Shown here: piece by piece, positions 1 to 64,000 of the stretch
Layout: each line of letters begins with the position of its first letter
Position numbering within the stretch: position 1 is the first letter of the stretch
DNA from: Halobaculum limi
GTDB lineage: Archaea > Halobacteriota > Halobacteria > Halobacteriales > Haloferacaceae
Direction: 5' to 3'
DNA length: 64,000 nt
Assembly: GCF_029490015.1 (NCBI RefSeq)
Contig: NZ_CP120468.1
Span: 372,001-436,000, forward strand
Notes under the pieces: generated by a model
What the model saw: only the letters and a program-made list of their open reading frames with translations
Database searches by the model: none
Told to the model about the DNA's origin: nothing
Position numbers and translations under genes: made by a program

Positions 1-595
1 TGACGAAGTCCGCGCGGGCGAGACAGTCGTCGAGGTCGTCGACGAGTTCCGCGCCGAACTGCGCGGCGCGTTCCTCGTTGATGTAGGGGTCGTAGACGAC
101 CAGATCCATCCCCAGCGAGTCGAGCCGCTTGGCGACTTCTTGGCCGACGCGCCCCAGGCCGACGATGCCGAGCGTCTTGTTGTTCACCTCGCGCCCGAGG
201 TAGTCGCCCTTCGCCCACTCGCCGTCCTTCAGGCGGCCGTGCGCCTGTGGGATGGAGCGGGCAGCGGCGAACGTCATCGCGACGGTGTGTTCGGCGGCCG
301 CGCGGACGTTCCCCTCGGGTGCGTTGGCGACGACGACGCCGTGGTCGGTCGCCGCCTCAATGTCGATGTTGTCGACGCCGATGCCGGCGCGGCCGACGAT
401 GACCAGTTCGGGGGCCGCCTCGAACACCTCGGCGGTCACCTCCGTCCCCGACCGGACGACGAGCGCGTTCGCGTCCGCGACCGCCTCCAGCAGGGCGTCG
501 CCCTCCAGATCGTAGCCCGTGACGACCTCGTGGCCGGCGTCTCGCAGCGTTTCGATCCCCGCGTCTGCGATGGGGTCCGTGACGAGTACCTTCAT
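1..595 (-). CDS. serA: D-3-phosphoglycerate dehydrogenase, N-terminal part (runs off left edge)
   Basis: First step of the phosphorylated serine pathway, oxidising 3-phosphoglycerate with NAD+. About 198 N-terminal codons are present. The start reads MKVLVTDPIADAGIETLRD. GRAGIGVDNID, typical of the 2-hydroxyacid dehydrogenase substrate domain, lies near residue 75, and the Rossmann motif GIVGLGRVGQEVAKRL near residue 145 marks the NAD-binding domain. The C-terminal half (rest of the NAD domain and ACT/ASB domains) lies outside the window. A TATA-like CCTTAC (minus strand, 621-626) sits about 28 bases before the ATG, so the transcript is probably leaderless. It is divergent from serB, the last enzyme of the same pathway, which supports the call. 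Confidence 0.93.
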   Translation of the reverse strand, partial: MKVLVTDPIADAGIETLRDAGHEVVTGYDLEGDALLEAVADANALVVRSGTEVTAEVFEAAPELVIVGRAGIGVDNIDIEAATDHGVVVANAPEGNVRAAAEHTVAMTFAAARSIPQAHGRLKDGEWAKGDYLGREVNNKTLGIVGLGRVGQEVAKRLDSLGMDLVVYDPYINEERAAQFGAELVDDLDDCLARADFV

Positions 596-807
596 AGGCG
601 GTCGGAATAACGGCGCGTGGGTAAGGCTTTCCACGTCGGCGTAACTCGCCCGACAGAGTGATCCACAAATTCGGATCGTCAACCCCCTCGTTTCGGGTGG
701 AGATATCATAGTTATGGGGAAGAGACAAGTTGGCACACCAACGCGGTCCCCGCCGGAGGAATCGCCCGAGTCGGGGAGTTGAAGCCGCGCGGGACGAAGG
801 GTGAGCT

Positions 808-1470
808 ATGACACGACTCGTTGCGTTCGACTTCGACGGGACGCTCTCGGACTCGGAGATGACGGTCTTGCTCGGCGAGCGATGTGGCGTCGCCGACGAG
901 ATGGCCGATATCACCGAGCGAGCGATGAACGACGAACTCAGTTACGCCGAGAGCCTGCGCAAGCGGGCGAGCCTCCTCGAACATCTCGAAACGGAGGAGG
1001 CGGAGGTGGCGTTCGATCAGGTAGAACTACGCGAGGGCGCGGCGGGCGTCATCGAGCGTCTGCGCGACCGCGGTCACTACGTCGCCATCTTCACCGGCGG
1101 CTTCGAACGCGGCGTCGCGAGCGCTCTCGACCGCGCGGGCGTCGAAGTGGACGAGATCGTCGCCAACCGCCTGCCCGTCAAGGGTGGTCGCCTCACGGGC
1201 GAGGTGGAGGGACCGCTCATCGAGGGGACGAAAGACGAACAGTTGGAGCGCGTCGCGGGCGAACGGGACACCCCGATGACGCGGACCGTCGCCGTCGGCG
1301 ACGGCGCGAACGACCTCCCGATGCTGGAGGTGGCGGGCCTCGCCGTCGGCTACGAGCCGAAACCGGCGGTCGAACCCGCGTGTGACGTGGTCGTGGAGTC
1401 GATGTTCGAACTCGCGGACCTGTTCGAGAACGAGGGCATCCTCGTGCCGGACGTACAGCACGAACGGTAA
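808..1470 (+). CDS. serB: Phosphoserine phosphatase (HAD superfamily)
   Basis: Hydrolyses O-phosphoserine to serine, the last step of the pathway begun by the divergent serA. The 220-residue protein has HAD motif I, FDFDGTLSD, with catalytic D8 and D10, and motif IV, VGDGANDLPML, near residue 163. FTGGFERGV in the middle fits motif II (T/S-G-G). The length fits the SerB/HAD-IB family. The start at MTRLVAFDFDG puts motif I eight residues in, as is normal; an overlapping ORF in the next frame starts 7 bases earlier but lacks motifs. Other HAD-IB phosphatases look similar, but the serA neighbour makes serB the best reading. Confidence 0.9.
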   Translation: MTRLVAFDFDGTLSDSEMTVLLGERCGVADEMADITERAMNDELSYAESLRKRASLLEHLETEEAEVAFDQVELREGAAGVIERLRDRGHYVAIFTGGFERGVASALDRAGVEVDEIVANRLPVKGGRLTGEVEGPLIEGTKDEQLERVAGERDTPMTRTVAVGDGANDLPMLEVAGLAVGYEPKPAVEPACDVVVESMFELADLFENEGILVPDVQHER

Positions 1471-1566
1471 CTGGCCGACTGCGGCGGAGCCGCCACCCCC
1501 GCGACCGATCGCTCGTCGCCGGAACCGTCGTGTGGGTTCATTCCGATGGCGCGAGATGTAGTAGCT

Positions 1567-1953
1567 ATGCTCAGAACCATCCTCACCGCGGTCTGTACGC
1601 TCGAAGTCGTCGCCCCGAAGACACTCGTCGCCGCCGCCGAACGACTCGCACTCGACAACCCCGAGGAGTGCGACTGGCGGTCGTGGGTGCTTCCGGGTGC
1701 GCGACTCGAAGGGCTACTCATCCTCTGGTCGATGTGGCGAAGCGACGCGTCGTACGCGTCGTTCAAGCGCTTCCTCGGGGTCATCGGCGTCCTCGCGCTG
1801 CTGTACCCGCGTGCGTACGTCGACTACGGATCGTCGCTCGCGTACACCAGTGACTCTACCCCCGAGTGGAAGCCGTGGGTGTACACGGGAACGCGAATCG
1901 TCGGCCTCCTCTACGTCCTGATCGCAGTTGGAGAACTCCGCCGCGGATCGTAG
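1567..1953 (+). CDS. Small predicted membrane protein, function unknown
   Basis: A 128-residue protein with hydrophobic stretches around residues 45-55 (GLLILWSMW), 70-82 (FLGVIGVLALLYP) and near the C-terminus (IVGLLYVLIAVGEL), so probably two or three membrane segments. I chose the ATG beginning MLRTILTAVCTLEVV; another in-frame ATG lies 7 codons upstream but adds only a polar tail. It is a stand-alone gene between serB and ligA on the same strand. I do not recognise a family. The acidic/basic balance and codon use match its neighbours. Confidence 0.7.
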   Translation: MLRTILTAVCTLEVVAPKTLVAAAERLALDNPEECDWRSWVLPGARLEGLLILWSMWRSDASYASFKRFLGVIGVLALLYPRAYVDYGSSLAYTSDSTPEWKPWVYTGTRIVGLLYVLIAVGELRRGS

Positions 1954-4182
<2,229 letters not shown>

Positions 4183-4210
4183 GAAGGAGACGACAGCGCG
4201 GCGAGCGAGT

Positions 4211-5062
4211 TTACAGGTCGGCCGCCTCGAACCGCCACAGCCCCAGCAGCGGCGGGACGAGCATCCACGCGACGAGCATCGCCATCGCGGCGATCTCCAT
4301 ATCGAGCGCGTAGCGCCCGGCGGCCTCCGTCCCGGCCTGTCCCGCGGCGAAGAGGTAGCCGCCGACGAACTCGCCGGCGACGATCTTGAACGAGCCAGTC
4401 GGGTTGACCAAGCGGAGCACTTGGAGCAGTTCCCCGCCCGAGATGGGGAGCCAACTTGGGCCGCCGCCCGTGCCGAGATACAGGCGAAGCGGGAACTGGA
4501 TTGCCCCCCACAGCGGAACGAACAGGAAGTACAGGCCGACCGCACCGCCGATGGCGAGGCGGTTCGACGACACCGCCGACGAGAAGCCGACGGCGATTGC
4601 GACGAACGCCGACGACAGCAGCAGCGTCAGCAGGATGTACCCGAAGTACGTCCCCACCTGTAGCGATAGCGGGCCGATGGCGGCGACGACGGCCGGGAGG
4701 ACGAACCCCGCAGACACCGGCACCGCGATAGCGCCCGACCGGCCGAGCACTTTCCCGAACACCACGTCGGCGCGGGAGTGTGGTAGCGCGAGCAGGAGTT
4801 TCAGCGATCCCGATTCACGCTCGCCGACGACCGCGTTGTACGAGACGACCAACGCGATGAGCGGGATGAGTGTCGTGACGAGGGCGTCGCGGATGAACAC
4901 CGACCCGAGGAGCGAACTCGTCGTCAGCGTCTGCCCCTGTCCGGGGCGGACGAGGTAGACGACGGCCGAGACGAGGAGGACGAAAAACGCCGTCAGCGCC
5001 AGCAGCCACCGCGAGCGGACGGCGTCCTGGAAATCCTTGCGGGCGACGGCTTCGAGGCTCAT
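4211..5062 (-). CDS. ABC-2 type transporter permease
   Basis: Membrane part of an ABC exporter, partner of the ATPase encoded just upstream; its ATG overlaps the ATPase stop in an ATGA junction, so the two are co-translated. The 283-residue protein starts with a cytosolic helix (MSLEAVARKDFQDAVRSRWLL) followed by a membrane segment (ALTAFFVLLVSAVVYLV). It carries the family motif NAVVGERESGSLKLLLALPHSRADVVFGKVLG and about five further hydrophobic segments. This matches the NosY/ABC2_membrane_2 family. The substrate cannot be told from sequence. Confidence 0.9.
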   Translation of the reverse strand: MSLEAVARKDFQDAVRSRWLLALTAFFVLLVSAVVYLVRPGQGQTLTTSSLLGSVFIRDALVTTLIPLIALVVSYNAVVGERESGSLKLLLALPHSRADVVFGKVLGRSGAIAVPVSAGFVLPAVVAAIGPLSLQVGTYFGYILLTLLLSSAFVAIAVGFSSAVSSNRLAIGGAVGLYFLFVPLWGAIQFPLRLYLGTGGGPSWLPISGGELLQVLRLVNPTGSFKIVAGEFVGGYLFAAGQAGTEAAGRYALDMEIAAMAMLVAWMLVPPLLGLWRFEAADL

Positions 5063-6012
5063 TCGCTCACCTCGGCGTTGACGGCGTCGTGGGCGGACGC
5101 TCCCGCCTCGCCGTCCTCGGCGTACGTGAGGAACAGGTCTTCGAGACTCGCCTCCTGCGTGGAGAAGTCTTTCACCGTGACGCCGGCGTCTTCGAGGGCG
5201 CCGATGACCTGTGTCTTGGCGTCGTCCGAACAGGAGACGGTGACGGTGCCACCGTCCGTCGCCGCCGAGGAGACGCCGGAGAGTGCTCGGACAGCCTCCA
5301 AGTCCTCTTCGCTGGCGGCGTCGACGGTGACGACGAGTTGCGCCTCGCCGCCGACGGCCTCGCGAAGCCCCTGGATGGAGTCTTCGGCGACGAGTTCGCC
5401 CTCGCGCATGATGCCGACGCGGTCACACACCGCCTCGACCTGCCCAAGGACGTGACTGGAGAAGAACACCGTCGCGCCGCGGTCAGCCTCGCCGCGCACG
5501 ATTTCGCGCATCTCTTTCGCGCCGGCGGGGTCGAGTCCCGAGGAGGGTTCGTCGAGGACGAGCAAGTCGGGGTCGCCCACGAGCGCCATTCCCAACACGA
5601 GTCGCTGGCGCATCCCCTTCGAGTAGCCACCTGCACGGCGGTCGGCGGCGTCGGCGATACCGACCCGTTCCAACATCGCGTCGGGGTCGCCCTCGACGTC
5701 CTTCGACCGCATCGCGAACTCAATGTGCTTGCGGCCGGTGAGTCGGTCGTACACGTCGTACCCCTCGGGAAGGACACCCGTGTGACGGCGCACCTCGACG
5801 GACTCCGCCTGTGCGTCCCGCGAGAGCACGCGCACGGTGCCACTCGTCGGACGGACGAAGTCGAGGAGCATATTGATCGTCGTCGACTTGCCCGCGCCGT
5901 TGGGGCCAAGGAAGCCGAACACCTCGCCCTCTTCGACTGTCAAGTCGAGGTCGCGGACGGCGGTGACGTCGCCGTATCGCTTCGTGACGCCCTCCAACTC
6001 GATGGCGGCCAT
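5059..6012 (-). CDS. ABC transporter ATP-binding protein
   Basis: ATPase of the exporter whose permease follows. The 317 residues from MAAIELEGVTKRYGDVTAV contain Walker A (GPNGAGKST), the Q-loop region, the signature-like segment YSKGMRQRLVLG, Walker B (LLVLDEPSSGLDP) and the switch His in FFSSHVLGQVEAV. A C-terminal domain of about 90 residues follows, as in NatA/DrrA-type ATPases. I took the ATG at 6012 because a longer in-frame reading adds a basic non-conserved tail that would run into the metY promoter. A TATA-like TAAAG (minus, 6039-6043) lies 29 bases before this ATG, which fits a leaderless start. Confidence 0.92.
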   Translation of the reverse strand: MAAIELEGVTKRYGDVTAVRDLDLTVEEGEVFGFLGPNGAGKSTTINMLLDFVRPTSGTVRVLSRDAQAESVEVRRHTGVLPEGYDVYDRLTGRKHIEFAMRSKDVEGDPDAMLERVGIADAADRRAGGYSKGMRQRLVLGMALVGDPDLLVLDEPSSGLDPAGAKEMREIVRGEADRGATVFFSSHVLGQVEAVCDRVGIMREGELVAEDSIQGLREAVGGEAQLVVTVDAASEEDLEAVRALSGVSSAATDGGTVTVSCSDDAKTQVIGALEDAGVTVKDFSTQEASLEDLFLTYAEDGEAGASAHDAVNAEVSE

Positions 6013-6038
6013 ATACGGCCCGATACCGCCGGTCCCCG

Positions 6039-6045
6039 CTTTAGA
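6039..6045 (-). promoter_or_regulatory. TATA-like box of the ABC transporter operon
   Basis: The minus strand reads TCTAAAG centred about 29 bases before the ATG of the ATPase gene, the usual archaeal spacing for a leaderless mRNA. It decides between the short and long start of that gene. Confidence 0.5.
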
Positions 6046-6125
6046 CTTTGGGAGTCTCGCCCGACGACGGCGAACGTTGCCGTGACTGTCGTGCATAACC
6101 GTGTTCCAGAATATGACTTCGATAC

Positions 6126-7457
6126 ATGAGCGACGACGACACCCCGCAGTCGTCACGGGGGGGCGACCGCGGTCGAGGCGGCGAGTGGGGAGCGCGAACG
6201 CGGGCGCTCCACTCGGGGTGGGCCGGCGACCCGGCGACGGGTGCGCGGGCACCGCCGATCTATCAGACGACCTCGTACGCGTTCCCCGATGCCGACACGG
6301 CTGCCGATCTGTACGCCCTCGACCGCGAGGGCGACGTGTACAGTCGCATCTCCAACCCGACGACCAGAGTGTTGGAGAAGCGCCTCGCCGACCTGGAGGG
6401 CGGCGTCGACGCGGTCGCGACCGCCTCGGGGATGGCCGCCCTCGACACCGCGACGAGTCTGCTCGCGAGTGCGGGCGAGAACGTCGTCGCCAGCGCCGAG
6501 ATGTACGGGGGGACGAGCACGTATCTCGCGCGGATGGCTTCCCGGCGCGGCGTGGACCTGCGGACCGTCGAGACGACCGACTACGCCGCGTACGAGGAGG
6601 CGGTCGACGACGACACCGCCTACGTCCACGTCGAGACGCTGGCGAACCCGTCGCTCGTGACGCCCGACCTCGAACGGGTCGCCGCCATCGCCCACGACCA
6701 CGCGGTTCCGCTCGTCGTCGACAACACCTTCGCGACGCCGGCGCTGTGCAATCCGATCGACCGCGGCGCGGACGTGGTGTGGAACTCGACGACGAAGTGG
6801 ATCCACGGCGCGGGCACGACCGTCGGGGGCGTCCTCGTCGACGGGGGCACCTTCCCGTGGGACCACCCCGACGCCGACTACCCGGAGCTGTCGGGCGAGA
6901 ACCCCGCGTTCGACGTCGACTTCGCCGAGCAGTTCGGCGAACGGGCGTTCGCGCAGGTCGCCCGTCACCGGGGGATCCGGACGCTGGGGAACCCGCAGTC
7001 GCCGTTCGACGCCTGGCAGACCCTCCAAGGCCTCTCGACGCTTCCGATCCGGATGGAGAAGCACTGCGAGAACGCCCGCATCGTCGCCGAACACCTCCGC
7101 GACCACCCTGAAGTCTCGTGGGTCACTTATCCCGGCTTCGAGGAACACCCGACGCACGCGAACGCCGCCGAGTACCTCGACGACTTCGGCGGGATGGTCG
7201 TGTTCGGCCTCGAAGACGGCTTCGCGGCTGGCAAGCGCGTCTGTGAGTCGGTCGAACTCGTCTCGTTCCTCGCGAACATCGGCGACGCGCGGTCGCTGAT
7301 CATCCACCCCGCGAGCACGACCCACGCGCAACTCACGGCAGACGAACAGCGTGCGGCGGGCGTCAGTCCCGACCTCCTCCGCCTGTCGGTGGGCATCGAG
7401 GACCCCGCCGACATCGTGGCTGATTTGGACCGGGCCATCGCAGAGGCGACACGATGA
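6126..7457 (+). CDS. metY: O-acetylhomoserine sulfhydrylase / Cys-Met metabolism PLP enzyme, copy 1
   Basis: PLP enzyme of the Cys/Met metabolism family that turns O-acetylhomoserine and sulfide (or cysteine) into homocysteine (or cystathionine). The 443 residues include the substrate/PLP segment [21 protein letters not shown], the PLP phosphate motif SGMAALD, the aspartate of VDNTFATP, and the PLP lysine K224 in NSTTKWIHG. It overlaps metX by 4 bases (ATGA), and MetX makes its substrate. An N-terminal Gly/Arg/Asp-rich stretch of about 25 residues precedes the conserved domain. Cystathionine gamma-synthase activity cannot be excluded. A close paralogue lies just past metX. Confidence 0.88.
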
Positions 7458-8725
7458 CGGCCCGCGAGTCGGTCGGGGAGTTCCAGTTCGAGTGCGGCGA
7501 GTCGGTCGACGACCTCGAACTGGCGTACGAGGCGTACGGGGAGTTCGACGGCTCGAACGCGGTGCTGGTCTGTCACGCCCTCACCGGGAGTCAGCACGTC
7601 TCGAACGCCCCGCGGAGCGAGCGCTACGAGTCCGACGACGACACAGCGGAGGACGACGCGACCGGCGGCTCCGGCGTTCAGACGGCAGGACAGGCCCGCG
7701 CGTGGTGGGACGACATCGTCGGCCCGGGGAAAGCCATCGACACCACCGAGTACTACGTCGTCTGCGTGAACGTTCCTGGCTCGTGTTACGGCTCTTCCGG
7801 CCCGCCCACAGAGGGGCCGGACGGGGGGCCGTGGGGTACGGAGTTCCCACCGGTGACGGTCGGCGACTGGACGCGAGCACAGCGACGACTGCTCGACCAC
7901 CTCGGCGTCGGTCGTCTGCACGCCGTCGTCGGCGGGAGCGTCGGCGGGATGAACGCCCTCGACTGGGCGAAGCGCTTCCCCGACGACGTGCGCCGGGTCG
8001 CGGCGGTCGCGACGGCGGCACGACTGGACACGCAGTGTCTCTCGCTCGACGCCATCGCGCGCCGTGCCATCACGACCGACCCCGACTGGAACGGCGGCGA
8101 CTACTACGGCGACGACCGCCCGAACCCGGACGCCGGCCTCGCGCAGGCGCGGCGCATCGGCCACGTGATGTACCTCTCGAAGGCGTCGATGGGTCGGAAG
8201 TTCGGGCGACGGACCGCGGGCAGAGACGCGTTCGGCGACGCGCCCGACGACCCCACGGGGCGGTTCTTCCCGTACCGCGAGGTGGAGTCGTACCTCGACT
8301 ACAACGCCGACTCGTTCACCGGGCGGTTCGACGCCAACAGTTACCTGTATCTCACGCGGGCGATGGACGAGTACGACCTCGCCGCCGGCTACGGCGGCGA
8401 CGCAGATGCACTGGCGGCGTTCGAGGGGGAACTACTCGTGCAGTCGTTCACCGGCGACTGGCACTTCACCGTCGCGCAGGCGCGACTGCTCGCAGATGCC
8501 GCCCGAGAGGTGGACGTGCCGACGGCCCACCACGTCGTCGAGTCCGACCACGGCCACGACGCGTTCCTCGTCGAACCCGAGTCGGTCGGGCCACCGTTGC
8601 GCGATTTCCTTGCCGACGGCGTCGACGGCCGTGCGGTCCGTGACGAAGACGACGACGGCGGGAGCGAGCCTCCTGCCGACGACCCGGACCGCGCGCCGGT
8701 CCACTCCAGCCTGTTCCCGGGGTAG
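7454..8725 (+). CDS. metX: Homoserine O-acetyltransferase
   Basis: Acetylates homoserine from acetyl-CoA, feeding the two flanking MetY enzymes. The 423-residue alpha/beta hydrolase has the oxyanion region CHALTGSQH, the MetX signature GSCYGSSGP...WGTEFP, the nucleophile S162 in [10 protein letters not shown] and the catalytic His in [12 protein letters not shown] near residue 370. The C-terminal tail of about 35 residues is acidic. It is translationally coupled to metY copy 1 (ATGA). Serine and succinyl variants of this family exist, so the acyl donor is inferred from the MetY context. Confidence 0.92.
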
Positions 8726-8822
8726 TCGGCGTTCGGGCCGGACGACCGTGGCGTCACAGACACCGGCGAGTACCGCGCTCGGCGGTAGCGCTTAGGCGGC
8801 GCTATCCGTACACCGACACGAT

Positions 8823-10121
8823 ATGCCTGGAGACGACACCGACTACGGTTTCTGGACGCGCAGCGTCCACGAAGGAGCAGACCCAGACCCGACGACCGGT
8901 GCGCGAGCGCCGCCCATCCACCAGACCACGTCGTACGTGTTCGACGACGCCGACCACGCGGCTCGACTGTTCGCTCTCGAGGAGGAGGGCTACATCTACA
9001 GTCGCCTGCTCAACCCCACGGTCGCACGGCTGGGCGAGCGGCTCGCCTCGCTGGAGGGCGGCGTCGGTGCCGTCCCGACGGGGTCGGGGATGGCGTCGTT
9101 CGACCTGGCGAACTTCCTGCTCGCGTCCGCCGGCGACAACATCGTCTCCTCGTCGTCGCTGTACGGCGGGACGTACACCTACCTCACACACACCGTCGAG
9201 CGGCGCGGCGTCGAGACGCGGTTCGTCGACACGCTCGACTACGAGGCGTACGCCGAGGCCATCGACGACGACACGGCCTACGTCCACCTCGAGACCATCG
9301 GGAACCCGGCGCTCGTCACGCCGGACATCGAGCGGATCGCAGACATCGCCCACGACCACGACACGCCGCTGTTCGTCGACAACACGTTCGCGACGCCGTA
9401 CCTGTGCCGCCCGATCGAACACGGTGCGGACCTCGTGTGGGAGTCGACGACGAAGTGGATCCACGGCTCCGGGTCGACCGTCGGGGGCGTCCTCGTCGAC
9501 GGCGGGTCGTTCCCGTGGGGCGAACACGCCGACCGCTTCCCCGAACTCGGCGCGGAGAACCCGGCGTACCACGGCGTCAACTTCGCCGAGCGGTTCGGCG
9601 AGGCGGCGCTCACCTACGCCGGCATCGCTCGCGGCCTCCGCGACCTGGGGAGCGCACAGTCGCCGTTCGACGCGTGGGCGACGATGCAGAAACTGGAGTC
9701 GCTGCCGATGCGGATGGAGCGCCACTGTTCGAACGCTCAACACGTCGCCGAACACCTCGCGGACCACCCGGCGGTCGACTGGGTGACGTACCCGGGGCTG
9801 CCGGACCACGAGACGCACGCCGAGGCGTCGGAGTACCTCGACGGCGGCTACGGTGGGATGATCGCCTTCGGCGTCGAAGGCGGGTACGACGCTGCCCGCG
9901 ACACCGTCGAGGGGACCGAACTGGCGTCGCTACTCGCAAACGTCGGCGACGCGAAGACGCTCGTCATCCACCCGGCGAGTACGACCCACCAGCAACTCAC
10001 CGAGGAGGAGCAACTGGCCGCCGGCGTCACGCAGGATATGATCCGCCTGTCCGTCGGCGTCGAGAACCCCAAGGACATCGTCGCCGACCTCGACCAGGCT
10101 ATCGACGCGGCGACGCGGTAA
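8823..10121 (+). CDS. metY: O-acetylhomoserine sulfhydrylase / Cys-Met metabolism PLP enzyme, copy 2
   Basis: Second PLP enzyme of the same family, 432 residues, collinear with copy 1 along its whole length. Shared blocks include [24 protein letters not shown] and [22 protein letters not shown] with the PLP lysine K211; [11 protein letters not shown] lies near the C-terminus. It lacks the glycine-rich N-terminal tail of copy 1. It lies 97 bases after metX and has its own TATA-like GCTTAGG about 30 bases before the ATG, so it may be transcribed separately. The two copies could divide sulfhydrylase and cystathionine synthase work; sequence alone does not decide. Confidence 0.87.
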   Translation: MPGDDTDYGFWTRSVHEGADPDPTTGARAPPIHQTTSYVFDDADHAARLFALEEEGYIYSRLLNPTVARLGERLASLEGGVGAVPTGSGMASFDLANFLLASAGDNIVSSSSLYGGTYTYLTHTVERRGVETRFVDTLDYEAYAEAIDDDTAYVHLETIGNPALVTPDIERIADIAHDHDTPLFVDNTFATPYLCRPIEHGADLVWESTTKWIHGSGSTVGGVLVDGGSFPWGEHADRFPELGAENPAYHGVNFAERFGEAALTYAGIARGLRDLGSAQSPFDAWATMQKLESLPMRMERHCSNAQHVAEHLADHPAVDWVTYPGLPDHETHAEASEYLDGGYGGMIAFGVEGGYDAARDTVEGTELASLLANVGDAKTLVIHPASTTHQQLTEEEQLAAGVTQDMIRLSVGVENPKDIVADLDQAIDAATR

Positions 10122-10170
10122 CGCGGTCGCACCGAAGGCGGTGACGGGGTCGCTCGAAAGGGGCTGACAG

Positions 10171-10299
10171 GCGGCCCGTGTGACCGGCCGAATCGGTCAC
10201 GACGCCGGAGGACGGGCCGCACACCCGCGTCCCCTCCGGCGGCAATCGTCAGCGTCGCATCGGCGAGGGTGGTCCCGGCATCCGAGATGAACCCTCGCC
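10171..10299 (+). ncRNA. Candidate structured RNA (multi-stem, possible pseudoknot)
   Basis: Four long perfect stems fall within about 130 bases after metY copy 2. Stem A is GCGGCCCGT (10171-10179) with ACGGGCCGC (10212-10220). Nested stem B is GTGACCG (10180-10186) with CGGTCAC (10194-10200), with a 7-base loop. Stem C is CGCCGGAGG (10203-10211) with CCTCCGGCG (10233-10241); it crosses A, so the two form a pseudoknot or exclude each other. Stem D is GGCGAGGGT (10262-10270) with ACCCTCGCC (10291-10299). No convincing ORF covers the stretch. It could be a 3' UTR element, a stand-alone RNA or, less likely, coincidence in GC-rich DNA. No hallmark of tRNA, SRP RNA or RNase P RNA is seen. Confidence 0.4.
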
Positions 10300-10320
10300 C
10301 GAGCCGGTCCGGTTCGGCGT

Positions 10321-10354
10321 TTGCCGACCGACCGACGGATCGCCGCGTCGGCAA
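10321..10354. promoter_or_regulatory. Inverted repeat just upstream of the PPC-gene TATA box
   Basis: TTGCCGAC (10321-10328) and GTCGGCAA (10347-10354) form a perfect 8-bp inverted repeat separated by 18 bases. The right arm ends two bases before the TATA-like GCTTTACT (10356-10363), which itself lies 27 bases before the start of the PPC-domain gene. This is a good position for a regulator binding over the BRE; no factor is known to me. Confidence 0.4.
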
Positions 10355-10386
10355 CGCTTTACTGCCTCTCGGTCGACGCCTCGCGT

Positions 10387-10806
10387 ATGAACTACCGTGA
10401 GGTTGAGGTCAGCGGCGAGTATATGGCCAGTCTCGACAACGGCGCAGACTGGCGCGAAGAGATCGAATCGCTCGCGGACGAAGTGGAGGCGGACGCCGCG
10501 TGGTTCAACGCGATGGGCGCGGTGCAAGACGCCGAGGTGTGGTTCTACGACCAGGACGACCAGGAGTACCAGTCGGTCACGTTCGACGAACCGCTGGAGG
10601 TCGCGGCGTGCGTCGGCAACGTCGCGCTTCTCGACGGCGAGCGATTCGCACACACCCACGCCGTCCTCTCACGTCGGAGCGGGCAGGCGCTGGCGGGCCA
10701 CCTCGACGGCGGCACCGTCTTCGCGGGCGAGGTGTACTTCCGCGCGTTCGAGGAGTCGCTGGAGCGCGAACACGACGACGTGACCGATCTGGATCTCTGG
10801 TTGTAA
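10387..10806 (+). CDS. PPC/DUF296 domain DNA-binding-like protein
   Basis: A 139-residue single-domain protein of the PPC (plants and prokaryotes conserved, DUF296) family, with the conserved start YREVEVSGEYMASLDNGADW, the central AWFNAMGAVQDAEVWFYD and the metal-site region FAHTHAVLSRR followed by GHLDGGTVFAGEVYFRAFE. In the family the histidines bind a metal; some members are DNA-binding but most archaeal ones are uncharacterised. I chose the ATG giving MNYREVEV because it has a TATA-like box 27 bases upstream; a longer reading starts in the inverted-repeat region. Confidence 0.85.
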   Translation: MNYREVEVSGEYMASLDNGADWREEIESLADEVEADAAWFNAMGAVQDAEVWFYDQDDQEYQSVTFDEPLEVAACVGNVALLDGERFAHTHAVLSRRSGQALAGHLDGGTVFAGEVYFRAFEESLEREHDDVTDLDLWL

Positions 10807-10856
10807 CTGGCATCGCCGGGCGGTCGCGTCGCCACCGACCGGCGACGGACGAATCG

Positions 10857-10863
10857 CTTATGA
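10857..10863 (+). promoter_or_regulatory. TATA-like box upstream of polC
   Basis: CTTATGA lies 28 bases before a GTG at 10888 and about 170 bases before the polC ATG. If used, polC would have a leader of roughly 145 bases that includes a 10-bp inverted repeat. Confidence 0.35.
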
Positions 10864-10887
10864 CCCTCCTCCGCACAGGAAAGTGAC

Positions 10888-11037
10888 GTGCACCGACGAC
10901 CCCGAGACGTGAGCCGAGGTGACGCGGCGGCCGCCGCCGCGACGCCGACTCCGGGGTCGTCACTATCGAAGCCGCGGGCGACGCGACGGAGCGCCCGCAC
11001 GCGAGGACGGCGGACGACGACGGAGGCGACCCGATGA
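10888..11037 (+). CDS. Possible 49-codon upstream ORF ending on the polC start (doubtful)
   Basis: A GTG 28 bases after a TATA-like box opens a frame whose TGA overlaps the polC ATG as ATGA, the layout used for translational coupling in this window. The product would be very basic (many Arg), unlike the acidic proteins around it, which argues against a working protein. The polC frame itself reads acidic from about 10941 (DADSGVVTIEAAGD...) but has no start codon after the stop at 10920-10922. The stretch may be a leader, a decayed coding remnant or chance. Confidence 0.2.
   Translation: MHRRPRDVSRGDAAAAAATPTPGSSLSKPRATRRSARTRGRRTTTEATR
10895..10961 (+). other. 10-bp inverted repeat in the polC upstream region
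   Basis: GACGACCCCG (10895-10904) pairs perfectly with CGGGGTCGTC (10952-10961) around a 47-base loop. The loop contains the 14-bp palindrome GCGGCGGCCGCCGC (10924-10937). If transcribed in the polC leader this would fold into a stable branched hairpin. Confidence 0.35.
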
Positions 11038-14000
11038 GACCCGACGACGAACGCTACTTCACCCGGATCGAAGACCGACTCGACGAGGCGTTCGAGCGCG
11101 CAGAGGCCGCGAAGGCGCAGGGAAAAGACCCACAGACGGAGATCGAGATTCCCGTCGCCCGCGACATGGCCGACCGCGTCGAGAACATCCTCGGTATCCC
11201 CGGCGTCGCCGAACGCGTGCGGGAACTGGAAGGGGAGATGTCCCGCGAGGAGGCGGCGCTGGAGTTGGTGACCGACTTCGTCGAGGGGACGGTCGGTGAC
11301 TTCGACAGTCGCGCCGGGAAGATCGAAGGCGCGGTGCGGACGGCGGTCGCCCTCCTCACCGAGGGCGTCGTCGCCGCCCCCATCGAAGGTATCGACCGCG
11401 TCGAGATCCTCGAAAACGACGACGGAACCGAGTTCATCAACGTCTACTACGCCGGCCCGATCCGCTCTGCGGGTGGGACGGCGCAGGCGCTGTCGGTCCT
11501 CGTCGGCGACTACGCCCGCGCGTTGCTCGGGATCGAAGAGTACCACGCCCGCGACGACGAGATCGAACGCTACGCCGAAGAGATCGGTCTGTACGACAAG
11601 GAGACCGGCCTCCAGTACACGCCGAAGGACAAGGAGACGAAGTTCATCGCCGAGCACATGCCGGTGATGCTCGACGGGGAGGCCACCGGCGACGAGGAGG
11701 TGTCCGGCTTCCGCGACCTCGATCGGGTAGACACAAACTCCGCCCGCGGCGGGATGTGTCTCGTCCTCGCTGAGGGAATCGCGCTGAAGGCCCCCAAGAT
11801 CCAGCGGTACACCCGCCAACTCGACGAGGTCGACTGGCCGTGGCTCCAAGACCTCATCGACGGCACCTACTACGACAGCGGCGACAGCGACGAGGCGGAC
11901 GCAGACGCCGCCGACGACGCAGACGAGGGCGACGGCGAGGAGGCCGAAGTCAGCGACGGCGACGCAGACGAGGAGGCCGACGACGCGCCGACCGGGTCGC
12001 CGCGGGCGGAACCGTCGACGAAGTTCCTTCGCGACCTCATCGCAGGTCGGCCCGTTTTCGGACATCCCTCGGAGGCAGGCGGGTTCCGCCTTCGATACGG
12101 ACGCTCGCGCAACCACGGCTTCGCGACCGCCGGCGTCCATCCCGCGACGATGCACATCGTCGACGACTTCCTCGCGACCGGAACGCAGATCAAGACCGAA
12201 CGACCGGGGAAGGCGGGCGGCGTCGTCCCGGTCGACTCCATCGACGGCCCGACGGTCAGACTGGCGAACGGTGACGTGCGCCGCATCGACGACCCCGCCG
12301 AGGCGAAGGAACTCCAGAACGGCGTCGAGGAGGTCATCGACCTCGGCGAGTACCTCGTCAACTACGGCGAGTTCGTCGAGAACAACCACCCGCTCGTCCC
12401 CGCGTCGTACGTCCGCGAGTGGTGGGAACAGGACATCGCGGACGCCGGCGCAGATATGCAGGCGCTCGAAGACGACCTGACCATCGACCTCGACGACCCC
12501 GACGCCGAACGTGCGCTGGGATGGGTCGACGAGTACGACGCACCCCTCCACCCCGCGTACACGTACTGCTGGCACGACATCGGCGTCGACGAGTACGACG
12601 CCGTCGCCGACGCGGCCGCCGCCGGCGAGGTGACCGGCGAGTTGCTCGTCGTAGAGAACACCGACACCGTCCGCCGGGCGCTAGAGAAACTGCTTGTCGA
12701 ACACACGCAGACCGAGGACGCACTCCGGGTCCCCGACTACCGCCCACTGCTGCGTCAACTCGGTGTCTCCGACGGCCTCCGTCGTGAGTGGGAGCGCTCC
12801 GACCTCTCGGCGGAGGCGGAGGCGTGGGACGACGGCGACAACGCCATCCGCGCGGTCAACGAGGTCGTCGACTTCGAGGTGCGCGAGCGTGCGCCCACCC
12901 GCATCGGCAATCGGATGGGCCGCCCGGAGAAGTCCGAGAGCCGCGACCTCTCGCCCGCGGTCCACACGCTGTTTCCCATCAAGGAGTTGGGCGGCAGTCA
13001 GCGCTCGATGGGTGAGGCCGCTCGCAACCGCACGGACAAGGGGAAAGGCGTCTACGACGTCCTCGTCGGCGACCGGAAGTGTCCCGACTGCGACGAACAC
13101 ACGTTCAAGTGCCTGTGCCCGGACTGCGGCGCACACACCGAACCCCACTACGAGTGCGACGAGTGCGGCACGGTCTGTGAACCGGACGAGTCCGGCCGCG
13201 TCGAGTGTCCGCGGTGTGAGTGGGAGGTCGAGAGCCCCGACTGGCACACCATCGACCTCAACAGCGAGTACTGGTCGGCGCTCGAGGCGACTGACGAACG
13301 AGAGGCCTCCTTCGAGATTCTGAAGGGCGTACAGGGGCTGTCCTCCGCCAACAAGACGCCCGAACCCATCGAGAAGGGCGTCTTCCGAGCGAAACACGGC
13401 GTCACCTCGTTCAAAGACGGGACGGTCCGCTACGACATGACCGACCTCCCGGTGACGGCGGTGCGCCCGGAGGAACTCGACGTGACCGTCGACCACTTCC
13501 GCGAACTCGGCTACGAGACCGACATCGACGGCGAACCGCTCGTCCACGACGACCAACTCATCGAACTGAAAGTCCAGGACATCGTTCTCTCGGACGGCGC
13601 GGCCGAGCACATGATGAAGACGGCCGATTTCGTCGACGAACTCCTCACCGACTTCTACGACCTGGACCCGTTCTACGAGGTGAACGAACGCGACGACCTC
13701 GTCGGCGAGTTGGTGTTCGGGATGGCCCCTCACACGAGCGCCGCCGTCGTCGGGCGCGTCGTCGGATTCACGAGCGCCGCCGTCGGCTACGCGCATCCGT
13801 ACTTCCACGCGGCGAAACGTCGCAACTGCGACGGCGACGAGGACTGCGTGATGTTGCTGATGGACGGCCTGCTCAACTTCAGCAAGTCGTTCCTGCCGGA
13901 CCAGCGCGGCGGGCAGATGGACGCGCCGCTGGTGATGTCCTCGCGGATCGACCCCTCGGAGATCGACGACGAGGCACACAACATGGACATCGTCCGGCAG

Positions 14001-14579
14001 TACCCTCGTGAGTTCTACGAGGCGACCTTAGAGATGGCCGACCCCGGCGAGGTAGAGGACCTGATCCAGATCGGCGAGGACACCCTGGGCACCGACGACG
14101 AGTACCGCGGCTTCGACCACACCCACGACACGACCGACATCGCCCTCGGCCCCGACCTGTCGGCGTACAAGACGCTCGGGTCGATGATGGACAAGATGGA
14201 CGCGCAGTTGGCGCTCGCCCGGAAACTCCGCGCGGTCGACGAGACCGACGTCGCCGAACGGGTCATCGAGTACCACTTCCTGCCGGACCTCATCGGCAAC
14301 CTCCGAGCCTTCTCCAGACAGGAGACGCGCTGTCTCGACTGTGGCGAGAAGTACCGCCGGATGCCGCTGTCGGGCGACTGCCGTGAGTGCGGCGGGAACA
14401 TGACGCTCACCGTCCACCAGGGGTCGGTAAACAAGTACATGGACGTCGCCCTCAGAGTGGCCGAGGAGTTCGGCTGTCGCGAGTACACCATCCAGCGACT
14501 GGAGATTCTCGACCGTTCGCTGGAGTCGGTGTTCGAGAACGACAAGAACAAACAGGGATCGATTGCGGACTTTATGTGA
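11034..14579 (+). CDS. polC: DNA polymerase D large (catalytic) subunit DP2
   Basis: Large subunit of the archaeal replicative polymerase PolD. The 1181 residues include the N-terminal DP2 domain (IPVARDMADRVENILGI; YYAGPIRSAGGTAQALSVLVGDY) and a very acidic, low-complexity insertion at about residues 281-325. Cysteine-rich zinc modules (CPDCDEHTFKCLCPDCG, CDECG...CPRC) follow, then the catalytic motif NCDGDEDCVMLLMDGLLNFS with the invariant aspartates, and a C-terminal zinc module (CLDCGEKYRR...CRECGG). Unlike some haloarchaeal homologues there is no intein: the conserved blocks run on without a large insertion. The start at MRPDDERYF matches the usual N-terminus. Confidence 0.96.
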   Translation: MRPDDERYFTRIEDRLDEAFERAEAAKAQGKDPQTEIEIPVARDMADRVENILGIPGVAERVRELEGEMSREEAALELVTDFVEGTVGDFDSRAGKIEGAVRTAVALLTEGVVAAPIEGIDRVEILENDDGTEFINVYYAGPIRSAGGTAQALSVLVGDYARALLGIEEYHARDDEIERYAEEIGLYDKETGLQYTPKDKETKFIAEHMPVMLDGEATGDEEVSGFRDLDRVDTNSARGGMCLVLAEGIALKAPKIQRYTRQLDEVDWPWLQDLIDGTYYDSGDSDEADADAADDADEGDGEEAEVSDGDADEEADDAPTGSPRAEPSTKFLRDLIAGRPVFGHPSEAGGFRLRYGRSRNHGFATAGVHPATMHIVDDFLATGTQIKTERPGKAGGVVPVDSIDGPTVRLANGDVRRIDDPAEAKELQNGVEEVIDLGEYLVNYGEFVENNHPLVPASYVREWWEQDIADAGADMQALEDDLTIDLDDPDAERALGWVDEYDAPLHPAYTYCWHDIGVDEYDAVADAAAAGEVTGELLVVENTDTVRRALEKLLVEHTQTEDALRVPDYRPLLRQLGVSDGLRREWERSDLSAEAEAWDDGDNAIRAVNEVVDFEVRERAPTRIGNRMGRPEKSESRDLSPAVHTLFPIKELGGSQRSMGEAARNRTDKGKGVYDVLVGDRKCPDCDEHTFKCLCPDCGAHTEPHYECDECGTVCEPDESGRVECPRCEWEVESPDWHTIDLNSEYWSALEATDEREASFEILKGVQGLSSANKTPEPIEKGVFRAKHGVTSFKDGTVRYDMTDLPVTAVRPEELDVTVDHFRELGYETDIDGEPLVHDDQLIELKVQDIVLSDGAAEHMMKTADFVDELLTDFYDLDPFYEVNERDDLVGELVFGMAPHTSAAVVGRVVGFTSAAVGYAHPYFHAAKRRNCDGDEDCVMLLMDGLLNFSKSFLPDQRGGQMDAPLVMSSRIDPSEIDDEAHNMDIVRQYPREFYEATLEMADPGEVEDLIQIGEDTLGTDDEYRGFDHTHDTTDIALGPDLSAYKTLGSMMDKMDAQLALARKLRAVDETDVAERVIEYHFLPDLIGNLRAFSRQETRCLDCGEKYRRMPLSGDCRECGGNMTLTVHQGSVNKYMDVALRVAEEFGCREYTIQRLEILDRSLESVFENDKNKQGSIADFM

Positions 14580-14629
14580 CCACTGAGGAGTAGGGTCACG
14601 GCTATCCGGCGGGCGACCGAGCGATCGGT

Positions 14630-15040
14630 ATGCCGACCGAATCAGCCTGCCGTGCGGAGGTCGAACGCCTCCACGACTGCTTCGTCGCGTGGTTCGCGGG
14701 TACCGCCGCCCGCGACGACTTCGACGCCATCGCGGACGCACTTGCCCCCGGATTCGAGATGGTCGTCCCCGACGGAAGCCGACGCGGTCGAGACGCCGTT
14801 CTCGACGCGATCCGGTCGGCATACGGCCGTGACGACCCAGGCGCGTTCGACATCGACATCCGCAACGTCGAGGTCAGACACGACCACGCCGACTGCGCGA
14901 CCGTGCGCTACGAGGAGTGGCAGGGGACACCCGACCGAACCACTAGCCGGGTCAGCACAGCGCTCGTGCGCGAGGACGACGACGCACCGAACGGCCTGCT
15001 GTGGGTCGACGTCCACGAGACGTGGATGGACGGGCCGTGA
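14630..15040 (+). CDS. SnoaL-like / NTF2-fold protein, function unknown
   Basis: A 136-residue protein resembling the SnoaL-like/DUF4440 group: a helix with a conserved aromatic patch (LHDCFVAWFAG), the loop DDFDAIADALAPGFEMVVPDG and SRRGRDAVLDAIRSAYGR. A beta-sheet half ends VDVHETWMDG. Members of this fold include small-molecule isomerases and many uncharacterised proteins, so no reaction can be assigned. It stands alone after polC. Confidence 0.7.
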   Translation: MPTESACRAEVERLHDCFVAWFAGTAARDDFDAIADALAPGFEMVVPDGSRRGRDAVLDAIRSAYGRDDPGAFDIDIRNVEVRHDHADCATVRYEEWQGTPDRTTSRVSTALVREDDDAPNGLLWVDVHETWMDGP

Positions 15041-15139
15041 CCGCGGTGGCGACCTGATCGACGTCCACCGAACCGTACGTTCGATACGGCACGCTATTTC
15101 TCCGATTCGTACTTCCGAACAGCGGTTTTAGCAAATTGG

Positions 15140-15153
15140 TTCGAAGATTCGAA
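15140..15153. promoter_or_regulatory. Paired TTCGAA boxes upstream of the rubredoxin-like gene
   Basis: TTCGAA, GA, TTCGAA: two copies of a 6-bp palindrome two bases apart, in an AT-richer 200-base gap and about 70 bases before the TATA-like GTTAAC (15213-15218) of the next gene. This is a candidate operator; no known regulator is implied. Confidence 0.3.
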
Positions 15154-15242
15154 ACACCGGTACGGAACTGGTATCCAACTGAATCTATCGGGGATCAACT
15201 TTCTCGATACGAGTTAACACACGAGATGGCGTACTGACACCT

Positions 15243-15551
15243 ATGGCAACCGAACAGACTGACAAGGACGTCCGACTCACCGACATCTCGGCTGGGCAGT
15301 CAGTGTACGACGTCGACGGCAACGAACTCGGGACGGTTCGCGGCGTCGACGACGCCGGGTTCTACGTCCTCGCACAAGAAGGCGCGGGCGCGGTGACGCT
15401 CGACGAGGCACGCGACATCTTCGGGAAGGCGTACGTGATGTGGCGCTGCTGGGAGTGCGGCGCGATGGGACAGATCGAGGGAGACCTCCCCGCGAACTGC
15501 CCCGACTGCGACGCGCCGCGGGAAGAGCTGTACTACTGGGCAGAAGACTGA
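15243..15551 (+). CDS. PRC-barrel-like plus rubredoxin-like zinc-ribbon protein
   Basis: A 102-residue protein in two parts. Residues 10-55 (VRLTDISAGQSVYDVDGNELGTV, AQEGAGAVTLDEARDIFG) look like a PRC-barrel module. Residues 60-100 form a rubredoxin-type zinc ribbon with two CxxC knuckles (MWRCWECGAMGQ; NCPDCDAPREELYYW). It resembles the haloarchaeal DUF7130 rubredoxin-like proteins. The function is unknown; the ribbon more likely binds Zn than Fe. The ATG lies about 28 bases after a GTTAAC TATA-like box, suggesting a leaderless transcript. Confidence 0.8.
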   Translation: MATEQTDKDVRLTDISAGQSVYDVDGNELGTVRGVDDAGFYVLAQEGAGAVTLDEARDIFGKAYVMWRCWECGAMGQIEGDLPANCPDCDAPREELYYWAED

Positions 15552-15617
15552 ATCGTCGCGAACGCTGGGTCGGCGGCCGACCGGACCGCTCTTTTCCTCC
15601 CACGCTCATCCACGGAT

Positions 15618-16547
15618 ATGGACATCGTCGTGTTCGGCGCGGGTGCACTCGGCAGTCTCGTCGGGGGGATGCTCGCCCGCGAGCACCACGTCACCCTCGT
15701 CGCTCGCGACCCGCACGCCCGTCGGATCGCCGGTCAGGGCCTCCGCATCGAGGGCGAACTCGACGGCCACGTTCGCCCGCGGGCGACAACCGACCCGACA
15801 CCCGACGACCTCACCGCGGACCTGGCGCTCGTCACCGTGAAGGCGTACGACACCGAGGCGGCCGCCGACGCACTCGCCACCGGCGACCCCGAGGTGGTGT
15901 GCTCGCTGTCGAACGGCCTACCCGAGGAACTGCTAGTCGACCGCCTCGGCGACCGCGTCCTCGCTGGCTCTGCTACCTACGCTGCGGAACTGCCCGCCCC
16001 CGGCGTCGTCCGCTGCACCGGTGTCGGACGGATCCACGTCGGCGAACTCGGCGGCGGCGACTCGGCCCGGGCCGACCGCGTCGCCCGCGCGTTCCGCGAG
16101 GCGGGTCTCAACTGTACGGCCGACGCCGAGATGCCCCGCAGACGCTGGGAGAAACTCGCCGTCAACGCCGGCATCAACGCCGTGACGGCGCTCGCGCGGG
16201 TCCGAAACGGCGCGCTTGCGGACGGCCCCGCGGCCGACGTCGCACACCGGGCAGCACGCGAGACCGCCCGTGTCGCCCGCGCAGAGGGCGTCGACCTCTC
16301 GAATTTCGCCGCCGTCGACGCCCTCGACACGGTCGTCGCCGAGACCGCCGGGAATCGGTCGTCGATGCGACAGGACGTAGAGCGCGGAACCCGGACGGAG
16401 GTCGACGCCATCAACGGCGCGGTGGTCGACTACGCCGCCGACCACGCTATCGACGCGCCGACGAATCAGACGATGGCGGATCTCCTCCGCGTGTGGGAGA
16501 ACCGACGAGCAGAGCGGGCTGACAGCGAAGAGATATGCTCCGAATAG
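15618..16547 (+). CDS. panE: 2-dehydropantoate 2-reductase (ketopantoate reductase)
   Basis: NADPH-dependent reduction of ketopantoate to pantoate for coenzyme A synthesis. The 309 residues start with the dinucleotide motif VVFGAGALGSLVGGML. The PanE motif NGLPEE near residue 98 and the catalytic lysine region RRRWEKLAVNAGINAVTAL, followed by the C-terminal ApbA_C domain, match the family. The length is normal. It is convergent with the sulfatase-fold gene; TTTCTCTTT (16564-16572) after the stop could serve as a U-rich terminator. Confidence 0.88.
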   Translation: MDIVVFGAGALGSLVGGMLAREHHVTLVARDPHARRIAGQGLRIEGELDGHVRPRATTDPTPDDLTADLALVTVKAYDTEAAADALATGDPEVVCSLSNGLPEELLVDRLGDRVLAGSATYAAELPAPGVVRCTGVGRIHVGELGGGDSARADRVARAFREAGLNCTADAEMPRRRWEKLAVNAGINAVTALARVRNGALADGPAADVAHRAARETARVARAEGVDLSNFAAVDALDTVVAETAGNRSSMRQDVERGTRTEVDAINGAVVDYAADHAIDAPTNQTMADLLRVWENRRAERADSEEICSE

Positions 16548-16619
16548 CGGTTACGCACAGCGATTTCTCTTTGTAACGAGAGTTCAGTAAAATCGGATGA
16601 CGACAGTGCGATTCGGAAG

Positions 16620-18200
16620 TTACTCTACGTAGCCCAAGTCGCGGAGTCGCTCGGTCGCCTCGTCGTCCATCTCCTCCAGCGAGTCGTCCGTCACTTCGCC
16701 GGCGGCGGCGTCGGTCCACGCGCCACCCGCGGCCGCCTCGAACTCGCCGAGGCGTGCCTCTGCCTCTGCGATTCGGTCGTCTGCGCCGTCAGTTCCAACC
16801 GTACTCGCGAGGTTCCGATCCTCGTTAGGGTCGGCGTCGAGGCGGAACGCCTCGTCGGGAACGCGGTCGATGCGGACGTACTTCGCGTCCGTGCTTCGGG
16901 CGGCGCGCATCCGCGAGTAGAAGCGGGAGTCCTCTGGTAACTCGATGCCGGCGCTGGCAGCCTTCTCCTCCAGTTGCTTCAACTCGACAACCGGACGAGA
17001 GTACTCCACGAAGCCGAAGTCGCCGTCTGACGAGGCCCGTTGTCCGGGGTCGCGGTCGGCGTCGTCGACGCCCGCGAACTCGCGGTAGTCGGCCGACAGT
17101 AGCGAGCGGGTTCGGTCGAGTGCGACCGCCTCCTCGTCGTCGCTGGCCGGCGTGCCGCCCTCGACGCCGAGCGTGTCGAGGACTGTGTGGTAGGTGTCCA
17201 GCAGTTCGACCGTGTCCTCGCGGCGGTCGGCGTCGAGTTCCGGGTGTTTGACCAGCAGAGGGACGTTGATCAACTGGTCGTACAGGCAGAACTCGTGGCC
17301 GTACAGGTCGTGTTCGCCGTGGAGTTCGCCGTGGTCCGCGCAGACGACGACGGCGGTGTCGTCCCAGCGGTCGGTCTCCTTCAGCCAGTCGAACAGGCGG
17401 GTGAGTTGGTCGTCGATGTGGGCGATTTCGGCGTCGTAGAGACCGCGGATGGCGTCCCACTCGTCGTCGTCGATGTCGCGAGCACCGGCGTTGTACTCCT
17501 TGGAGTTCTGGCACACCTCTGTCGAGTCGACGCCGGGGGCGAACTCCTCGACGTACTCTTTCGGCGGATGGTACGGCAGGTGGGCGTCCATCAGGTTGAT
17601 GAACGCGAACCAGTCGTCGTCTGCGGATTCGCTGTCGTCGATGAACGACTTCGTGCGGTCGATGACGGCGGGTGTCTTCGAGTCGGCCCCCTCGCCGCTG
17701 GCGAGGTACTCGTGGGCGACATTCCCCAGCGATACGAGTTTGTCTGCGACTGTTCGCAGCGCCTCGTTGTCGTTCATCGCCTTCCACGCCTTGGCGAGTG
17801 GTCCCGACAGGAGGTCGCCGGGCATCACCTCGAAGAAGTTGTCTTGGTCGTCGAAGCCGTCGGTGAGGTGAGTGTACGGCGTGATCCAGGCGTTCGAAGA
17901 GTAACACGCCGTTCGATAGCCCGCCGCCGAGAGCGTCTCCGCGAGCGTCGTCGCCCCCTCCAGATACGGATTCTCTTGGTCTGCGCCGTGTCGGTGCGGG
18001 TACATTCCGGTGAACAGCGACGCGTGGACTGGCAGCGTCCACGGCGCGGGCGCGACCGCTTGGTCGAAGACGGTCGCCTCCTCGGCGAAGGCGTCCAACC
18101 CCGGCGTCGTCCTGCCGTCGTAGCCGTACGGTCCGAGTCGGTCCTTCCGGACCGTATCGAGTACGACGAACAGCACGTTTCCGGGCGAGTCGTCGCTCAT
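16620..18200 (-). CDS. Sulfatase-fold (alkaline phosphatase superfamily) protein with Thr at the nucleophile site
   Basis: A 526-residue member of the sulfatase family. It starts NVLFVVLDTVRKDRLGPYGYDG (metal-ligand Asp15), has TPGLDAFAEEATVFDQAVAPAPWTLP and the second metal segment CADHGELHGEHDLYGHEF near residue 295. The usual formylglycine motif C/S-x-P-x-R is replaced by T55-L-P-V-H59. A Thr nucleophile is known in phosphotransfer branches of this superfamily, so phosphodiester or phosphotransferase work is as likely as sulfate hydrolysis. No signal peptide is seen, so it acts in the cytosol. I took the ATG at 18200 over a GTG two codons upstream. Confidence 0.85.
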   Translation of the reverse strand: MSDDSPGNVLFVVLDTVRKDRLGPYGYDGRTTPGLDAFAEEATVFDQAVAPAPWTLPVHASLFTGMYPHRHGADQENPYLEGATTLAETLSAAGYRTACYSSNAWITPYTHLTDGFDDQDNFFEVMPGDLLSGPLAKAWKAMNDNEALRTVADKLVSLGNVAHEYLASGEGADSKTPAVIDRTKSFIDDSESADDDWFAFINLMDAHLPYHPPKEYVEEFAPGVDSTEVCQNSKEYNAGARDIDDDEWDAIRGLYDAEIAHIDDQLTRLFDWLKETDRWDDTAVVVCADHGELHGEHDLYGHEFCLYDQLINVPLLVKHPELDADRREDTVELLDTYHTVLDTLGVEGGTPASDDEEAVALDRTRSLLSADYREFAGVDDADRDPGQRASSDGDFGFVEYSRPVVELKQLEEKAASAGIELPEDSRFYSRMRAARSTDAKYVRIDRVPDEAFRLDADPNEDRNLASTVGTDGADDRIAEAEARLGEFEAAAGGAWTDAAAGEVTDDSLEEMDDEATERLRDLGYVE

Positions 18201-18417
18201 ACCCACCGAATCCCACTCGCCGGTAATCCCTCTTCTGGTCTCGTTGGAGCGTGAGTTACGGCGGCGACGATATTCGATATTGCAGTATGCGATTTATCGA
18301 GTCGATTGGCAGCCTGACCACGATACAGAGAATCGCGCCACAGACAGCGTCAGCGGCGGTCGTTCGCGCCGCTACGCCCCGAGAAGTGACTCACGTAACG
18401 GGTCGCCGAAAAGCAGT

Positions 18418-18432
18418 CGCTCGAAACGAGCG
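18418..18432 (-). terminator. Hairpin after the NifU-like gene
   Basis: CGCTCG, AAA, CGAGCG makes a perfect 6-bp stem with a 3-base loop, 60 bases past the NifU-like stop. In the direction of transcription it is followed by ACTGCTTTT, a short U tract. Confidence 0.35.
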
Positions 18433-18491
18433 TCGGTCACGAAAAGCGGTAACGGTCGGCGGCGACACCGAATCGGGCGAGTCGGCCGGCT

Positions 18492-18878
18492 TCAGAAGGG
18501 AGCCTGCGGCCCTTCGTCGTCCTCGCCGTCGGAGGACTCGCCGGGGAACGACGGAGACATTCCGCCGTCGGAGTGGCTCATCCCACCGAGGTCGCCGTCG
18601 GCGCCCGACCCCATCCCGGTGTCGGCGATGACTTCGTTGATCTCGGGGATCTCCTTCGTCATCCGCGACTTGATCGCCTGGATCGTCATCGGGGAGATGC
18701 CACAGCCGGAACAGGCACCGCCCAGCGAGATGTGGACCTCGCCCGTCTCGCGGTCGAGGTGCTGGATGGCCGCGCTCCCGCCGTGCATCTGGATCTGCGG
18801 GAAGTTACGGCGCAGGAAGTTCGTCACGCGCTCGCGCAGTTCGTCCTCGCCGCCGTCGTCTTGAGAGTCGGCGCTCAT
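18492..18878 (-). CDS. NifU C-terminal domain-like iron-sulfur cluster protein
   Basis: A 128-residue protein with a NifU-like (Nfu) domain in its first 80 residues: LRERVTNFLRRNFPQIQMHGGSAAIQHLD and the cluster-binding motif GGACSGCGISPMTIQAIKSRM with CxxC. Nfu proteins carry and hand over Fe-S clusters. The last 45 residues are Gly/Ser/Asp/Met-rich and probably disordered. It lies upstream of the sulfatase-fold gene on the same strand but 285 bases away with a hairpin between, so they are probably separate transcripts. Confidence 0.87.
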   Translation of the reverse strand: MSADSQDDGGEDELRERVTNFLRRNFPQIQMHGGSAAIQHLDRETGEVHISLGGACSGCGISPMTIQAIKSRMTKEIPEINEVIADTGMGSGADGDLGGMSHSDGGMSPSFPGESSDGEDDEGPQAPF

Positions 18879-18942
18879 TACTGGCGAGTTGGCGGCACGA
18901 GGGTTTCAAGCTTGTGCTAGCCGGAGTATCGCGGCCGTCGAC

Positions 18943-19275
18943 TCACTCCTCGGGTGCGTCGAGGCCGAACACGCGGTACAACTGCGATTCGATCTCTGCG
19001 ACGTAGCGGTCGAGCGTCTCCGTCAGTTTCTCGTCGTCGACGACGATCGCCGTCAGGCGGTCGGTCGGGTTCTCGGGGAGTTCGACGGTGAACGTGCCCG
19101 TCTCCTCGTCGTAGAACGGCTCTGACTCGTTGAGGATCTGCTGGTCGATGGCGTGGATCAACTCCGAGTCGAACTGGTCGTTCATCGTCTCGAAGGCGTT
19201 CTTGTACGCCCGCTGGAGTTCTGGGAAGTAGTTCGCGTACTTGTCTTCGAACTGCTCGGGGTCGAAGTCGGCCAT
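18943..19275 (-). CDS. DUF5783 family conserved haloarchaeal protein
   Basis: A 110-residue acidic protein starting MADFDPEQFEDKYANYFPEL, rich in predicted helix at first and with a beta segment (GTFTVELPENPTDRLTAIVVDDE) in the middle. It matches my recollection of the DUF5783 family, which has no assigned role. No membrane segment or metal motif is seen. The ATG is preceded by a TATA-like GCTTACACC about 27 bases upstream. Confidence 0.75.
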   Translation of the reverse strand: MADFDPEQFEDKYANYFPELQRAYKNAFETMNDQFDSELIHAIDQQILNESEPFYDEETGTFTVELPENPTDRLTAIVVDDEKLTETLDRYVAEIESQLYRVFGLDAPEE

Positions 19276-19446
19276 TGTCGGACGATCCGTGGGCGTAGGT
19301 GTAAGCCCGACGGTCGGCCGCTGTAAACCGAAAGACGCGATATGGAATTGCTGAATCGGCTCGCACTCGTCACACAGTGTGGCTTTTTCTGGTGGCCTGC
19401 CGTTTGGGTGGTCCGTGAACGTAGCCGACGCCGGGGGTGAGTCGTA

Positions 19447-19809
19447 GTGGAACGCAGAGAACTGATCGTCGGTGGGTTCTCTGGGTGTGTCCTCGCTGCG
19501 GGCTGTCTCGGACTCGGTGCGGAGCCAAGTTCCATCTCGATATTCAATCGAACAGACCGCTCACAGCAACTCACAGTCACCGTGACGAACACGCAGACAG
19601 GAGCCACGCAACTGTCGGAGCAGTTCGAAATGGGTCCCGACACGGCCGAACAGCTGCGTCTCGACCGACGACGGGGCGTCGCGTACGACGCCACGTTCGA
19701 GATTGAGGGTGGCGAGCGTGCGGAGATTGGACTCAGCCCTTCGACGAGTGCCCTCGAGATTGAAATCGAGGAGGGTGGGCAGCTAACGTATCAGGCGACA
19801 GTGTCGTAG
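19447..19809 (+). CDS. Putative Tat-type lipoprotein
   Basis: A 120-residue protein with a GTG start. The N-terminus ERRELIVGGFSGCVLAAGC has a twin arginine, a hydrophobic stretch and a lipobox LAAGC, the pattern of haloarchaeal Tat lipoproteins; lipid would attach to Cys19. The rest is a beta-rich domain with many Thr/Gln (QQLTVTVTNTQTGATQLSEQF), suggesting a small surface-anchored sandwich fold. The function is unknown. It has no clear operon partner: both neighbouring genes are on the other strand. Confidence 0.65.
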   Translation: MERRELIVGGFSGCVLAAGCLGLGAEPSSISIFNRTDRSQQLTVTVTNTQTGATQLSEQFEMGPDTAEQLRLDRRRGVAYDATFEIEGGERAEIGLSPSTSALEIEIEEGGQLTYQATVS

Positions 19810-19852
19810 GTACGACGCAGAACAGATCGACACCGGCGGCGAACCGACCCGA

Positions 19853-20479
19853 TCAGAACGTCGTCCACGCCGTCGCCGCCTGCCGACGGTCGCGGACGCG
19901 GAGTTCGCGTGCGCCATTCTCCTCGCGGGTGTTGATCACGGTGTCGAACGGTTCGTACATCGTGTGCAACACCTGTTCGTCGTGCATCGTGGAGTTGATG
20001 ACCGCGACGGTGGTCCAGCCCTCACTCTCTACCTGTCGCGTGAGCACACGGACGAACTGGTAGACGTCCTGCGGATCGAGGTACATCAGCAGTTCCGACA
20101 GCGTGTGGACGCCCACGCCGACGGTGGTGTCCATCTCGCGGAACACCTCGTACACGTCGGTGAACTTCATCCCGATGTCGGTGACGTTCTTCGGCGACGA
20201 CGCGTACCGGACGAGGTCGTCTTGGACGAGGTCGCCACCGCGCTGTTTCGAGACGCAGTCGACGACGCCGACCGACTCAGGCGCGACGTCTGCAACCTCA
20301 GCGTAGTCTGCGCGAATCTGGTCGGCCGGGTCGCCGGTGGTGATGAGGACGGCTCGCTCGCCGACGTCGGCAAGCAAGCGCAGCATTAGGTCGTACTTGC
20401 CGGTCATCGGGGGACCGGCGATGAGGAGACTTTGCCCTCCTCCGCCCCCGTCGAGTGACAGCGGGGCGTCCTCCAACAT
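19853..20479 (-). CDS. KaiC/RecA-like ATPase-fold protein (DUF7504-type) with altered Walker A
   Basis: A 208-residue RecA-fold protein. The P-loop reads GPPMTGKYD (residues 22-30), so the Ser/Thr that normally follows the Lys is Tyr; ATP hydrolysis may be weak or lost. VGVGVHTLSELLMYLDPQDVYQFVRVLTRQ is the strand and helix after the Walker B region. It is the last of three same-strand genes (KaiC-like ATPase, 157-residue protein, this one) next to cheW. The gap of 169 bases before it allows its own promoter. The ATG at 20479 is preferred; a longer frame adds a non-conserved 26 residues. Confidence 0.75.
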   Translation of the reverse strand: MLEDAPLSLDGGGGGQSLLIAGPPMTGKYDLMLRLLADVGERAVLITTGDPADQIRADYAEVADVAPESVGVVDCVSKQRGGDLVQDDLVRYASSPKNVTDIGMKFTDVYEVFREMDTTVGVGVHTLSELLMYLDPQDVYQFVRVLTRQVESEGWTTVAVINSTMHDEQVLHTMYEPFDTVINTREENGARELRVRDRRQAATAWTTF

Positions 20480-20648
20480 ACGCGCCACGAGGCGACGGAC
20501 GGCTAAAACCTTTGTCCAAACCGACGGAATCGACAGTTCCGAACGGTACAGCGTCACGATTCTGCCCCGTCACTGTGGATGATAGGTTCGAGCCGATCCC
20601 TCACCAGCGGACCGGTAGTCACCGGGTGAGACACTGCGACCGCCCCCG

Positions 20649-21122
20649 TCATCTCTCCTCCGAGGAGTCGTTCTCACGACTATTCGGCCGTCCGAGCGCC
20701 GACGGGAACCCGAGCGAGCCGAGGTCCTCGCCTCCGTCGAGGAGTCCGGCACGTTCGAGTGCCGCCGGGAAGTCGGTCGCACCGATCGACTGTCCCGCCG
20801 GAGACATCTCTGTGGCCGGATCGTCTCGAGCGTCGAGTGGTCCCGGTGGGACACCTCCTTCGACCAGGTGATCCCAGACCGACTCGTCGTCGGCGTCGTC
20901 CTCGTGTTCCGAGCGAACGACTGCGGCTTCCTGTTTGCCCTCTTGGTACGCGAGTTCGATGATACTGCGGTCGTACGAGGAGTCGATCGAGTCCCGAAGC
21001 CGCGTGAACTCCTCGCGGTTCTCGTAGCCGAACGAGGCGGCGACGCCGAGGGCGTACGCCCGACTGATCGCCTCCTCTCCGGAGATATCTTCCCAGTCGG
21101 TTCCCAGTCGTTCTTCGTACAT
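20649..21122 (-). CDS. Conserved hypothetical partner of the KaiC-like ATPase
   Basis: A 157-residue acidic protein whose ATG overlaps the stop of the KaiC-like gene (ATGA), so the two are translated together. Residues 1-75 are mostly helical (AISRAYALGVAASFGYENREEF, SYDRSIIELAYQEGKQEA) and look like a folded domain. The C-terminal half is Asp/Gly/Pro-rich and has two similar short motifs, DFPAALERAGLLD and LGFPSALGRP, that could be docking sites. I do not recognise a family. Its coupling suggests that it works with the ATPase. Confidence 0.7.
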   Translation of the reverse strand: MYEERLGTDWEDISGEEAISRAYALGVAASFGYENREEFTRLRDSIDSSYDRSIIELAYQEGKQEAAVVRSEHEDDADDESVWDHLVEGGVPPGPLDARDDPATEMSPAGQSIGATDFPAALERAGLLDGGEDLGSLGFPSALGRPNSRENDSSEER

Positions 21123-21823
21123 CAGTGGGTGACTACCCGGCCGTCACCGACGACCAGTCCGGTGTCGGTGAACGCCAGGTCCTGAATGTCGGTGTCGACG
21201 TCGGCCCCGCGCATCTTCACCACCTGCAGGCCGCGTCGCATCCCGTCTTCTTCCATATAGTTGTGGAAGAAGACGACGCCGTGAGCGAGGAAGTGTTCGT
21301 CCGCGTACGCCGACGGGTCGGTCATCTCGGAGATGAGGTACGTCGTCGCACTCGTCCGTTTGAGCGACGAGAGGAACCGCATAACGGTGTTGTCGGAGTC
21401 GTCGAGCAGATACCGCAACAGCATCGTCGAGTCGATGACGACGCGGTCGATGTCTCGCGACTCGATGAACGAACTGATCCGGTTGGTGACGCTGTTGACG
21501 TCACGGCGGTCGCCGGGCATCCCGAAGAACCGCTTGCCCTCCGACGAGAAGGCGTCAAGGAACGTCACTGCACCCGACTCCAGCGCCTCCTCGAATCCGA
21601 ACTCGTAGGAACTCATGTCTCGCTCCAGGTCCTCGCGACTCTCGTGCATACTGATGAACAGACATCGGTCACCAGCGGCGGCTCCTTCGGCGATAAACTG
21701 CGCCGAGAACGTCGTCTTTCCGCTCCCCGGCGGCCCGCAGACGACGTAGAGTCGTTCCCCCGGAAGGCCACCACCGACGAGGTCGTCGAAGCCCGAAACG
21801 CCACTCGATACGCGCATACTCAT
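21122..21823 (-). CDS. KaiC-like / RAD55-family RecA ATPase
   Basis: A 233-residue single-domain KaiC-like ATPase: VSSGVSGFDDLVGGGLPGERLYVV, Walker A GPPGSGKTTF (residues 30-39), the catalytic Glu region FISMHESREDLERDM and Walker B DRVVIDSTMLLRYLL. HTR-like proteins of this type are common in haloarchaea and belong to the same superfamily as the archaellum ATPase regulator ArlH, encoded in this window at 61.1-61.8 kb. Its place between cheW and two further genes of the same strand suggests a signalling role, but there is no direct evidence. The start MSMRVSSG has an alternative Met two codons in. Confidence 0.82.
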   Translation of the reverse strand: MSMRVSSGVSGFDDLVGGGLPGERLYVVCGPPGSGKTTFSAQFIAEGAAAGDRCLFISMHESREDLERDMSSYEFGFEEALESGAVTFLDAFSSEGKRFFGMPGDRRDVNSVTNRISSFIESRDIDRVVIDSTMLLRYLLDDSDNTVMRFLSSLKRTSATTYLISEMTDPSAYADEHFLAHGVVFFHNYMEEDGMRRGLQVVKMRGADVDTDIQDLAFTDTGLVVGDGRVVTH

Positions 21824-21879
21824 AGCCGAACGAGGTCCGTCATAAGGACTCTCCCCCGAGACTCAATGCTGATAGTGAC

Positions 21880-22332
21880 TCACTCGGTTCGGGGCTCGAC
21901 CCAGACGACGAAGCGGTCGTCGCCTTTGACGATACCGCGGACGGAGTCGTCGTTCGCGGTGGTCGCCTCGTCTACTTGGTCGGCGGCGACGTCACGCACC
22001 TGAAACACCTCGTCGACGACCCAGCCGACAGTCCCCCCGTCGTCGACTTCCTCGGGGTCGAACACGATGATACGCTCGCGAGCACCCGCCCCAGTGATGC
22101 CGAACAGCGTCTTCGGGTCGATGATCGTCGTGGTCTTTCCGCGAAGGTCCATCACACCCTCGACGTGGCGCGGCGAGTTGGGAATCGCCGTGAGGTCGCC
22201 CGCATCCACGATCTCGTCGATGTAGGCGATATCCAGACAGTACGTCTCCTCGCCCAGTCCGAACTCGAGGACCTGCGTGGTCTCTGCCTCGGCGTCGACC
22301 TCGGCGTCGGCCGACCGCTGACTGCTTGCCAT
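21880..22332 (-). CDS. cheW: Chemotaxis coupling protein CheW
   Basis: Scaffold linking taxis transducers to the kinase CheA. The 150 residues have a short acidic tail and then a CheW domain: TQVLEFGLGEETYCLDIAYIDEIVD, AIPNSPRHVEGVMDLRGKTTTIIDPKTLFG and GWVVDEVFQVRDV. It is divergent from cheB; the minus-strand GCGTTAAGC (22356-22364) is 28 bases before the ATG, and AGAGGT next to the ATG could act as a ribosome-binding site. I used the ATG giving MASSQRSADAE rather than one five codons upstream. Confidence 0.93.
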   Translation of the reverse strand: MASSQRSADAEVDAEAETTQVLEFGLGEETYCLDIAYIDEIVDAGDLTAIPNSPRHVEGVMDLRGKTTTIIDPKTLFGITGAGARERIIVFDPEEVDDGGTVGWVVDEVFQVRDVAADQVDEATTANDDSVRGIVKGDDRFVVWVEPRTE

Positions 22333-22355
22333 ACCTCTGATCCCCAAATCCTGTC

Positions 22356-22364
22356 GCTTAACGC
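22356..22364 (-). promoter_or_regulatory. TATA-like box of cheW
   Basis: GCGTTAAGC on the minus strand, centred 28 bases before the cheW ATG. Confidence 0.5.
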
Positions 22365-22404
22365 TAGCCCACGAACTATCAGCCCTGAAATTCGGGACGG
22401 AGCC

Positions 22405-22413
22405 TTCAATAAC
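22405..22413 (+). promoter_or_regulatory. TATA-like box of the cheB-cheA-cheR operon
   Basis: TTCAATAAC is centred 26 bases before an ATG at 22435, and about 64 bases before the cheB GTG. The spacing would make the ATG of a 13-codon ORF the first codon of the mRNA. Confidence 0.45.
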
Positions 22414-22434
22414 GGCGTATCGGTAGCCGAGAAC

Positions 22435-22476
22435 ATGATTCGAGACGCCACACGGTCGGCTGGGGGTGCGCCGTGA
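22435..22476 (+). other. Possible 13-codon leader ORF ending on the cheB start
   Basis: ATG then twelve codons (MIRDATRSAGGAP) and TGA; the stop overlaps the cheB GTG as GTGA. With a TATA-like box 26 bases upstream it would be read from a leaderless mRNA and could couple translation to cheB. A GGGGGTG just before the GTG could equally serve as a ribosome-binding site. There is no conservation data. Confidence 0.25.
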
Positions 22477-23549
22477 GCGCGCGTTCGCCGCGGACGGTCG
22501 TCGTGGACGACTCCAGATTTATGCGGGGGCTCATCGCGGACATTCTGGAGTCCGGGGGCGTAGAGGTCGTCGGGGAGGCGGGAGACGGGCGAGAGGCGCT
22601 GTCGGTCGTCGCCGACACCGACCCCGACGTGGTGACGATGGACGTCGAGATGCCCGAGATGGACGGCATCGAGGCGGTCGAGCGACTGATGGCAGACCAC
22701 CCGACGCCGACGCTGATGCTGTCAGCGTACACCGCCGAGGGCGCAGAAGAGACGTTTGCGGCGCTGGACGCCGGCGCGGTCGACTTCTTCGCCAAGCCCG
22801 GCGGCGAGGTGTCGATGGGCGTCTCCCGGATGGAAGAACAGCTCGTCGAGACAGTGCGTTCGGTCGCGGAGGCGGACATCTCGACGACGGGGCGGAGTCG
22901 CCGAACCGAGGCGGCCGCCGCGGCGACGACTGCCGCCGGGAGTGCACCTCGTGGACGGTCGACGACGGCCATCGAACCGAACACGACGTTGGTCATCGGG
23001 TCGTCGACGGGCGGGCCGGACGCCGTCGAACGGGTCGTCTCGGCGCTCCCCGGCGACGCGGACCTCCGTGGCGTCGTCGTCCAGCACATGCCCGAGGCGT
23101 TCACCGGGCGGTTCGCGGAACGACTGGACGCGGCCTGCGACCTGTCGGTCGTCGAGGCCGAAGACGGAATGCGCCTCGGCAAAGGTGAACTCGCCGTCGC
23201 ACGCGGCGGCCACCACCTCGAAATCGGGAGCGCACGCAACGGCCGCCTCCGCCTGAAGGTGTTCGACGAGGAGCGCGGCCAGGGCGTTCGCCCCTCGGTG
23301 AACGTCGCGATGGAGTCGGCCGCGGACGTGGTCGACGACCCGCTGATTGGGGTCGTCCTCACTGGGATGGGCGCCGACGGCAGCGACGGGGTACAGGCGC
23401 TCGCGCAGGCTGGCGGGCGCGTCCTGGCGCAAGACGAGGAGACGAGCGTCGTCTACGGGATGCCGAAACGCGCCGCGGAGACTGGCTGTGTCGACACGGT
23501 CCTGCCGTTGGACGATATTGCCGGCGGCATCACGGGTGAGACCGTATGA
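22473..23549 (+). CDS. cheB: Protein-glutamate methylesterase CheB
   Basis: Removes methyl groups from taxis transducers, controlled by CheA phosphorylation. The 358 residues have a receiver domain (acid pocket D12, D13; phospho-acceptor D57 in VVTMDVEMPEMDG; later LSAY with the conserved Ser), an Ala-rich linker near residue 150, and a CheB methylesterase domain. The catalytic residues of that domain are in IGSSTGGPDAV (Ser), VVQHMPEAFTGRF (His) and LTGMGADGSDG (Asp). The start is GTG, and the gene overlaps cheA by 4 bases. It is first in the che operon on the plus strand; cheY, which sits here in some relatives, is absent. Confidence 0.95.
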   Translation: MSARSPRTVVVDDSRFMRGLIADILESGGVEVVGEAGDGREALSVVADTDPDVVTMDVEMPEMDGIEAVERLMADHPTPTLMLSAYTAEGAEETFAALDAGAVDFFAKPGGEVSMGVSRMEEQLVETVRSVAEADISTTGRSRRTEAAAAATTAAGSAPRGRSTTAIEPNTTLVIGSSTGGPDAVERVVSALPGDADLRGVVVQHMPEAFTGRFAERLDAACDLSVVEAEDGMRLGKGELAVARGGHHLEIGSARNGRLRLKVFDEERGQGVRPSVNVAMESAADVVDDPLIGVVLTGMGADGSDGVQALAQAGGRVLAQDEETSVVYGMPKRAAETGCVDTVLPLDDIAGGITGETV

Positions 23550-25696
23550 GTGAAGCACACATTCGGGCGTTCGTCCGCGAGTCAGAGGAGGGCATCACCG
23601 AACTCAACAACTCCCTGCTCGCGCTCGAATCCGACCCCGACGACCCCGAGGCGATGGACGCCATCTTCCGCACCGCCCACACGCTGAAGGGCAACGCCGC
23701 GGCGATGGGCTTCGGCGACTTCTCCGGCCTCGCGCACGCGATGGAGGACCTCCTCGACGAGGTTCGTGGCGGCGAGATGCAGGTGTCGGGCGCGTTGATG
23801 GACCGACTGTTCGAGGCGGTCGACCTCCTCGACGCGATGCTCGGCGAAATCGACGAGACGGGCGACACCACCGTCGACCCCACCGGGGTCGAGGACGACC
23901 TCCGAACGCTCGCAGAAGAGGGCGAGGGAGCACTCGAAGACGACGCCGGCGACGACGACGCGGCGGTCGACGAAGCCGCAGGGTCCACCGCAGACGCCGA
24001 GACCGAGACTGGTACTGGTGACGACGCGGCCGCTGGCGGCGACGCCATCGACTTCGATCACGGGCTCTCCCCCACCGGTGACGAAGGCGTCTACCGTGCT
24101 CGAACGGACCTCGGCGACGCGGAGATGCCTGGCATCGACGCGCTGTTCGTGTTGGAGGCCGCCGAGGAGGGCTTCGGCGACATCGCCTGCGACCCCGACC
24201 GCGAGACCATCGAGGACGGCGACTTCGAGGACACCTTCGACGTGTACGTCGCCGCCGACGCCGCCGACACCGTCGAGGCCGGGATGAGTGCAGTGAGCCA
24301 GGTGGAGTCGGTGACGGTCGACACCGTCGACCCGGCCTCGGACGACGAGGAGACGGCAACAGACGAGCGCGCAGAATCCCCGGCTGAAACTGAGGAGGGC
24401 GTCACCGACGCGACCGACGACGCGACCGCCGATTCCGACGAGGATGACGCCGCCGGCGGAGAATCTCCGGCTGGCGGCGCGGGCGGGTCGTCTACCTCCG
24501 ACAGCATCTCCTCGGTCCGAGTCGACGTGGAGCAACTGGACGACCTGTACGGCCTCGTCGAGCAACTGGTCACGAGTCGGATCAAGCTCCGTCGCGAAAT
24601 GGAGGAGGCGGGCATCGACTCAGACAATCTCGACGAACTCGACAAGATATCGACGAACCTGCAGGACACGGTGATGGATATGCGTCTCATCCCGTTGTCC
24701 GCGGTCGTCGACACGTTCCCCCGTCTCGTGCGCGACCTCGCGCGCGACCAGTCGAAGGAGGTCGACTTCGACATTGAGGGTCGTGACATCGAACTCGACC
24801 GCACCATCCTCACGGAGATTCGCGATCCGCTGGTTCACATCCTCCGCAACGCCGTCGACCACGGCATCGAGTCGCCTGACGAACGCGAAGCCGCGGACAA
24901 GCCTCGCACGGGCACCATCGAGTTGACCGCCGACCGCGAACGCGACCACGTCACCATCGTCGTCGAAGACGACGGCGGCGGCATCGAGGCCGACGCCCTC
25001 CGCGAGAAAGCCGTCGAAGAGGGCGTGAAGTCCCGCACGGAGGTGGAAGCGATGTCCGACGCTGAGGCACGGGAACTCGTGTTCCACCCCGGCTTCTCCA
25101 CCAACGACGAGGTGACAGACGTCTCCGGGCGCGGCGTCGGGATGGACGTCGTGCGGACGACGGTGAAAGACCTCGACGGGAGCGTCTCGCTGGAGTCGAC
25201 GCCCGGCGAGGGGACGCGCTTCGAGATCAAACTCCCCGTCACGGTCGCCATCGTCCGCGTGATGTTCATCGAAGTGAACGGCGTCGAGTACGGCGTTCCG
25301 ATCAAGAACATCGCGGAGGTGAGCCGAGCGGGCGGCATCGACGTGGCCCACGGCGACGAGGTAGTGCGCCACGACGGCGACATCTACCCGGTCTTGCGAC
25401 TCGGGGAGGTCCTCGACGACGCCGCAGGCAGCGGACCGAGCGGCGCCGTTGCGGACGGCGGCGAGGACTCGGTCACCCCCGACGACGTCGACACCGACGG
25501 GATGCTCCTGCGAATCCACGACGAGAAGCGGCCGGTCGCACTCCACTGTGACGACGTGCTCCATCAAGAGGAGGTCGTCGTGAAACCGCTGGAGGGTATC
25601 CTCTCGGGGATTCCGGGGCTGTCGGGGACTGCAGTCCTCGGCGACGGAGACGTGGTGAGCATCCTCGACGTGGAGACGCTCGGAGGACGGCGATGA
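23546..25696 (+). CDS. cheA: Chemotaxis histidine kinase CheA
   Basis: Central kinase of the taxis pathway, phosphorylating CheY and CheB. The 716 residues have an HPt domain with the phosphorylated H45 in TAHTLKGNAAAMGF, an acidic linker, and a P2-like region around residues 170-265. A second long Asp/Glu/Ser/Gly linker leads to the dimerisation domain (DDLYGLVEQLVTSRIKL). The ATPase domain carries the N box LVHILRNAVDHGIESP, G1 VVEDDGGGI and G2 GRGVGMDVV, and a CheW-like P5 domain ends the protein. It overlaps both cheB and cheR by 4 bases. All catalytic motifs are present. Confidence 0.96.
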   Translation: MSEAHIRAFVRESEEGITELNNSLLALESDPDDPEAMDAIFRTAHTLKGNAAAMGFGDFSGLAHAMEDLLDEVRGGEMQVSGALMDRLFEAVDLLDAMLGEIDETGDTTVDPTGVEDDLRTLAEEGEGALEDDAGDDDAAVDEAAGSTADAETETGTGDDAAAGGDAIDFDHGLSPTGDEGVYRARTDLGDAEMPGIDALFVLEAAEEGFGDIACDPDRETIEDGDFEDTFDVYVAADAADTVEAGMSAVSQVESVTVDTVDPASDDEETATDERAESPAETEEGVTDATDDATADSDEDDAAGGESPAGGAGGSSTSDSISSVRVDVEQLDDLYGLVEQLVTSRIKLRREMEEAGIDSDNLDELDKISTNLQDTVMDMRLIPLSAVVDTFPRLVRDLARDQSKEVDFDIEGRDIELDRTILTEIRDPLVHILRNAVDHGIESPDEREAADKPRTGTIELTADRERDHVTIVVEDDGGGIEADALREKAVEEGVKSRTEVEAMSDAEARELVFHPGFSTNDEVTDVSGRGVGMDVVRTTVKDLDGSVSLESTPGEGTRFEIKLPVTVAIVRVMFIEVNGVEYGVPIKNIAEVSRAGGIDVAHGDEVVRHDGDIYPVLRLGEVLDDAAGSGPSGAVADGGEDSVTPDDVDTDGMLLRIHDEKRPVALHCDDVLHQEEVVVKPLEGILSGIPGLSGTAVLGDGDVVSILDVETLGGRR

Positions 25697-26526
25697 GCCG
25701 TGCGAGTCGCCGTGGTGACGAGGACGACGACCTCCACCGCGTCATCGACTTCGTTGAAGACGAGGTACCGTTCGAACCGGGCTACTACAACGAGGCGTAC
25801 CTCGGGCGGCGTATCGCCGCGCGGATGCAACGGCGCGACGCCGACGACCACGCCGAGTACCGCGACCTCCTCGAACGCGACGACGAGGAACGGAAGGCCC
25901 TGCTGGACGCGTTGACGGTCAACGTCACCGGCTTCTTCCGCGACCCGGATATGTGGGCAGACCTGCGCTCGGTGTTGCGCGACTTGTCGGCGGAGAACGG
26001 GCGCGCTGGCGTCGACGTGTGGAGCGCCCCCTGCGCGGACGGTCGAGAGCCGTACTCGCTGTCGATGCTGGCGGCCGACGACGACGAGGTGGACGAGCGA
26101 CACGTCTCGATTACGGCCGTCGACATCAGCGAGGAGGCACTCGATGCCGCCCGCGCAGGCGTGTACGAGACGACGCGGACGACCGACATCGAGGAGGAAC
26201 TCGCACCGCTGTCGGATCCGGAAGCGTACGTCGAACGCGAGGAGAACGTCTTTCGCGTCCGGCGGTCGGTCAAGTCGCGGGTGTCGTTCGAACCGTACGA
26301 CCTCATCAGCGACGGGCCGAAGTCCGGGATGGATCTGGTGTTCTGCCGGAACCTCCTCATCTACATCGACAGCGAGTACAAGGAACCGCTGTTCGAGACG
26401 CTCCGGGACTCGCTGCGGTCCGGTGGCTACCTCGTCCTCGGGAAGACGGAGACGGTACCGCCGGGGATGCGCGACGAGTTCAAACCAGTCGAGAAACGCA
26501 GTCGGATCTACCGCTACACGGGATAA
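25693..26526 (+). CDS. cheR: Chemotaxis protein methyltransferase CheR
   Basis: Adds methyl groups from S-adenosylmethionine to glutamates of taxis transducers. The 277 residues have a helical N-terminal domain (YYNEAYLGRRIAARMQRR, LTVNVTGFFRDP) and a SAM-binding domain (VDVWSAPCADGREPYSLSM, VDISEEALDAARAGVY, FCRNLLIYID, KTETVPPGMRDEF). No C-terminal TPR is present. It is coupled to cheA (ATGA) and to the HEAT-repeat gene (TAATG, one shared base). Confidence 0.95.
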   Translation: MSRASRRGDEDDDLHRVIDFVEDEVPFEPGYYNEAYLGRRIAARMQRRDADDHAEYRDLLERDDEERKALLDALTVNVTGFFRDPDMWADLRSVLRDLSAENGRAGVDVWSAPCADGREPYSLSMLAADDDEVDERHVSITAVDISEEALDAARAGVYETTRTTDIEEELAPLSDPEAYVEREENVFRVRRSVKSRVSFEPYDLISDGPKSGMDLVFCRNLLIYIDSEYKEPLFETLRDSLRSGGYLVLGKTETVPPGMRDEFKPVEKRSRIYRYTG

Positions 26527-27752
26527 TGTCGCTGTACACGCTCGCCCGCGACGGGAATATGGAGCAACTCACCGACACTGCCCGCAACAGCGACAGCGCG
26601 GCGGTGCGCCGGCGTGCCGCGGAGATGCTCGGCGACGTGGGCGACCCCGAAGACGACCGGACGATAGACGTCCTCATCCACCTCGCACGCGAGGACGACG
26701 ACGACTCTGTGCGGGCGGCGGCGGTCGACGGCCTCGACGACCTCGGCGGCAACGGTCTCGAACGCCTCATCGCGAAAGAGACCGGAATCGACCCCAACGC
26801 CGCAGACTGGGCCGCGGCGCGGGCGTTCGCGAAGGTGCTCAACGGGGCGAGCATCCCCGAGTACCGGATGGCCGCCGCGAACGCACTGGGCCGGACGGGA
26901 GACTCCGACGCGGTCGGCCCCCTCGCCAAACGTCTCGACGACCCGGACCCGCGCGTCCGGGAGCGGGCGTGTCTCGCCCTCGGTCGCATCGGCGACGGGC
27001 GGGCGGTCGGCCGACTCCAGGCAAAACTCGACGACGACCACCCGGCGGTGAAAGCGGCGGCCGCAGACGCACTCGGCTCCATCGCGACGGGGAAGGCGCT
27101 GGCGGCGTTGCTCGACCTTCTCGACGACGAGAACGTGAGCCTGCGTCGGTTGGCGGCGTCTGCGCTCGGAAACGCGAGTTCCGCGAAACCGGTGCCGAAA
27201 CTGGCGGGCGCACTGGAGGACGAACACGACACCGTGCGGCGAGCGGCGGTGTTCTCCATCATCGAACTGCTGGCGAACGCCCCGACGAAACAGAGCCACG
27301 CCGTGCGCGACGCCGTCATCTCCGAGTTGCAAGACGCCGACGACGAGACGGTGTTGGGACCGCTCGTGGAGATTCTCGAAGACGCGACACAGGCGCGCCA
27401 GCGCCGCAACGCGGTGTGGTTCCTCGGGCGCGTGACGAGCGCAGAACCGCCAGACCACGTGCTGGACGCACTCATCGACGCCCTCGACGACGACGACAAG
27501 ATGACCGCGCAGTTCGCGGCGACGAGTCTCACGAACCTCGAAGGGCTACACGTGGAGTCGACGCTCATCGAGGTGCTGAAAGACGACGACGCGAGCGTGA
27601 ACGCGCGGGCGAAGGCGGCGTACGCCCTCGGCGACGTGGGCGGCGACCGCGCGAAGGAGGCGCTGGATTCGATCACCGACAGCGACGTGGACAAGCAGGT
27701 CCGCAAGCGCGCGTTCGCGTCGCTGTCGAAACTTGGAGGTGTTAGACAGTGA
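26526..27752 (+). CDS. HEAT-repeat protein of the che operon
   Basis: A 408-residue protein made almost wholly of HEAT/PBS-lyase repeats of about 30 residues. Repeat cores include AVRRRAAEMLGDVGDPEDD, SVRAAAVDGLDDLG, RVRERACLALGRIGDGRAV, AVKAAAADALGSIATGKAL, SLRRLAASALGNASSAK, TVRRAAVFSIIELL, QRRNAVWFLGRVTSAEPP and NARAKAAYALGDVGGDRA. Such solenoids bind other proteins. It starts one base into the cheR stop and overlaps the cheF start by 4 bases, so it is firmly inside the operon. A HEAT-repeat gene also accompanies che genes in Halobacterium, where it was found as a taxis-network interactor. Confidence 0.85.
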   Translation: MSLYTLARDGNMEQLTDTARNSDSAAVRRRAAEMLGDVGDPEDDRTIDVLIHLAREDDDDSVRAAAVDGLDDLGGNGLERLIAKETGIDPNAADWAAARAFAKVLNGASIPEYRMAAANALGRTGDSDAVGPLAKRLDDPDPRVRERACLALGRIGDGRAVGRLQAKLDDDHPAVKAAAADALGSIATGKALAALLDLLDDENVSLRRLAASALGNASSAKPVPKLAGALEDEHDTVRRAAVFSIIELLANAPTKQSHAVRDAVISELQDADDETVLGPLVEILEDATQARQRRNAVWFLGRVTSAEPPDHVLDALIDALDDDDKMTAQFAATSLTNLEGLHVESTLIEVLKDDDASVNARAKAAYALGDVGGDRAKEALDSITDSDVDKQVRKRAFASLSKLGGVRQ

Positions 27753-28666
27753 GCAACAGTAGTCAACGAAACGGTAAGGGCGGCGGCGGCAAGCAAGGAG
27801 ACGGCGACGAGGAGTACAAGGTCGCCGACACGCGCGGGAAGTTCGCGCAGGCGATGAAGGGCGGCCGGAAACTCAACGACGTCTCGTGGACGAACGGCCG
27901 GGTCGTCCTCTCAAACAAGCGGGTCGTCCTCGTGAGCAACGGCGGGAAACGGACTATCGCGCTGTCGTCTATCGACGGCATCGGCGGGCGCTACGACGCG
28001 AACCAGGAGATTCAGCGCGTCTCGAACTACGTCAGCCTCCGCATCGACGAGGACGTGTTCCTCATCGCCGCCGAAGAACACGAGGAGTTCCGCACGGACC
28101 TGTACCGCGCGTTCCTCGACCGCAAGGTGATCAAGGCTCGCCACCCCGCGATTCGGGGTGGCGTCGTCCAAGATACCGAGTGGGAGAAGGCCCGCGTGAA
28201 AGTGGAGGCGGACGGCATCTCTATCGCGCAGCAAAGCGGCGCGTTCGTTCGCCTCGAACTCGACGACATCGGCACGCTAGACGAGACTGAACGCACCGTG
28301 ATGGGCGAGAAGTCGCCGGTCATCGAGGCCGAACACACCGACGACGAGGGGACGAGCGTCCAGACGTACCTCTCGGGGAAGCCGTGGCTCATCGCGGTGA
28401 TGAAGTCGTACCTCGGCCAGGGCCACGACCGCAATCGCGGCGCGGTCGAACTCTCCGAGTCCGAGCGCGAGGTGTTGATGGCGCTGTACTCGGGCGTCTC
28501 CTCGTTCGAGGTGCCCAACTTCCTCGGGATGAGCGTCGACCGCGTCGAAGAGATTTTCCAGCGCCTCATCGAAGCGGAGGTGCTCGAAGAGGTGCGCACC
28601 CGCCGCGAAGTCGCGTTAGAGCCACGCGGACGCAACATCGCCAGCGAGGCGATGAACGAGCAGTAG
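27749..28666 (+). CDS. cheF1: Archaeal taxis adaptor CheF, copy 1
   Basis: CheF (DUF439) is the archaeal adaptor between phosphorylated CheY and the archaellum motor. The 305-residue protein starts at a GTG and has a polar, Gly/Lys-rich tail of about 20 residues. It continues with EYKVADTRGKFAQAMKGGRKLNDVSW, ALSSIDGIGGRYD, FRTDLYRAFLDRKVIKARHPAIRGGVV and a winged-helix-like end (LSESEREVLMALYSGVSSFEVPNFLGM). It overlaps the HEAT-repeat gene and closes the plus-strand che operon. It is convergent with a second, diverged cheF. Confidence 0.9.
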   Translation: MSNSSQRNGKGGGGKQGDGDEEYKVADTRGKFAQAMKGGRKLNDVSWTNGRVVLSNKRVVLVSNGGKRTIALSSIDGIGGRYDANQEIQRVSNYVSLRIDEDVFLIAAEEHEEFRTDLYRAFLDRKVIKARHPAIRGGVVQDTEWEKARVKVEADGISIAQQSGAFVRLELDDIGTLDETERTVMGEKSPVIEAEHTDDEGTSVQTYLSGKPWLIAVMKSYLGQGHDRNRGAVELSESEREVLMALYSGVSSFEVPNFLGMSVDRVEEIFQRLIEAEVLEEVRTRREVALEPRGRNIASEAMNEQ

Positions 28667-28728
28667 ACGGTCGCGCTCCCGTACAGAGTTCTACGGCATC
28701 CAGACCGACGAGCGTGAGCGCCGCCGAC

Positions 28729-29598
28729 TCAGGTGTTGACCGACTCGATGCGCTGGCCGACGACGACGCGGCCCTTCGCGGTGAGGTTCGTCCCCTCGTC
28801 GGTGTCGACGAGAAGGCCCTCGTCGATGAGACCGTTCAACAGCATCGTGAGTCGCTGTGGCTCGATATCGACGACCTTCGCCAGCGAGACGCCCGGCCCG
28901 GCAGAGTACGCCGCGACGAGCACTTCGAGTTCGTCCTCGCTCGGGTCGATATCCTCGAGTTCCTCCTGTACGTCGGCGTAGCGCAGGCGGATGTACCGCC
29001 CGAGGATGTTGGTCAGACGCCCGGAGTTCATCCCGACCTGCGAGGTGACGGCCGTGCCGTCCTCGATGTGCCGGAACGAGATGACCGGATGCGTGCCGTT
29101 TCCGATGTCACGCTGGGCGCGTTCGACCGCGACGACGTTCCCGAGGTCGACGGTGAACGAGTCGCCGTCGCTCCGCTCGAACGTGAGGTGCCCTTGCGTC
29201 ACGTCGAGTCGGGCGGGGTTCGTCTCGCTGTCGACGACGCGACCGCCGATCTTCGCGGGGTGGCGCGTCAGCGCCTTCGTCCCGTTGAGCAGGACTTTGA
29301 ACAGCACCGTCGCGAAGCGGTCGATGTTGGTGTCGTTCCCCTCGATAGCGGCGACCGCCCGACTGTCGCCCGTCTTGTACGCGACCGTGACGGTGTCGTT
29401 GAAGTAGCCCGCCATCTCCTGTGGAACCTGCCCCACCTTCACGTCGAACACCTGCGACAGCGGGATGGTCTCTTTGTAGTCGTCCGCCGCGAGGACGAGT
29501 CGTCGCTGGCTGAGGATGATCCGGCCGCGCGGTGGCTCACCCTCGACGCCAGGCGCGAGGAACTGCCCGATGAAGTCCGCGACGACCGTCTCGCTCAT
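28729..29598 (-). CDS. cheF2: Archaeal taxis adaptor CheF, copy 2
   Basis: Second CheF (DUF439), 289 residues, on the opposite strand and tail to tail with copy 1. It shares the layout: VVADFIGQFLAPG, PRGRIILSQRRLVLAADDYKETIPLSQVFDV, TVLFKVLLNGTKALTRHPAKIGGRVV and the C-terminal helix-turn-helix-like part (PSEDELEVLVAAYSAGPGVSLAKVVDI). It lacks the Gly/Lys N-terminal tail. Halobacterium also has two CheF proteins, only one of which was essential for taxis, so the roles may differ. Confidence 0.88.
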   Translation of the reverse strand: MSETVVADFIGQFLAPGVEGEPPRGRIILSQRRLVLAADDYKETIPLSQVFDVKVGQVPQEMAGYFNDTVTVAYKTGDSRAVAAIEGNDTNIDRFATVLFKVLLNGTKALTRHPAKIGGRVVDSETNPARLDVTQGHLTFERSDGDSFTVDLGNVVAVERAQRDIGNGTHPVISFRHIEDGTAVTSQVGMNSGRLTNILGRYIRLRYADVQEELEDIDPSEDELEVLVAAYSAGPGVSLAKVVDIEPQRLTMLLNGLIDEGLLVDTDEGTNLTAKGRVVVGQRIESVNT

Positions 29599-29661
29599 AA
29601 CCGTCGTCAGAGAGGCAAGTGACTTGACGGTTTCGCACCCATACTCAGCGATAAAAACCAG

Positions 29662-29682
29662 CGACGCCGTCGACTGGCGTCG
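29662..29682 (-). terminator. Terminator of the antiporter operon
   Basis: CGACGCC, a 7-base loop, GGCGTCG: a perfect 7-bp stem 10 bases after the antiporter stop, followed in the direction of transcription by CTGGTTTTTATC, a U tract. The same T-rich run (29651-29657) could be mistaken for, or double as, a TATA element for cheF2, whose ATG is 53 bases further on. Confidence 0.6.
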
Positions 29683-29691
29683 AGTGCCTAA

Positions 29692-30906
29692 CTACGCCTC
29701 GTTTTCGGACGAGGCGAGGCCGAGCAGTCGCTCGATTCGGTCCGCCTCGCTCATCCCGAGCGTTCCAGCGAACGACATCACGAGGACGTAGCCGACGGCG
29801 AAGGCGGGCACGACTTCCGAGACGACGGGATCCGGCGAGAGCGCCGCCAGCGCGGCGATGATGAGCGAGAACTCTCCCCGGGCGACGAGCGAGAGGCCCG
29901 TCCGAAGCGACCGGCGATTGGTGAGTCCGTACAGTCGCCCGGCGGCCGCGCCACTCGCGAGTTTGGCCGGCCCCGAGACGACGGCGGCGACAACGACGGG
30001 TACCGCGACGCTGGCGACGACAATCGGGTCCGTCCGCAGACCGATCCACGCGAAGAATATCGCGGCGACGGCGTCGCGAACCGGCGCGAGACGGTCTGCG
30101 ACCCGGTCGTGTAGCGGCGTCGCGCCGACGCCGACGCCGACGAAGAAGCCCGCGACCGCTTCGCTGGCCCCGACCGACAGCGCCAGCCCCGAGACGACGA
30201 GTGCGACCGCGAGCGTTCGGATGACGAGGTCCTCGTCGCTCGTCCCGAGCATCGGCGCGAGTCGCGGCGCGAGGAACTGCGCGGCGACCGCCAGCGCCAA
30301 CAGGAAGCCGAGTGCGACGCCAATGCGTGGCAGCGCGGAGGCGGGCGACCCGCCGCTGACGAGTGCGACCGCCAACGCGAGGTAGACGGCGACGACGAGG
30401 TCCTCGGCGACGAGGACGCCCAACACGGGTTCGGCTTCGGGGTTGGCGATCCAACCGAGGTCGACGAGCGACTTCGTGATGACCGCCGACGACGAGATGT
30501 AGACGATGCCGCCGACGAGGAACGCCCCGAGTGGCCCGAGGCCGAACAGGAAGCCGAGGGCGACACCGATGGGGAAGTTCACGAACAGGTCGACCCCCGC
30601 CGCCGCCGAGAGTTTCCGACGCGCGGCGACGAGGCGGTCGATGCTGAACTCCAGTCCCAGGAAGAACAACAGGAGGACGACTCCGACCTCCGCGAGCGTC
30701 GTCACTTCCGCGGGGTCGACCGCGGGGAGTCCGGCCCGCCCGGCGACGAACGGCCCGACGGCGACGCCGCCGAGGACGTACATCGGGACGCTCGGCAAAC
30801 TCAGCCGACGGCCGAGAGCGCCCGCGACCGCCGCCGCAGACAGCACGACGCCTAACGAGAGCAGGCCGTGAAGCCCGCCCGTGACCGCACCTGACTCCGC
30901 GACCAT
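29692..30906 (-). CDS. Cation:proton antiporter membrane subunit (KhtU/KefB-like, CPA2)
   Basis: A 404-residue polytopic membrane protein with about twelve hydrophobic segments, beginning GLLSLGVVLSAAAVAGALGRRL. It has VPMYVLGGVAVGPFVAG, VGVVLLLFFLGLEFSIDRL and NRRSLRTGLSLVARGEFSLIIAALA, hallmarks of the CPA2 sodium/hydrogen exchanger family. The ATG overlaps the stop of a TrkA-C protein gene (ATGA), matching two-part K+/H+ antiporters of the KhtTU type. K+ export would fit a salt-in organism, but the ion is inferred. The longer frame upstream belongs to another reading frame. Confidence 0.9.
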   Translation of the reverse strand: MVAESGAVTGGLHGLLSLGVVLSAAAVAGALGRRLSLPSVPMYVLGGVAVGPFVAGRAGLPAVDPAEVTTLAEVGVVLLLFFLGLEFSIDRLVAARRKLSAAAGVDLFVNFPIGVALGFLFGLGPLGAFLVGGIVYISSSAVITKSLVDLGWIANPEAEPVLGVLVAEDLVVAVYLALAVALVSGGSPASALPRIGVALGFLLALAVAAQFLAPRLAPMLGTSDEDLVIRTLAVALVVSGLALSVGASEAVAGFFVGVGVGATPLHDRVADRLAPVRDAVAAIFFAWIGLRTDPIVVASVAVPVVVAAVVSGPAKLASGAAAGRLYGLTNRRSLRTGLSLVARGEFSLIIAALAALSPDPVVSEVVPAFAVGYVLVMSFAGTLGMSEADRIERLLGLASSENEA

Positions 30907-31412
30907 CAGTCGGCGTCGTCGGCGTCGTCGGCGTCGATGAACGCCGTCTCGAACGCCTCGATCTCCTCGCGAGAGCCGATGACGACGACGGTGTCGCCGC
31001 CGTGGACGTCGTCGTCCGGCGCAGGGTTCGGCGTCACGTCCGGGCCGTGTTGCACCGCGATGATCGACGCGCCCGTTCGCTGGCGCACCTGTGCGTCCGC
31101 GATGGTCGCACCCGCTAGTTCCGAACCGGCGGGCACCTCGTACCACTCGATGATGGCGTCGCCGCCGAGGACCGTCTCGATGCTCCCGGTCGGAACTGGC
31201 TGGAAGTACGCGCCCTCGAGGATGGTGCCGACGGTGCGCGCGATGTCGTCAGACAGTTCGAACACCTTCTCGGCGTCGGCATCGGGCGACTCGCGGCGGA
31301 ACACCTCGCGCTTGCCGGTGTTGTGCGTGACGACGACGAGTCGCTCGCCGCCATCCAACTCTATCTCGTGTTTCTTGCCGACGCCCGGAAGGTCGGACTC
31401 GTAGACGGTCAT
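30906..31412 (-). CDS. TrkA-C domain regulatory subunit of the antiporter (KhtT-like)
   Basis: A 168-residue cytosolic protein. The N-terminal part (MTVYESDLPGVGKKHEIELDGGERLVVV) is typical of KhtT-like gating subunits. Residues 75-160 form a TrkA-C (RCK_C) domain: GSELAGATIADAQVRQRTGASIIAVQHG and GDTVVVIGSREEIEAFETAF. It ends in an Asp/Ala repeat, (DAD)n, coded by GTCGGCGTC repeats. It is the first gene of the pair. Regulatory ligands such as c-di-AMP or nucleotides are known for relatives but are not shown here. Confidence 0.88.
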   Translation of the reverse strand: MTVYESDLPGVGKKHEIELDGGERLVVVTHNTGKREVFRRESPDADAEKVFELSDDIARTVGTILEGAYFQPVPTGSIETVLGGDAIIEWYEVPAGSELAGATIADAQVRQRTGASIIAVQHGPDVTPNPAPDDDVHGGDTVVVIGSREEIEAFETAFIDADDADDAD

Positions 31413-31573
31413 ACGTTGACGAGTGATATCGGGGTCGAGAGTTAAGTACGGCGACGAGCGCACGACGGCGACCGAGCGGTGACGATGGACTGCGCGACGA
31501 CGACTGGGCGACGACGACCAGCACTGTCGCCGGTGACGAACGACTTACCCACCACCCGGCCACACTGTCGCGT

Positions 31574-32302
31574 ATGAGTCACGGTCACTTCCCGGAGTTC
31601 GAAGTCGTCCCCGCAGTCGACATGCAGGAGGGTGAGGTCGTCCAGTTGGTGCAGGGGGAACGCGGCACCGCCACCCGCTACGGCGACCCTGTCGAGGCGG
31701 CCCAGCGGTGGGTCGACGCCGGCGCGGAGACGCTCCACCTCGTCGACTTAGACGGCGCGTTCGAAGGCGAGCGAGCGAACGCCGCCGCCGTCGACGCCGT
31801 CCTCGACGCGGTGGACGTACCCGTCCAACTCGGGGGCGGCATCCGCACCGCTGCGGACGCTATCGACCTCCTCGACCGCGGCGTCGACCGCGTCATCCTC
31901 GGCACCGCCGCCGTCGAGAACCCCGACATCGTCGCGGAGATAAGCGAGGAACACCCCGGAAGCGTGATGGTGAGTCTCGACGCCAAAGACGGCGAAGTCG
32001 TCGTCTCGGGATGGACCGAAGGGACCGGCATCGACCCCGCTGAGGCCGCCGGGCGCTACGAGGAGTTGGGTGCAGGCGCGGTTCTGTTCACCGACGTCGA
32101 CGTGGAGGGGCAGATGGAAGGCGTGAATCGCGGGACGGTCGAACGCGTCGTCAACGCTGTCGATATCCCGGTGGTCGCCTCCGGCGGCGTCGCCTCGCTG
32201 GAGGACATCCGCGTGCTTCGAGATGCGGGCGCGGCGGCGGTCGTCGTCGGCACCGCGCTGTACGAGGGGACGTTCACGCTGGCTGAGGCGCAGTCCGTCT
32301 GA
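31574..32302 (+). CDS. hisA: Phosphoribosylformimino-5-aminoimidazole carboxamide ribotide isomerase
   Basis: Fourth step of histidine synthesis, an Amadori isomerisation on a TIM barrel. The 242 residues have the paired half-barrel aspartates (VVPAVDMQEGEVVQLVQG; LFTDVDVEGQMEG), the phosphate-binding loops VQLGGGIRT and VVASGGVASLED, and the end VVVGTALYEGTFTLAEA. hisB follows 66 bases later. A TATA-like GACTTACC lies about 29 bases before the ATG. Confidence 0.95.
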   Translation: MSHGHFPEFEVVPAVDMQEGEVVQLVQGERGTATRYGDPVEAAQRWVDAGAETLHLVDLDGAFEGERANAAAVDAVLDAVDVPVQLGGGIRTAADAIDLLDRGVDRVILGTAAVENPDIVAEISEEHPGSVMVSLDAKDGEVVVSGWTEGTGIDPAEAAGRYEELGAGAVLFTDVDVEGQMEGVNRGTVERVVNAVDIPVVASGGVASLEDIRVLRDAGAAAVVVGTALYEGTFTLAEAQSV

Positions 32303-32368
32303 GTCGGGCGGGGCGAACGCGCCCGGTGAGCCGGAACGGTCTTGCCCGGTCGTCCCGACGCCTCGCGC

Positions 32369-32959
32369 ATGAGCGAGCGAACTGCGGCCGTCACGCGTGA
32401 GACGGCCGAGACGGACATCGATCTCACCCTTGCTATCGACGGCGACGGCGACGGCGAGGTGGAGACGGGCGTGGGCTTCTTCGACCACATGCTGACCGCC
32501 TTCGCGAAACACGGCCTGTTCGACCTGACCGTTCGCTGTGACGGCGACACCCACATCGACGACCACCACACTGTCGAGGACGTGGGCATCGCACTCGGCG
32601 AGGCGTTCGCGGAGGCGTTGGGCGACAAGCGCGGCATCCACCGCTACGCCGACCGACGAGTGCCGCTGGACGAGGCAGTCGCGGGCGTCGTCGTGGACGT
32701 GAGCGGGCGACCGTACTTCGAGTTCGTCGGCGAGTTCTCACAGGACACCGTCGGCGAGATGACCAGCGATATGGCGCGGCACTTCGCGTACTCGCTGGCG
32801 ATGAACGCGGGGCTCACCCTGCACACAGAGGTCGAACGCGGCGTCAACGCCCACCACGAAGTGGAGGCGCTGTTCAAGGCACTCGCGCGAGCGATGGACG
32901 ACGCGACTCGCCTCGACGAACGCCGCAGCGACACGCCGAGTACGAAAGGCGACCTGTAG
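32369..32959 (+). CDS. hisB: Imidazoleglycerol-phosphate dehydratase
   Basis: Removes water from imidazole glycerol phosphate in histidine synthesis. The 196-residue single-domain enzyme (no fused phosphatase) has the manganese-binding histidine motifs [45 protein letters not shown] and [16 protein letters not shown]. The start [12 protein letters not shown] is preferred over a Met nine codons upstream. It forms a likely operon with hisA. Confidence 0.95.
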
Positions 32960-32980
32960 CGTCGCACCGACGGCGCCGAC

Positions 32981-33613
32981 TCAGCCCTTCACTAACTGTC
33001 CGTCTTCATCCGCGAGAATCCCGCGCTCCACTGCGTAGTCGAATATCTCGTCGACCTCGTCGTCTTCCAGATCGTACGCACCCGCCGCGAACTCCGCCAC
33101 CTCCGCGCGGTCGACGGGGAACTCGCGGTTGTTGAGGAAGCGCATCACTTTCCGGAAGTGCTGTGGTTCCTCGCGGGCAGTCGTCGAAGACGCCTGCGCC
33201 GCCTGCTGTTCGTCGGCGACAGCGTCCTCGTCGTTCGAGGCGGTCGCCTCCGCGCCGTCCGTCGACTCCGTCGGGGCGTCTGGTGCGCTCGCATCAGGGC
33301 GCTCGTGGCCGGCGGCATCGGCGGTCAAGGTCGGGTCCGCGTGTTCCGCCGTCGACTCGTGTTCGTCCGCCCCGTCGTCGCTCGCGGGCGGGACACCGTG
33401 CCCGGCGGCGTTGGACGCGAACGACGGTTCGACCGGTGTTCCTACGCCGAGACGGTCGAACAGCGGTGAGAGGACGCCGTCGAGCGTCTCTCGGCAGTTC
33501 TCACACAGCACCACGCGTACCTGTTCGTCCGAAGTCGGGTCCAGTTCGGCGGGAACGACCTCGTAGGCTCCCGTGGCTCCCCCACCACAGAAATCGCAGT
33601 CGAGTTCGCGCAT
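32981..33613 (-). CDS. Zinc-finger and winged-helix-like protein, function unknown
   Basis: A 210-residue acidic protein with two folded ends. The N-terminus carries a zinc finger, LDCDFCGGGATGAY...VVLCENCRETLDGVL (CxxC, CxxC). A low-complexity middle of about 75 residues rich in Ala/Asp/Glu/Ser/Thr follows. The C-terminal 60 residues (HFRKVMRFLNNREFPVDRAEV, DEVDEIFDYAVERGIL) look like a small winged-helix domain. This layout suggests a nucleic-acid-binding or regulatory protein, but no family name can be given. It is convergent with hisB, 21 bases apart. Confidence 0.72.
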   Translation of the reverse strand: MRELDCDFCGGGATGAYEVVPAELDPTSDEQVRVVLCENCRETLDGVLSPLFDRLGVGTPVEPSFASNAAGHGVPPASDDGADEHESTAEHADPTLTADAAGHERPDASAPDAPTESTDGAEATASNDEDAVADEQQAAQASSTTAREEPQHFRKVMRFLNNREFPVDRAEVAEFAAGAYDLEDDEVDEIFDYAVERGILADEDGQLVKG

Positions 33614-33651
33614 AGTCGGGCGGTCGGCGGGCGGCGACAAGGATGTTTGGG

Positions 33652-33701
33652 GCGTGGTCGAACGAACGTGAGACCACGAACCGATCGGTGAGCAAAGCGA
33701 G
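33652..33701 (+). repeat. Intergenic direct repeat, copy 1
   Basis: Begins GCGTGGTCGAACGAACGTGA and ends GGTGAGCAAAGCGAG. It matches copy 2, 117 bases downstream, at 47 of 50 positions. The internal GTGGTC...GACCAC ends are complementary, so each copy can form a short stem. GGTGAGCGAAGCGA-type strings recur in intergenic DNA of many haloarchaea. Confidence 0.7.
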
Positions 33702-33768
33702 CCGCGAGGCGGGCGAGGCTGACCGAAGGGAAGCCCCGATGTGAGCGGGGAGGCACGACCCGCGAGCG

Positions 33769-33818
33769 GCGTGGTCGAACGAACGTGAGACCACAAACCG
33801 AACGGTGAGCGAAGCGAG
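33769..33818 (+). repeat. Intergenic direct repeat, copy 2
   Basis: Second 50-base copy, differing from copy 1 at three positions (CACAAAC for CACGAAC, GAACGG for GATCGG, GAGCGAAG for GAGCAAAG). Confidence 0.7.
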
Positions 33819-33925
33819 ACCGCGGAGCAGAACGGTGAACGGAGTGAAGAGCACCGACCTACCAGCGCCAACGGATCGCACGACACCGAACAGTTATGCC
33901 CGCACGTAGGCGACGATGCACACAG

Positions 33926-34426
33926 ATGTTCGACGAGATTATGGGGAAGTTCGAGGGGTCGCCGGGCCAACAGGCCGTCGTCCGACTCCTCCTCGCCCGC
34001 GGCTTCTCCGTGAACGAGGAGGGCCGCGTCGTCTCCGGCGGCATCGAGATTCCCGACACGGGCATCGCTCGCGAGGCCGGCGTCGACCGCCGGGTCGTCG
34101 ACGCGACGACGACCGCCATCCGTGAGGACGAGGAGTTGCGCCGCATCTTCGCAAACATCACTTCCGTTCCGAGTCTGATGGATCTGGCTCCGGTCCTCGA
34201 TCTGACCGTGTTGACCGTCGAAGTTGGCGACCCCGACGCCTCTGGCATCGTCGCCGACATCACTGGACTGCTCGCCGACGCCGACCTCTCGCTGCGGCAG
34301 GTGTTGTCGGACGACCCCGAGTTCGCCGACGAACCGAAACTCTATCTGATCACCGACGAACCGCTTCCGGGCGACCTCCTCGTGTCGATTCGGGAGTTGC
34401 CGTACGTGCGCAGCGTCGAGTTCTGA
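33926..34426 (+). CDS. Regulator of amino acid metabolism with ACT domain (COG2150-like)
   Basis: A 166-residue protein with an N-terminal helix-turn-helix-like part (MGKFEGSPGQQAVVRLLLARGFSV, DTGIAREAGVDRRVVDATTTAI). A C-terminal ACT domain follows (LTVLTVEVGDPDASGIVADITGLLADADLSLRQVLSDDPEF). The ACT fold binds amino acids, so ligand-dependent gene control is a fair inference. I took the ATG of MFDEIMGKF; a Met ten codons upstream adds only a basic tail. Confidence 0.82.
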   Translation: MFDEIMGKFEGSPGQQAVVRLLLARGFSVNEEGRVVSGGIEIPDTGIAREAGVDRRVVDATTTAIREDEELRRIFANITSVPSLMDLAPVLDLTVLTVEVGDPDASGIVADITGLLADADLSLRQVLSDDPEFADEPKLYLITDEPLPGDLLVSIRELPYVRSVEF

Positions 34427-34493
34427 CGAGCACTGCGAGGACGGTGACCGCCGAACCGACGCCGCTTTGCCCCTGAATCACCGAGGCGCTACT

Positions 34494-34997
34494 ATGGACG
34501 ACCGAACCGCGAGCATCCTCCGAGTCGTCGCCGTGCAGGCGGCGCTCGTCTCCGCGGCGATTCACCTGGTCGAAGGACTCCCACGACTGTTCGTCTACCT
34601 CCCGATACTGTCGTTCCGGGACCCGCGACCCTACCTGTTCGTCCCGTCGGCGCTGCTATTGGTCGGTCTCGCGGCCGTTATCGTCCGCGGCCGCAGGCAT
34701 CGACGCCTCTACTCGCTGAGCGCCGGCGTCCTCCTCGCGTACACCGTCGGCTACGCCTGGTGGCACCTCACCGACCACGGCGGACTCCTCCCCGCACACG
34801 AGGTGACCGACCCCGTCGGTGAGGTGGTCGCCCACCTCGTGTCCGACCCGGTTGCACTCATCGCGTTCGCTGCCCAACTGCTCGGCGCGGCAGTGTTCCT
34901 CGTGCTGTTCGTCGCGGACCCGACGCCGCCGGAGTCCCGACGTGACGCGAACGCGGTCGCCGCGAGCGACGACGGTCGCTCGGCCGCCGACGAGTAA
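34494..34997 (+). CDS. Predicted four-helix membrane protein
   Basis: A 167-residue protein with hydrophobic segments at about residues 8-25 (ILRVVAVQAALVSAAIHLVEG), 45-62 (PYLFVPSALLLVGLAAVIV), 70-88 (LSAGVLLAYTVGYAWWHL) and 120-140 (VALIAFAAQLLGAAVFLVLFV), and a polar acidic tail. The pattern is typical of uncharacterised haloarchaeal membrane proteins. Its function is unknown. It is followed 30 bases later by the IMPACT family gene on the same strand. Confidence 0.75.
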   Translation: MDDRTASILRVVAVQAALVSAAIHLVEGLPRLFVYLPILSFRDPRPYLFVPSALLLVGLAAVIVRGRRHRRLYSLSAGVLLAYTVGYAWWHLTDHGGLLPAHEVTDPVGEVVAHLVSDPVALIAFAAQLLGAAVFLVLFVADPTPPESRRDANAVAASDDGRSAADE

Positions 34998-35027
34998 CCA
35001 TTTCAGGCGCGGGTCAAACCGACCACT

Positions 35028-35660
35028 ATGGCGACCCCAGAACCGTACCGCACCGTCGCCGGTCGCGCGTCCGCCGAGTTCACCGTGCAGGGGTCGCGCT
35101 TCATCGGTCACCTCGCGCCCGCCGACACCGTCGCCGACGCGGAGGCGTTCGTCGACGAAGTGTGTGCCGAGTACGACGACGCCACGCACAACGTCCCCGC
35201 GTATCGTGTCCCTGCGGGTGACTCACCTTCGCGGGCACCTGGTGAGGCGATGCTTCGCGAGTATTCGAGCGACGACGGCGAACCGACTGGGTCGGCCGGA
35301 AAACCGGCGCTGAACGTCCTCGAACAGCAGGAGGTCAGGAACGTCGTCGCGGTCGTCACTCGCTACTACGGCGGGACGAATCTCGGCGTCGGCGGCCTCG
35401 CGCGAGCGTACTCCCGAGCGGTGAAGGAGGGCCTCGACGCCGCCGGCGTCGTCGAAGAAGAACCACACGAACGGGTCGCGCTCACCGCGACGTACGACGA
35501 CTCCGGCACTGTCCGGGGTATCCTCGAATCGACCGGCGTCGAGTTCGAGGCCGACTACGACGCCGACGTGACCTTCGAGGCACGCGTCCCCGTCGCGGAC
35601 GCGGACGGACTTCGCGACCGCCTGCGTTCGGCCACGAGCGGCCGCGTCGACATCGAGTGA
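35028..35660 (+). CDS. IMPACT family protein (YigZ/UPF0029)
   Basis: A 210-residue protein with the UPF0029 N-terminal domain (FTVQGSRFIGHLAPADTVADAEAFVDEV, DATHNVPAYRV, YSSDDGEPTGSAGKPALNVLEQ, VVTRYYGGTNLGVGGLARAYS). A DUF1949-type C-terminal domain follows (VALTATYDDSGTVRGILESTG). Eukaryotic IMPACT regulates translation stress signalling; the prokaryotic members are uncharacterised but may bind ribosomes or nucleic acid. Confidence 0.9.
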   Translation: MATPEPYRTVAGRASAEFTVQGSRFIGHLAPADTVADAEAFVDEVCAEYDDATHNVPAYRVPAGDSPSRAPGEAMLREYSSDDGEPTGSAGKPALNVLEQQEVRNVVAVVTRYYGGTNLGVGGLARAYSRAVKEGLDAAGVVEEEPHERVALTATYDDSGTVRGILESTGVEFEADYDADVTFEARVPVADADGLRDRLRSATSGRVDIE

Positions 35661-35749
35661 GCGGGAGGCCGAAAACGACGAGTGCTCGTGAAGTCGGCCC
35701 GGCGTTCCGGGTTCCGAACGTACTTGCCGCCCGACTCCAAGGCCGGAGT

Positions 35750-37786
35750 ATGGACCACATTCAGGCGAGCGACTTCCACGACCTTGCTAAGCCGAGCGAC
35801 CCCCGCGTCGCCCCGGACGGCGACCACGTCGCGTTCGTCCGAAGCGAACCCGACGAGGACGACGCCTACGAATCGACGGTGTACGTCGCGCCGACCGACG
35901 GCGACGACGACGCGCGACGACTGACGCTCGAAGAGGGGAGCGACGCAGAGCCCCGCTTCTCGCCGTCGGGTGACCGACTGGCGTTCACCTCCACGCGCGG
36001 GAAAGACGACGACACCCAGCAACTGTGGCTGCTCCCTCTCGACGGCGTCGGCGGCGAGGCCGAGCAAGTTACCGACGTGGTCGGCGGCGTCAACGCTATC
36101 ACCTGGAGCCCCGACGGCTCTCGGATCGCGTTCGCCCAGTCGGTCACCGCAGAGGACCAAGAGGAAGACCGTGACCTCGAAGTACCCGAGGAGTACGAAC
36201 CCGAAGACCCAGATCCGCGCGTCATCGACCGGACGGTGTACCGCACCGGGACGAAGTACTTCGACGGGAAGCGCTCGCAGGTGTACGTCCTCGACGTCGA
36301 GAGCGGCGACCTCACCCGCGTCACCGACGGTGACCACGACCACGCTGCGCCGACGTGGGGCGACGACGAGACGCTCTACTTCACGGCGAAGAAGGTGGGC
36401 GACGACCCGGACGACGACTATCGCTTCGACATCGTCGCCTACGACACCGACTCGGGCGACACCGAAGACATCCACCGCACCTCCGGGTGGGGTGCGTCGC
36501 TGGCGGTCACCGAAGACCACCGCATCGCGTACACCTACACCGACGAGGAGCAGGCGAGCATCCAACAGACGGAACTGCACGTGTACGACCGCGCGGCCGA
36601 CGAGACGTTCGACCTCACCGCGAGTCTCGACCGGACGCTCGGCTACGAGGCCGCGCCGCAGTGGGGCCCCGACGAGGAACGCGTCTTCTTCGCGACGCCC
36701 GACGAAGGCGCGACCAGCCTCTGGTCGGCACCGGGCGACGCCAGCACCGAACCGGAGCGCGAGTACCGCGGCGGATCCGTCAACGGCGCGCACGTCGCTG
36801 ACGACATCATCGCGGTGACGAAATCGGAGTGGGACCACCCCGGCGACCTGTTCGTCCTCGATGGCTCGGAGGAGCGCCGGCTCACCCGCCTGAACGAGGC
36901 GTACCTCGACTCGGTCGAGGTCCGAGAGCCGGAGCCGCTGGCGTTCGAGTCCGAACAGGGCCCCGTCGAAGGGTGGGTGCTCACGCCGCCGGAGTTCGAC
37001 GAAAACGAGACGTACCCGTTGGCGGTCGAAGTCCACGGTGGCCCGCACGCGATGTGGACGACCAGCGGGACGATGTGGCACGAGTTCCAGACGCTCGCCG
37101 CCCGCGGCTACGTCGTCTTCTGGTCGAACCCGCGCGGGTCGACCGGCTTCGGCGAGGAGTTCATGCAGGCCATCGAACGCAACTGGGGCGACGTGACGCT
37201 GACCGACGTGATGGCCGGCGTCGAGGAGGTCGCGAGCAGAGAGTACGTCGATGAGACGAACGCCTTCCTCACCGGTGGCTCATTCGGCGGCTACATGACC
37301 TCGTGGGCGGTCGGGCAGACCGACTACTTCCGCGGGGCCGTCTCCCAGCGCGGCGTCTACGACTTCACGGGCTTCTACGGGTCGACCGACGGCGCGTACA
37401 AACTCGTCGAGGGTGACTACGACACGACGCCGTGGGAGGAACCGGAGTTCCTCTGGGAGCACTCACCGGTCGCACACGCCGAGAACGTGGAGACGCCGAC
37501 GCTCGTGTTGCACTCGGATCGTGACTACCGGACGCCGGACAACACGGCGGAACTGTACCACCGCATCCTGCGCAAACACGGCGTGGACACGCGGCTGGTT
37601 CGATACCCGCGCGAGGGACACGAACTGTCGCGCTCGGGCGAACCCGCGCACATCGTCGACCGCATCGAGCGCATCGTGCGCTGGTTCGACGGCTACTCCG
37701 AGCACCACGACGCCGAACGAGCGCTCGACCGCCCGGACGACGACGGCCTGAGCGCGGGCGAAGACGACGAAGAAGACGAGGAGTAA
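35750..37786 (+). CDS. S9 family serine peptidase (acylaminoacyl-peptidase-like)
   Basis: A cytosolic oligopeptidase of 678 residues. Residues 1-420 form a beta-propeller with TolB/WD40-like blades (RFSPSGDRLAFTSTRG, ITWSPDGSRIAFAQS). The alpha/beta-hydrolase domain follows, with VHGGPHAMWTT (oxyanion), nucleophile S511 in LTGGSFGGYMTSW, acid D590 in HSDRDYRTPDN and H624 in REGHELSRSG. The acidic tail ends in EDDEEDEE. The ATG of MDHIQASDFHDL is chosen because upstream in-frame codons overlap the previous gene's end. Confidence 0.93.
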   Translation: MDHIQASDFHDLAKPSDPRVAPDGDHVAFVRSEPDEDDAYESTVYVAPTDGDDDARRLTLEEGSDAEPRFSPSGDRLAFTSTRGKDDDTQQLWLLPLDGVGGEAEQVTDVVGGVNAITWSPDGSRIAFAQSVTAEDQEEDRDLEVPEEYEPEDPDPRVIDRTVYRTGTKYFDGKRSQVYVLDVESGDLTRVTDGDHDHAAPTWGDDETLYFTAKKVGDDPDDDYRFDIVAYDTDSGDTEDIHRTSGWGASLAVTEDHRIAYTYTDEEQASIQQTELHVYDRAADETFDLTASLDRTLGYEAAPQWGPDEERVFFATPDEGATSLWSAPGDASTEPEREYRGGSVNGAHVADDIIAVTKSEWDHPGDLFVLDGSEERRLTRLNEAYLDSVEVREPEPLAFESEQGPVEGWVLTPPEFDENETYPLAVEVHGGPHAMWTTSGTMWHEFQTLAARGYVVFWSNPRGSTGFGEEFMQAIERNWGDVTLTDVMAGVEEVASREYVDETNAFLTGGSFGGYMTSWAVGQTDYFRGAVSQRGVYDFTGFYGSTDGAYKLVEGDYDTTPWEEPEFLWEHSPVAHAENVETPTLVLHSDRDYRTPDNTAELYHRILRKHGVDTRLVRYPREGHELSRSGEPAHIVDRIERIVRWFDGYSEHHDAERALDRPDDDGLSAGEDDEEDEE

Positions 37787-37827
37787 CCGCCGAGCGGCTT
37801 TTCCACCGGCGCTTTGTAGAATAGGGT

Positions 37828-38007
37828 ATGAGTGACGAGTCCGCCGACTGTGCGTACTGTGGCTGTGACGTGACCGTCCACGACCCAGTGTACGTCCGCG
37901 AGGGCGACGCGCGCGACGAGACGCCGTTCTGCAACTACGGCTGTCTAGCCGCTCACGTCGAGGAGGAAGGGCTCGCAGTCGGGACGACGTGTTCGGTCGA
38001 CCTGTGA
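37828..38007 (+). CDS. Small zinc-ribbon-like protein, 59 residues
   Basis: A 59-residue protein with cysteines in zinc-binding spacing: CAYCGCDVTVHDPVYV and FCNYGCLAAHVEEEGLAVGTTC. The YxNYxCLxxH segment resembles TRASH/MYM-type treble-clef fingers found in many tiny haloarchaeal proteins. It follows the peptidase gene by 41 bases on the same strand. Its function is unknown. Confidence 0.72.
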   Translation: MSDESADCAYCGCDVTVHDPVYVREGDARDETPFCNYGCLAAHVEEEGLAVGTTCSVDL

Positions 38008-38010
38008 ACG

Positions 38011-38214
38011 TCAGTCGACGATGATGTCGTTCTCGTCGTCGACCTGAACGCCCGACGACGACTGCATCTCTCGTTCGTACCGCTCGATCCAGTCGGCGAA
38101 ACAGCCGGGACAGAGTCGTTGCTCGTCGACGGTCGAACGGTCCACGGACAGTTTAACCGTCCGCGAGAGCGCGTCCTCCACCGACGACCCGCACGCGTCA
38201 CAGGAGTCAGCCAT
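38011..38214 (-). CDS. Small zinc-ribbon protein, 67 residues
   Basis: A 67-residue protein with a four-cysteine ribbon: DSCDACGSSVEDALSR and LCPGCFADWIERYERE (CxxC, CxxC). The tail is acidic (DDENDIIVD). It is convergent with the previous 59-residue gene (3 bases between stops). The start MADSCDACG is preferred to a longer frame of low-quality sequence. Proteins of this kind are common in haloarchaea; none has a clear role. Confidence 0.7.
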   Translation of the reverse strand: MADSCDACGSSVEDALSRTVKLSVDRSTVDEQRLCPGCFADWIERYEREMQSSSGVQVDDENDIIVD

Positions 38215-38323
38215 ACCCACGGCTGGGCGAGCCAACGGTTTAGTCGTTGCTTCGACGGTGGGGACGGCGCGGACAGCGGAGACGGCGGAGCGATGGCGAA
38301 CAGGCGGCGACGCGATACCGTAC

Positions 38324-38342
38324 CGGGTGTGCCGCACACCCG
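38324..38342 (-). terminator. Perfect 8-bp hairpin after the epimerase gene
   Basis: CGGGTGTG, CCG, CACACCCG: an 8-bp stem with a 3-base loop, 73 bases past the epimerase stop and 110 bases before the next gene on that strand. No U tract follows, so it may instead stabilise a 3' end or act as a binding site. Confidence 0.35.
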
Positions 38343-38414
38343 CGACCCCGGCACGGCCGTACTCAGGTCACGGGAGGAGTGCCCCCGGCTTCGCTGATGA
38401 ACGTTCGCAGCGAG

Positions 38415-39299
38415 TCAGTGCCAGAGCGTCGGGCCCTCGACCGACTCCTCGCTCGCCGTGCGCCACTCGTGGGTGGGCGTCCAGTCGAACAGGGCCGCGG
38501 CCTTCGTCGTCGACAACGCGGACTCCTCGCCGTCGAGGTCGCAGTCGGCGGGCAGTTCACCGAAGTGTTCCTCGACAGCCTCGGCGGTCGGGCGGTCGAG
38601 GTAGTTGTCGGCGGCGGCGGCGTGGACCGCCTCGTGGCCCTCGGGCGGAGCCTCGACCGCGCGAGCGACGAGACCGGCCACGTCGCGCACGTCGACGTAC
38701 GACCAGCAGTTGCCCGCGCCGTCTGCCGGCGAGTCGAGGCCGAGACAGGCGTACTCGCCGGGGTACTGGATCCACGAGGGTCGGACCGACGTGACAGAGA
38801 CGCCGTGGCGTCGGTGGACCATCTCGGCAACCTCCTCCGCGACGACCTTCCCGGTGCCGTAGGGGTCCTCGGGTCGCATCGGGTGGTCCTCGGTGATCGG
38901 GAGTTCATCGGGGAGCGGCGTCTTCTCGGCGAACGCGAGGCCGTAGGCGCTCTCGCTGGAGGCCTGCACCACGGTCGCGTCGGCGCGACCGGCGGCGACG
39001 AGGACGTTGTACGCGCCGGCGACGTTGTCGTGGAACACCTTGCTCCCGGCGTGACGGGTCGGCGACGGATACGACCCCCAGTGGACGACAGCGTCGGGGT
39101 CGATACTGCCGATCAGATCGAACGTCTCACCCGCGTCGGTCAGGTCGACTGCGCGGAAGTCGACGCCGGCGGCGGGGTCAACTTCGTAGCCAGGGTGGTC
39201 CAGATCACAGCAGACCACGTCGTACTCGGGGGCGAGGCGGTCGACGATCCAGCGACCAGAGCGGCCGAGGCCGCCGGTGACGAGAACAGTGTCGCTCAC
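38415..39299 (-). CDS. NAD-dependent epimerase/dehydratase (extended SDR)
   Basis: A 294-residue Rossmann-fold enzyme: dinucleotide motif VLVTGGLGRSGRWIVDRL, acid residue CCDLDHPGYEV, VVHWGSYPSP, active-site Ser-Tyr-Lys region VVQASSESAYGLAF...DPYGTGKVVAEE (Y-x-x-x-K as YGTGK). Sugar-nucleotide epimerases and dehydratases share this outline; the substrate is not evident. It lies 75 bases downstream of mdh on the same strand. Confidence 0.85.
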   Translation of the reverse strand: MSDTVLVTGGLGRSGRWIVDRLAPEYDVVCCDLDHPGYEVDPAAGVDFRAVDLTDAGETFDLIGSIDPDAVVHWGSYPSPTRHAGSKVFHDNVAGAYNVLVAAGRADATVVQASSESAYGLAFAEKTPLPDELPITEDHPMRPEDPYGTGKVVAEEVAEMVHRRHGVSVTSVRPSWIQYPGEYACLGLDSPADGAGNCWSYVDVRDVAGLVARAVEAPPEGHEAVHAAAADNYLDRPTAEAVEEHFGELPADCDLDGEESALSTTKAAALFDWTPTHEWRTASEESVEGPTLWH

Positions 39300-39374
39300 G
39301 GTGGTCAGTCGGACCGCGGTGACAAAAACGGGAGGGAGGTGTGTCGGCCGTGCGGGACCGGGCCGTCGAACGAC

Positions 39375-40289
39375 TTACGAGATCTTGTCGTACTGGTCGG
39401 CGAGTTTCTCGGCCGCGTCGTCCATCAGGTCGGCCTCGTAGTCGTCGAGGTCCCACTCGACGACCTCTTCGACGCCGTCGGAGCCGAGTTTGACTGGGAC
39501 GCCGAAGGCGGTGTCCTCGTGACCGAACTCACCTTCGAGCGCGATCGAGCCGGGGAGCACCTCGCCGGTGTCGCGGACGACGGCCTCGACCATATGGGCG
39601 ACGCCCGTGGCGGGGCCCCACTCGGTCGCGCCCTTGCGCGAGATGACGTCCATCGCAGACTCCTGCAGGTCGCCGAGGATCTCCTCTTTCTCGTCGGCGG
39701 TGAACTCGGGGTCAGCGCCGTCGACACGGACCTTCGAGAAGACGGGCACCTGCGCGTCGCCGTGTTCGCCGAGGATCGTTGCCTCGACGTTCTGGACGGG
39801 TGCGTCGAAGCGCTCGGAGAGCACGTAGCGGAAGCGGGCGGAGTCGAGACGGCCGCCGAAGCCGATCACCTTCTCGCGGGCACGCTCGCCGCTCTCGTAC
39901 AGGTGGCGGTTGAGCAGGTCGACCGGGTTCGACGTGGTGATCGACACGAAGTCGTCGTTGTACTCGCGCAGCGACTCGCCGATGTCCTCCATAATCGGCG
40001 CGTTGTCGCCGGCCAGGTCGATCCGCGTTTGTCCCTCCTTCCGGGGGATGCCCGCGGTGATGACGACGACGTCGGAGCCCTCGGTGGCCTCGTAGCCGCC
40101 CTGTCGGACACGCGTGTTGGAGTCGTACGCGATGCCGTGATTGGTGTCGGCCGCCTGGCCGATGGTCGTCTCTTCCATGTCCGGGATGTCGACGAACACG
40201 AGTTCGTCTGCGATGTCCCGGAGCGCGATGTTGTAGCCGGCCGCGGCTCCGACGGTTCCCGCCGCGCCGATCACGCTGACTTTCGTCAT
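39375..40289 (-). CDS. mdh: Malate dehydrogenase (LDH-like family)
   Basis: Interconverts malate and oxaloacetate with NAD. The 304 residues have the N-terminal motif [20 protein letters not shown], the acid at the end of strand two ([10 protein letters not shown]), the substrate loop [18 protein letters not shown] (arginines expected for malate rather than lactate), [13 protein letters not shown] and the catalytic His in [13 protein letters not shown]. It belongs to the LDH-like MalDH group found in haloarchaea. A minus-strand TATA-like GTTTAC (40318-40323) lies about 30 bases before the ATG. Confidence 0.95.
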
Positions 40290-40317
40290 ACCACGTAAAC
40301 CGCCGGCCGAATCGCCG

Positions 40318-40323
40318 GTAAAC
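40318..40323 (-). promoter_or_regulatory. TATA-like box of mdh
   Basis: CGTTTACC on the minus strand, about 30 bases before the mdh ATG. Confidence 0.45.
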
Positions 40324-40426
40324 GTTTCGAATGGCGCGATTCCGGGTGCCGAACGACGAACCGCGGTTCGACTATCGTCGAACGCTCGTGGCGGACTGTC
40401 CGTATTCGTGGCGCGAAAGCCAACGG

Positions 40427-40433
40427 GATTATG
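40427..40433 (+). promoter_or_regulatory. TATA-like box of upp
   Basis: GATTATG centred about 32 bases before the upp ATG, giving a very short or absent leader. Confidence 0.4.
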
Positions 40434-40461
40434 AGCGGTCGCGCGGCAACGTTCGACAACG

Positions 40462-41139
40462 ATGGCTATCGAGAACCGGGGCGACGCCCACCTCATCACG
40501 CACGCGCTGGCGAAAGACACCCTCTCGCGCCTGCGCGACGTCGAGACGGAGCAGGTCGCCTTCCGAAAAGGACTGGTCAAACTCGGTCGCATCTGCGGCT
40601 ACGAGATCATCGACGGCGCGATGGAGACGGAGTTCGTCTCCATCGAGACGCCGCTCGCGGAGACGACCGGCGAGCGCGTGAAGGGGCTCGACAACGTCGT
40701 GATCATCAACGTCCTTCGGGCGGCGACGCCGTTCGTCGAGGGGCTGTTGAAGGCGTTCCCACGCGCGAAGCAGGGCGTCATCTCCGCCGGTCGCAACGAG
40801 GAGGCGGGGATGGGCGACGACGGCACCTTCCCAATCCAGATCGACTACACGAAACTGCCCGACATCAGCGCCGACGACACCGTCATCGTCGCCGACCCGA
40901 TGCTCGCGACCGGGTCGACGATGTGTGCGGTGCTCGAACACGTCCTCGCGAACAACCCCCAACCGGAGGATCTGTTCGTTCTCTCTGCGGTGTCCGCGCC
41001 GGACGGTCTCACACGCGTCGCCGAGGAGGCACCCGAAGCCGACCTCCTCACCGTCGCTATCGACGACGAACTGAACGAGGAGGGATTCATCGTCCCCGGT
41101 CTCGGTGACGCTGGCGACCGCGCGTTCCGGACGAAGTAG
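40462..41139 (+). CDS. upp: Uracil phosphoribosyltransferase
   Basis: Salvages uracil to UMP using PRPP. The 225 residues carry [15 protein letters not shown], the PRPP loop [20 protein letters not shown] and the uracil-binding C-terminal region [23 protein letters not shown]. The length fits the family. It is divergent from mdh. The stop is followed by TTCGCGAA (41150-41157) and TTTT (41161-41164), a possible weak terminator. Confidence 0.94.
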
Positions 41140-41282
41140 CCGACGAGCGTTCGCGAATCCTTTTGTCCGAAGCCGGGACCACCGCCGCCGTGACGTAGCG
41201 ACGGCCGTCGGGGGCCACGGCGGGTGTGCGGTCTCCCCTCGACGAAACCGACCGGCCGCGACCGCCTGTCAGCCCTGTACTC

Positions 41283-43016
41283 TCACAGTCGCTCGTGGAG
41301 CGCACGCGCCGTCTGCTCACCGACACCAGGGATGTCGAGCAGGTCCGCCTCGCTGGCCGCCCGGACGTTCTCGACGGAGCCGAAGCGCCGGAGGAGTCGC
41401 CGCCGCGTCTCGGGACCGATTCCCGGCACGTCGTCGAGGACGGTCGAGACGTCGTCGCGGAGCGTCTGGTGGTACTGCACCGCGAAGCGGTGCGCCTCGT
41501 CGCGCACGCGCTGAAGCACGTGGAGATGGGGTGCGTCGTCGCCCCACCGGTGCACGCCGTCCGGTGTGACCACCAGTTCCTCCTCCTTCGCGAGTGCCAC
41601 CGCCGGAACGCCCCAGCCGACCTCACGAAGCGCGTCACGAGCGGCACCGAGTTGGCCGTCGCCGCCGTCGATGAGCAACAGGTCCGGGTCGGGGCGGTCA
41701 TCGCGCCCCTCGACGGCGCGTTCCGCCCGCCACCGAACCAACTCGCGCATATTCGCGTAGTCGTCGTTGCGGTCCGTGAGTTTCTTCCGGCGGTAGTCCG
41801 CCTTCTCGGCGCTCCCGTCGACGAAACACACGTCCGAACCGACGACCTGCTTGCCCTGCGCGTGGCTCACGTCGAATCCCTCGATGCGTTCGGGACGGTC
41901 GATACCGAGTGCGTCCGCCAGCGCCGCGAGTTCGTCCGTCCGGGTCGGGGCGCTGCGGGCGTTCTTCAGCGCGAGTTCGACCAGTTTCGCCTCCCGACCG
42001 GCACCGGGCACGCGGACGGCGACGCCCTCGGCTTCCAGCCACGCGAGGACGTCGTCGTCGGCCGGGCGCTCCGAGAGGAGGACCGCATCCGGCAACTCGC
42101 GTTCGGCGTAGTACTGGACGAGGAACGCGGCCAGCACCGCTGCGACGCGGTCTTCGCCCTCGGGCGCGTCCAGCGAGTGCCGCGAGCGGTCGACGAGTTG
42201 CCCACGCTCGCTGTGGAGACGGGCGACCACCGCCGAGTCGCCCTCGACGGCCGCACCGAGGACGTCGACCGCACGCTCGTCCGAGCGGTCGGAGACGGCC
42301 TCCTCGCCCGCGCCGTGGAACGACTCGACGACGTCGAGTCGGTCGCGGAGGTTCGCCGCTCGCTCGAACTCCTGAGCCTGTGCGGCCGCCTCCATCTCCC
42401 GGCGAAGGGGATCCGCGAGCGCCCCCGTCTCGCCTTCGAAAAACCGGATCGCGGATTCGACGTCATCGCGGTACGCCTCCGGCGCAATCTCGCCGGTACA
42501 CGGCGCCGTACACAGTCCCATTTCGTAGTCGAGACACGGACGGTCGCGGTCGGCAAACTTGTGGTCTGAACAGCCGCGGAGGCCGTACGTCTCACGGATC
42601 GCTTTGATCACCGTCTCGACGCGGCCCTTGTCGGTGAACGGCCCGAACACCGTCGCACCCTCGGCTGGGTCGCGCGTCACTTCGATCCGTGGGACCGAGT
42701 GGTCGGTGAGTTGAACCAGCGGGTAGGATTTGTCGTCTTTGAGGCGGACGTTGAACCGAGGGTTGAGCCGCTTGATCAGGTTCGCCTCCAGCAACAGCGC
42801 CTGCGTCTCGGTGTCGGTGACCGCGAAGTCGATAGCGTCGGCACGGGCGACCATCCGCGAGACGCGTGCAGAGCGCGGGTCGGCGTACGACGGAACGCGG
42901 TCCCGGAGGTCGACCGCTTTCCCGACGTAGAGGACGGTATCGCCTTCGAGGAACTGGTAGATACCTGGCTCCCGTGGGAGATCGACCGCCCGCTCGCGCA
43001 CCGCGCTCGCGTCCAT
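41283..43016 (-). CDS. uvrC: Excinuclease ABC subunit C
   Basis: Makes both cuts in bacterial-type nucleotide excision repair with UvrAB. The protein is 577 residues from [18 protein letters not shown]. It has a GIY-YIG nuclease domain (GIY at 18-20, LYVGKA at 29-34) and a UVR motif ([24 protein letters not shown]) for UvrB contact. A UvrC RNase H-like domain ([39 protein letters not shown]) is followed by tandem helix-hairpin-helix motifs ([37 protein letters not shown]). In-frame ATGs lie 18 and 22 codons upstream; the chosen one matches the family N-terminus. Confidence 0.94.
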
Positions 43017-43192
43017 CGAACCGTACTGGGCGCTCCGCGCGTTTGAGGCTGACGCGTGGCCGTGGCTCATTCGGCCGTCCAACTGGGCCGCCGTGTAGGA
43101 ACGGTCGTCGTCCGGGCCGCCAGAGCAGACGCTGGCCGACGATTCGCGTCAACCGGGCGGGGATTATCAGATCCGAATATTGGTTGCAAAAA

Positions 43193-43198
43193 CTTAAT
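43193..43198 (+). promoter_or_regulatory. TATA-like box of the taxis transducer gene
   Basis: CTTAAT within GCAAAAACTTAATCGG, centred 28 bases before the ATG; the A-rich run before it fits a BRE. A leaderless transcript is expected. Confidence 0.55.
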
Positions 43199-43222
43199 CG
43201 GAACACCACAAGCCGGTTACCC

Positions 43223-45064
43223 ATGTCACTACTGGGGCGACTCCGCGCGTGGGTCACCGGAGAACGTGCTGATACCACCATTGCTGACGGCGGGGTCACC
43301 GTCCAGTCGAACGGCGACCCCGCGCCGGCCCCCGAGCAGTCGGCCGAGACCGCGGAGGAAGACGAACTGAACGTCGACGACGACCTGTTGCTCGACGGCA
43401 TCGGGTCGCCGGTGTTTATGATCGACGCTGACGGCGAAATCATCGCGTGGAACTCCGCCATTGAAGAGTTGACCGGTGCGTCCGCAGACGAGGCAATCGG
43501 GCACGAACACGCGAGCGAGATGTTCTACCCCGACGGTCGGCGGGCGCAGACGCTCGCGGACAAGGTGCTCCAGTACCCGAACGCCGTCCACGAGGAGTTC
43601 GGCGTGACGTTGGAAGACGAGTCGAGTTGGCTCTACTCCGATACGAGCGTCATGACGGACCAGTACGGCGACGACCGCGATATCTACTTCACGGCGATGC
43701 CGCTGTACCAAGAGGGCGAACTGGTCGCCGTCGTCGAGACCGTTCAGGACCGCAGCGAACAGGTCCGCCGACAGGAAGCCGTCGAGAGCCTCGTGGACGA
43801 ACTCGGCTCGACGATGGGTGCACTGATGGGCGGCGACCTCTCGGCACGTGCGGAGTTCACCGACGAGGACGACTGTATCGACGACCGCCTGCTGTCGGTC
43901 GTCGACGACCTCAACGAGATGGCCGACGCGTTCCAAGAGACGGCCGCCGGCGTCGATGAAGGGACCGCCCGACTGGAAGGCTCCGTCGAGGAGGCCGTCG
44001 ACGCCGCCGAGGAGATTGCCGAGAACGTCGGCGAACAGAACGAACTGCTCACCGAGGGTGTCTCGGAGATGCAGACGTTCTCCGCGTCGATGGAGGAGGT
44101 CGCCGCGACCGCCGAAGAAGTCGACAGCGCGGCCGAACAGGCACGTGAGGCCGCGACCGAAGGACTCGACGCCAGCGAGGACGCTCGCGAGGCGACCGAG
44201 GAGGTCACCGAAATTGGCGAGGAACTCGTCGATTCGGTCACGAACCTCGGCGGCCGGATGGACGACATCGAGGCAGTCGTCGAGGTCATCTCCGACGTCG
44301 CAGAGCAGACGAACCTGCTGGCGCTCAACGCCAACATCGAGGCCGCCCGCGCGGGCAAAGACGGCGACGGCTTCGCCGTCGTCGCAGAGGAGGTGAAGAC
44401 GCTCGCAGACGAGACTCGCCAGCACACCGAAGAGATCACGAGCAACATCGAAGAACTCCAGAATCAGACCGACTCGACGGTCGTCGCCGCCGAAGAGAGT
44501 CACGAACAGATCGACCACGCCGCCGACCAGATCGACGACGTGCTTGAGGCGTTCGAGGACATCGCCGCCTCCATCGACCAGGCGGCAGACGGCATCACCG
44601 AAGTCTCGCGTGCGACCGACGACCAGGCGGCGACCGTCGAGCAACTCACTGCGACCATCGAGGAGGTTCGCGAACGCTCCGAGGAGACCGAGACGGCCGC
44701 CGACCGCATCGTCGCTGCGACCGACGACCAAAGCGAGGCAATCACCGACCTCTCCGTCCGCGTGGCCGACCTCCGCGGTGAGAACGCCGAGAGCGCCGGC
44801 TTCCGCACCGACGGCGGTCGGTCGATGGCTCCGACGGACGACACCGAATTCCGGACCGATGGCGGCATCACTATCGACGCTGATCCGACCGACGGCGACG
44901 ACGCCGACGACAGCGACGACGAGGGCGGTGTCACTATCGAACCCGCGGCGGAACCTGAAGTAGGAGCAGAAGCGGAAGCAGAATCGGTCGACGAGACGGC
45001 CACCGAAGACGCCGCCGACGACGAAGCAGGCGACGACTACGGTGGCTTCGAGTTCGGGAACTGA
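43223..45064 (+). CDS. Soluble PAS-domain taxis transducer (methyl-accepting protein)
   Basis: A 613-residue signal transducer without membrane segments, so it senses an internal signal. A short N-terminal helix ([17 protein letters not shown]) precedes an acidic linker. A PAS domain follows at about residues 58-175 ([53 protein letters not shown]), then a long coiled coil and the conserved signalling tip [31 protein letters not shown] near residue 360. The Gln/Glu-rich helices on either side are likely methylation sites for the CheR/CheB of this window. The tail is disordered, repeats FRTDGG twice and ends DYGGFEFGN. Confidence 0.93.
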
Positions 45065-45116
45065 ACAGTCCCCAGCGACCCAGTAGCCTTTCTCTCCCCC
45101 GACCGAACGGCGGGGT

Positions 45117-45368
45117 ATGCGTCTTTGGCTCGTCGAACGCGAGTACGACACCAGACAGACCGTTACGCTCACCTACGCGACCGTCGACGGGGAGCGGTCG
45201 TACACCCGACAGGCGTCGATCGAACTCTTACAGCGAAACCCGGTCACCGCAGCCGTCGACCGCGACCGCGAGGACACCGCTGCCGTCGAGGACGCGTCGA
45301 CGCGCGAGCGATACGCCGCCGAAGCAGAACGGATGGCCGCCGACCACGACCCCGACGAGGAGGTGTGA
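45117..45368 (+). CDS. Small conserved haloarchaeal protein, 83 residues
   Basis: An 83-residue protein: an N-terminal beta stretch (MRLWLVEREYDTRQTVTLTYATVDGERSYTRQA) and a charged helix (STRERYAAEAERMAADHDPDEEV). It follows the transducer gene by 52 bases on the same strand. It has no known motif and I do not recognise its function. Confidence 0.6.
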   Translation: MRLWLVEREYDTRQTVTLTYATVDGERSYTRQASIELLQRNPVTAAVDRDREDTAAVEDASTRERYAAEAERMAADHDPDEEV

Positions 45369-45469
45369 AGCCGCGAGCGACGCCGCTGGTAGGGTGAACC
45401 GAACGGACAGAAGAGACCACGCGCGAGCGTGGATAGATCAGCATCGAGGGCGGCGAGCCCCCGAGCCGA

Positions 45470-45622
45470 TCAGCACCAGTTATCGAGCACCGGAGCGTCC
45501 CGCTCGCCGACCGAAATCCACGCGTCGTCTCGGCCGAGGTCGGCGATGACGAACTCCGCGGAACTCTCGTCGACCGACGCCATCACCTCACCGGGCTCGC
45601 ACCCCGTGTGCCTCGTTGTCAT
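45470..45622 (-). CDS. DUF7556-like small protein, 50 residues
   Basis: A 50-residue acidic protein: GEVMASVDESSAEFVIADLGRDDAWISVGERDAPVLDNWC. The SxxFVIADxxRDDAWIS core is, from memory, conserved in a small haloarchaeal family (DUF7556). A TATA-like TTTATC (minus, 45647-45652) is 28 bases before the ATG, and an 18-bp perfect palindrome sits just upstream of it, so the gene looks real and tightly regulated. Its role is unknown. Confidence 0.72.
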   Translation of the reverse strand: MTTRHTGCEPGEVMASVDESSAEFVIADLGRDDAWISVGERDAPVLDNWC

Positions 45623-45646
45623 ATGCGTACCTCTCACATACTCACT

Positions 45647-45672
45647 GATAAACACGTCGGATCGATCCGACG
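45647..45672 (-). promoter_or_regulatory. Promoter with 18-bp perfect palindrome over the BRE position
   Basis: On the minus strand CGTCGGATCGATCCGACG (45655-45672) is followed two bases later by the TATA-like TTTATC (45647-45652), 28 bases before the DUF7556-like start. A dimeric regulator bound to the palindrome would compete with TFB. No factor is known to me. Confidence 0.55.
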
Positions 45673-45807
45673 ACGTGATCGGAGTGCAGTGTAGCGGTTT
45701 AGAGAGCGATCGGAGCGGTACAGCGGTGCTCGCGGGTTCTGAGCGGCGACTGACGAGAACGGCGAAGGCGCTGGGCACGTCTCGTGGCAGTCGGCTCCAC
45801 ACCTTCG

Positions 45808-45814
45808 CATAATA
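45808..45814 (+). promoter_or_regulatory. TATA-like box of the CBS-glyS-dolichol kinase operon
   Basis: CATAATA centred 32 bases before the ATG of the CBS gene. Confidence 0.45.
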
Positions 45815-45842
45815 CAAGAGGCGTCGGGGCGCAAGACGGGAT

Positions 45843-46697
45843 ATGAACGTAGCCGACGCGATGACGCCACGAGCGGACCTAATTACGGTCTCGCTCCCAG
45901 GCAGCCGCGACGACGTCCTCACGTACCTCCAAGAGTACCGCTTCTCATCGGTTCCCGTCGTGAAAGGCGAGGACGACGACGAGGTGTACCGCGGCCTCGT
46001 CTCACGTGACGACCTCATCGAAAAGCCCGACGAAGACCAACTCGCGCTGTTGATGCACGAGACGCCGACGGTCACGCCGGAGACGAACCTCCGAGACGCC
46101 GCACAGGTGATGCTCACTGGTAACCGGCGGATTCCGGTCGTCGAGAACCACAACGACGACCGACTCGCGGGCATCATCACTGTCACTGATATCGTCGACG
46201 CCATCGCCCGCGAAGACGTCGACACCGACGCGACCTGCAGCGACATCGCCGGCACGGACATCAACACCGTCTACACGGGCACGCCGCTGACCGTCGCCGA
46301 ACGCGAACTGTTCTTCGCGAACGTCCCGTACGCAATCGCACTCGACGACGACGGCGATATGGCGGGGATGCTCACCGAAGTCGACATCCTCGACGTCGCC
46401 CGCGTCGTCGAGGGCGAAGACGAGACTGGCGACTCCATCGCCGGGCAGGACGACGAGTGGAAGTGGGAGGGCATCAAAGGAGTCGGCAGTTCCTACGTCC
46501 CCACCCGAAACGTGGAGATTCCCGTCGAACCCGTCGCGCAGTTCATGACCGAGGACCTGATCACCGTCTCGCGTCGCCGCAGCGTCGTGGAGGCCGCCCA
46601 GAGTATGATCAGCAAGGACATCGAGCAGATTCCGCTGCTGGCGGGCGGCGAACTCGTCGGCATCGTGCGCGACGTGCACCTGCTGGAGGCGCTGTAG
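45843..46697 (+). CDS. CBS-domain protein (four CBS motifs)
   Basis: A 284-residue protein made of two CBS pairs. Repeats include VADAMTPRADLITVSLPGS, LMHETPTVTPETNLRDAAQVMLTGNRRIPVVE, ATCSDIAGTDINTVYTGTPLTVAERELFFANVPYAIAL and MTEDLITVSRRRSVVEAAQSMISKDIEQIPLLAGG. CBS pairs bind adenosine nucleotides or S-adenosylmethionine and act as energy or metabolite sensors. It is first in an operon: glyS starts one base after its stop. The target is unknown; control of the co-transcribed enzymes is possible. Confidence 0.87.
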   Translation: MNVADAMTPRADLITVSLPGSRDDVLTYLQEYRFSSVPVVKGEDDDEVYRGLVSRDDLIEKPDEDQLALLMHETPTVTPETNLRDAAQVMLTGNRRIPVVENHNDDRLAGIITVTDIVDAIAREDVDTDATCSDIAGTDINTVYTGTPLTVAERELFFANVPYAIALDDDGDMAGMLTEVDILDVARVVEGEDETGDSIAGQDDEWKWEGIKGVGSSYVPTRNVEIPVEPVAQFMTEDLITVSRRRSVVEAAQSMISKDIEQIPLLAGGELVGIVRDVHLLEAL

Positions 46698-46698
46698 G

Positions 46699-48495
46699 AT
46701 GGCGTCGCAGGAGGACCTCATCGAACTCGCGAAGCGCCGAGGCTTCTTCTTCGGCGCAAACGGCGCGTACGGCGGCGTCGCTGGCTTCTACACCTACGGT
46801 CCGAACGGCGCGGCCGTGAAGGACAACCTCGAGTCGGCGTGGCGCGACCGCTTCACCGTCCGCCAGGGCAACATGGAGATAGAAGCGCCGACGATTATGC
46901 CCGAGGCCGTGTTCGAGGCGTCGGGCCACCTCGACGGCTTCGACGACATGCTCGTCGAGTGCCCCGAGTGCGGCGAGTCCCACCGCGCGGACCACCTCAT
47001 CGAGGACAACACCGGCATCGAGGAAGCCGAGTCGCTCCCCATCGCAGAGGTCGAGGAACTCATCCGCGAACACGACCTGCACTGTCCGTCGTGTGACGCA
47101 CCGCTGGCGGGCGAACCCGTCGAGGACTTCAACCTCATGTTCGAGACGAGCATCGGTCCCGGCAGCGGTCAGCCCGGCTACATGCGCCCGGAGACGGCGC
47201 AGGGCATCTTCGTCGAGTTCCCACGCCTGAAGGAGTACGCCCGCAATCGCCTCCCGTTCGGCGTCACCCAGATCGGTCCCGCCTACCGCAACGAGATCAG
47301 TCCGCGGAAGGGCATCATCCGCGTCCGGGAGTTCACGCAGGCGGAACTGGAGACGTTCATCGACCCCGCAGAGGACGAACCGCCGCTCCACGAGGTCGAG
47401 GACGTGGAGGTCACGCTCTACCCGGCCGACGAACAGGAAGCCGAGGGCGGTGACGCGTACACCACGACCGTCGGCGAAGCGGTCGCGGAGGGCGTCATCG
47501 GCTCTGACTGGGTCGGCTACTACCTCGGCGTCGCCCAAGAGTGGTACGAGCGCATCGGCGTCGATATGGGTCGGTTCCGCTTCCGCCAACACCTCCCCGG
47601 CGAACTCGCGCACTACGCGGCCGACTGCTGGGACGCGGAATCGGAGGTCAGCGGCGACTGGATCGAGATCACCGGCTTCGCGTACCGCTCGGACTACGAC
47701 CTGAGCAAGCACGCTGAACACTCCGGCGAGTCGTTCACCGTGTTCAAGCAGTACGACGAACCGAAGACGGTCGAGCGAGCGACGGTCGACCCCGATATGG
47801 CGACGCTCGGCCCCGAGTTCGGCGGCGACGCCGGCGCGGTCGCGGAGGCGTTGCAGACGCTCGCAGAGCGTGACCCCGACGCCTTCGACGCCGACGCGGT
47901 CGAGGTCGAGGTGGACGGCGAGACGGTCACCGTCGACAGCGACGTGGCGAACTTCTCCGTCGAAGAGGTGACCGAGAACGGCGAGCACATCACGCCGCAC
48001 GTCGTCGAACCGTCGTTCGGTATCGACCGGATCGTCTACACCGTCCTCGAACACGCCTACCGCGAGGACGAGGTCGACGGCGAGGAGCGCACCTACCTCG
48101 CCTTGGATCCCGAGATGGCCGCGACCGACGCGGCGGTGTTCCCGCTCGTCTCCAACGACGACCGCCTGCTGGATCTGGCCGACGACGTGACCGCCGACCT
48201 GCGTGCGGCCGGCCTCGCCGTCGAGTACGACGACTCCGGGTCCATCGGTCGCCGCTACCGCCGACAGGACGAGGTCGGCACGCCGTTCTGCCTCACCGTC
48301 GACCGCGACGGTATCGAGGGCGACGGCCCCAACACCGTCACCGTCCGCGAACGCGACACCGCCCGACAGGTCCGGGTTCCGGTCGCCGAGGTGGCCGACG
48401 AGATTGCCGCCCTCCTCGACCCCGAGGACGACCACGCGTTCGACGCGCTAGCGGCAGCGTACGACGAACTCGAAACCGACGTGGAGACCGCGTAA
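46699..48495 (+). CDS. glyS: Glycyl-tRNA synthetase (class II, archaeal/eukaryal type)
   Basis: Charges tRNA-Gly. The 598 residues show the archaeal/eukaryal dimeric form: LIELAKRRGFFFGANGAYGGVAGFYTYGPNGAAVKDNL and a zinc-like cluster (ECPECGESHRAD...CPSCDAPL). Class II motif 2 is FGVTQIGPAYRNEISPRKGIIRVREFTQAELE, and motif 3 is HVVEPSFGIDRIVYTVLEHAY. An anticodon-binding domain ends the protein. It is sandwiched between the CBS and dolichol kinase genes with 1 and 6 bases between. Confidence 0.96.
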   Translation: MASQEDLIELAKRRGFFFGANGAYGGVAGFYTYGPNGAAVKDNLESAWRDRFTVRQGNMEIEAPTIMPEAVFEASGHLDGFDDMLVECPECGESHRADHLIEDNTGIEEAESLPIAEVEELIREHDLHCPSCDAPLAGEPVEDFNLMFETSIGPGSGQPGYMRPETAQGIFVEFPRLKEYARNRLPFGVTQIGPAYRNEISPRKGIIRVREFTQAELETFIDPAEDEPPLHEVEDVEVTLYPADEQEAEGGDAYTTTVGEAVAEGVIGSDWVGYYLGVAQEWYERIGVDMGRFRFRQHLPGELAHYAADCWDAESEVSGDWIEITGFAYRSDYDLSKHAEHSGESFTVFKQYDEPKTVERATVDPDMATLGPEFGGDAGAVAEALQTLAERDPDAFDADAVEVEVDGETVTVDSDVANFSVEEVTENGEHITPHVVEPSFGIDRIVYTVLEHAYREDEVDGEERTYLALDPEMAATDAAVFPLVSNDDRLLDLADDVTADLRAAGLAVEYDDSGSIGRRYRRQDEVGTPFCLTVDRDGIEGDGPNTVTVRERDTARQVRVPVAEVADEIAALLDPEDDHAFDALAAAYDELETDVETA

Positions 48496-48501
48496 GGTCG
48501 A

Positions 48502-49134
48502 ATGGGGGAACTGAAGCGACGGGCGGTCCACGTCTCTGGGACGGGGTTTCCCGCCATCTACCTGCTCGGCCTCGTGACGTGGCGAGAACTGCAACTGCTC
48601 CTCGTCGCCGCGACGGTCGGCGTGTTCGTGTTGGAGTTCCTCCGCCTCGTCGTCGAGATCGACTGGGGCCCGCTGAACCGCGTGTACGACGAACTCACTC
48701 GTGAGTACGAAAGCGACAACGTCGCGGGCTACGCCCTGTTCATGGTCGGCGCGACGGCGGCGGCGCTGGCGTTCGCGCCGCCGTTCGGTCCCGCAGTCGT
48801 CGCCGTCGAACCGCCGTTGGCGGTACCCGCGATCCTGATGCTGTCTATCGGTGACCCCGTCTCGGGCATCCTCGGAAGCAACGACGCGACGACGGCGAAG
48901 GAGGTGGGCGTCCTCGCGGTGATGTTCCTCGTGTGTTTCGCGCTCGCCGTGCCGTTCACGACGCTGCATCTGGGTACAGTCGTCGGCGTCGTCGCCGCCG
49001 CCGCGGGCGCACTCGGCGCAACTATCGCCGACGGCGTGAAGCCGGTCGTCCGTGGCTACGTCATCGACGACAACCTCACGATTCCGCCCGCGGCGGGCGC
49101 GGCGATGACCGTGGTCGCGGTGCTGGCGGCGTGA
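48502..49134 (+). CDS. Dolichol kinase / CTP-dependent polyprenol kinase-like membrane protein
   Basis: A 210-residue polytopic membrane protein of the SEC59/VTE5 family: LKRRAVHVSGTGFPAIYLLGLVTW at the N-terminus, and the conserved MLSIGDPVSGILGSNDATTAKEVGVLAVMFLVC with the D-P-x-S/A-x-x-x-G motif and following basic residues. ATIADGVKPVVRGYVIDDNLTIP lies near the end. Relatives phosphorylate dolichol or phytol with CTP; in archaea dolichyl phosphate carries N-glycans. It is last in the CBS-glyS operon. Confidence 0.85.
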   Translation: MGELKRRAVHVSGTGFPAIYLLGLVTWRELQLLLVAATVGVFVLEFLRLVVEIDWGPLNRVYDELTREYESDNVAGYALFMVGATAAALAFAPPFGPAVVAVEPPLAVPAILMLSIGDPVSGILGSNDATTAKEVGVLAVMFLVCFALAVPFTTLHLGTVVGVVAAAAGALGATIADGVKPVVRGYVIDDNLTIPPAAGAAMTVVAVLAA

Positions 49135-49164
49135 TCGGAACGGTCGACGCTCGCGACCGTCGGT

Positions 49165-49824
49165 TCACACTCGTTCGAGCGCCGTCTGGACGAGGGTAGC
49201 CTCTGCTTTTCGGAGGTGTTCGGCGGCGGTACTCGGCGCACACCCGAGGGCGTCGGCGACGTCGCGCTGACTCCCCTCACGCGGCAGTTCGTAGTACCCC
49301 ACGGCAAGCGCCGCCTCGACCGCCTCACGCTGGCGCGAACTCAGCCGCCGCGCCGCCGGAGCGAGCGCCGTCAGGCCGCCGACGCGTTCGACGGTGACCT
49401 CGACCGGTGGACGGAGCGCTTCGACGAGTGACGCGACCGCGTCGCTCGGGCCGAACACCGAGAGTTCGACGCACCCGTCGCGCCGATAATGGACGGGCGG
49501 AACCACTACCAGTCCGGCGGCCGCGAGTGGGGCGAACAGGTCGCGAACAGTGTCGATCATCTCATCACGGATGTAGGCGTAGAAGGCGCTGTCGTCGACG
49601 GGTTCCAGCGCGTGGTCGACGACCGGCGTGACCGCCGCAACCGCCCGGTCGAAGGCGTCGATGTCCCCCTCGACGTAGTGGAGAATCCCAAGCGAATCGC
49701 CGGTCAGGTTCCACTGTAACGCCGTCGCACGCTCGACGAACGATGCACCGGTGAGGATCCCGTACATCGGGTGGATCGCCGACTCGGCCCCGCCAGCGGT
49801 GAGCGACAGTCGCGCGTGTTTCAT
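49165..49824 (-). CDS. Bacterio-opsin activator-type HTH_10 transcription regulator
   Basis: A 219-residue regulator: MKHARLSLTAGGAESAIHPMYGILT starts the BAT-type N-terminal sensor domain. The C-terminal 55 residues are an HTH_10 domain (LSSRQREAVEAALAVGYYELPREGSQRDVADALGCAPSTAAEHLRKAE). Such proteins regulate many haloarchaeal genes. It is divergent from an NAD(P)-dependent SDR, the likely target, 85 bases apart. The ATG used gives MKHARLSL, eight codons inside the longest frame. Confidence 0.9.
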   Translation of the reverse strand: MKHARLSLTAGGAESAIHPMYGILTGASFVERATALQWNLTGDSLGILHYVEGDIDAFDRAVAAVTPVVDHALEPVDDSAFYAYIRDEMIDTVRDLFAPLAAAGLVVVPPVHYRRDGCVELSVFGPSDAVASLVEALRPPVEVTVERVGGLTALAPAARRLSSRQREAVEAALAVGYYELPREGSQRDVADALGCAPSTAAEHLRKAEATLVQTALERV

Positions 49825-49909
49825 TCGGTCGACAGTTTGCTGCGGCACTCATAAAGATCCCGAGCAGTTCCGGCAGGAAGCACTTCGAGACGCGGCCGAG
49901 ACGAGACGT

Positions 49910-50737
49910 ATGGACCGCGTCCTCCTCACCGGCGCGACAGGTACGCTCGGTCGACAACTGCGTCCACGACTGCTCGACGCCGGCTATCGCGTGACCGCGA
50001 CGAGTCGGACTCCAGACGAGGTCAACACGGCGGGTGCACCGAGCGACCAGATCGAGTGGACGACGATGGATCTACGGAGCGGTGACGGGATCACGACCGC
50101 GCTCGCCGACGTGGACAGCGTGATCCACACGGCGACCGCCCCGAGGGGCGACACGGAGGCGGTCGACGTGGCAGGAACCAAACGACTGCTGGCGGCAGCA
50201 GACGACACGGGAGTCGACCGGGTGTGGTACGTGTCGATAGTCGGCATCGACGCGATCCCGTACTCGTACTACCAGCACAAACTCGCGGCAGAACAGGCCG
50301 TAGCGGCGAGCGACGTGCCGTCGACCATCGTCCGGTCGACACAGTTTCACACGTTCCTCGACGGTCTCTTCAGCGGTCTCTCGCGCCTCCCGGTGTGGCC
50401 GCTACCGACAGGAGTTCCGCTACAACCCATCGCCGCTGCCGACCTCGCCGACGTGATCGTCGAGCATCTCGAAGGTGAAACAGCCGACAGACTCCCGCCG
50501 GTTGGTGGACCAGTAGTACAGACTGTCGGCTCACTGGCGAAGACGTACCGCGAACAGCGTGACCTCTGGAGACCGATCGTTCCCGTACCAGTGCCCGGAT
50601 CGACCGCCGCCGCCTTTCGCGCCGGGCACGCCACGTGTCCCGAGCACGTCGTGGGGACGGAGACGTGGCCGGAGTGGCTGGAGAGGGAGTACGGCGACCG
50701 GCGGCACGCGTGGGGCGAGTCGACTTCGGTCTCGTGA
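49910..50737 (+). CDS. NAD(P)-binding atypical SDR (NmrA-like)
   Basis: A 275-residue Rossmann protein: MDRVLLTGATGTLGRQLRPRLLDAGYRVTA, followed by acidic/arginine selectivity residues (SRTPDEV), DVDSVIHTATAPRG, WYVSIVGIDAIPYSYYQHKLAAEQ (Y-x-x-x-K as YYQHK) and STIVRSTQFHTFLDGL. The atypical SDR-a5/NmrA group includes quinone-binding or redox-sensing proteins. Its divergent HTH_10 neighbour suggests regulation by that protein. Confidence 0.87.
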   Translation: MDRVLLTGATGTLGRQLRPRLLDAGYRVTATSRTPDEVNTAGAPSDQIEWTTMDLRSGDGITTALADVDSVIHTATAPRGDTEAVDVAGTKRLLAAADDTGVDRVWYVSIVGIDAIPYSYYQHKLAAEQAVAASDVPSTIVRSTQFHTFLDGLFSGLSRLPVWPLPTGVPLQPIAAADLADVIVEHLEGETADRLPPVGGPVVQTVGSLAKTYREQRDLWRPIVPVPVPGSTAAAFRAGHATCPEHVVGTETWPEWLEREYGDRRHAWGESTSVS

Positions 50738-50748
50738 GTGTCGCCCTC

Positions 50749-50928
50749 TTATCGCAGTACCGCGACGTACGTCACCACGAACACGACGAGGCCGTAGCCC
50801 GCGACCGTGCGGAGCGTGAACGTCGCCAAGTCGAGATACGACAGTCCCCACACGAGGACGGACGCGAACGCCGCCGAGAGGACGAGGTTCATCACGAACA
50901 ACACGCGCGGGTCGCCGTCGGAGGCCAT
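50749..50928 (-). CDS. Small two-helix membrane protein, 59 residues
   Basis: A 59-residue protein: a short polar start (MASDGDPRV) and two hydrophobic segments (LFVMNLVLSAAFASVLVWGL and FTLRTVAGYGLVVFVVTYVAVL). Its function is unknown. Its stop is 11 bases past the SDR stop (convergent), and it is divergent from another small membrane protein gene. Confidence 0.65.
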   Translation of the reverse strand: MASDGDPRVLFVMNLVLSAAFASVLVWGLSYLDLATFTLRTVAGYGLVVFVVTYVAVLR

Positions 50929-50979
50929 ACGACCGTCTGTGGGGACCACCTACTTGGGTTTCGCGGTCGTACACCGGGT

Positions 50980-51303
50980 ATGCGTCTCCGGAACCGCGAG
51001 GGCGACCCCGTCGACCCGGTTCCGTTCCTCGTCGTCGTCGGCTTCGCGTTCCTCCTCGTCTACTCCACGGGGCCGCTGTATCTGATGGCGCTGTTCAGCG
51101 TCGACGTGGTGACAGCGCTGGCGGGGTCGAGCGTCGTCTTCGTCGTGACGACGGTCGCAGCGTACTATCGGTTCGTCAGGCAAGACCGCGCGGACCTGCG
51201 CGGCGAGACGCCAGTGGACTGGCGCTACCGTCGCCTGTGGTACGGCGGCATCGCGTTCGCTCTCCTGCTGGTGTTGTTGATGCTCCCGTTCGCGGAGTGG
51301 TGA
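50980..51303 (+). CDS. Small three-helix membrane protein, 107 residues
   Basis: A 107-residue protein with membrane segments at about residues 14-30 (PFLVVVGFAFLLVYSTG), 34-60 (LMALFSVDVVTALAGSSVVFVVTTVAAYY) and 85-105 (GGIAFALLLVLLMLPFAEW) separated by a charged loop (RFVRQDRADLRGETPVDWRYRR). No family is recognised. It is likely co-oriented but separate from the SRPBCC-like gene that follows. Confidence 0.7.
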   Translation: MRLRNREGDPVDPVPFLVVVGFAFLLVYSTGPLYLMALFSVDVVTALAGSSVVFVVTTVAAYYRFVRQDRADLRGETPVDWRYRRLWYGGIAFALLLVLLMLPFAEW

Positions 51304-51361
51304 CCGGTGGCGCGTGCCCGGAGTCCCCCGGGCTTTTGTCACCCGGCCGCAGACGGCGAGT

Positions 51362-51775
51362 ATGCGCGAGGTCGAAGCCGAACGATTCGTCCGCGAGACG
51401 CCGGCGGCGTTGCGGCGACTGCTCTCACCAGCGACACTCGTCGAGTACGAGGGGAGTTTCGCCGCACGAGCGACCAGAGACGCGAGCGACGACAGCGACG
51501 CGGAGACGGTCGTCACCGTCGCCGGCGGCGGCCTGGAGTTCGACCTCCGATTCACGGAGACGGCCGACGGGTGGCGCTACGAACAGGCGGACGACCGCGG
51601 CCCATTCGAGTCGATGGAGACGACCGTGACCGTCGAACAGGTCGACGATGGGAGTCGCGTCCGCGCCGTCTCGCGCGTCTCACTGGGCCTGCCGGTGCCG
51701 TTCGCCGACCGCGTTGCGGGGTGGAAGCGCCGCGGCGAACTCCGCCGCCTCCTCGACGCCATCGCCGACTCCTGA
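51362..51775 (+). CDS. SRPBCC/START-like domain protein
   Basis: A 137-residue protein with the rough outline of the polyketide-cyclase/SRPBCC fold: N-terminal helix region (VEAERFVRETPAALRRLLSP), several beta strands (LVEYEGSFAARATRD, TVVTVAGGGLEFDLRFTE, GWRYEQAD, METTVTVEQVDDGSRVRAVSRVSL) and a long C-terminal helix (RVAGWKRRGELRRLLDAIADS). A ligand-binding cavity is likely; its function is unknown. Confidence 0.7.
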   Translation: MREVEAERFVRETPAALRRLLSPATLVEYEGSFAARATRDASDDSDAETVVTVAGGGLEFDLRFTETADGWRYEQADDRGPFESMETTVTVEQVDDGSRVRAVSRVSLGLPVPFADRVAGWKRRGELRRLLDAIADS

Positions 51776-51870
51776 CGCGAGCGACACCGCCAGCGGTCCG
51801 AACGGACGGTCGTGTGTCCGCGGCGGGAACCCGCGCCGGTGTTTATGTGAGGGCGGTCGAGACGCGGCGT

Positions 51871-52092
51871 ATGGGACTGTTGGGCACGATCACGGAAACG
51901 CTGAAAGCCTCGACGGAGTCGCCGAATCGCGGCGGCGGCACCGAGGAATCGGCGGGCGCGTACTGGTGTCACGACTGCGACGAGCGGCTGCTAGACCTCG
52001 ACGTCGAGGGCGAGGGGCCACCGTCGTGCCCCGACTGCGGCGACGAGATGGAGTTCGAGCGGTCGCCCGGGTCGACTGGGTGCGCCTGCTGA
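51871..52092 (+). CDS. Small zinc-ribbon protein, 73 residues
   Basis: A 73-residue protein with a CxxC...CxxC ribbon: YWCHDCDERLLDLD and SCPDCGDEMEFERSPG, ending STGCAC. The N-terminus is a short helix (MGLLGTITETLKASTES). It is one of several tiny ribbon proteins in this window; its function is unknown. It is convergent with the CobW-type gene. Confidence 0.72.
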   Translation: MGLLGTITETLKASTESPNRGGGTEESAGAYWCHDCDERLLDLDVEGEGPPSCPDCGDEMEFERSPGSTGCAC

Positions 52093-52105
52093 CGGCGACC
52101 GGCGA

Positions 52106-53368
52106 CTACGACAGCGAGACGACCGCTGCTTCTTCGTTCACCTCCGACGCCACCGGGAACCACTCGGCTGGGTCGACCTCGATGCCGTCCGCCAGTTCGG
52201 CATCCGTGAGCAGGCAGTCGTCGAGTCGCTGGCGGATCGCCGGTTCGTCGAGGTCGACGCCGATGACGACCAGTTCTGTGTGGCGGTCGCCCCACTCGTC
52301 GTGCCAGTCGGCGTCGTCGCCGCGGTTCGCGCGATATAACTCACGGTCCGACTCGTCCATCGCCGCGACCCACGGACCGACCGCCTCCACTCGAACCGAG
52401 GGGCCGGCCTGACTGTGCTGGAGTCGCTGGTCGACGGCGGCGACGTGCAGCGTCCCCTTCGACCGGACGACCGACTCGGGGAGGTCCGAGAGGAATCCGA
52501 CGAGACGTTCCGGGTGGAACGGGCGGCGTGCGCGGTAGACGAACGATGAGACGCCGTACACCTCGTCGGGGTGGGCGTGGTCGTGCGCATCGTGGTCGTG
52601 GTCGTCGTGGCCCTCGTGGTCGTGGCCGTGCGCATCGTGCGCGTCGTCGCTGTCGCGGTCACGATTCCGATACAGGTCGACGTCGAGAATTCGGTCGAGC
52701 GGCGCGGCAGAGTGTTCGGTTCGCACCGTCTCGACGCCAGGACGGAGCGCACGGACGAGTTCCTCCGCTTCCGCGATCTCGGCGTCGTCACACAGGTCCG
52801 CTTTGTTCAACAGCACGACGTCGGCACTCTCGACCTGTTCGACCAGTAGGTCTGAGAGGGGGCGTGCGGCGTCGTCGTCGGCGTCGCCCCGGCGTTCGGG
52901 CGTCTCCTCGCCGGCGAACGCGTCGATGAACTGCGGCGTGTCGAGGACGGTCACGACCGCGTCCATCCGGTAGCGGGCGGAGGCGGGACCGGTGGTGAAC
53001 TGGCTGGCGACCGGGCCAGGTTCGCTGATGCCGGAGGGTTCGACGACGAGGTGGTCGAACTCCTTGCCGTCCGCGAGTTGGACGACCGCGCGTTCGAGGT
53101 CGTCGCGCAGTTCACAGCAGATACAGCCATTGGACAGTTCCGCGACGCCGACCGCGGGGAGGTCGTCGCTGGACAGGAGGTCGTAGTCGACGTTCACCGA
53201 ACCCACGTCGTTGACGAGGACGGCGATATCCCGGTCGCCGGCGTTCGATAGGAGGTGGTTCACGAGCGTCGTCTTTCCCGCGCCGAGACTCCCCGAGAGC
53301 ACCGTCACGGGGATGGCGTCGGTGTCGGTCGATCCGGGGCCGCCGCCGAGTCCGCGTCCGGGCGTCAT
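52106..53368 (-). CDS. COG0523/CobW-family GTPase metallochaperone
   Basis: A 420-residue G3E GTPase. The P-loop GSLGAGKTTL is at residues 26-35, the metal motif NGCICCELRDDLERAV (CxCC) near 82, Walker B VVEPSGISEP and the guanine motif NKADLC. A His/Asp-rich metal-binding loop lies at about residues 241-266 (alternating H and D, over ten His). A CobW C-terminal domain follows (RPFHPERLVGFLSDLPESVVRSKGTLHV). Relatives insert or allocate zinc, cobalt or nickel, often under zinc limitation. The inverted repeat in its leader may be the control site. Confidence 0.9.
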   Translation of the reverse strand: MTPGRGLGGGPGSTDTDAIPVTVLSGSLGAGKTTLVNHLLSNAGDRDIAVLVNDVGSVNVDYDLLSSDDLPAVGVAELSNGCICCELRDDLERAVVQLADGKEFDHLVVEPSGISEPGPVASQFTTGPASARYRMDAVVTVLDTPQFIDAFAGEETPERRGDADDDAARPLSDLLVEQVESADVVLLNKADLCDDAEIAEAEELVRALRPGVETVRTEHSAAPLDRILDVDLYRNRDRDSDDAHDAHGHDHEGHDDHDHDAHDHAHPDEVYGVSSFVYRARRPFHPERLVGFLSDLPESVVRSKGTLHVAAVDQRLQHSQAGPSVRVEAVGPWVAAMDESDRELYRANRGDDADWHDEWGDRHTELVVIGVDLDEPAIRQRLDDCLLTDAELADGIEVDPAEWFPVASEVNEEAAVVSLS

Positions 53369-53374
53369 TGTCTC

Positions 53375-53388
53375 CACCTGTGCAGGTG
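53375..53388 (-). promoter_or_regulatory. Inverted repeat overlapping the CobW-gene leader
   Basis: CACCTG, two bases, CAGGTG, ending 6 bases before the ATG. On the coding strand it overlaps the purine-rich AGGTGGAG that could bind the ribosome, so it could be a regulator site or a small RNA hairpin. In view of the product, a metal-responsive factor is a natural guess. Confidence 0.4.
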
Positions 53389-53483
53389 TGGTACTTGTGC
53401 TCGTTGGTCGCAGCCGTGCGCCGCCGACGCCCGAGCGCCGGCGAGGGATACGCTTAACCACGCCACCGAGACACACACGGCCA

Positions 53484-53840
53484 ATGAGCGACCGACCGGA
53501 CGACGACCGCGCCGCGACCGACGGCGGCGACACGGACGAGGAGTCCACCCTCGCCGACCGTATCGACCGCTTCCTCGACGTGCTTCGAGAGTGGGGTGCG
53601 GGCCTGTACCACGGCCTCATCTCCCACCCGGCGTTCGAGAAAGTCGAGAAGGAGGCCGAAGACCAGGAGGACTCGTTTATGCTCGCGTGCTTCCCCGACG
53701 CCTTCGGCATCCCCTCGCCCGTCTCCTACTACACGGCCGAACTGCTCCCGTACCTCGAGTCGGAGTTCGAGGCGTGGGAGCGCCGGATGTGGAACCGCGG
53801 ATCGATGCTCGAACGAAAGGGCGAACAGTACCACTTCTGA
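53484..53840 (+). CDS. Conserved hypothetical protein upstream of get3
   Basis: A 118-residue protein. About 25 disordered acidic residues are followed by helices: LADRIDRFLDVLREWGAGLYHGLISHPAFEKVEKEAEDQE, then DSFMLACFPDAFGIPSPVSYYTAELLPYLESEFEAWERRMWNRGS. Conserved aromatic residues and amphipathic helices suggest a folded helical domain. It lies 11 bases before the Get3-type ATPase gene and shares a promoter with it (CGCTTAACC about 29 bases before its ATG), so a joint function is likely. I do not recognise the family. Confidence 0.72.
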   Translation: MSDRPDDDRAATDGGDTDEESTLADRIDRFLDVLREWGAGLYHGLISHPAFEKVEKEAEDQEDSFMLACFPDAFGIPSPVSYYTAELLPYLESEFEAWERRMWNRGSMLERKGEQYHF

Positions 53841-53851
53841 CTCAGACAACA

Positions 53852-54832
53852 ATGGAGAAATTCGTGTTCTTCGGCGGGAAAGGCGGTGTCGGCAAGACGA
53901 CGATGTCGGCGGCGTACGCGGTGAAATGCGCCGACGCGGGACTGGACACCCTCGTCGTGTCGACGGACCCGGCCCACTCCACGTCGGACGTGTTCGACCA
54001 GCAACTGGGCGACGAACCGCAGGCAGTCGACGGCCGCGACGGCCTGTGGGCGATGGAGATCGACCCCGACGAGGAGGTGCAACACCACCTGATGGAGACG
54101 AAGCGGGCACTCGGCGACCAGGTGAGCGCCGCCCTCGTCAACGAGATCGACCGGCAGATCGAGATGGCCCACCAGACGCCCGGCGCGTACGAGGCGGCGC
54201 TGTTCGACCGCTTCGTCGACGTGATGCAGTCGAGCGAGGCGTTCGACCGCGTTGTGTTCGACACCTCGCCCACCGGCGGGACCCTGCGACTCCTCGGGCT
54301 TCCCGACTTCCTCGAAGGGTGGATCGACCGCCTGCGGCGCAAACGCGAGAAGTCCATCGACCTGTTCGAGAAGGCCGCCATCGGCAAGAACGAACCGCGC
54401 CGCGTGATGGAGGGCGACCCGATCCTCGCCCGCTTGCAGGAGCGCAAGGAGTTCTTCGAGTACGCCGGCGACACCCTGCGCAACCACGCGGCGTTCTTCC
54501 TCGTCGTCAACCCCGACGAGTTGTCCGTCCGAGAGACTCGCCGCGCGGCCGACGGCCTCACCGACCGTGGTCTCTCGGTCCGGGGACTCGCCGTGAACCG
54601 CCTGACGCCGTCACCGGACGACGACGAGAACGGCCGCGGAGCGCGCTACCTCCGCGACCGCGTCGAGACCGAACGGGCACACCTCCAGACCCTCCGCGAG
54701 GAGTTCGACCAACCCGTCGTCGCAGAGATACAGACGCGCGTCTCCGAGGTGAAAGGCGACTTCCTCACCGAGGTCGCCGGCGAACTCGACGTGGAGACTG
54801 CGCCACCGACGGACCTACCCAAAACCGAGTGA
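53852..54832 (+). CDS. Get3/ArsA-family ATPase (TRC40-like)
   Basis: A 326-residue SIMIBI ATPase. It has the deviant Walker A FFGGKGGVGKTT (residues 6-17), switch I TDPAHSTSDVF, switch II VFDTSPTGGTLRLLGLPDFLEGWIDRL and the A-loop region SVRETRRAADGL. A methionine-rich alpha-helical subdomain for tail-anchored protein binding is plausible between residues 75 and 130 (LMETKRALGDQVSAALVNEI, IEMAHQTPG). No CxxC zinc motif or ArsA-type cysteine triad is visible, so arsenite export is unlikely and Get3-like membrane protein targeting more so. Confidence 0.88.
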   Translation: MEKFVFFGGKGGVGKTTMSAAYAVKCADAGLDTLVVSTDPAHSTSDVFDQQLGDEPQAVDGRDGLWAMEIDPDEEVQHHLMETKRALGDQVSAALVNEIDRQIEMAHQTPGAYEAALFDRFVDVMQSSEAFDRVVFDTSPTGGTLRLLGLPDFLEGWIDRLRRKREKSIDLFEKAAIGKNEPRRVMEGDPILARLQERKEFFEYAGDTLRNHAAFFLVVNPDELSVRETRRAADGLTDRGLSVRGLAVNRLTPSPDDDENGRGARYLRDRVETERAHLQTLREEFDQPVVAEIQTRVSEVKGDFLTEVAGELDVETAPPTDLPKTE

Positions 54833-54942
54833 ATTACCGGCGCGCGGGACCGGTCGAGAGCGCGCGCGAGCCAACCACAAAGTACTCAAGAACGGATTTA
54901 GGTTCATTTCGCCGCCGAAGTGATACCAAGATGAGAGAAATC

Positions 54943-54957
54943 CGCCGTTGAACGGCG
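54943..54957 (+). other. Small hairpin upstream of the cstA-type gene promoter
   Basis: CGCCGT, TGA, ACGGCG: a 6-bp stem, about 45 bases before the TATA-like element. It may be an operator or part of the get3 3' end. Confidence 0.25.
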
Positions 54958-55002
54958 TCAGCGACGGGTTGTGGCCGGCTAGATAGGACAGGAAACCTAA
55001 TG

Positions 55003-55010
55003 TTTTTATA
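55003..55010 (+). promoter_or_regulatory. TATA box and ribosome-binding site of the CstA-type gene
   Basis: TTTTTATA with an upstream GGAAACC that fits a BRE. The expected start of transcription is near 55033, leaving a leader of about 13 bases that includes GATGAGGT (55028-55035 region), a good Shine-Dalgarno match about 9 bases before the ATG. This is among the clearest promoters in the window. Confidence 0.6.
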
Positions 55011-55045
55011 TTCACTGCACACACGCCTGCGATGAGGTAACACAT

Positions 55046-56893
55046 ATGGTGGCAGTAATGTGGCTGGTGCTCGCGGTACTCGTGCTCTTCAGCGCGGGCT
55101 ACCTCGGGTACTCCCGGTATCTCGCTCAGTTCGTCGAACTCGACGGGGACCGTGAGACGCCAGCGCACAAGTACGAAGACGGGCAGGAGTACGTTCCGGC
55201 GAAGAAGCCGGTGCTCCTTGGGCATCACTATTCGAGCATCGCGGGCGGCGCACCCATCGTCGGGCCCATCACGGCAGGCGTCGTGTGGGGCTGGGTTCCG
55301 GCGCTGTTGTGGATCGCCATCGGCAACCCCCTGATGGGGTCGGTCCACGACTTCGTCTCGCTGTCGTCGTCGCTTCGCCACGAGGGGAAGTCGATCGGCT
55401 ACATCATCGGCGAGTACGTCGGCGACCGCGGGAAGAATATGCTGTTGTGGTTCGCGTTCCTCACCATCATCCTGGTGGTGGCGGTGTTCGCCCTCGTAGT
55501 GGCCATCGTCTTCGACGCGTTCCCGAGTGCGGCGACCGCGTCGTTCCTGTACATCGCGCTGGCACTGGCGTTCGGGTTCTACCTGTACCAACTCGACGGA
55601 CCGTTCATCCCGGGAACCGTCGCGTTCGTGGCGGGTGTCTTCGCCAGCGTCTGGGTCGGCATCCAGTACCCGCTCGCCGTCGCACCCGGGTCGTTCGACG
55701 CGACGAACGCTGCCGGGTCCAGCGTCGCGGTGCTGACCGGCGGTATCGGCTTCTTGCCGACGATTATCAACGCGAACATCTCGGCGTGGATTCCGGTCGT
55801 GATGGTGTACGCGTTCATCGCGTCGGTCATCCCGGTGTGGATGCTGCTCCAGCCGCGTGACTACCTGTCGTCGTTCCTGCTGTACGCAGGTGTCGGCGGC
55901 GCGCTCGTGGCGATCATCGTCGGGACCGTGCTGGGGACGTCCTCTCAGCCGCTCGTCATCGACTCGAGCATCCCGGCGTTCCGCGGGTTTATGGGCGGCG
56001 AGTACGGCCTCCCGCTGTTCCCGCTGCTGTTCGTGACTATCGCGTGCGGAACCATCTCCGGATTCCACTCGCTGGTCTCCTCGGGGACGACCGCGAAACA
56101 ACTGAACAAGGAGACGGACGCACGCGCAATCGGCTACGGCGGCATGCTCGGTGAGGGACTGCTGGCGACGGTCGCGCTGTCGACGCTCGGCGTCGCCGGC
56201 ATCACCGTCTCCGGCGGCGGTATCGGACAGGCGCTGCCCAACTTCGCCACCGGTGGCGGCGTCATCCTGACCTCGTTCGGCATCCCGGCTGCCTACGGTG
56301 CGCCGTTCATGGCGCTCGTGCTGGTGAGTTTCCTGCTCACCTCCACGGACACGGCCGTTCGGCTTGGCCGGTACATGATGGACGAGATCGTCGGCACGCC
56401 CGAGACGACCGTCGAGGAGACCGCCTCGAACCGCTACGTCTCTGCGGGCCTCCAAGTCGTCGGCGGGTACGTCCTCGTCTCCTCCGGCACGTGGTCGAGC
56501 CTCTGGCCGCTGTTCGGCGGCGCGAACCAGTTGCTCGCCGCGATGGCGCTGCTCACCGCGACGGTGTGGCTCGCCAACTGGGACGACTCCAAGCAACTCA
56601 TCTCGACGGGTGTCCCGATGGCGCTGATGACTGCGGTGACGGTCGTCGCGCTGTTGTATCTCGCACTGTATCAGAACTTCTACCAGAAGTTCGTCCAGGG
56701 CAACTGGGGCGTCGAGGGCACGGTCGGCTTCGCCACGCAGGCGTCGACGGCCGTCCAGATCGTGATCGCACTCGTGTTGGTGTACCTAGCTGTGTCACTG
56801 GCGATGATCGGCTATCGGAACATCCAGGACGCACGCGGGTCGGCGAGTGGCGCTGTCGCCACCGACGGCGGGCGGACGTCCGACGACGACTGA
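55046..56893 (+). CDS. cstA: CstA-family carrier (peptide/pyruvate transporter)
   Basis: A 615-residue membrane protein with about sixteen hydrophobic segments. It has the CstA signatures LGHHYSSIAGGAPIVGPITAGVVWGWVPALLWI near residue 60, GSVHDFVSLSSSLRHEGKSIGYIIGEYVG, and CGTISGFHSLVSSGTTAKQLNKETDARAIGYGGML near 340. LTSTDTAVRLGRYMMDE lies near 435. Bacterial CstA and the related BtsT take up peptides or pyruvate, often under nutrient shift. The C-terminus is short and polar. It has its own promoter and a strong hairpin after the stop, so it is a single-gene unit. Confidence 0.9.
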   Translation: MVAVMWLVLAVLVLFSAGYLGYSRYLAQFVELDGDRETPAHKYEDGQEYVPAKKPVLLGHHYSSIAGGAPIVGPITAGVVWGWVPALLWIAIGNPLMGSVHDFVSLSSSLRHEGKSIGYIIGEYVGDRGKNMLLWFAFLTIILVVAVFALVVAIVFDAFPSAATASFLYIALALAFGFYLYQLDGPFIPGTVAFVAGVFASVWVGIQYPLAVAPGSFDATNAAGSSVAVLTGGIGFLPTIINANISAWIPVVMVYAFIASVIPVWMLLQPRDYLSSFLLYAGVGGALVAIIVGTVLGTSSQPLVIDSSIPAFRGFMGGEYGLPLFPLLFVTIACGTISGFHSLVSSGTTAKQLNKETDARAIGYGGMLGEGLLATVALSTLGVAGITVSGGGIGQALPNFATGGGVILTSFGIPAAYGAPFMALVLVSFLLTSTDTAVRLGRYMMDEIVGTPETTVEETASNRYVSAGLQVVGGYVLVSSGTWSSLWPLFGGANQLLAAMALLTATVWLANWDDSKQLISTGVPMALMTAVTVVALLYLALYQNFYQKFVQGNWGVEGTVGFATQASTAVQIVIALVLVYLAVSLAMIGYRNIQDARGSASGAVATDGGRTSDDD

Positions 56894-56908
56894 CGCACGG
56901 CGACAACG

Positions 56909-56934
56909 GCGGCGGTCGCAGGGCAGACCGCCGC
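56909..56934 (+). terminator. Terminator of the CstA-type gene
   Basis: GCGGCGGTC, an 8-base loop, GACCGCCGC: a perfect 9-bp stem 16 bases after the stop, followed by ACGATTGCGGTTTCCTTCTTTC, a pyrimidine-rich T tract. Confidence 0.6.
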
Positions 56935-57407
56935 ACGATTGCGGTTTCCTTCTTTCGGAGCCCGTTCGGGAGCGATGCGTGCGTGACGGCGCCGGACGGA
57001 GCGTACTACGCCGGTGACACGCCACGGTCGGCGTCGCGCCTTCGACACACGCCGCGAGCGACGACGTGGATGCGAGCGCGTCTACTGAACAGACGGTGTC
57101 GACAAAAACCGATACGACGGGTCGGATCTCGGGTACCAGGTCCCTACCCATGGTTGGCCGCGATCCAACGGCGGCCGCCTCCCGCATCCCGTGGCCGCCG
57201 GTACTCGGACTGCTCGCTTGGAGTACTAAACGGTTCCCCGACGCGAATCAGCCCTGAGAACTCGTCAGGGAGACGTTGCGTTCGGCGTCAGCCGAGAGGC
57301 GAATGAGGCGACTGTGTGAGCCGACTCCGTGCAACGGTCGGTACCTACAGTCGACTGTCGCTCCGGGCGTCGGCGTACTACTCCACCACCACCAGACCCG
57401 AATCTGC

Positions 57408-57425
57408 CGTCGGCGCCAGCCGACG
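57408..57425 (-). terminator. Hairpin after arlJ
   Basis: CGTCGGC, GCCA, GCCGACG: a perfect 7-bp stem with a 4-base loop, 33 bases past the arlJ stop. No U tract follows on the minus strand. It may end the arl operon. Confidence 0.35.
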
Positions 57426-57457
57426 CCGCCACCGAACCGACCGACTGGCGTCGAGCG

Positions 57458-59206
57458 TCAGATCGCGAGGATGTTGCTGACGAGGTACTTGGTGAAGATG
57501 GCGACGGCGGACCCGAGCCACGTCATCAGCACGAAGTGGAGGTACGCGTTCGCCTTGTTGCCGCCGTCGATGGTGCGGATCATCACCGACGAGAGGACGG
57601 CGTTGAACAGGATGACGAGGAGCAACAGGAACTCGATGAGCGCGATGTCGTAGACGCCGGCGTAGATGATCTTGCCGACGCCGCCGGCGTTGGTGATGTT
57701 GAACTGCTGGGACAGATCCGCGAGGATGCTGACGACCTGGAGGCCGATGAAGAAGGCGAACGCCGACGCGGAGGTGATCCCGTACAGGAGGCCGATCATC
57801 GTCGTCGTCGCCTGCTGGCGCTGTTCGCGCAGTTGGAGGACGGTGTTCATATTCTGAGAGATGAGTTCGCCAAGCAGTTTCGGGCGGCCACCCATCGAGC
57901 GGCCTTCGAGGTACATGTCGGAGAACTTCTGGACGAGGTACGAGCGCGTGTCCGTCGCGAACGTGTACCACGCCTCCTCGGAACTGATCCGGATGTTGAG
58001 GCGGCGGTACAGGCGGGTGATCGACGGCGTGAGCGCGCCGAAGTCCTTCTTGTGGAGCGTCTTGAGCACGTCGCCCGTAGTCGACTGCTTCGCGGACTCG
58101 GCGGCCCCCAGCGCCCGGATGAACGAGGGGAACTCACCGTCACGTTCCTGGATGTTGCGCTCCTCCAGTCGGAGCATCACGCCCGTAATCGCCATCGGCG
58201 AGATGGGGACGCAGATGTACATCGCCAGCGGGATGTCCGTCAGGAAGAACAGCAGGCCCCGGAGGCCCGGGCCGATACCGAACAGGCCCGCGCCGACGAA
58301 CACGACTAGGACGGCGGTGCCGACGACGCCGACGGTGAAACTGAGCCACAGGCGGAAGTCCGAGGGTGCGCCCTGTTCGGAGTGGAACCAGACGGGGTCG
58401 TGCGGCGACATCGCCCGGATGACGACGTAGAAGCCCAACTGCACCAGCATGAACAAGACGATGACCGCAGAGACGGTGAGCGTGGGGTTGTCGCCGGTGA
58501 GGATGGGGAGGACGATGGCGAACACCAGCGCGAACGTCATCGAGAGGATCATCGACATGTACAGGTCCTTCATGACCTCGAGGTTCGCGAGTGCCCCCTC
58601 GTACACCGTGATGTAGTTCTGGATGACGGCGTCCTGCTCCGAAAGGAGGAACTCGTCGAGCGACTGCCCCGCCCCGATGGTGTAGCCGAGGCGGTCGAAG
58701 AAGTCCGAGAACACGTCCGAGGGGACGTCTTTCGCCCGGCGACGGAGGGCGTCGTCGAGCGACTGGTTCCACGTGTCGACGAGGTGGACGACCCGCCCGA
58801 GTTCGTCGGCGGCGGCGCCGTACTCCTCTTCGCTGGCGAGCGTGCGGAACACCTCCATCCGGTCGATGTTCGTCGTCGACAGCACCGTCATGTGCGTCAT
58901 CACGAGGTGGAGTTGGTTCTCGATGGCGACCTGCCGGCCGTTGAGGTACAGTTTGGGGTAGAAGATGGCCGCCCCGAACACGAGCGCTCCGAGCAACGGA
59001 ATTGGGAGGCGAACCGTCAGCGGCAGCGGAAGCAGCACCGCCCCCACCAGCGTCAAGAGGAGGAACAGCGACGCTGGGAGCAGGATGTAGCCGACGTACT
59101 TCCGCTTCGACATCTCCAGCGCGTCGTACGACTCCAGCAGGTCCGCGACTAACTCTGAGGCGGAGTCCGGGAAGAAGTCCGACGACGACGCGCTGTTTGC
59201 ACTCAT
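57458..59206 (-). CDS. arlJ: Archaellum membrane platform protein ArlJ (FlaJ)
   Basis: Polytopic membrane platform of the archaellum motor, partner of ArlI. The 582 residues have a T2SSF/GSPII_F type architecture: N-terminal membrane segments (YVGYILLPASLFLLLTLVGAV, LPIPLLGALVFGAAIFY) and a cytosolic domain (HMTVLSTTNIDRMEVFRTLASEEEYG). Central membrane helices follow, then a second cytosolic domain (DGEFPSFIRALGAAESAKQSTTGDVLKTL) and C-terminal helices. It follows arlI by 9 bases and is the last arl gene. Confidence 0.94.
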   Translation of the reverse strand: MSANSASSSDFFPDSASELVADLLESYDALEMSKRKYVGYILLPASLFLLLTLVGAVLLPLPLTVRLPIPLLGALVFGAAIFYPKLYLNGRQVAIENQLHLVMTHMTVLSTTNIDRMEVFRTLASEEEYGAAADELGRVVHLVDTWNQSLDDALRRRAKDVPSDVFSDFFDRLGYTIGAGQSLDEFLLSEQDAVIQNYITVYEGALANLEVMKDLYMSMILSMTFALVFAIVLPILTGDNPTLTVSAVIVLFMLVQLGFYVVIRAMSPHDPVWFHSEQGAPSDFRLWLSFTVGVVGTAVLVVFVGAGLFGIGPGLRGLLFFLTDIPLAMYICVPISPMAITGVMLRLEERNIQERDGEFPSFIRALGAAESAKQSTTGDVLKTLHKKDFGALTPSITRLYRRLNIRISSEEAWYTFATDTRSYLVQKFSDMYLEGRSMGGRPKLLGELISQNMNTVLQLREQRQQATTTMIGLLYGITSASAFAFFIGLQVVSILADLSQQFNITNAGGVGKIIYAGVYDIALIEFLLLLVILFNAVLSSVMIRTIDGGNKANAYLHFVLMTWLGSAVAIFTKYLVSNILAI

Positions 59207-59215
59207 TCGTGGCGG

Positions 59216-60883
59216 TCAGGTCGCGCGGTGCATATCGAACGGAAGCCCGTCGACGCCGTCGCGCTGGAAGGAGGTGATGGCCTCGTTGACCTCGTGGTAG
59301 CCGAGGATGCCCTCTTGGATCATCCGCTCGATGAGTTCCGCCCGGAAACTCAGGTCGTCGTAGATGTCGCGGGTGTCGGCGTACCCCAGCAGCGTCGCGA
59401 TCTGTTCTTCGAGCACGTAGGAGTTGTTGCGGCCGCGGAAGACGATCTCGTCTTCCACGGGGTCCCAGTCGAACACCTGTCGGGTGACGACGCCGTCCAT
59501 CTCCTTGGAGTACCCCTCGATCTCTTGGACCGAGGTGACCCGGCGAAGCACCTTATCGCCCTGCTTGACGCGGTTCTGGAACAGCGCCACGTCGGCAACG
59601 TCCATGAACGTCTCGGGAACGTTGATCGGTTCGGAGGTGAACCGCTGGATCATCGAGACGATGTCGGACGCGTGGAACGTCAGCATCACGGGGTGGCCCG
59701 TCTGGGCCGCCTGGAACGCCATCCGCCCCTCCGCCCCACGAACCTCCCCCACGATGATGTAGTCGGGGCGCGAGCGGAGGGCCGCGGCGACGAGGTCGAA
59801 CATGTCCACGTCGTTGGAGTCGCCGCCGTCGCCCTCGCGGGTGAGCAGTTGCTGCCACGTACTGTGTGGCGGAACGACCTCGGCGGTGTCCTCTGCGGTG
59901 TATATCTTCGAGTCGCGAGGGATGTACGAGAGGATGGCGTTGAGCGTCGTCGTCTTCCCGGACGCCGTCTCGCCGACGACGAACACCGTCTGTTCGTTCT
60001 CCAGACACAGCCAGAGATACGCCGCCAGTTCCGGGCTGAGCGTCCCCCAGTTCGTGATCTGGTTGATCGACAGCGGCGTCTCCTCGCCCTGGCGGATGGT
60101 GAGCGAGGAGCCCTTGATGGAGACGTCGTCGGAGTAGATGATGTTGATACGCGACCCGTCCGGCAGCGTCGAGTCAACGATGGGGTTGGAGTCGGAGACG
60201 GGGTCGCCCATCCGCTCGCCCATGTTGCGTAGCCAGTTGTCGAACTCCCGTGGCGTGCCGAAGTCGACGGTCGTCTCCAGCATCCCGAAGACGCCGTGGT
60301 CGACGTGACACTCCTTGGGTCCGATAACGTGAATGTCCTCGTTCTCCGGGTCGCGCATCACCGGCTCCAGCGGCCCGAATCCGACGATGTCGCGGTTGAG
60401 CCGGTAGCGGATGTTGTCGTACGTCTGTTTCGACACCTCGATGCGCCCGAAATTCCGCACCTTCGAGAGGACGTTGCTGCCGCCCTGTTCTTCGGTGACG
60501 GCCGTGACCTCCTCCAGCAACTCCTCGATGAGGTCGTCGTATCCCGACTCCTCGTCGGGTGCTGGCTTGTGCCCGCTCTGCCGGAGCAGTTTCGACTTCA
60601 CCGAGTCGAGCACCTGTTCTTCGGCCCCCGACAGCGTCGGCTCGACGGTGTAGTACTTCGTGTCCTGGCCGAAGTCGCCGTACACGTGGCAGTAGATGGG
60701 GCCGCCGACCGGGTAGATGACGTTCGGCCGCCGTGCCTCGTGTTCGCCCTCGATGTCTTCGACGAACATCGGGAACTCGCCGGTGATCTGCTTGAACTTC
60801 TGCAGGTGCTCCCGGAGGTGGGGGCGCTTCATCGCCAACTGCTTCAGTTCGCTCGATGGATTGGCCTGTCCTTGATCCGTCAT
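59216..60883 (-). CDS. arlI: Archaellum motor ATPase ArlI (FlaI)
   Basis: Hexameric ATPase that assembles and turns the archaellum. The 555 residues have an N-terminal domain (MKRPHLREHLQKFKQITGEFPMFVEDIEG) and a type II/IV secretion ATPase domain. That domain has Walker A VVGETASGKTTTLNAILSYIP, the Asp box IYTAEDTAEVVPPHSTW, Walker B LRSRPDYIIVGEVRG and the His box TGHPVMLTFHASDI. Translation has a clear ribosome-binding site, GGAGGTG, 8 bases before the ATG. Its 192-base gap from arlH is unusual, since the two are normally adjacent, and contains a hairpin that touches this ribosome-binding site. Confidence 0.95.
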   Translation of the reverse strand: MTDQGQANPSSELKQLAMKRPHLREHLQKFKQITGEFPMFVEDIEGEHEARRPNVIYPVGGPIYCHVYGDFGQDTKYYTVEPTLSGAEEQVLDSVKSKLLRQSGHKPAPDEESGYDDLIEELLEEVTAVTEEQGGSNVLSKVRNFGRIEVSKQTYDNIRYRLNRDIVGFGPLEPVMRDPENEDIHVIGPKECHVDHGVFGMLETTVDFGTPREFDNWLRNMGERMGDPVSDSNPIVDSTLPDGSRINIIYSDDVSIKGSSLTIRQGEETPLSINQITNWGTLSPELAAYLWLCLENEQTVFVVGETASGKTTTLNAILSYIPRDSKIYTAEDTAEVVPPHSTWQQLLTREGDGGDSNDVDMFDLVAAALRSRPDYIIVGEVRGAEGRMAFQAAQTGHPVMLTFHASDIVSMIQRFTSEPINVPETFMDVADVALFQNRVKQGDKVLRRVTSVQEIEGYSKEMDGVVTRQVFDWDPVEDEIVFRGRNNSYVLEEQIATLLGYADTRDIYDDLSFRAELIERMIQEGILGYHEVNEAITSFQRDGVDGLPFDMHRAT

Positions 60884-60895
60884 CGGTCACACCTC

Positions 60896-60916
60896 CACGC
60901 TGGCACGGCCAGCGTG
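60896..60916 (-). promoter_or_regulatory. 9-bp hairpin abutting the arlI ribosome-binding site
   Basis: On the minus strand CACGCTGGC, CGT, GCCAGCGTG forms a perfect 9-bp stem with a 3-base loop. The last stem base is the first G of GGAGGTG, the arlI Shine-Dalgarno sequence, 8 bases before the ATG. The position suggests control of arlI translation or mRNA processing between arlH and arlI. Confidence 0.5.
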
Positions 60917-60998
60917 TGTCGTCGAACCGCGAGACGATACCGACCCCTGACTCCCGGCAGAGGTAGTACGCATTACCAGTACGCACCTGCGAACGACC

Positions 60999-61005
60999 CA
61001 TAAAG
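60999..61005 (-). promoter_or_regulatory. Possible internal arl promoter between arlH and arlI
   Basis: The minus strand reads CTTTATG inside GAGACTTTATGGGTCG, a TATA-like box about 117 bases before arlI. If used, arlIJ would have a leader of about 90 bases with the 9-bp hairpin. Confidence 0.35.
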
Positions 61006-61075
61006 TCTCCCCGCGAACTATCACATCCGATAACAGACTCGAGGGCGCGGCGGCGACGACGGGCGCGGCGTCGTG

Positions 61076-61834
61076 TTACGCGACGCTGCGCGACTCGATG
61101 ACGATGCCAGTACCAGAGCGCACCGAGAAGCCGATGGAGTCACCGACTTGACTCCCCATCCCAGCGAACCGCTTGACGGCGATGTTGCGGCGCACGTCGG
61201 AGCCGACTTCGACCATCTGGAGTTCGAGGAACACGTCGGCGATGGAGCGGAACGGGCCGATAGCGTCGTCGCCGACCGCCGAGGGGTCGACGGTGAGGAC
61301 GATGACCTTCCCGCTGGAGATCATGTCCCGGAAAAAGGATATGATCTCCAGTGCGGCCTGTCGCTCGTCGTTGTTTCGGACGAGCGCCTCGAAGGTGGGG
61401 TCGTTACGGAGGATGGAGTCGAACGTGTCGATGATGATCACGTCGGAGTTCCACATCACCTCCGCCTCCATCAGGCGCTTGAGCAGTTCCATCCGGTCGG
61501 CGTCCTGTTCGGAGAAGTTGCCGCCGGAGTCGAAGTCCGCCGCGAGGAAGAGGAGTTCCTCGTTGAGCAACGGCTTCGTCACGTCGTACCCCAGCGAGTA
61601 CATCTGATCGATGAACCCCGAGACCGTCAGCTCCGTCGACAGGAGCGTGACGCTCGCGCCCTCGTCGACGAGGCCGTACGAGAAGCGCTGTGACAGTGCC
61701 GACTTCCCGGCCCCGTAGTCCCCCTCCAAGAGGACGATAGAGCCGCGGGGGATCCCCCCGCCAATCTCTTTGTTCAGTTGGTCGCGCTCGGGCAGTCCGA
61801 TCGACAGCAGCGTGTTCTGTTGTGCTCGTGACAT
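61076..61834 (-). CDS. arlH: Archaellum motor regulator ArlH (FlaH)
   Basis: KaiC-like ATP-binding protein that forms a ring under the motor with ArlI and ArlJ. The 252 residues include [36 protein letters not shown] (Walker A) and [38 protein letters not shown] is Walker B, and [30 protein letters not shown] is typical of FlaH. It is 4 bases from arlG. ArlH belongs to the same superfamily as the KaiC-like protein next to cheW. Confidence 0.94.
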
Positions 61835-61838
61835 CGTG

Positions 61839-62291
61839 TTAGGTCCTGAAGCGGAACACTTCCTCGTCGCCGCGGACGACCAGCTTCAGGCGGTGGTCGC
61901 CGCTCGGCAGGTCCGGCGCGGAGAACTCGACGCGAACCACGTCGCCGCGGTCCCACATCTCGCCGCCGTCGACGGGGGTGACAGTGACGTCGGTTCGGTA
62001 GGCACCGTCGAGGATGACGTCGACGGCCCCCGGATCCGCCGGGAGATCCGATGCACCCGTGTTACGGACGTGGATGGTGACGTTCTCGTTGCCCGACCGA
62101 TTGTACACGCTCGCGCCGGCGTCGGAGATTATCTCCGTGTCCGCACGGATCTCTCCGGCGACGTCGAGCGACTTCGCAGAGATGGCGTCGCTGACGCGGT
62201 CCACCTCGCTAGTGAGGGTGCCCGCGACCGACGCCGCGATGACGATGGCTGCGATGAACAGGATGAGTTCGGCGGCGCTCCCACCCGCCAT
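61839..62291 (-). CDS. arlG: Archaellum stator-complex protein ArlG (FlaG)
   Basis: A 150-residue protein with one N-terminal membrane helix ([20 protein letters not shown]) and a beta-sandwich domain ([31 protein letters not shown]) facing the cell wall. ArlG forms a filament with ArlF that anchors the motor to the S-layer. One base separates it from arlF. Confidence 0.9.
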
Positions 62292-62292
62292 C

Positions 62293-62727
62293 TCAGTTCA
62301 CCACCACCGTCGACGCGTCGCGGACGCCGTGGTCGACGACGACCTGTGCCCGGCCCGGTTCCGGCGTCAGGGACACTTCGAACTGCGCGGTCTCGCCGGG
62401 GACCCACACGTCGGTCGTGTCGTTGCCGGCGACGGTCACGACCGGGTCGGTGACGTTGTTGTCGGCCAACAGCGTCGTGTCGCTCACGTCGAGCGTCGTC
62501 GTGCCGTCGTTGGTGGCGTTCACCACGAGCGTCGAGTTCCCGGAGTAGTACGTCGCGTTGTGGACGACGACGGCCGTGTTCGCGCGGTCAAGCGCGCGGT
62601 CGGCGGCGTCGTGACGCGCGTCGGTGACCTGTTCGAACCCGTTCGCGACGGCGGGGTACGCGACGCCGACCGCGAGGAAGACGCCGAGGAAAACGACACC
62701 GGCGGAGGCACTAACGCTGAGGCCCAT
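62293..62727 (-). CDS. arlF: Archaellum stator-complex protein ArlF (FlaF)
   Basis: A 144-residue protein: a hydrophobic N-terminus (SASAGVVFLGVFLAVGVAYPAVANG) and a beta-sandwich (NSTLVVNATNDGTTTLDVSDTTLLADNNV) resembling ArlG. ArlF binds S-layer protein in other archaea. The start overlaps the arlCE end by 17 bases. It is the usual neighbour of arlG. Confidence 0.9.
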   Translation of the reverse strand: MGLSVSASAGVVFLGVFLAVGVAYPAVANGFEQVTDARHDAADRALDRANTAVVVHNATYYSGNSTLVVNATNDGTTTLDVSDTTLLADNNVTDPVVTVAGNDTTDVWVPGETAQFEVSLTPEPGRAQVVVDHGVRDASTVVVN

Positions 62728-64000
62728 GCATGCCCCCCGAGAGCTGTGGCCACCGGTCGATGACGACCGATTCGGCCGTGGCGTCGGTCAACTGCATGAT
62801 GTACTTGAGCGAGCGCGTGTGATGATCCAGGTCGAGGTGGTCGGTGCCGGGGCGATCCATCAGGTTGCGGTCGATGTCGCCAAAGCCCGAGAGGAAGCCC
62901 TTCAACTGGTCGGCGACCTCGGCGTCGATCCAGTCGACGCGCTCGTAGTAGTTGATAGCGCGGACCGCGTCGGTCGTGGTCGACTCCTCGACGAGGAACT
63001 CCAACCACTCCATCACCATCAGGTCGCCCACGTAGTCGCCCGGCAGGCTGGTGAGGTACGGCTTGTCTGGTTCTTCCGAGAGGTCGTCTTCCTCGACGAA
63101 CTCGAAGCCACCGTCGTCGTCCACGCCCTCCGAGCGTCGACTCGGGTCGGTCGGGCCGGCCGTCGACTCCGGTTCGGGGTCATCGTCGAAGCCGAGGTCG
63201 CCCGCCTCGTCGTGACCGTTGGCCTCCGGGTCGGCGTCGAGGGCGTCGAGTGGGTCGTCGGCCGCCTCTGCTTCGCCGTCGTCCCAGTCGGCGTCGCCGG
63301 ACTCGTACTCGTCTTTCAGTTCACTGAAACTCTTCCCGCCGCCGTTGTCAGTCGCCATGGTGTCAGTATCGGTGTCATCCGCGTCGTCATCCTCGAAGCC
63401 GTCGAGGTCGTCGTCGAACGCTTCTTCCTCGTCCATCTCGTCGAATCCGTCGTCGAGGTCGTCGTCAAGACCGTCGAGGCCGTCGAGGTCGTCCATCTCG
63501 TCGTCCTCGTCGTCGAAGCCCTCGTCTGCCAGATCCTCGTCGAAGAACCCCTCGGCGTCGGCGCTCGCGAGGTCGTCGTCGAGGTCTTCTTCGGCTTCCT
63601 CCTCGCCGCCGGCGTCGTCGAACAGGCCGAAGCCGCCGGCGTCACCGCCGAGGTCGCCGCTGGCCTGTACGTCGTCGACGAAGGGGTTGATCCCCCGCGT
63701 GACCATCTCGTAGATGTCGAGGAGGCTCCGGACGTCTTCCCCCATATCCTCGACCTTGCCGGAGATCTCCTCGTTCTCCGACCGGACGGTGTTGACCGTC
63801 GACGAGAGGCTCGCGACCTCGTTTTCGAGGTCGTCGACCCGCTTCTCGAGTTCGGCGACGCCGTCGTCACCGCCGCCGTCGTCGCCACCGAAGGGGTCGT
63901 CGTCGTCCCAGTCGTCCATTCCTCCGAGGTCGCCGAGGTCGTCGTCGCCGCCTCCGCCGCCGCCGAAGGCACCGTCGTCGCCACCGAGCAGATCGTCGTC
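62711..64000 (-). CDS. arlCE: Archaellum switch protein ArlCE (fused FlaC/FlaE), N-terminus beyond right edge
   Basis: Cytosolic switch/adaptor that receives CheY-CheF signals. The frame stays open to the right edge, so at least 430 codons are present and the start is missing (a Met at 63919 is internal to a Gly/Asp-rich run). A coiled coil (AELEKRVDDLENEVASLSSTVNTVRSENEEI) belongs to the FlaC part. A very acidic, low-complexity linker of about 170 residues follows. The C-terminal FlaD/E domain (KPYLTSLPGDYVGDLMVMEWLEFLVEES, INYYERVDWIDAEVADQLKGFLSGF) completes it. The fused CE form is typical of haloarchaea. Confidence 0.93.
   Translation of the reverse strand, partial: DDDLLGGDDGAFGGGGGGDDDLGDLGGMDDWDDDDPFGGDDGGGDDGVAELEKRVDDLENEVASLSSTVNTVRSENEEISGKVEDMGEDVRSLLDIYEMVTRGINPFVDDVQASGDLGGDAGGFGLFDDAGGEEEAEEDLDDDLASADAEGFFDEDLADEGFDDEDDEMDDLDGLDGLDDDLDDGFDEMDEEEAFDDDLDGFEDDDADDTDTDTMATDNGGGKSFSELKDEYESGDADWDDGEAEAADDPLDALDADPEANGHDEAGDLGFDDDPEPESTAGPTDPSRRSEGVDDDGGFEFVEEDDLSEEPDKPYLTSLPGDYVGDLMVMEWLEFLVEESTTTDAVRAINYYERVDWIDAEVADQLKGFLSGFGDIDRNLMDRPGTDHLDLDHHTRSLKYIMQLTDATAESVVIDRWPQLSGGMHGPQR

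Follow-up and report, generated by a model that had tools for sequence, protein, structure and literature searches.

Predicted leaderless RNA genes with a start-stop mini-ORF and an H-type pseudoknot form a dispersed family in Halobacteria, with one copy between metY and a PPC-domain gene of Halobaculum

Thousands of small RNAs of haloarchaea are unexplained, and some of them are found on ribosomes without making protein. Two kinds of genetic element outside this set are of interest for comparison: the H-type pseudoknots that direct frameshifting or readthrough, which lie 6-7 nt past a stop codon, and the REP- or BIME-like intergenic repeats, which are dispersed behind genes and are neutral in orientation. 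In Haloferax volcanii, untranslated sRNAs with ribosome occupancy have been described (PMC12482152). Two-codon minigenes, such as mg2 of axe-txe and that of the LEE1/ler leader of EHEC, are thought to matter through their translation and not through their product, and ACT, a codon for Thr, is classified there as toxic (PMC8708949). In Haloferax, 72% of the coding transcripts are leaderless, leaderless GUG starts are known, and the promoter motifs of these transcripts are a precedent for those described below (PMC4983044).

The element studied here lies in the genome of Halobaculum limi, between metY (8823-10121) and a PPC-domain gene (10387-10806); all positions refer to the window, which is the whole stretch of 64,000 nucleotides that was analysed. 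We lean modestly towards the reading that it is one copy, copy 1, of a multi-copy haloarchaeal gene for a leaderless, ribosome-engaging small RNA, and that it acts neither through a protein product nor as a cis switch. Table 1 compiles the features on which this reading draws.

Table 1. Coordinates of the element, of its parts and of the other two copies in the window.
Feature	Position	Strand	Evidence or comment
Copy 1 of RNA gene	10160..10299	minus	R1 97.1 bits, E 1.4e-21
BRE/TATA-like promoter of copy 1, GGCGAGGG TTCATC	10286..10299	minus	comparative, 117 independent copies
Predicted leaderless mini-ORF of copy 1, ATG CGA CGC TGA	10249..10260	minus	start-X-stop pattern in other copies
Stem C, 5' strand (RNA sense)	10233..10241	minus	pairs with 10203-10211
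Stem C, 3' strand (RNA sense)	10203..10211	minus	pairs with 10233-10241
Stem A, 5' strand (RNA sense)	10212..10220	minus	pairs with 10171-10179; crosses C
Stem A, 3' strand (RNA sense)	10171..10179	minus	pairs with 10212-10220
GCGGGUGUGCG, internal-loop side between stem A and outer G-C clamp	10218..10228	minus	nearly invariant in alignments
3' block CGCCUGUCAGCC, opposite internal-loop side	10162..10173	minus	nearly invariant in alignments
Optional hairpin B, variable loop between C and A	10180..10200	minus	varies among orthologs
Stem A	10171-10179/10212-10220		9 bp perfect
Stem B	10180-10186/10194-10200		7 bp perfect
Stem C	10203-10211/10233-10241		9 bp perfect
Stem D	10262-10270/10291-10299		9 bp perfect; chance feature
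Copy 2	38293..38409	minus	R1 96.5 bits; same-site orthologs in other Halobaculum species
Mini-ORF of copy 2, GTG ACC TGA	38371-38363	minus	
TATA-like sequence of copy 2	38401-38396	minus	
Copy 3, between ends of uvrC and upp	41152..41276	plus	R1 85.9 bits
Mini-ORF of copy 3, GTG ACG TAG	41190-41198	plus	

A sequence-only reading of the window had reported four perfect stems at 10171-10299, with stem B inside stem A and stem A crossed by stem C, and had called their density unusual. All four are present where it placed them and their coordinates give that topology; the interval itself needs a small extension, the conserved unit beginning at 10160. The density is indeed unusual, as three stems of at least 9 bp occur in none of 1000 dinucleotide shuffles and in none of the 496 other 129-nt tiles of the window. 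At least four stems of at least 7 bp are also reached by 41 of the 1000 shuffles, and the folding energy of the element is weak evidence alone (z -2.14, with 8 of 200 shuffles equally good). The proof of the stems is comparative and does not come from folding energy: covariation of A and C is strong, as seen over more than 200 copies.

When related genomes were searched at the DNA level for the element, many non-orthologous matches fell on one and the same portion of the query sequence; 40 copies were retrieved and aligned, and 28 sequences served to build a covariance model, R1. With R1, 24 copies were found in the Halobaculum genome itself at E < 1e-7, all on its 3.05-Mb contig (C1) and three of them in the window; the existence of more than one copy had escaped the sequence-only reading, as had the mini-ORF. 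The 24 clear copies leave 771 kb of C1 empty (0.456-1.227 Mb) and cluster at 2.89-2.96 Mb, and contig C2 has none. Nine further genomes carry 25-34 R1 matches each at E <= 0.001, and at E <= 1e-5 the model matches 167 of 292 Halobacteria genomes, that is, over half of those sampled, in 45 of 77 genera. No match outside the Halobacteria was found in a 197-genome sample of the phylum, in which the matches were confined to the same order; none was found on plasmids, and none in viral sequences by an exact-pattern scan, which would miss diverged copies.

The proposal that the element is a new structured RNA has held. Rfam 15 gave no match in the whole window at the family gathering thresholds, and a search of 9500-11000 at E up to 10 gave only chance-level matches, none of them on the element. 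We found no account of such a family in the literature searched, most subscription papers lying outside its scope, and on these grounds the start-stop pseudoknot RNAs appear to be an undescribed small-RNA family.

Absence of covariation in relatives had been named beforehand as the result that would speak against an RNA structure, and covariation is present for both A and C. At least eight of the nine pairs of stem C are Watson-Crick in 97 of 115 copies, versus about 11 when the partners are swapped between copies, and all seven pairs of stem A are kept in 67 of 113, versus 5.5 when swapped. An independent set of 120 copies from other genera, retrieved after R1 was made, gave 99 of 117 for stem C (12.6 when swapped) and 66 of 117 for a perfect stem A (6.1 when swapped). 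The covariation score of alignment A3 is 0.340 versus 0.162 for shuffled alignments, and none of 500 shuffles reaches the observed value. Two crossing helices are thus both retained by compensatory change, and their arms are joined by an internal loop of almost unchanging sequence; the outer G-C/C-G clamp that closes this loop is paired in 97.9% of cells. By this comparative evidence, A and C make up a true H-type pseudoknot whose internal loop is conserved. RNAalifold alone recovered only stem A, missing C because C crosses A. Hairpin B differs in length and sequence between orthologs and is frequently still a hairpin, and a candidate CUGAC/GUCAG pairing was rejected, the changes on its two sides failing to covary. 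Stem D, counted as a fourth RNA helix by the sequence-only reading, pairs no better than the partner-swapped controls; its high arm coincides with the promoter of copy 1, the site is mostly promoter DNA, and since D is not conserved, it counts as a chance feature among the four stems.

The strand of the RNA can be read from wobble pairs. With a strand-neutral choice of register, stem C has 57 G.U versus 16 A.C pairs on the minus strand of the element, and a plus-strand count agrees in this bias; the wobble pairs of stem A favour neither strand. Since those of stem C lie on one side, the RNA most probably corresponds to the minus strand of the reported element, opposite to the strand on which the sequence-only reading had presented it. 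For copy 3, the R1 match is on the minus strand and the RNA sense is therefore plus. The promoter of copy 1 is at its high-coordinate end and its RNA is read towards metY; this RNA is most probably antisense to both metY and the PPC gene.

In the 117 independent copies, an A+T block occupies positions -30 to -24 before the start codon, with an A+T fraction of 0.69-0.96 versus about 0.3 outside it, preceded by a BRE-like A at -34; in copy 1, the TATA begins 31 nt ahead of the start codon. This is the leaderless geometry of haloarchaea, in which TATA lies about 24-30 nt before the start codon, and a BRE/TATA 24-30 nt before a purine-UG means that the transcript should be leaderless, with its 5' end at the start codon. 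The spacer between promoter and start codon is also conserved in the independent set (gA..ccGgg.CcA) and includes a GA(T/A)GCCGGGGCCA-like motif between TATA and start codon (about 10271-10284 in copy 1), which exceeds what a basal promoter needs; this spacer may be an operator common to all copies. No terminator is visible in the sequence at the 3' end of the element.

Two motifs conserved in the first alignment, TCA and CA(C/T), are respectively a stop codon and a start codon when read on the RNA strand. Among the first 90 copies, 73 have RTG followed by one to four codons (six in one case) and a stop, an arrangement whose position is constant with few exceptions; the lengths of insertions are multiples of three, as in the mini-ORF of copy 1, whose start, two codons and stop include an extra codon common to its orthologs, and in ATG GAC GCC ACG TGA of copy L078. 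The independent set has a start, exactly one sense codon and an in-frame stop, the arrangement of a two-codon minigene, in 118 of 120 copies; the starts are GTG (108) and ATG (10), the stops are TGA (104), TAA (10) and TAG (4), and the other two frames are essentially free of stops there. Because R1 scores sequence in the columns of the start and stop codons, detection favours TGA-like letters, but this bias cannot explain why departures from UGA are confined to UAA and UAG. The middle codon is varied, with 26 kinds in the independent set. It favours Thr, Arg and Ile, its first base is A or C in 107 of 117 copies, and Asp, Glu and Gly are absent from all 117, though they make up about 29% of the residues in ten genes of the window. 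The spacer from stop codon to stem C measures 6-7 nt in 90 of 117 copies. Some weak copies in the Halobaculum genome have lost the start or the stop, which indicates that not every copy is functional. Six copies of this genome (L144, L146, L148-L150 and L152) have lower scores and lack a recognisable start-X-stop, which suggests decaying copies and a birth and death of loci, and a 175-nt match (L145, C1:2889476-2889650) resembles one element in which part of a second copy is nested.

The copies adjoin the 3' side of the stop codons of neighbouring genes and rarely lie between divergent genes. In the orientation of the model, those of the Halobaculum genome are 9 convergent, 7 sense-tandem, 7 antisense-tandem and 1 divergent, showing no preference, a result that speaks against a role in cis within the neighbouring mRNA; the cis switch suggested by the sequence-only reading fails on this point, and an early interpretation of copies 1 and 3 as a riboswitch or 3'-UTR element was dropped. 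The neighbours are unrelated housekeeping genes (uvrC, uvrA, rtcB, tfb, queC, panB, pdxS, kae1-bud32, a ribD-type gene and others), and no common pathway was found among those identified. Copies sit at orthologous sites across Halobaculum and, in a few cases, across genera, and they are old, diverged and vertically inherited. Copy 1 is conserved in 11 Halobaculum species within a metY-PPC spacer that is hypervariable save for the element and the PPC promoter; by this comparison, the element is under purifying selection in place. The PPC promoter, GGCAACG(T/C)TTTACT (in 10340-10390), is almost invariant in these species; beyond this promoter and the element, the spacer sequence varies freely. 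In genus g44, of another family of the order, copy L119 precedes a PPC homolog, recognised by sequence, with a different upstream neighbour, and for L193 of the same genus a PPC-like gene downstream was judged by equal gene sizes and a near-identical promoter region. The PPC-side location may be of ancient origin or may have been targeted repeatedly; the PPC gene as a universal neighbour is ruled out by a genus with only two copies.

Evolution thus bears out the predicted fold, strand, promoter geometry and start-X-stop, and from these we infer transcription, ribosome engagement and a biological role. The element would be transcribed from its own promoter into a leaderless RNA whose first nucleotides are GUG or AUG, one codon (two in copy 1) and a stop. 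A ribosome would load on the leaderless start and make a di- or tripeptide, reaching the stop as its leading edge meets the pseudoknot, where it would be held or slowed; judging by the size of the ribosome, the pseudoknot would presumably touch this edge when the start or stop codon is occupied. The RNA would then act by ribosome engagement or paused termination, whether as a ribosome-associated RNA, by capture of tRNA or termination factors, or by letting the ribosome protect its own 5' end. Tentatively, and with more doubt than we attach to the reading of the element itself, these RNAs could be an unprecedented non-coding class: co-regulated leaderless start-X-stop pseudoknot RNAs, from two to more than 30 per genome, that would capture ribosomes (or dipeptidyl-tRNA and termination factors) and serve as a haloarchaeal system of global translation control or ribosome storage.

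Four other explanations have to be weighed. In the first, which we regard as unlikely, the start-X-stop serves in cis, a ribosome on the mini-ORF protecting the 5' end or controlling decay, and the RNA acts in trans otherwise, by base pairing or protein binding through its GGGUGU/CUGUCA loop. The conservation of the internal loop would fit, and two-codon mini-ORFs can act through ribosome protection of mRNA (PMC8708949), but the constant gap of 6-7 nt between stop and pseudoknot suggests that fold and ribosome meet directly.

The second, which we consider improbable, is a formerly mobile REP- or MITE-like DNA cassette that carries a small-RNA promoter and is tolerated behind genes. Dispersal, neutral orientation and a constant place behind stop codons, rarely between divergent genes, are what it would predict, and one gene pair, for a BNR protein and an FAD protein, has the element facing one way in Halobaculum (L145, L105) and the other way in G055 of another family (L128), a difference that reflects either inversion or independent insertion. 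Against it, the age, divergence and vertical inheritance of the copies at orthologous sites are joined by covariation among orthologs at one site, which requires selection in place, and by the lack of viral (exact-pattern) and plasmid matches.

Very improbable is a readthrough or frameshift element, in which stop and pseudoknot would lead into a longer frame: its geometry is like that of recoding sites and the frames after the stop are often open, but all three are equally so (0.86, 0.85 and 0.84), as G+C-rich DNA would lead one to expect, the loops are free to differ in length, no coding sequence is conserved, and a coding continuation was rejected for want of a frame preference. Scarcely credible is a switch of metY or the PPC gene with a link to sulfur or SAM, which the sequence-only reading had thought conceivable, since, despite the place of copy 1 between these genes in 11 Halobaculum species and of L119 before a PPC homolog, riboswitches of that class are same-strand 5' leaders of sulfur genes and the conserved strand here is antisense to metY and to the PPC gene alike, a separate TATA for the PPC gene lies outside the element, and unrelated neighbours, neutral orientation and orthologous persistence show that the other copies are not such switches.

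The reading as a ribosome-engaging small RNA offers, in a start and a stop codon before a pseudoknot, a concrete and mutable handle on how an RNA may engage ribosomes without coding for protein, and one genus of the same family has only two strong copies, so that complete removal should be feasible there.

Compared with REP- or BIME-like repeats, the element is likewise dispersed, behind genes and neutral in orientation, but its copies are diverged, stay at their sites and show covariation, a promoter and a start-X-stop. It shares with the omega RNAs of haloarchaeal IS200/IS605 transposons (PMC12558985) the character of a multi-copy structured RNA with a pseudoknot, but no tnpB occurs among the neighbours identified, which are housekeeping genes, and it is not at a transposon end, so it was not assigned to that group. 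With frameshift and readthrough pseudoknots it has in common an H-type pseudoknot 6-7 nt after a stop; unlike them, it has no downstream coding frame and only one to four codons upstream. Like the ribosome-occupied sRNAs of Haloferax volcanii, the members are small haloarchaeal RNAs without a protein product, for which ribosome engagement is predicted here, whereas the passages on those sRNAs describe neither a mini-ORF nor a shared family (PMC12482152). The two-codon minigenes resemble it in having a start, one codon and a stop, with Thr as the codon favoured in the haloarchaeal family. They differ in lying in mRNA leaders behind Shine-Dalgarno sites and acting in cis on the downstream gene, whereas the haloarchaeal ORF forms the 5' end of a stand-alone RNA, predicted to be leaderless, with a pseudoknot and in many copies.
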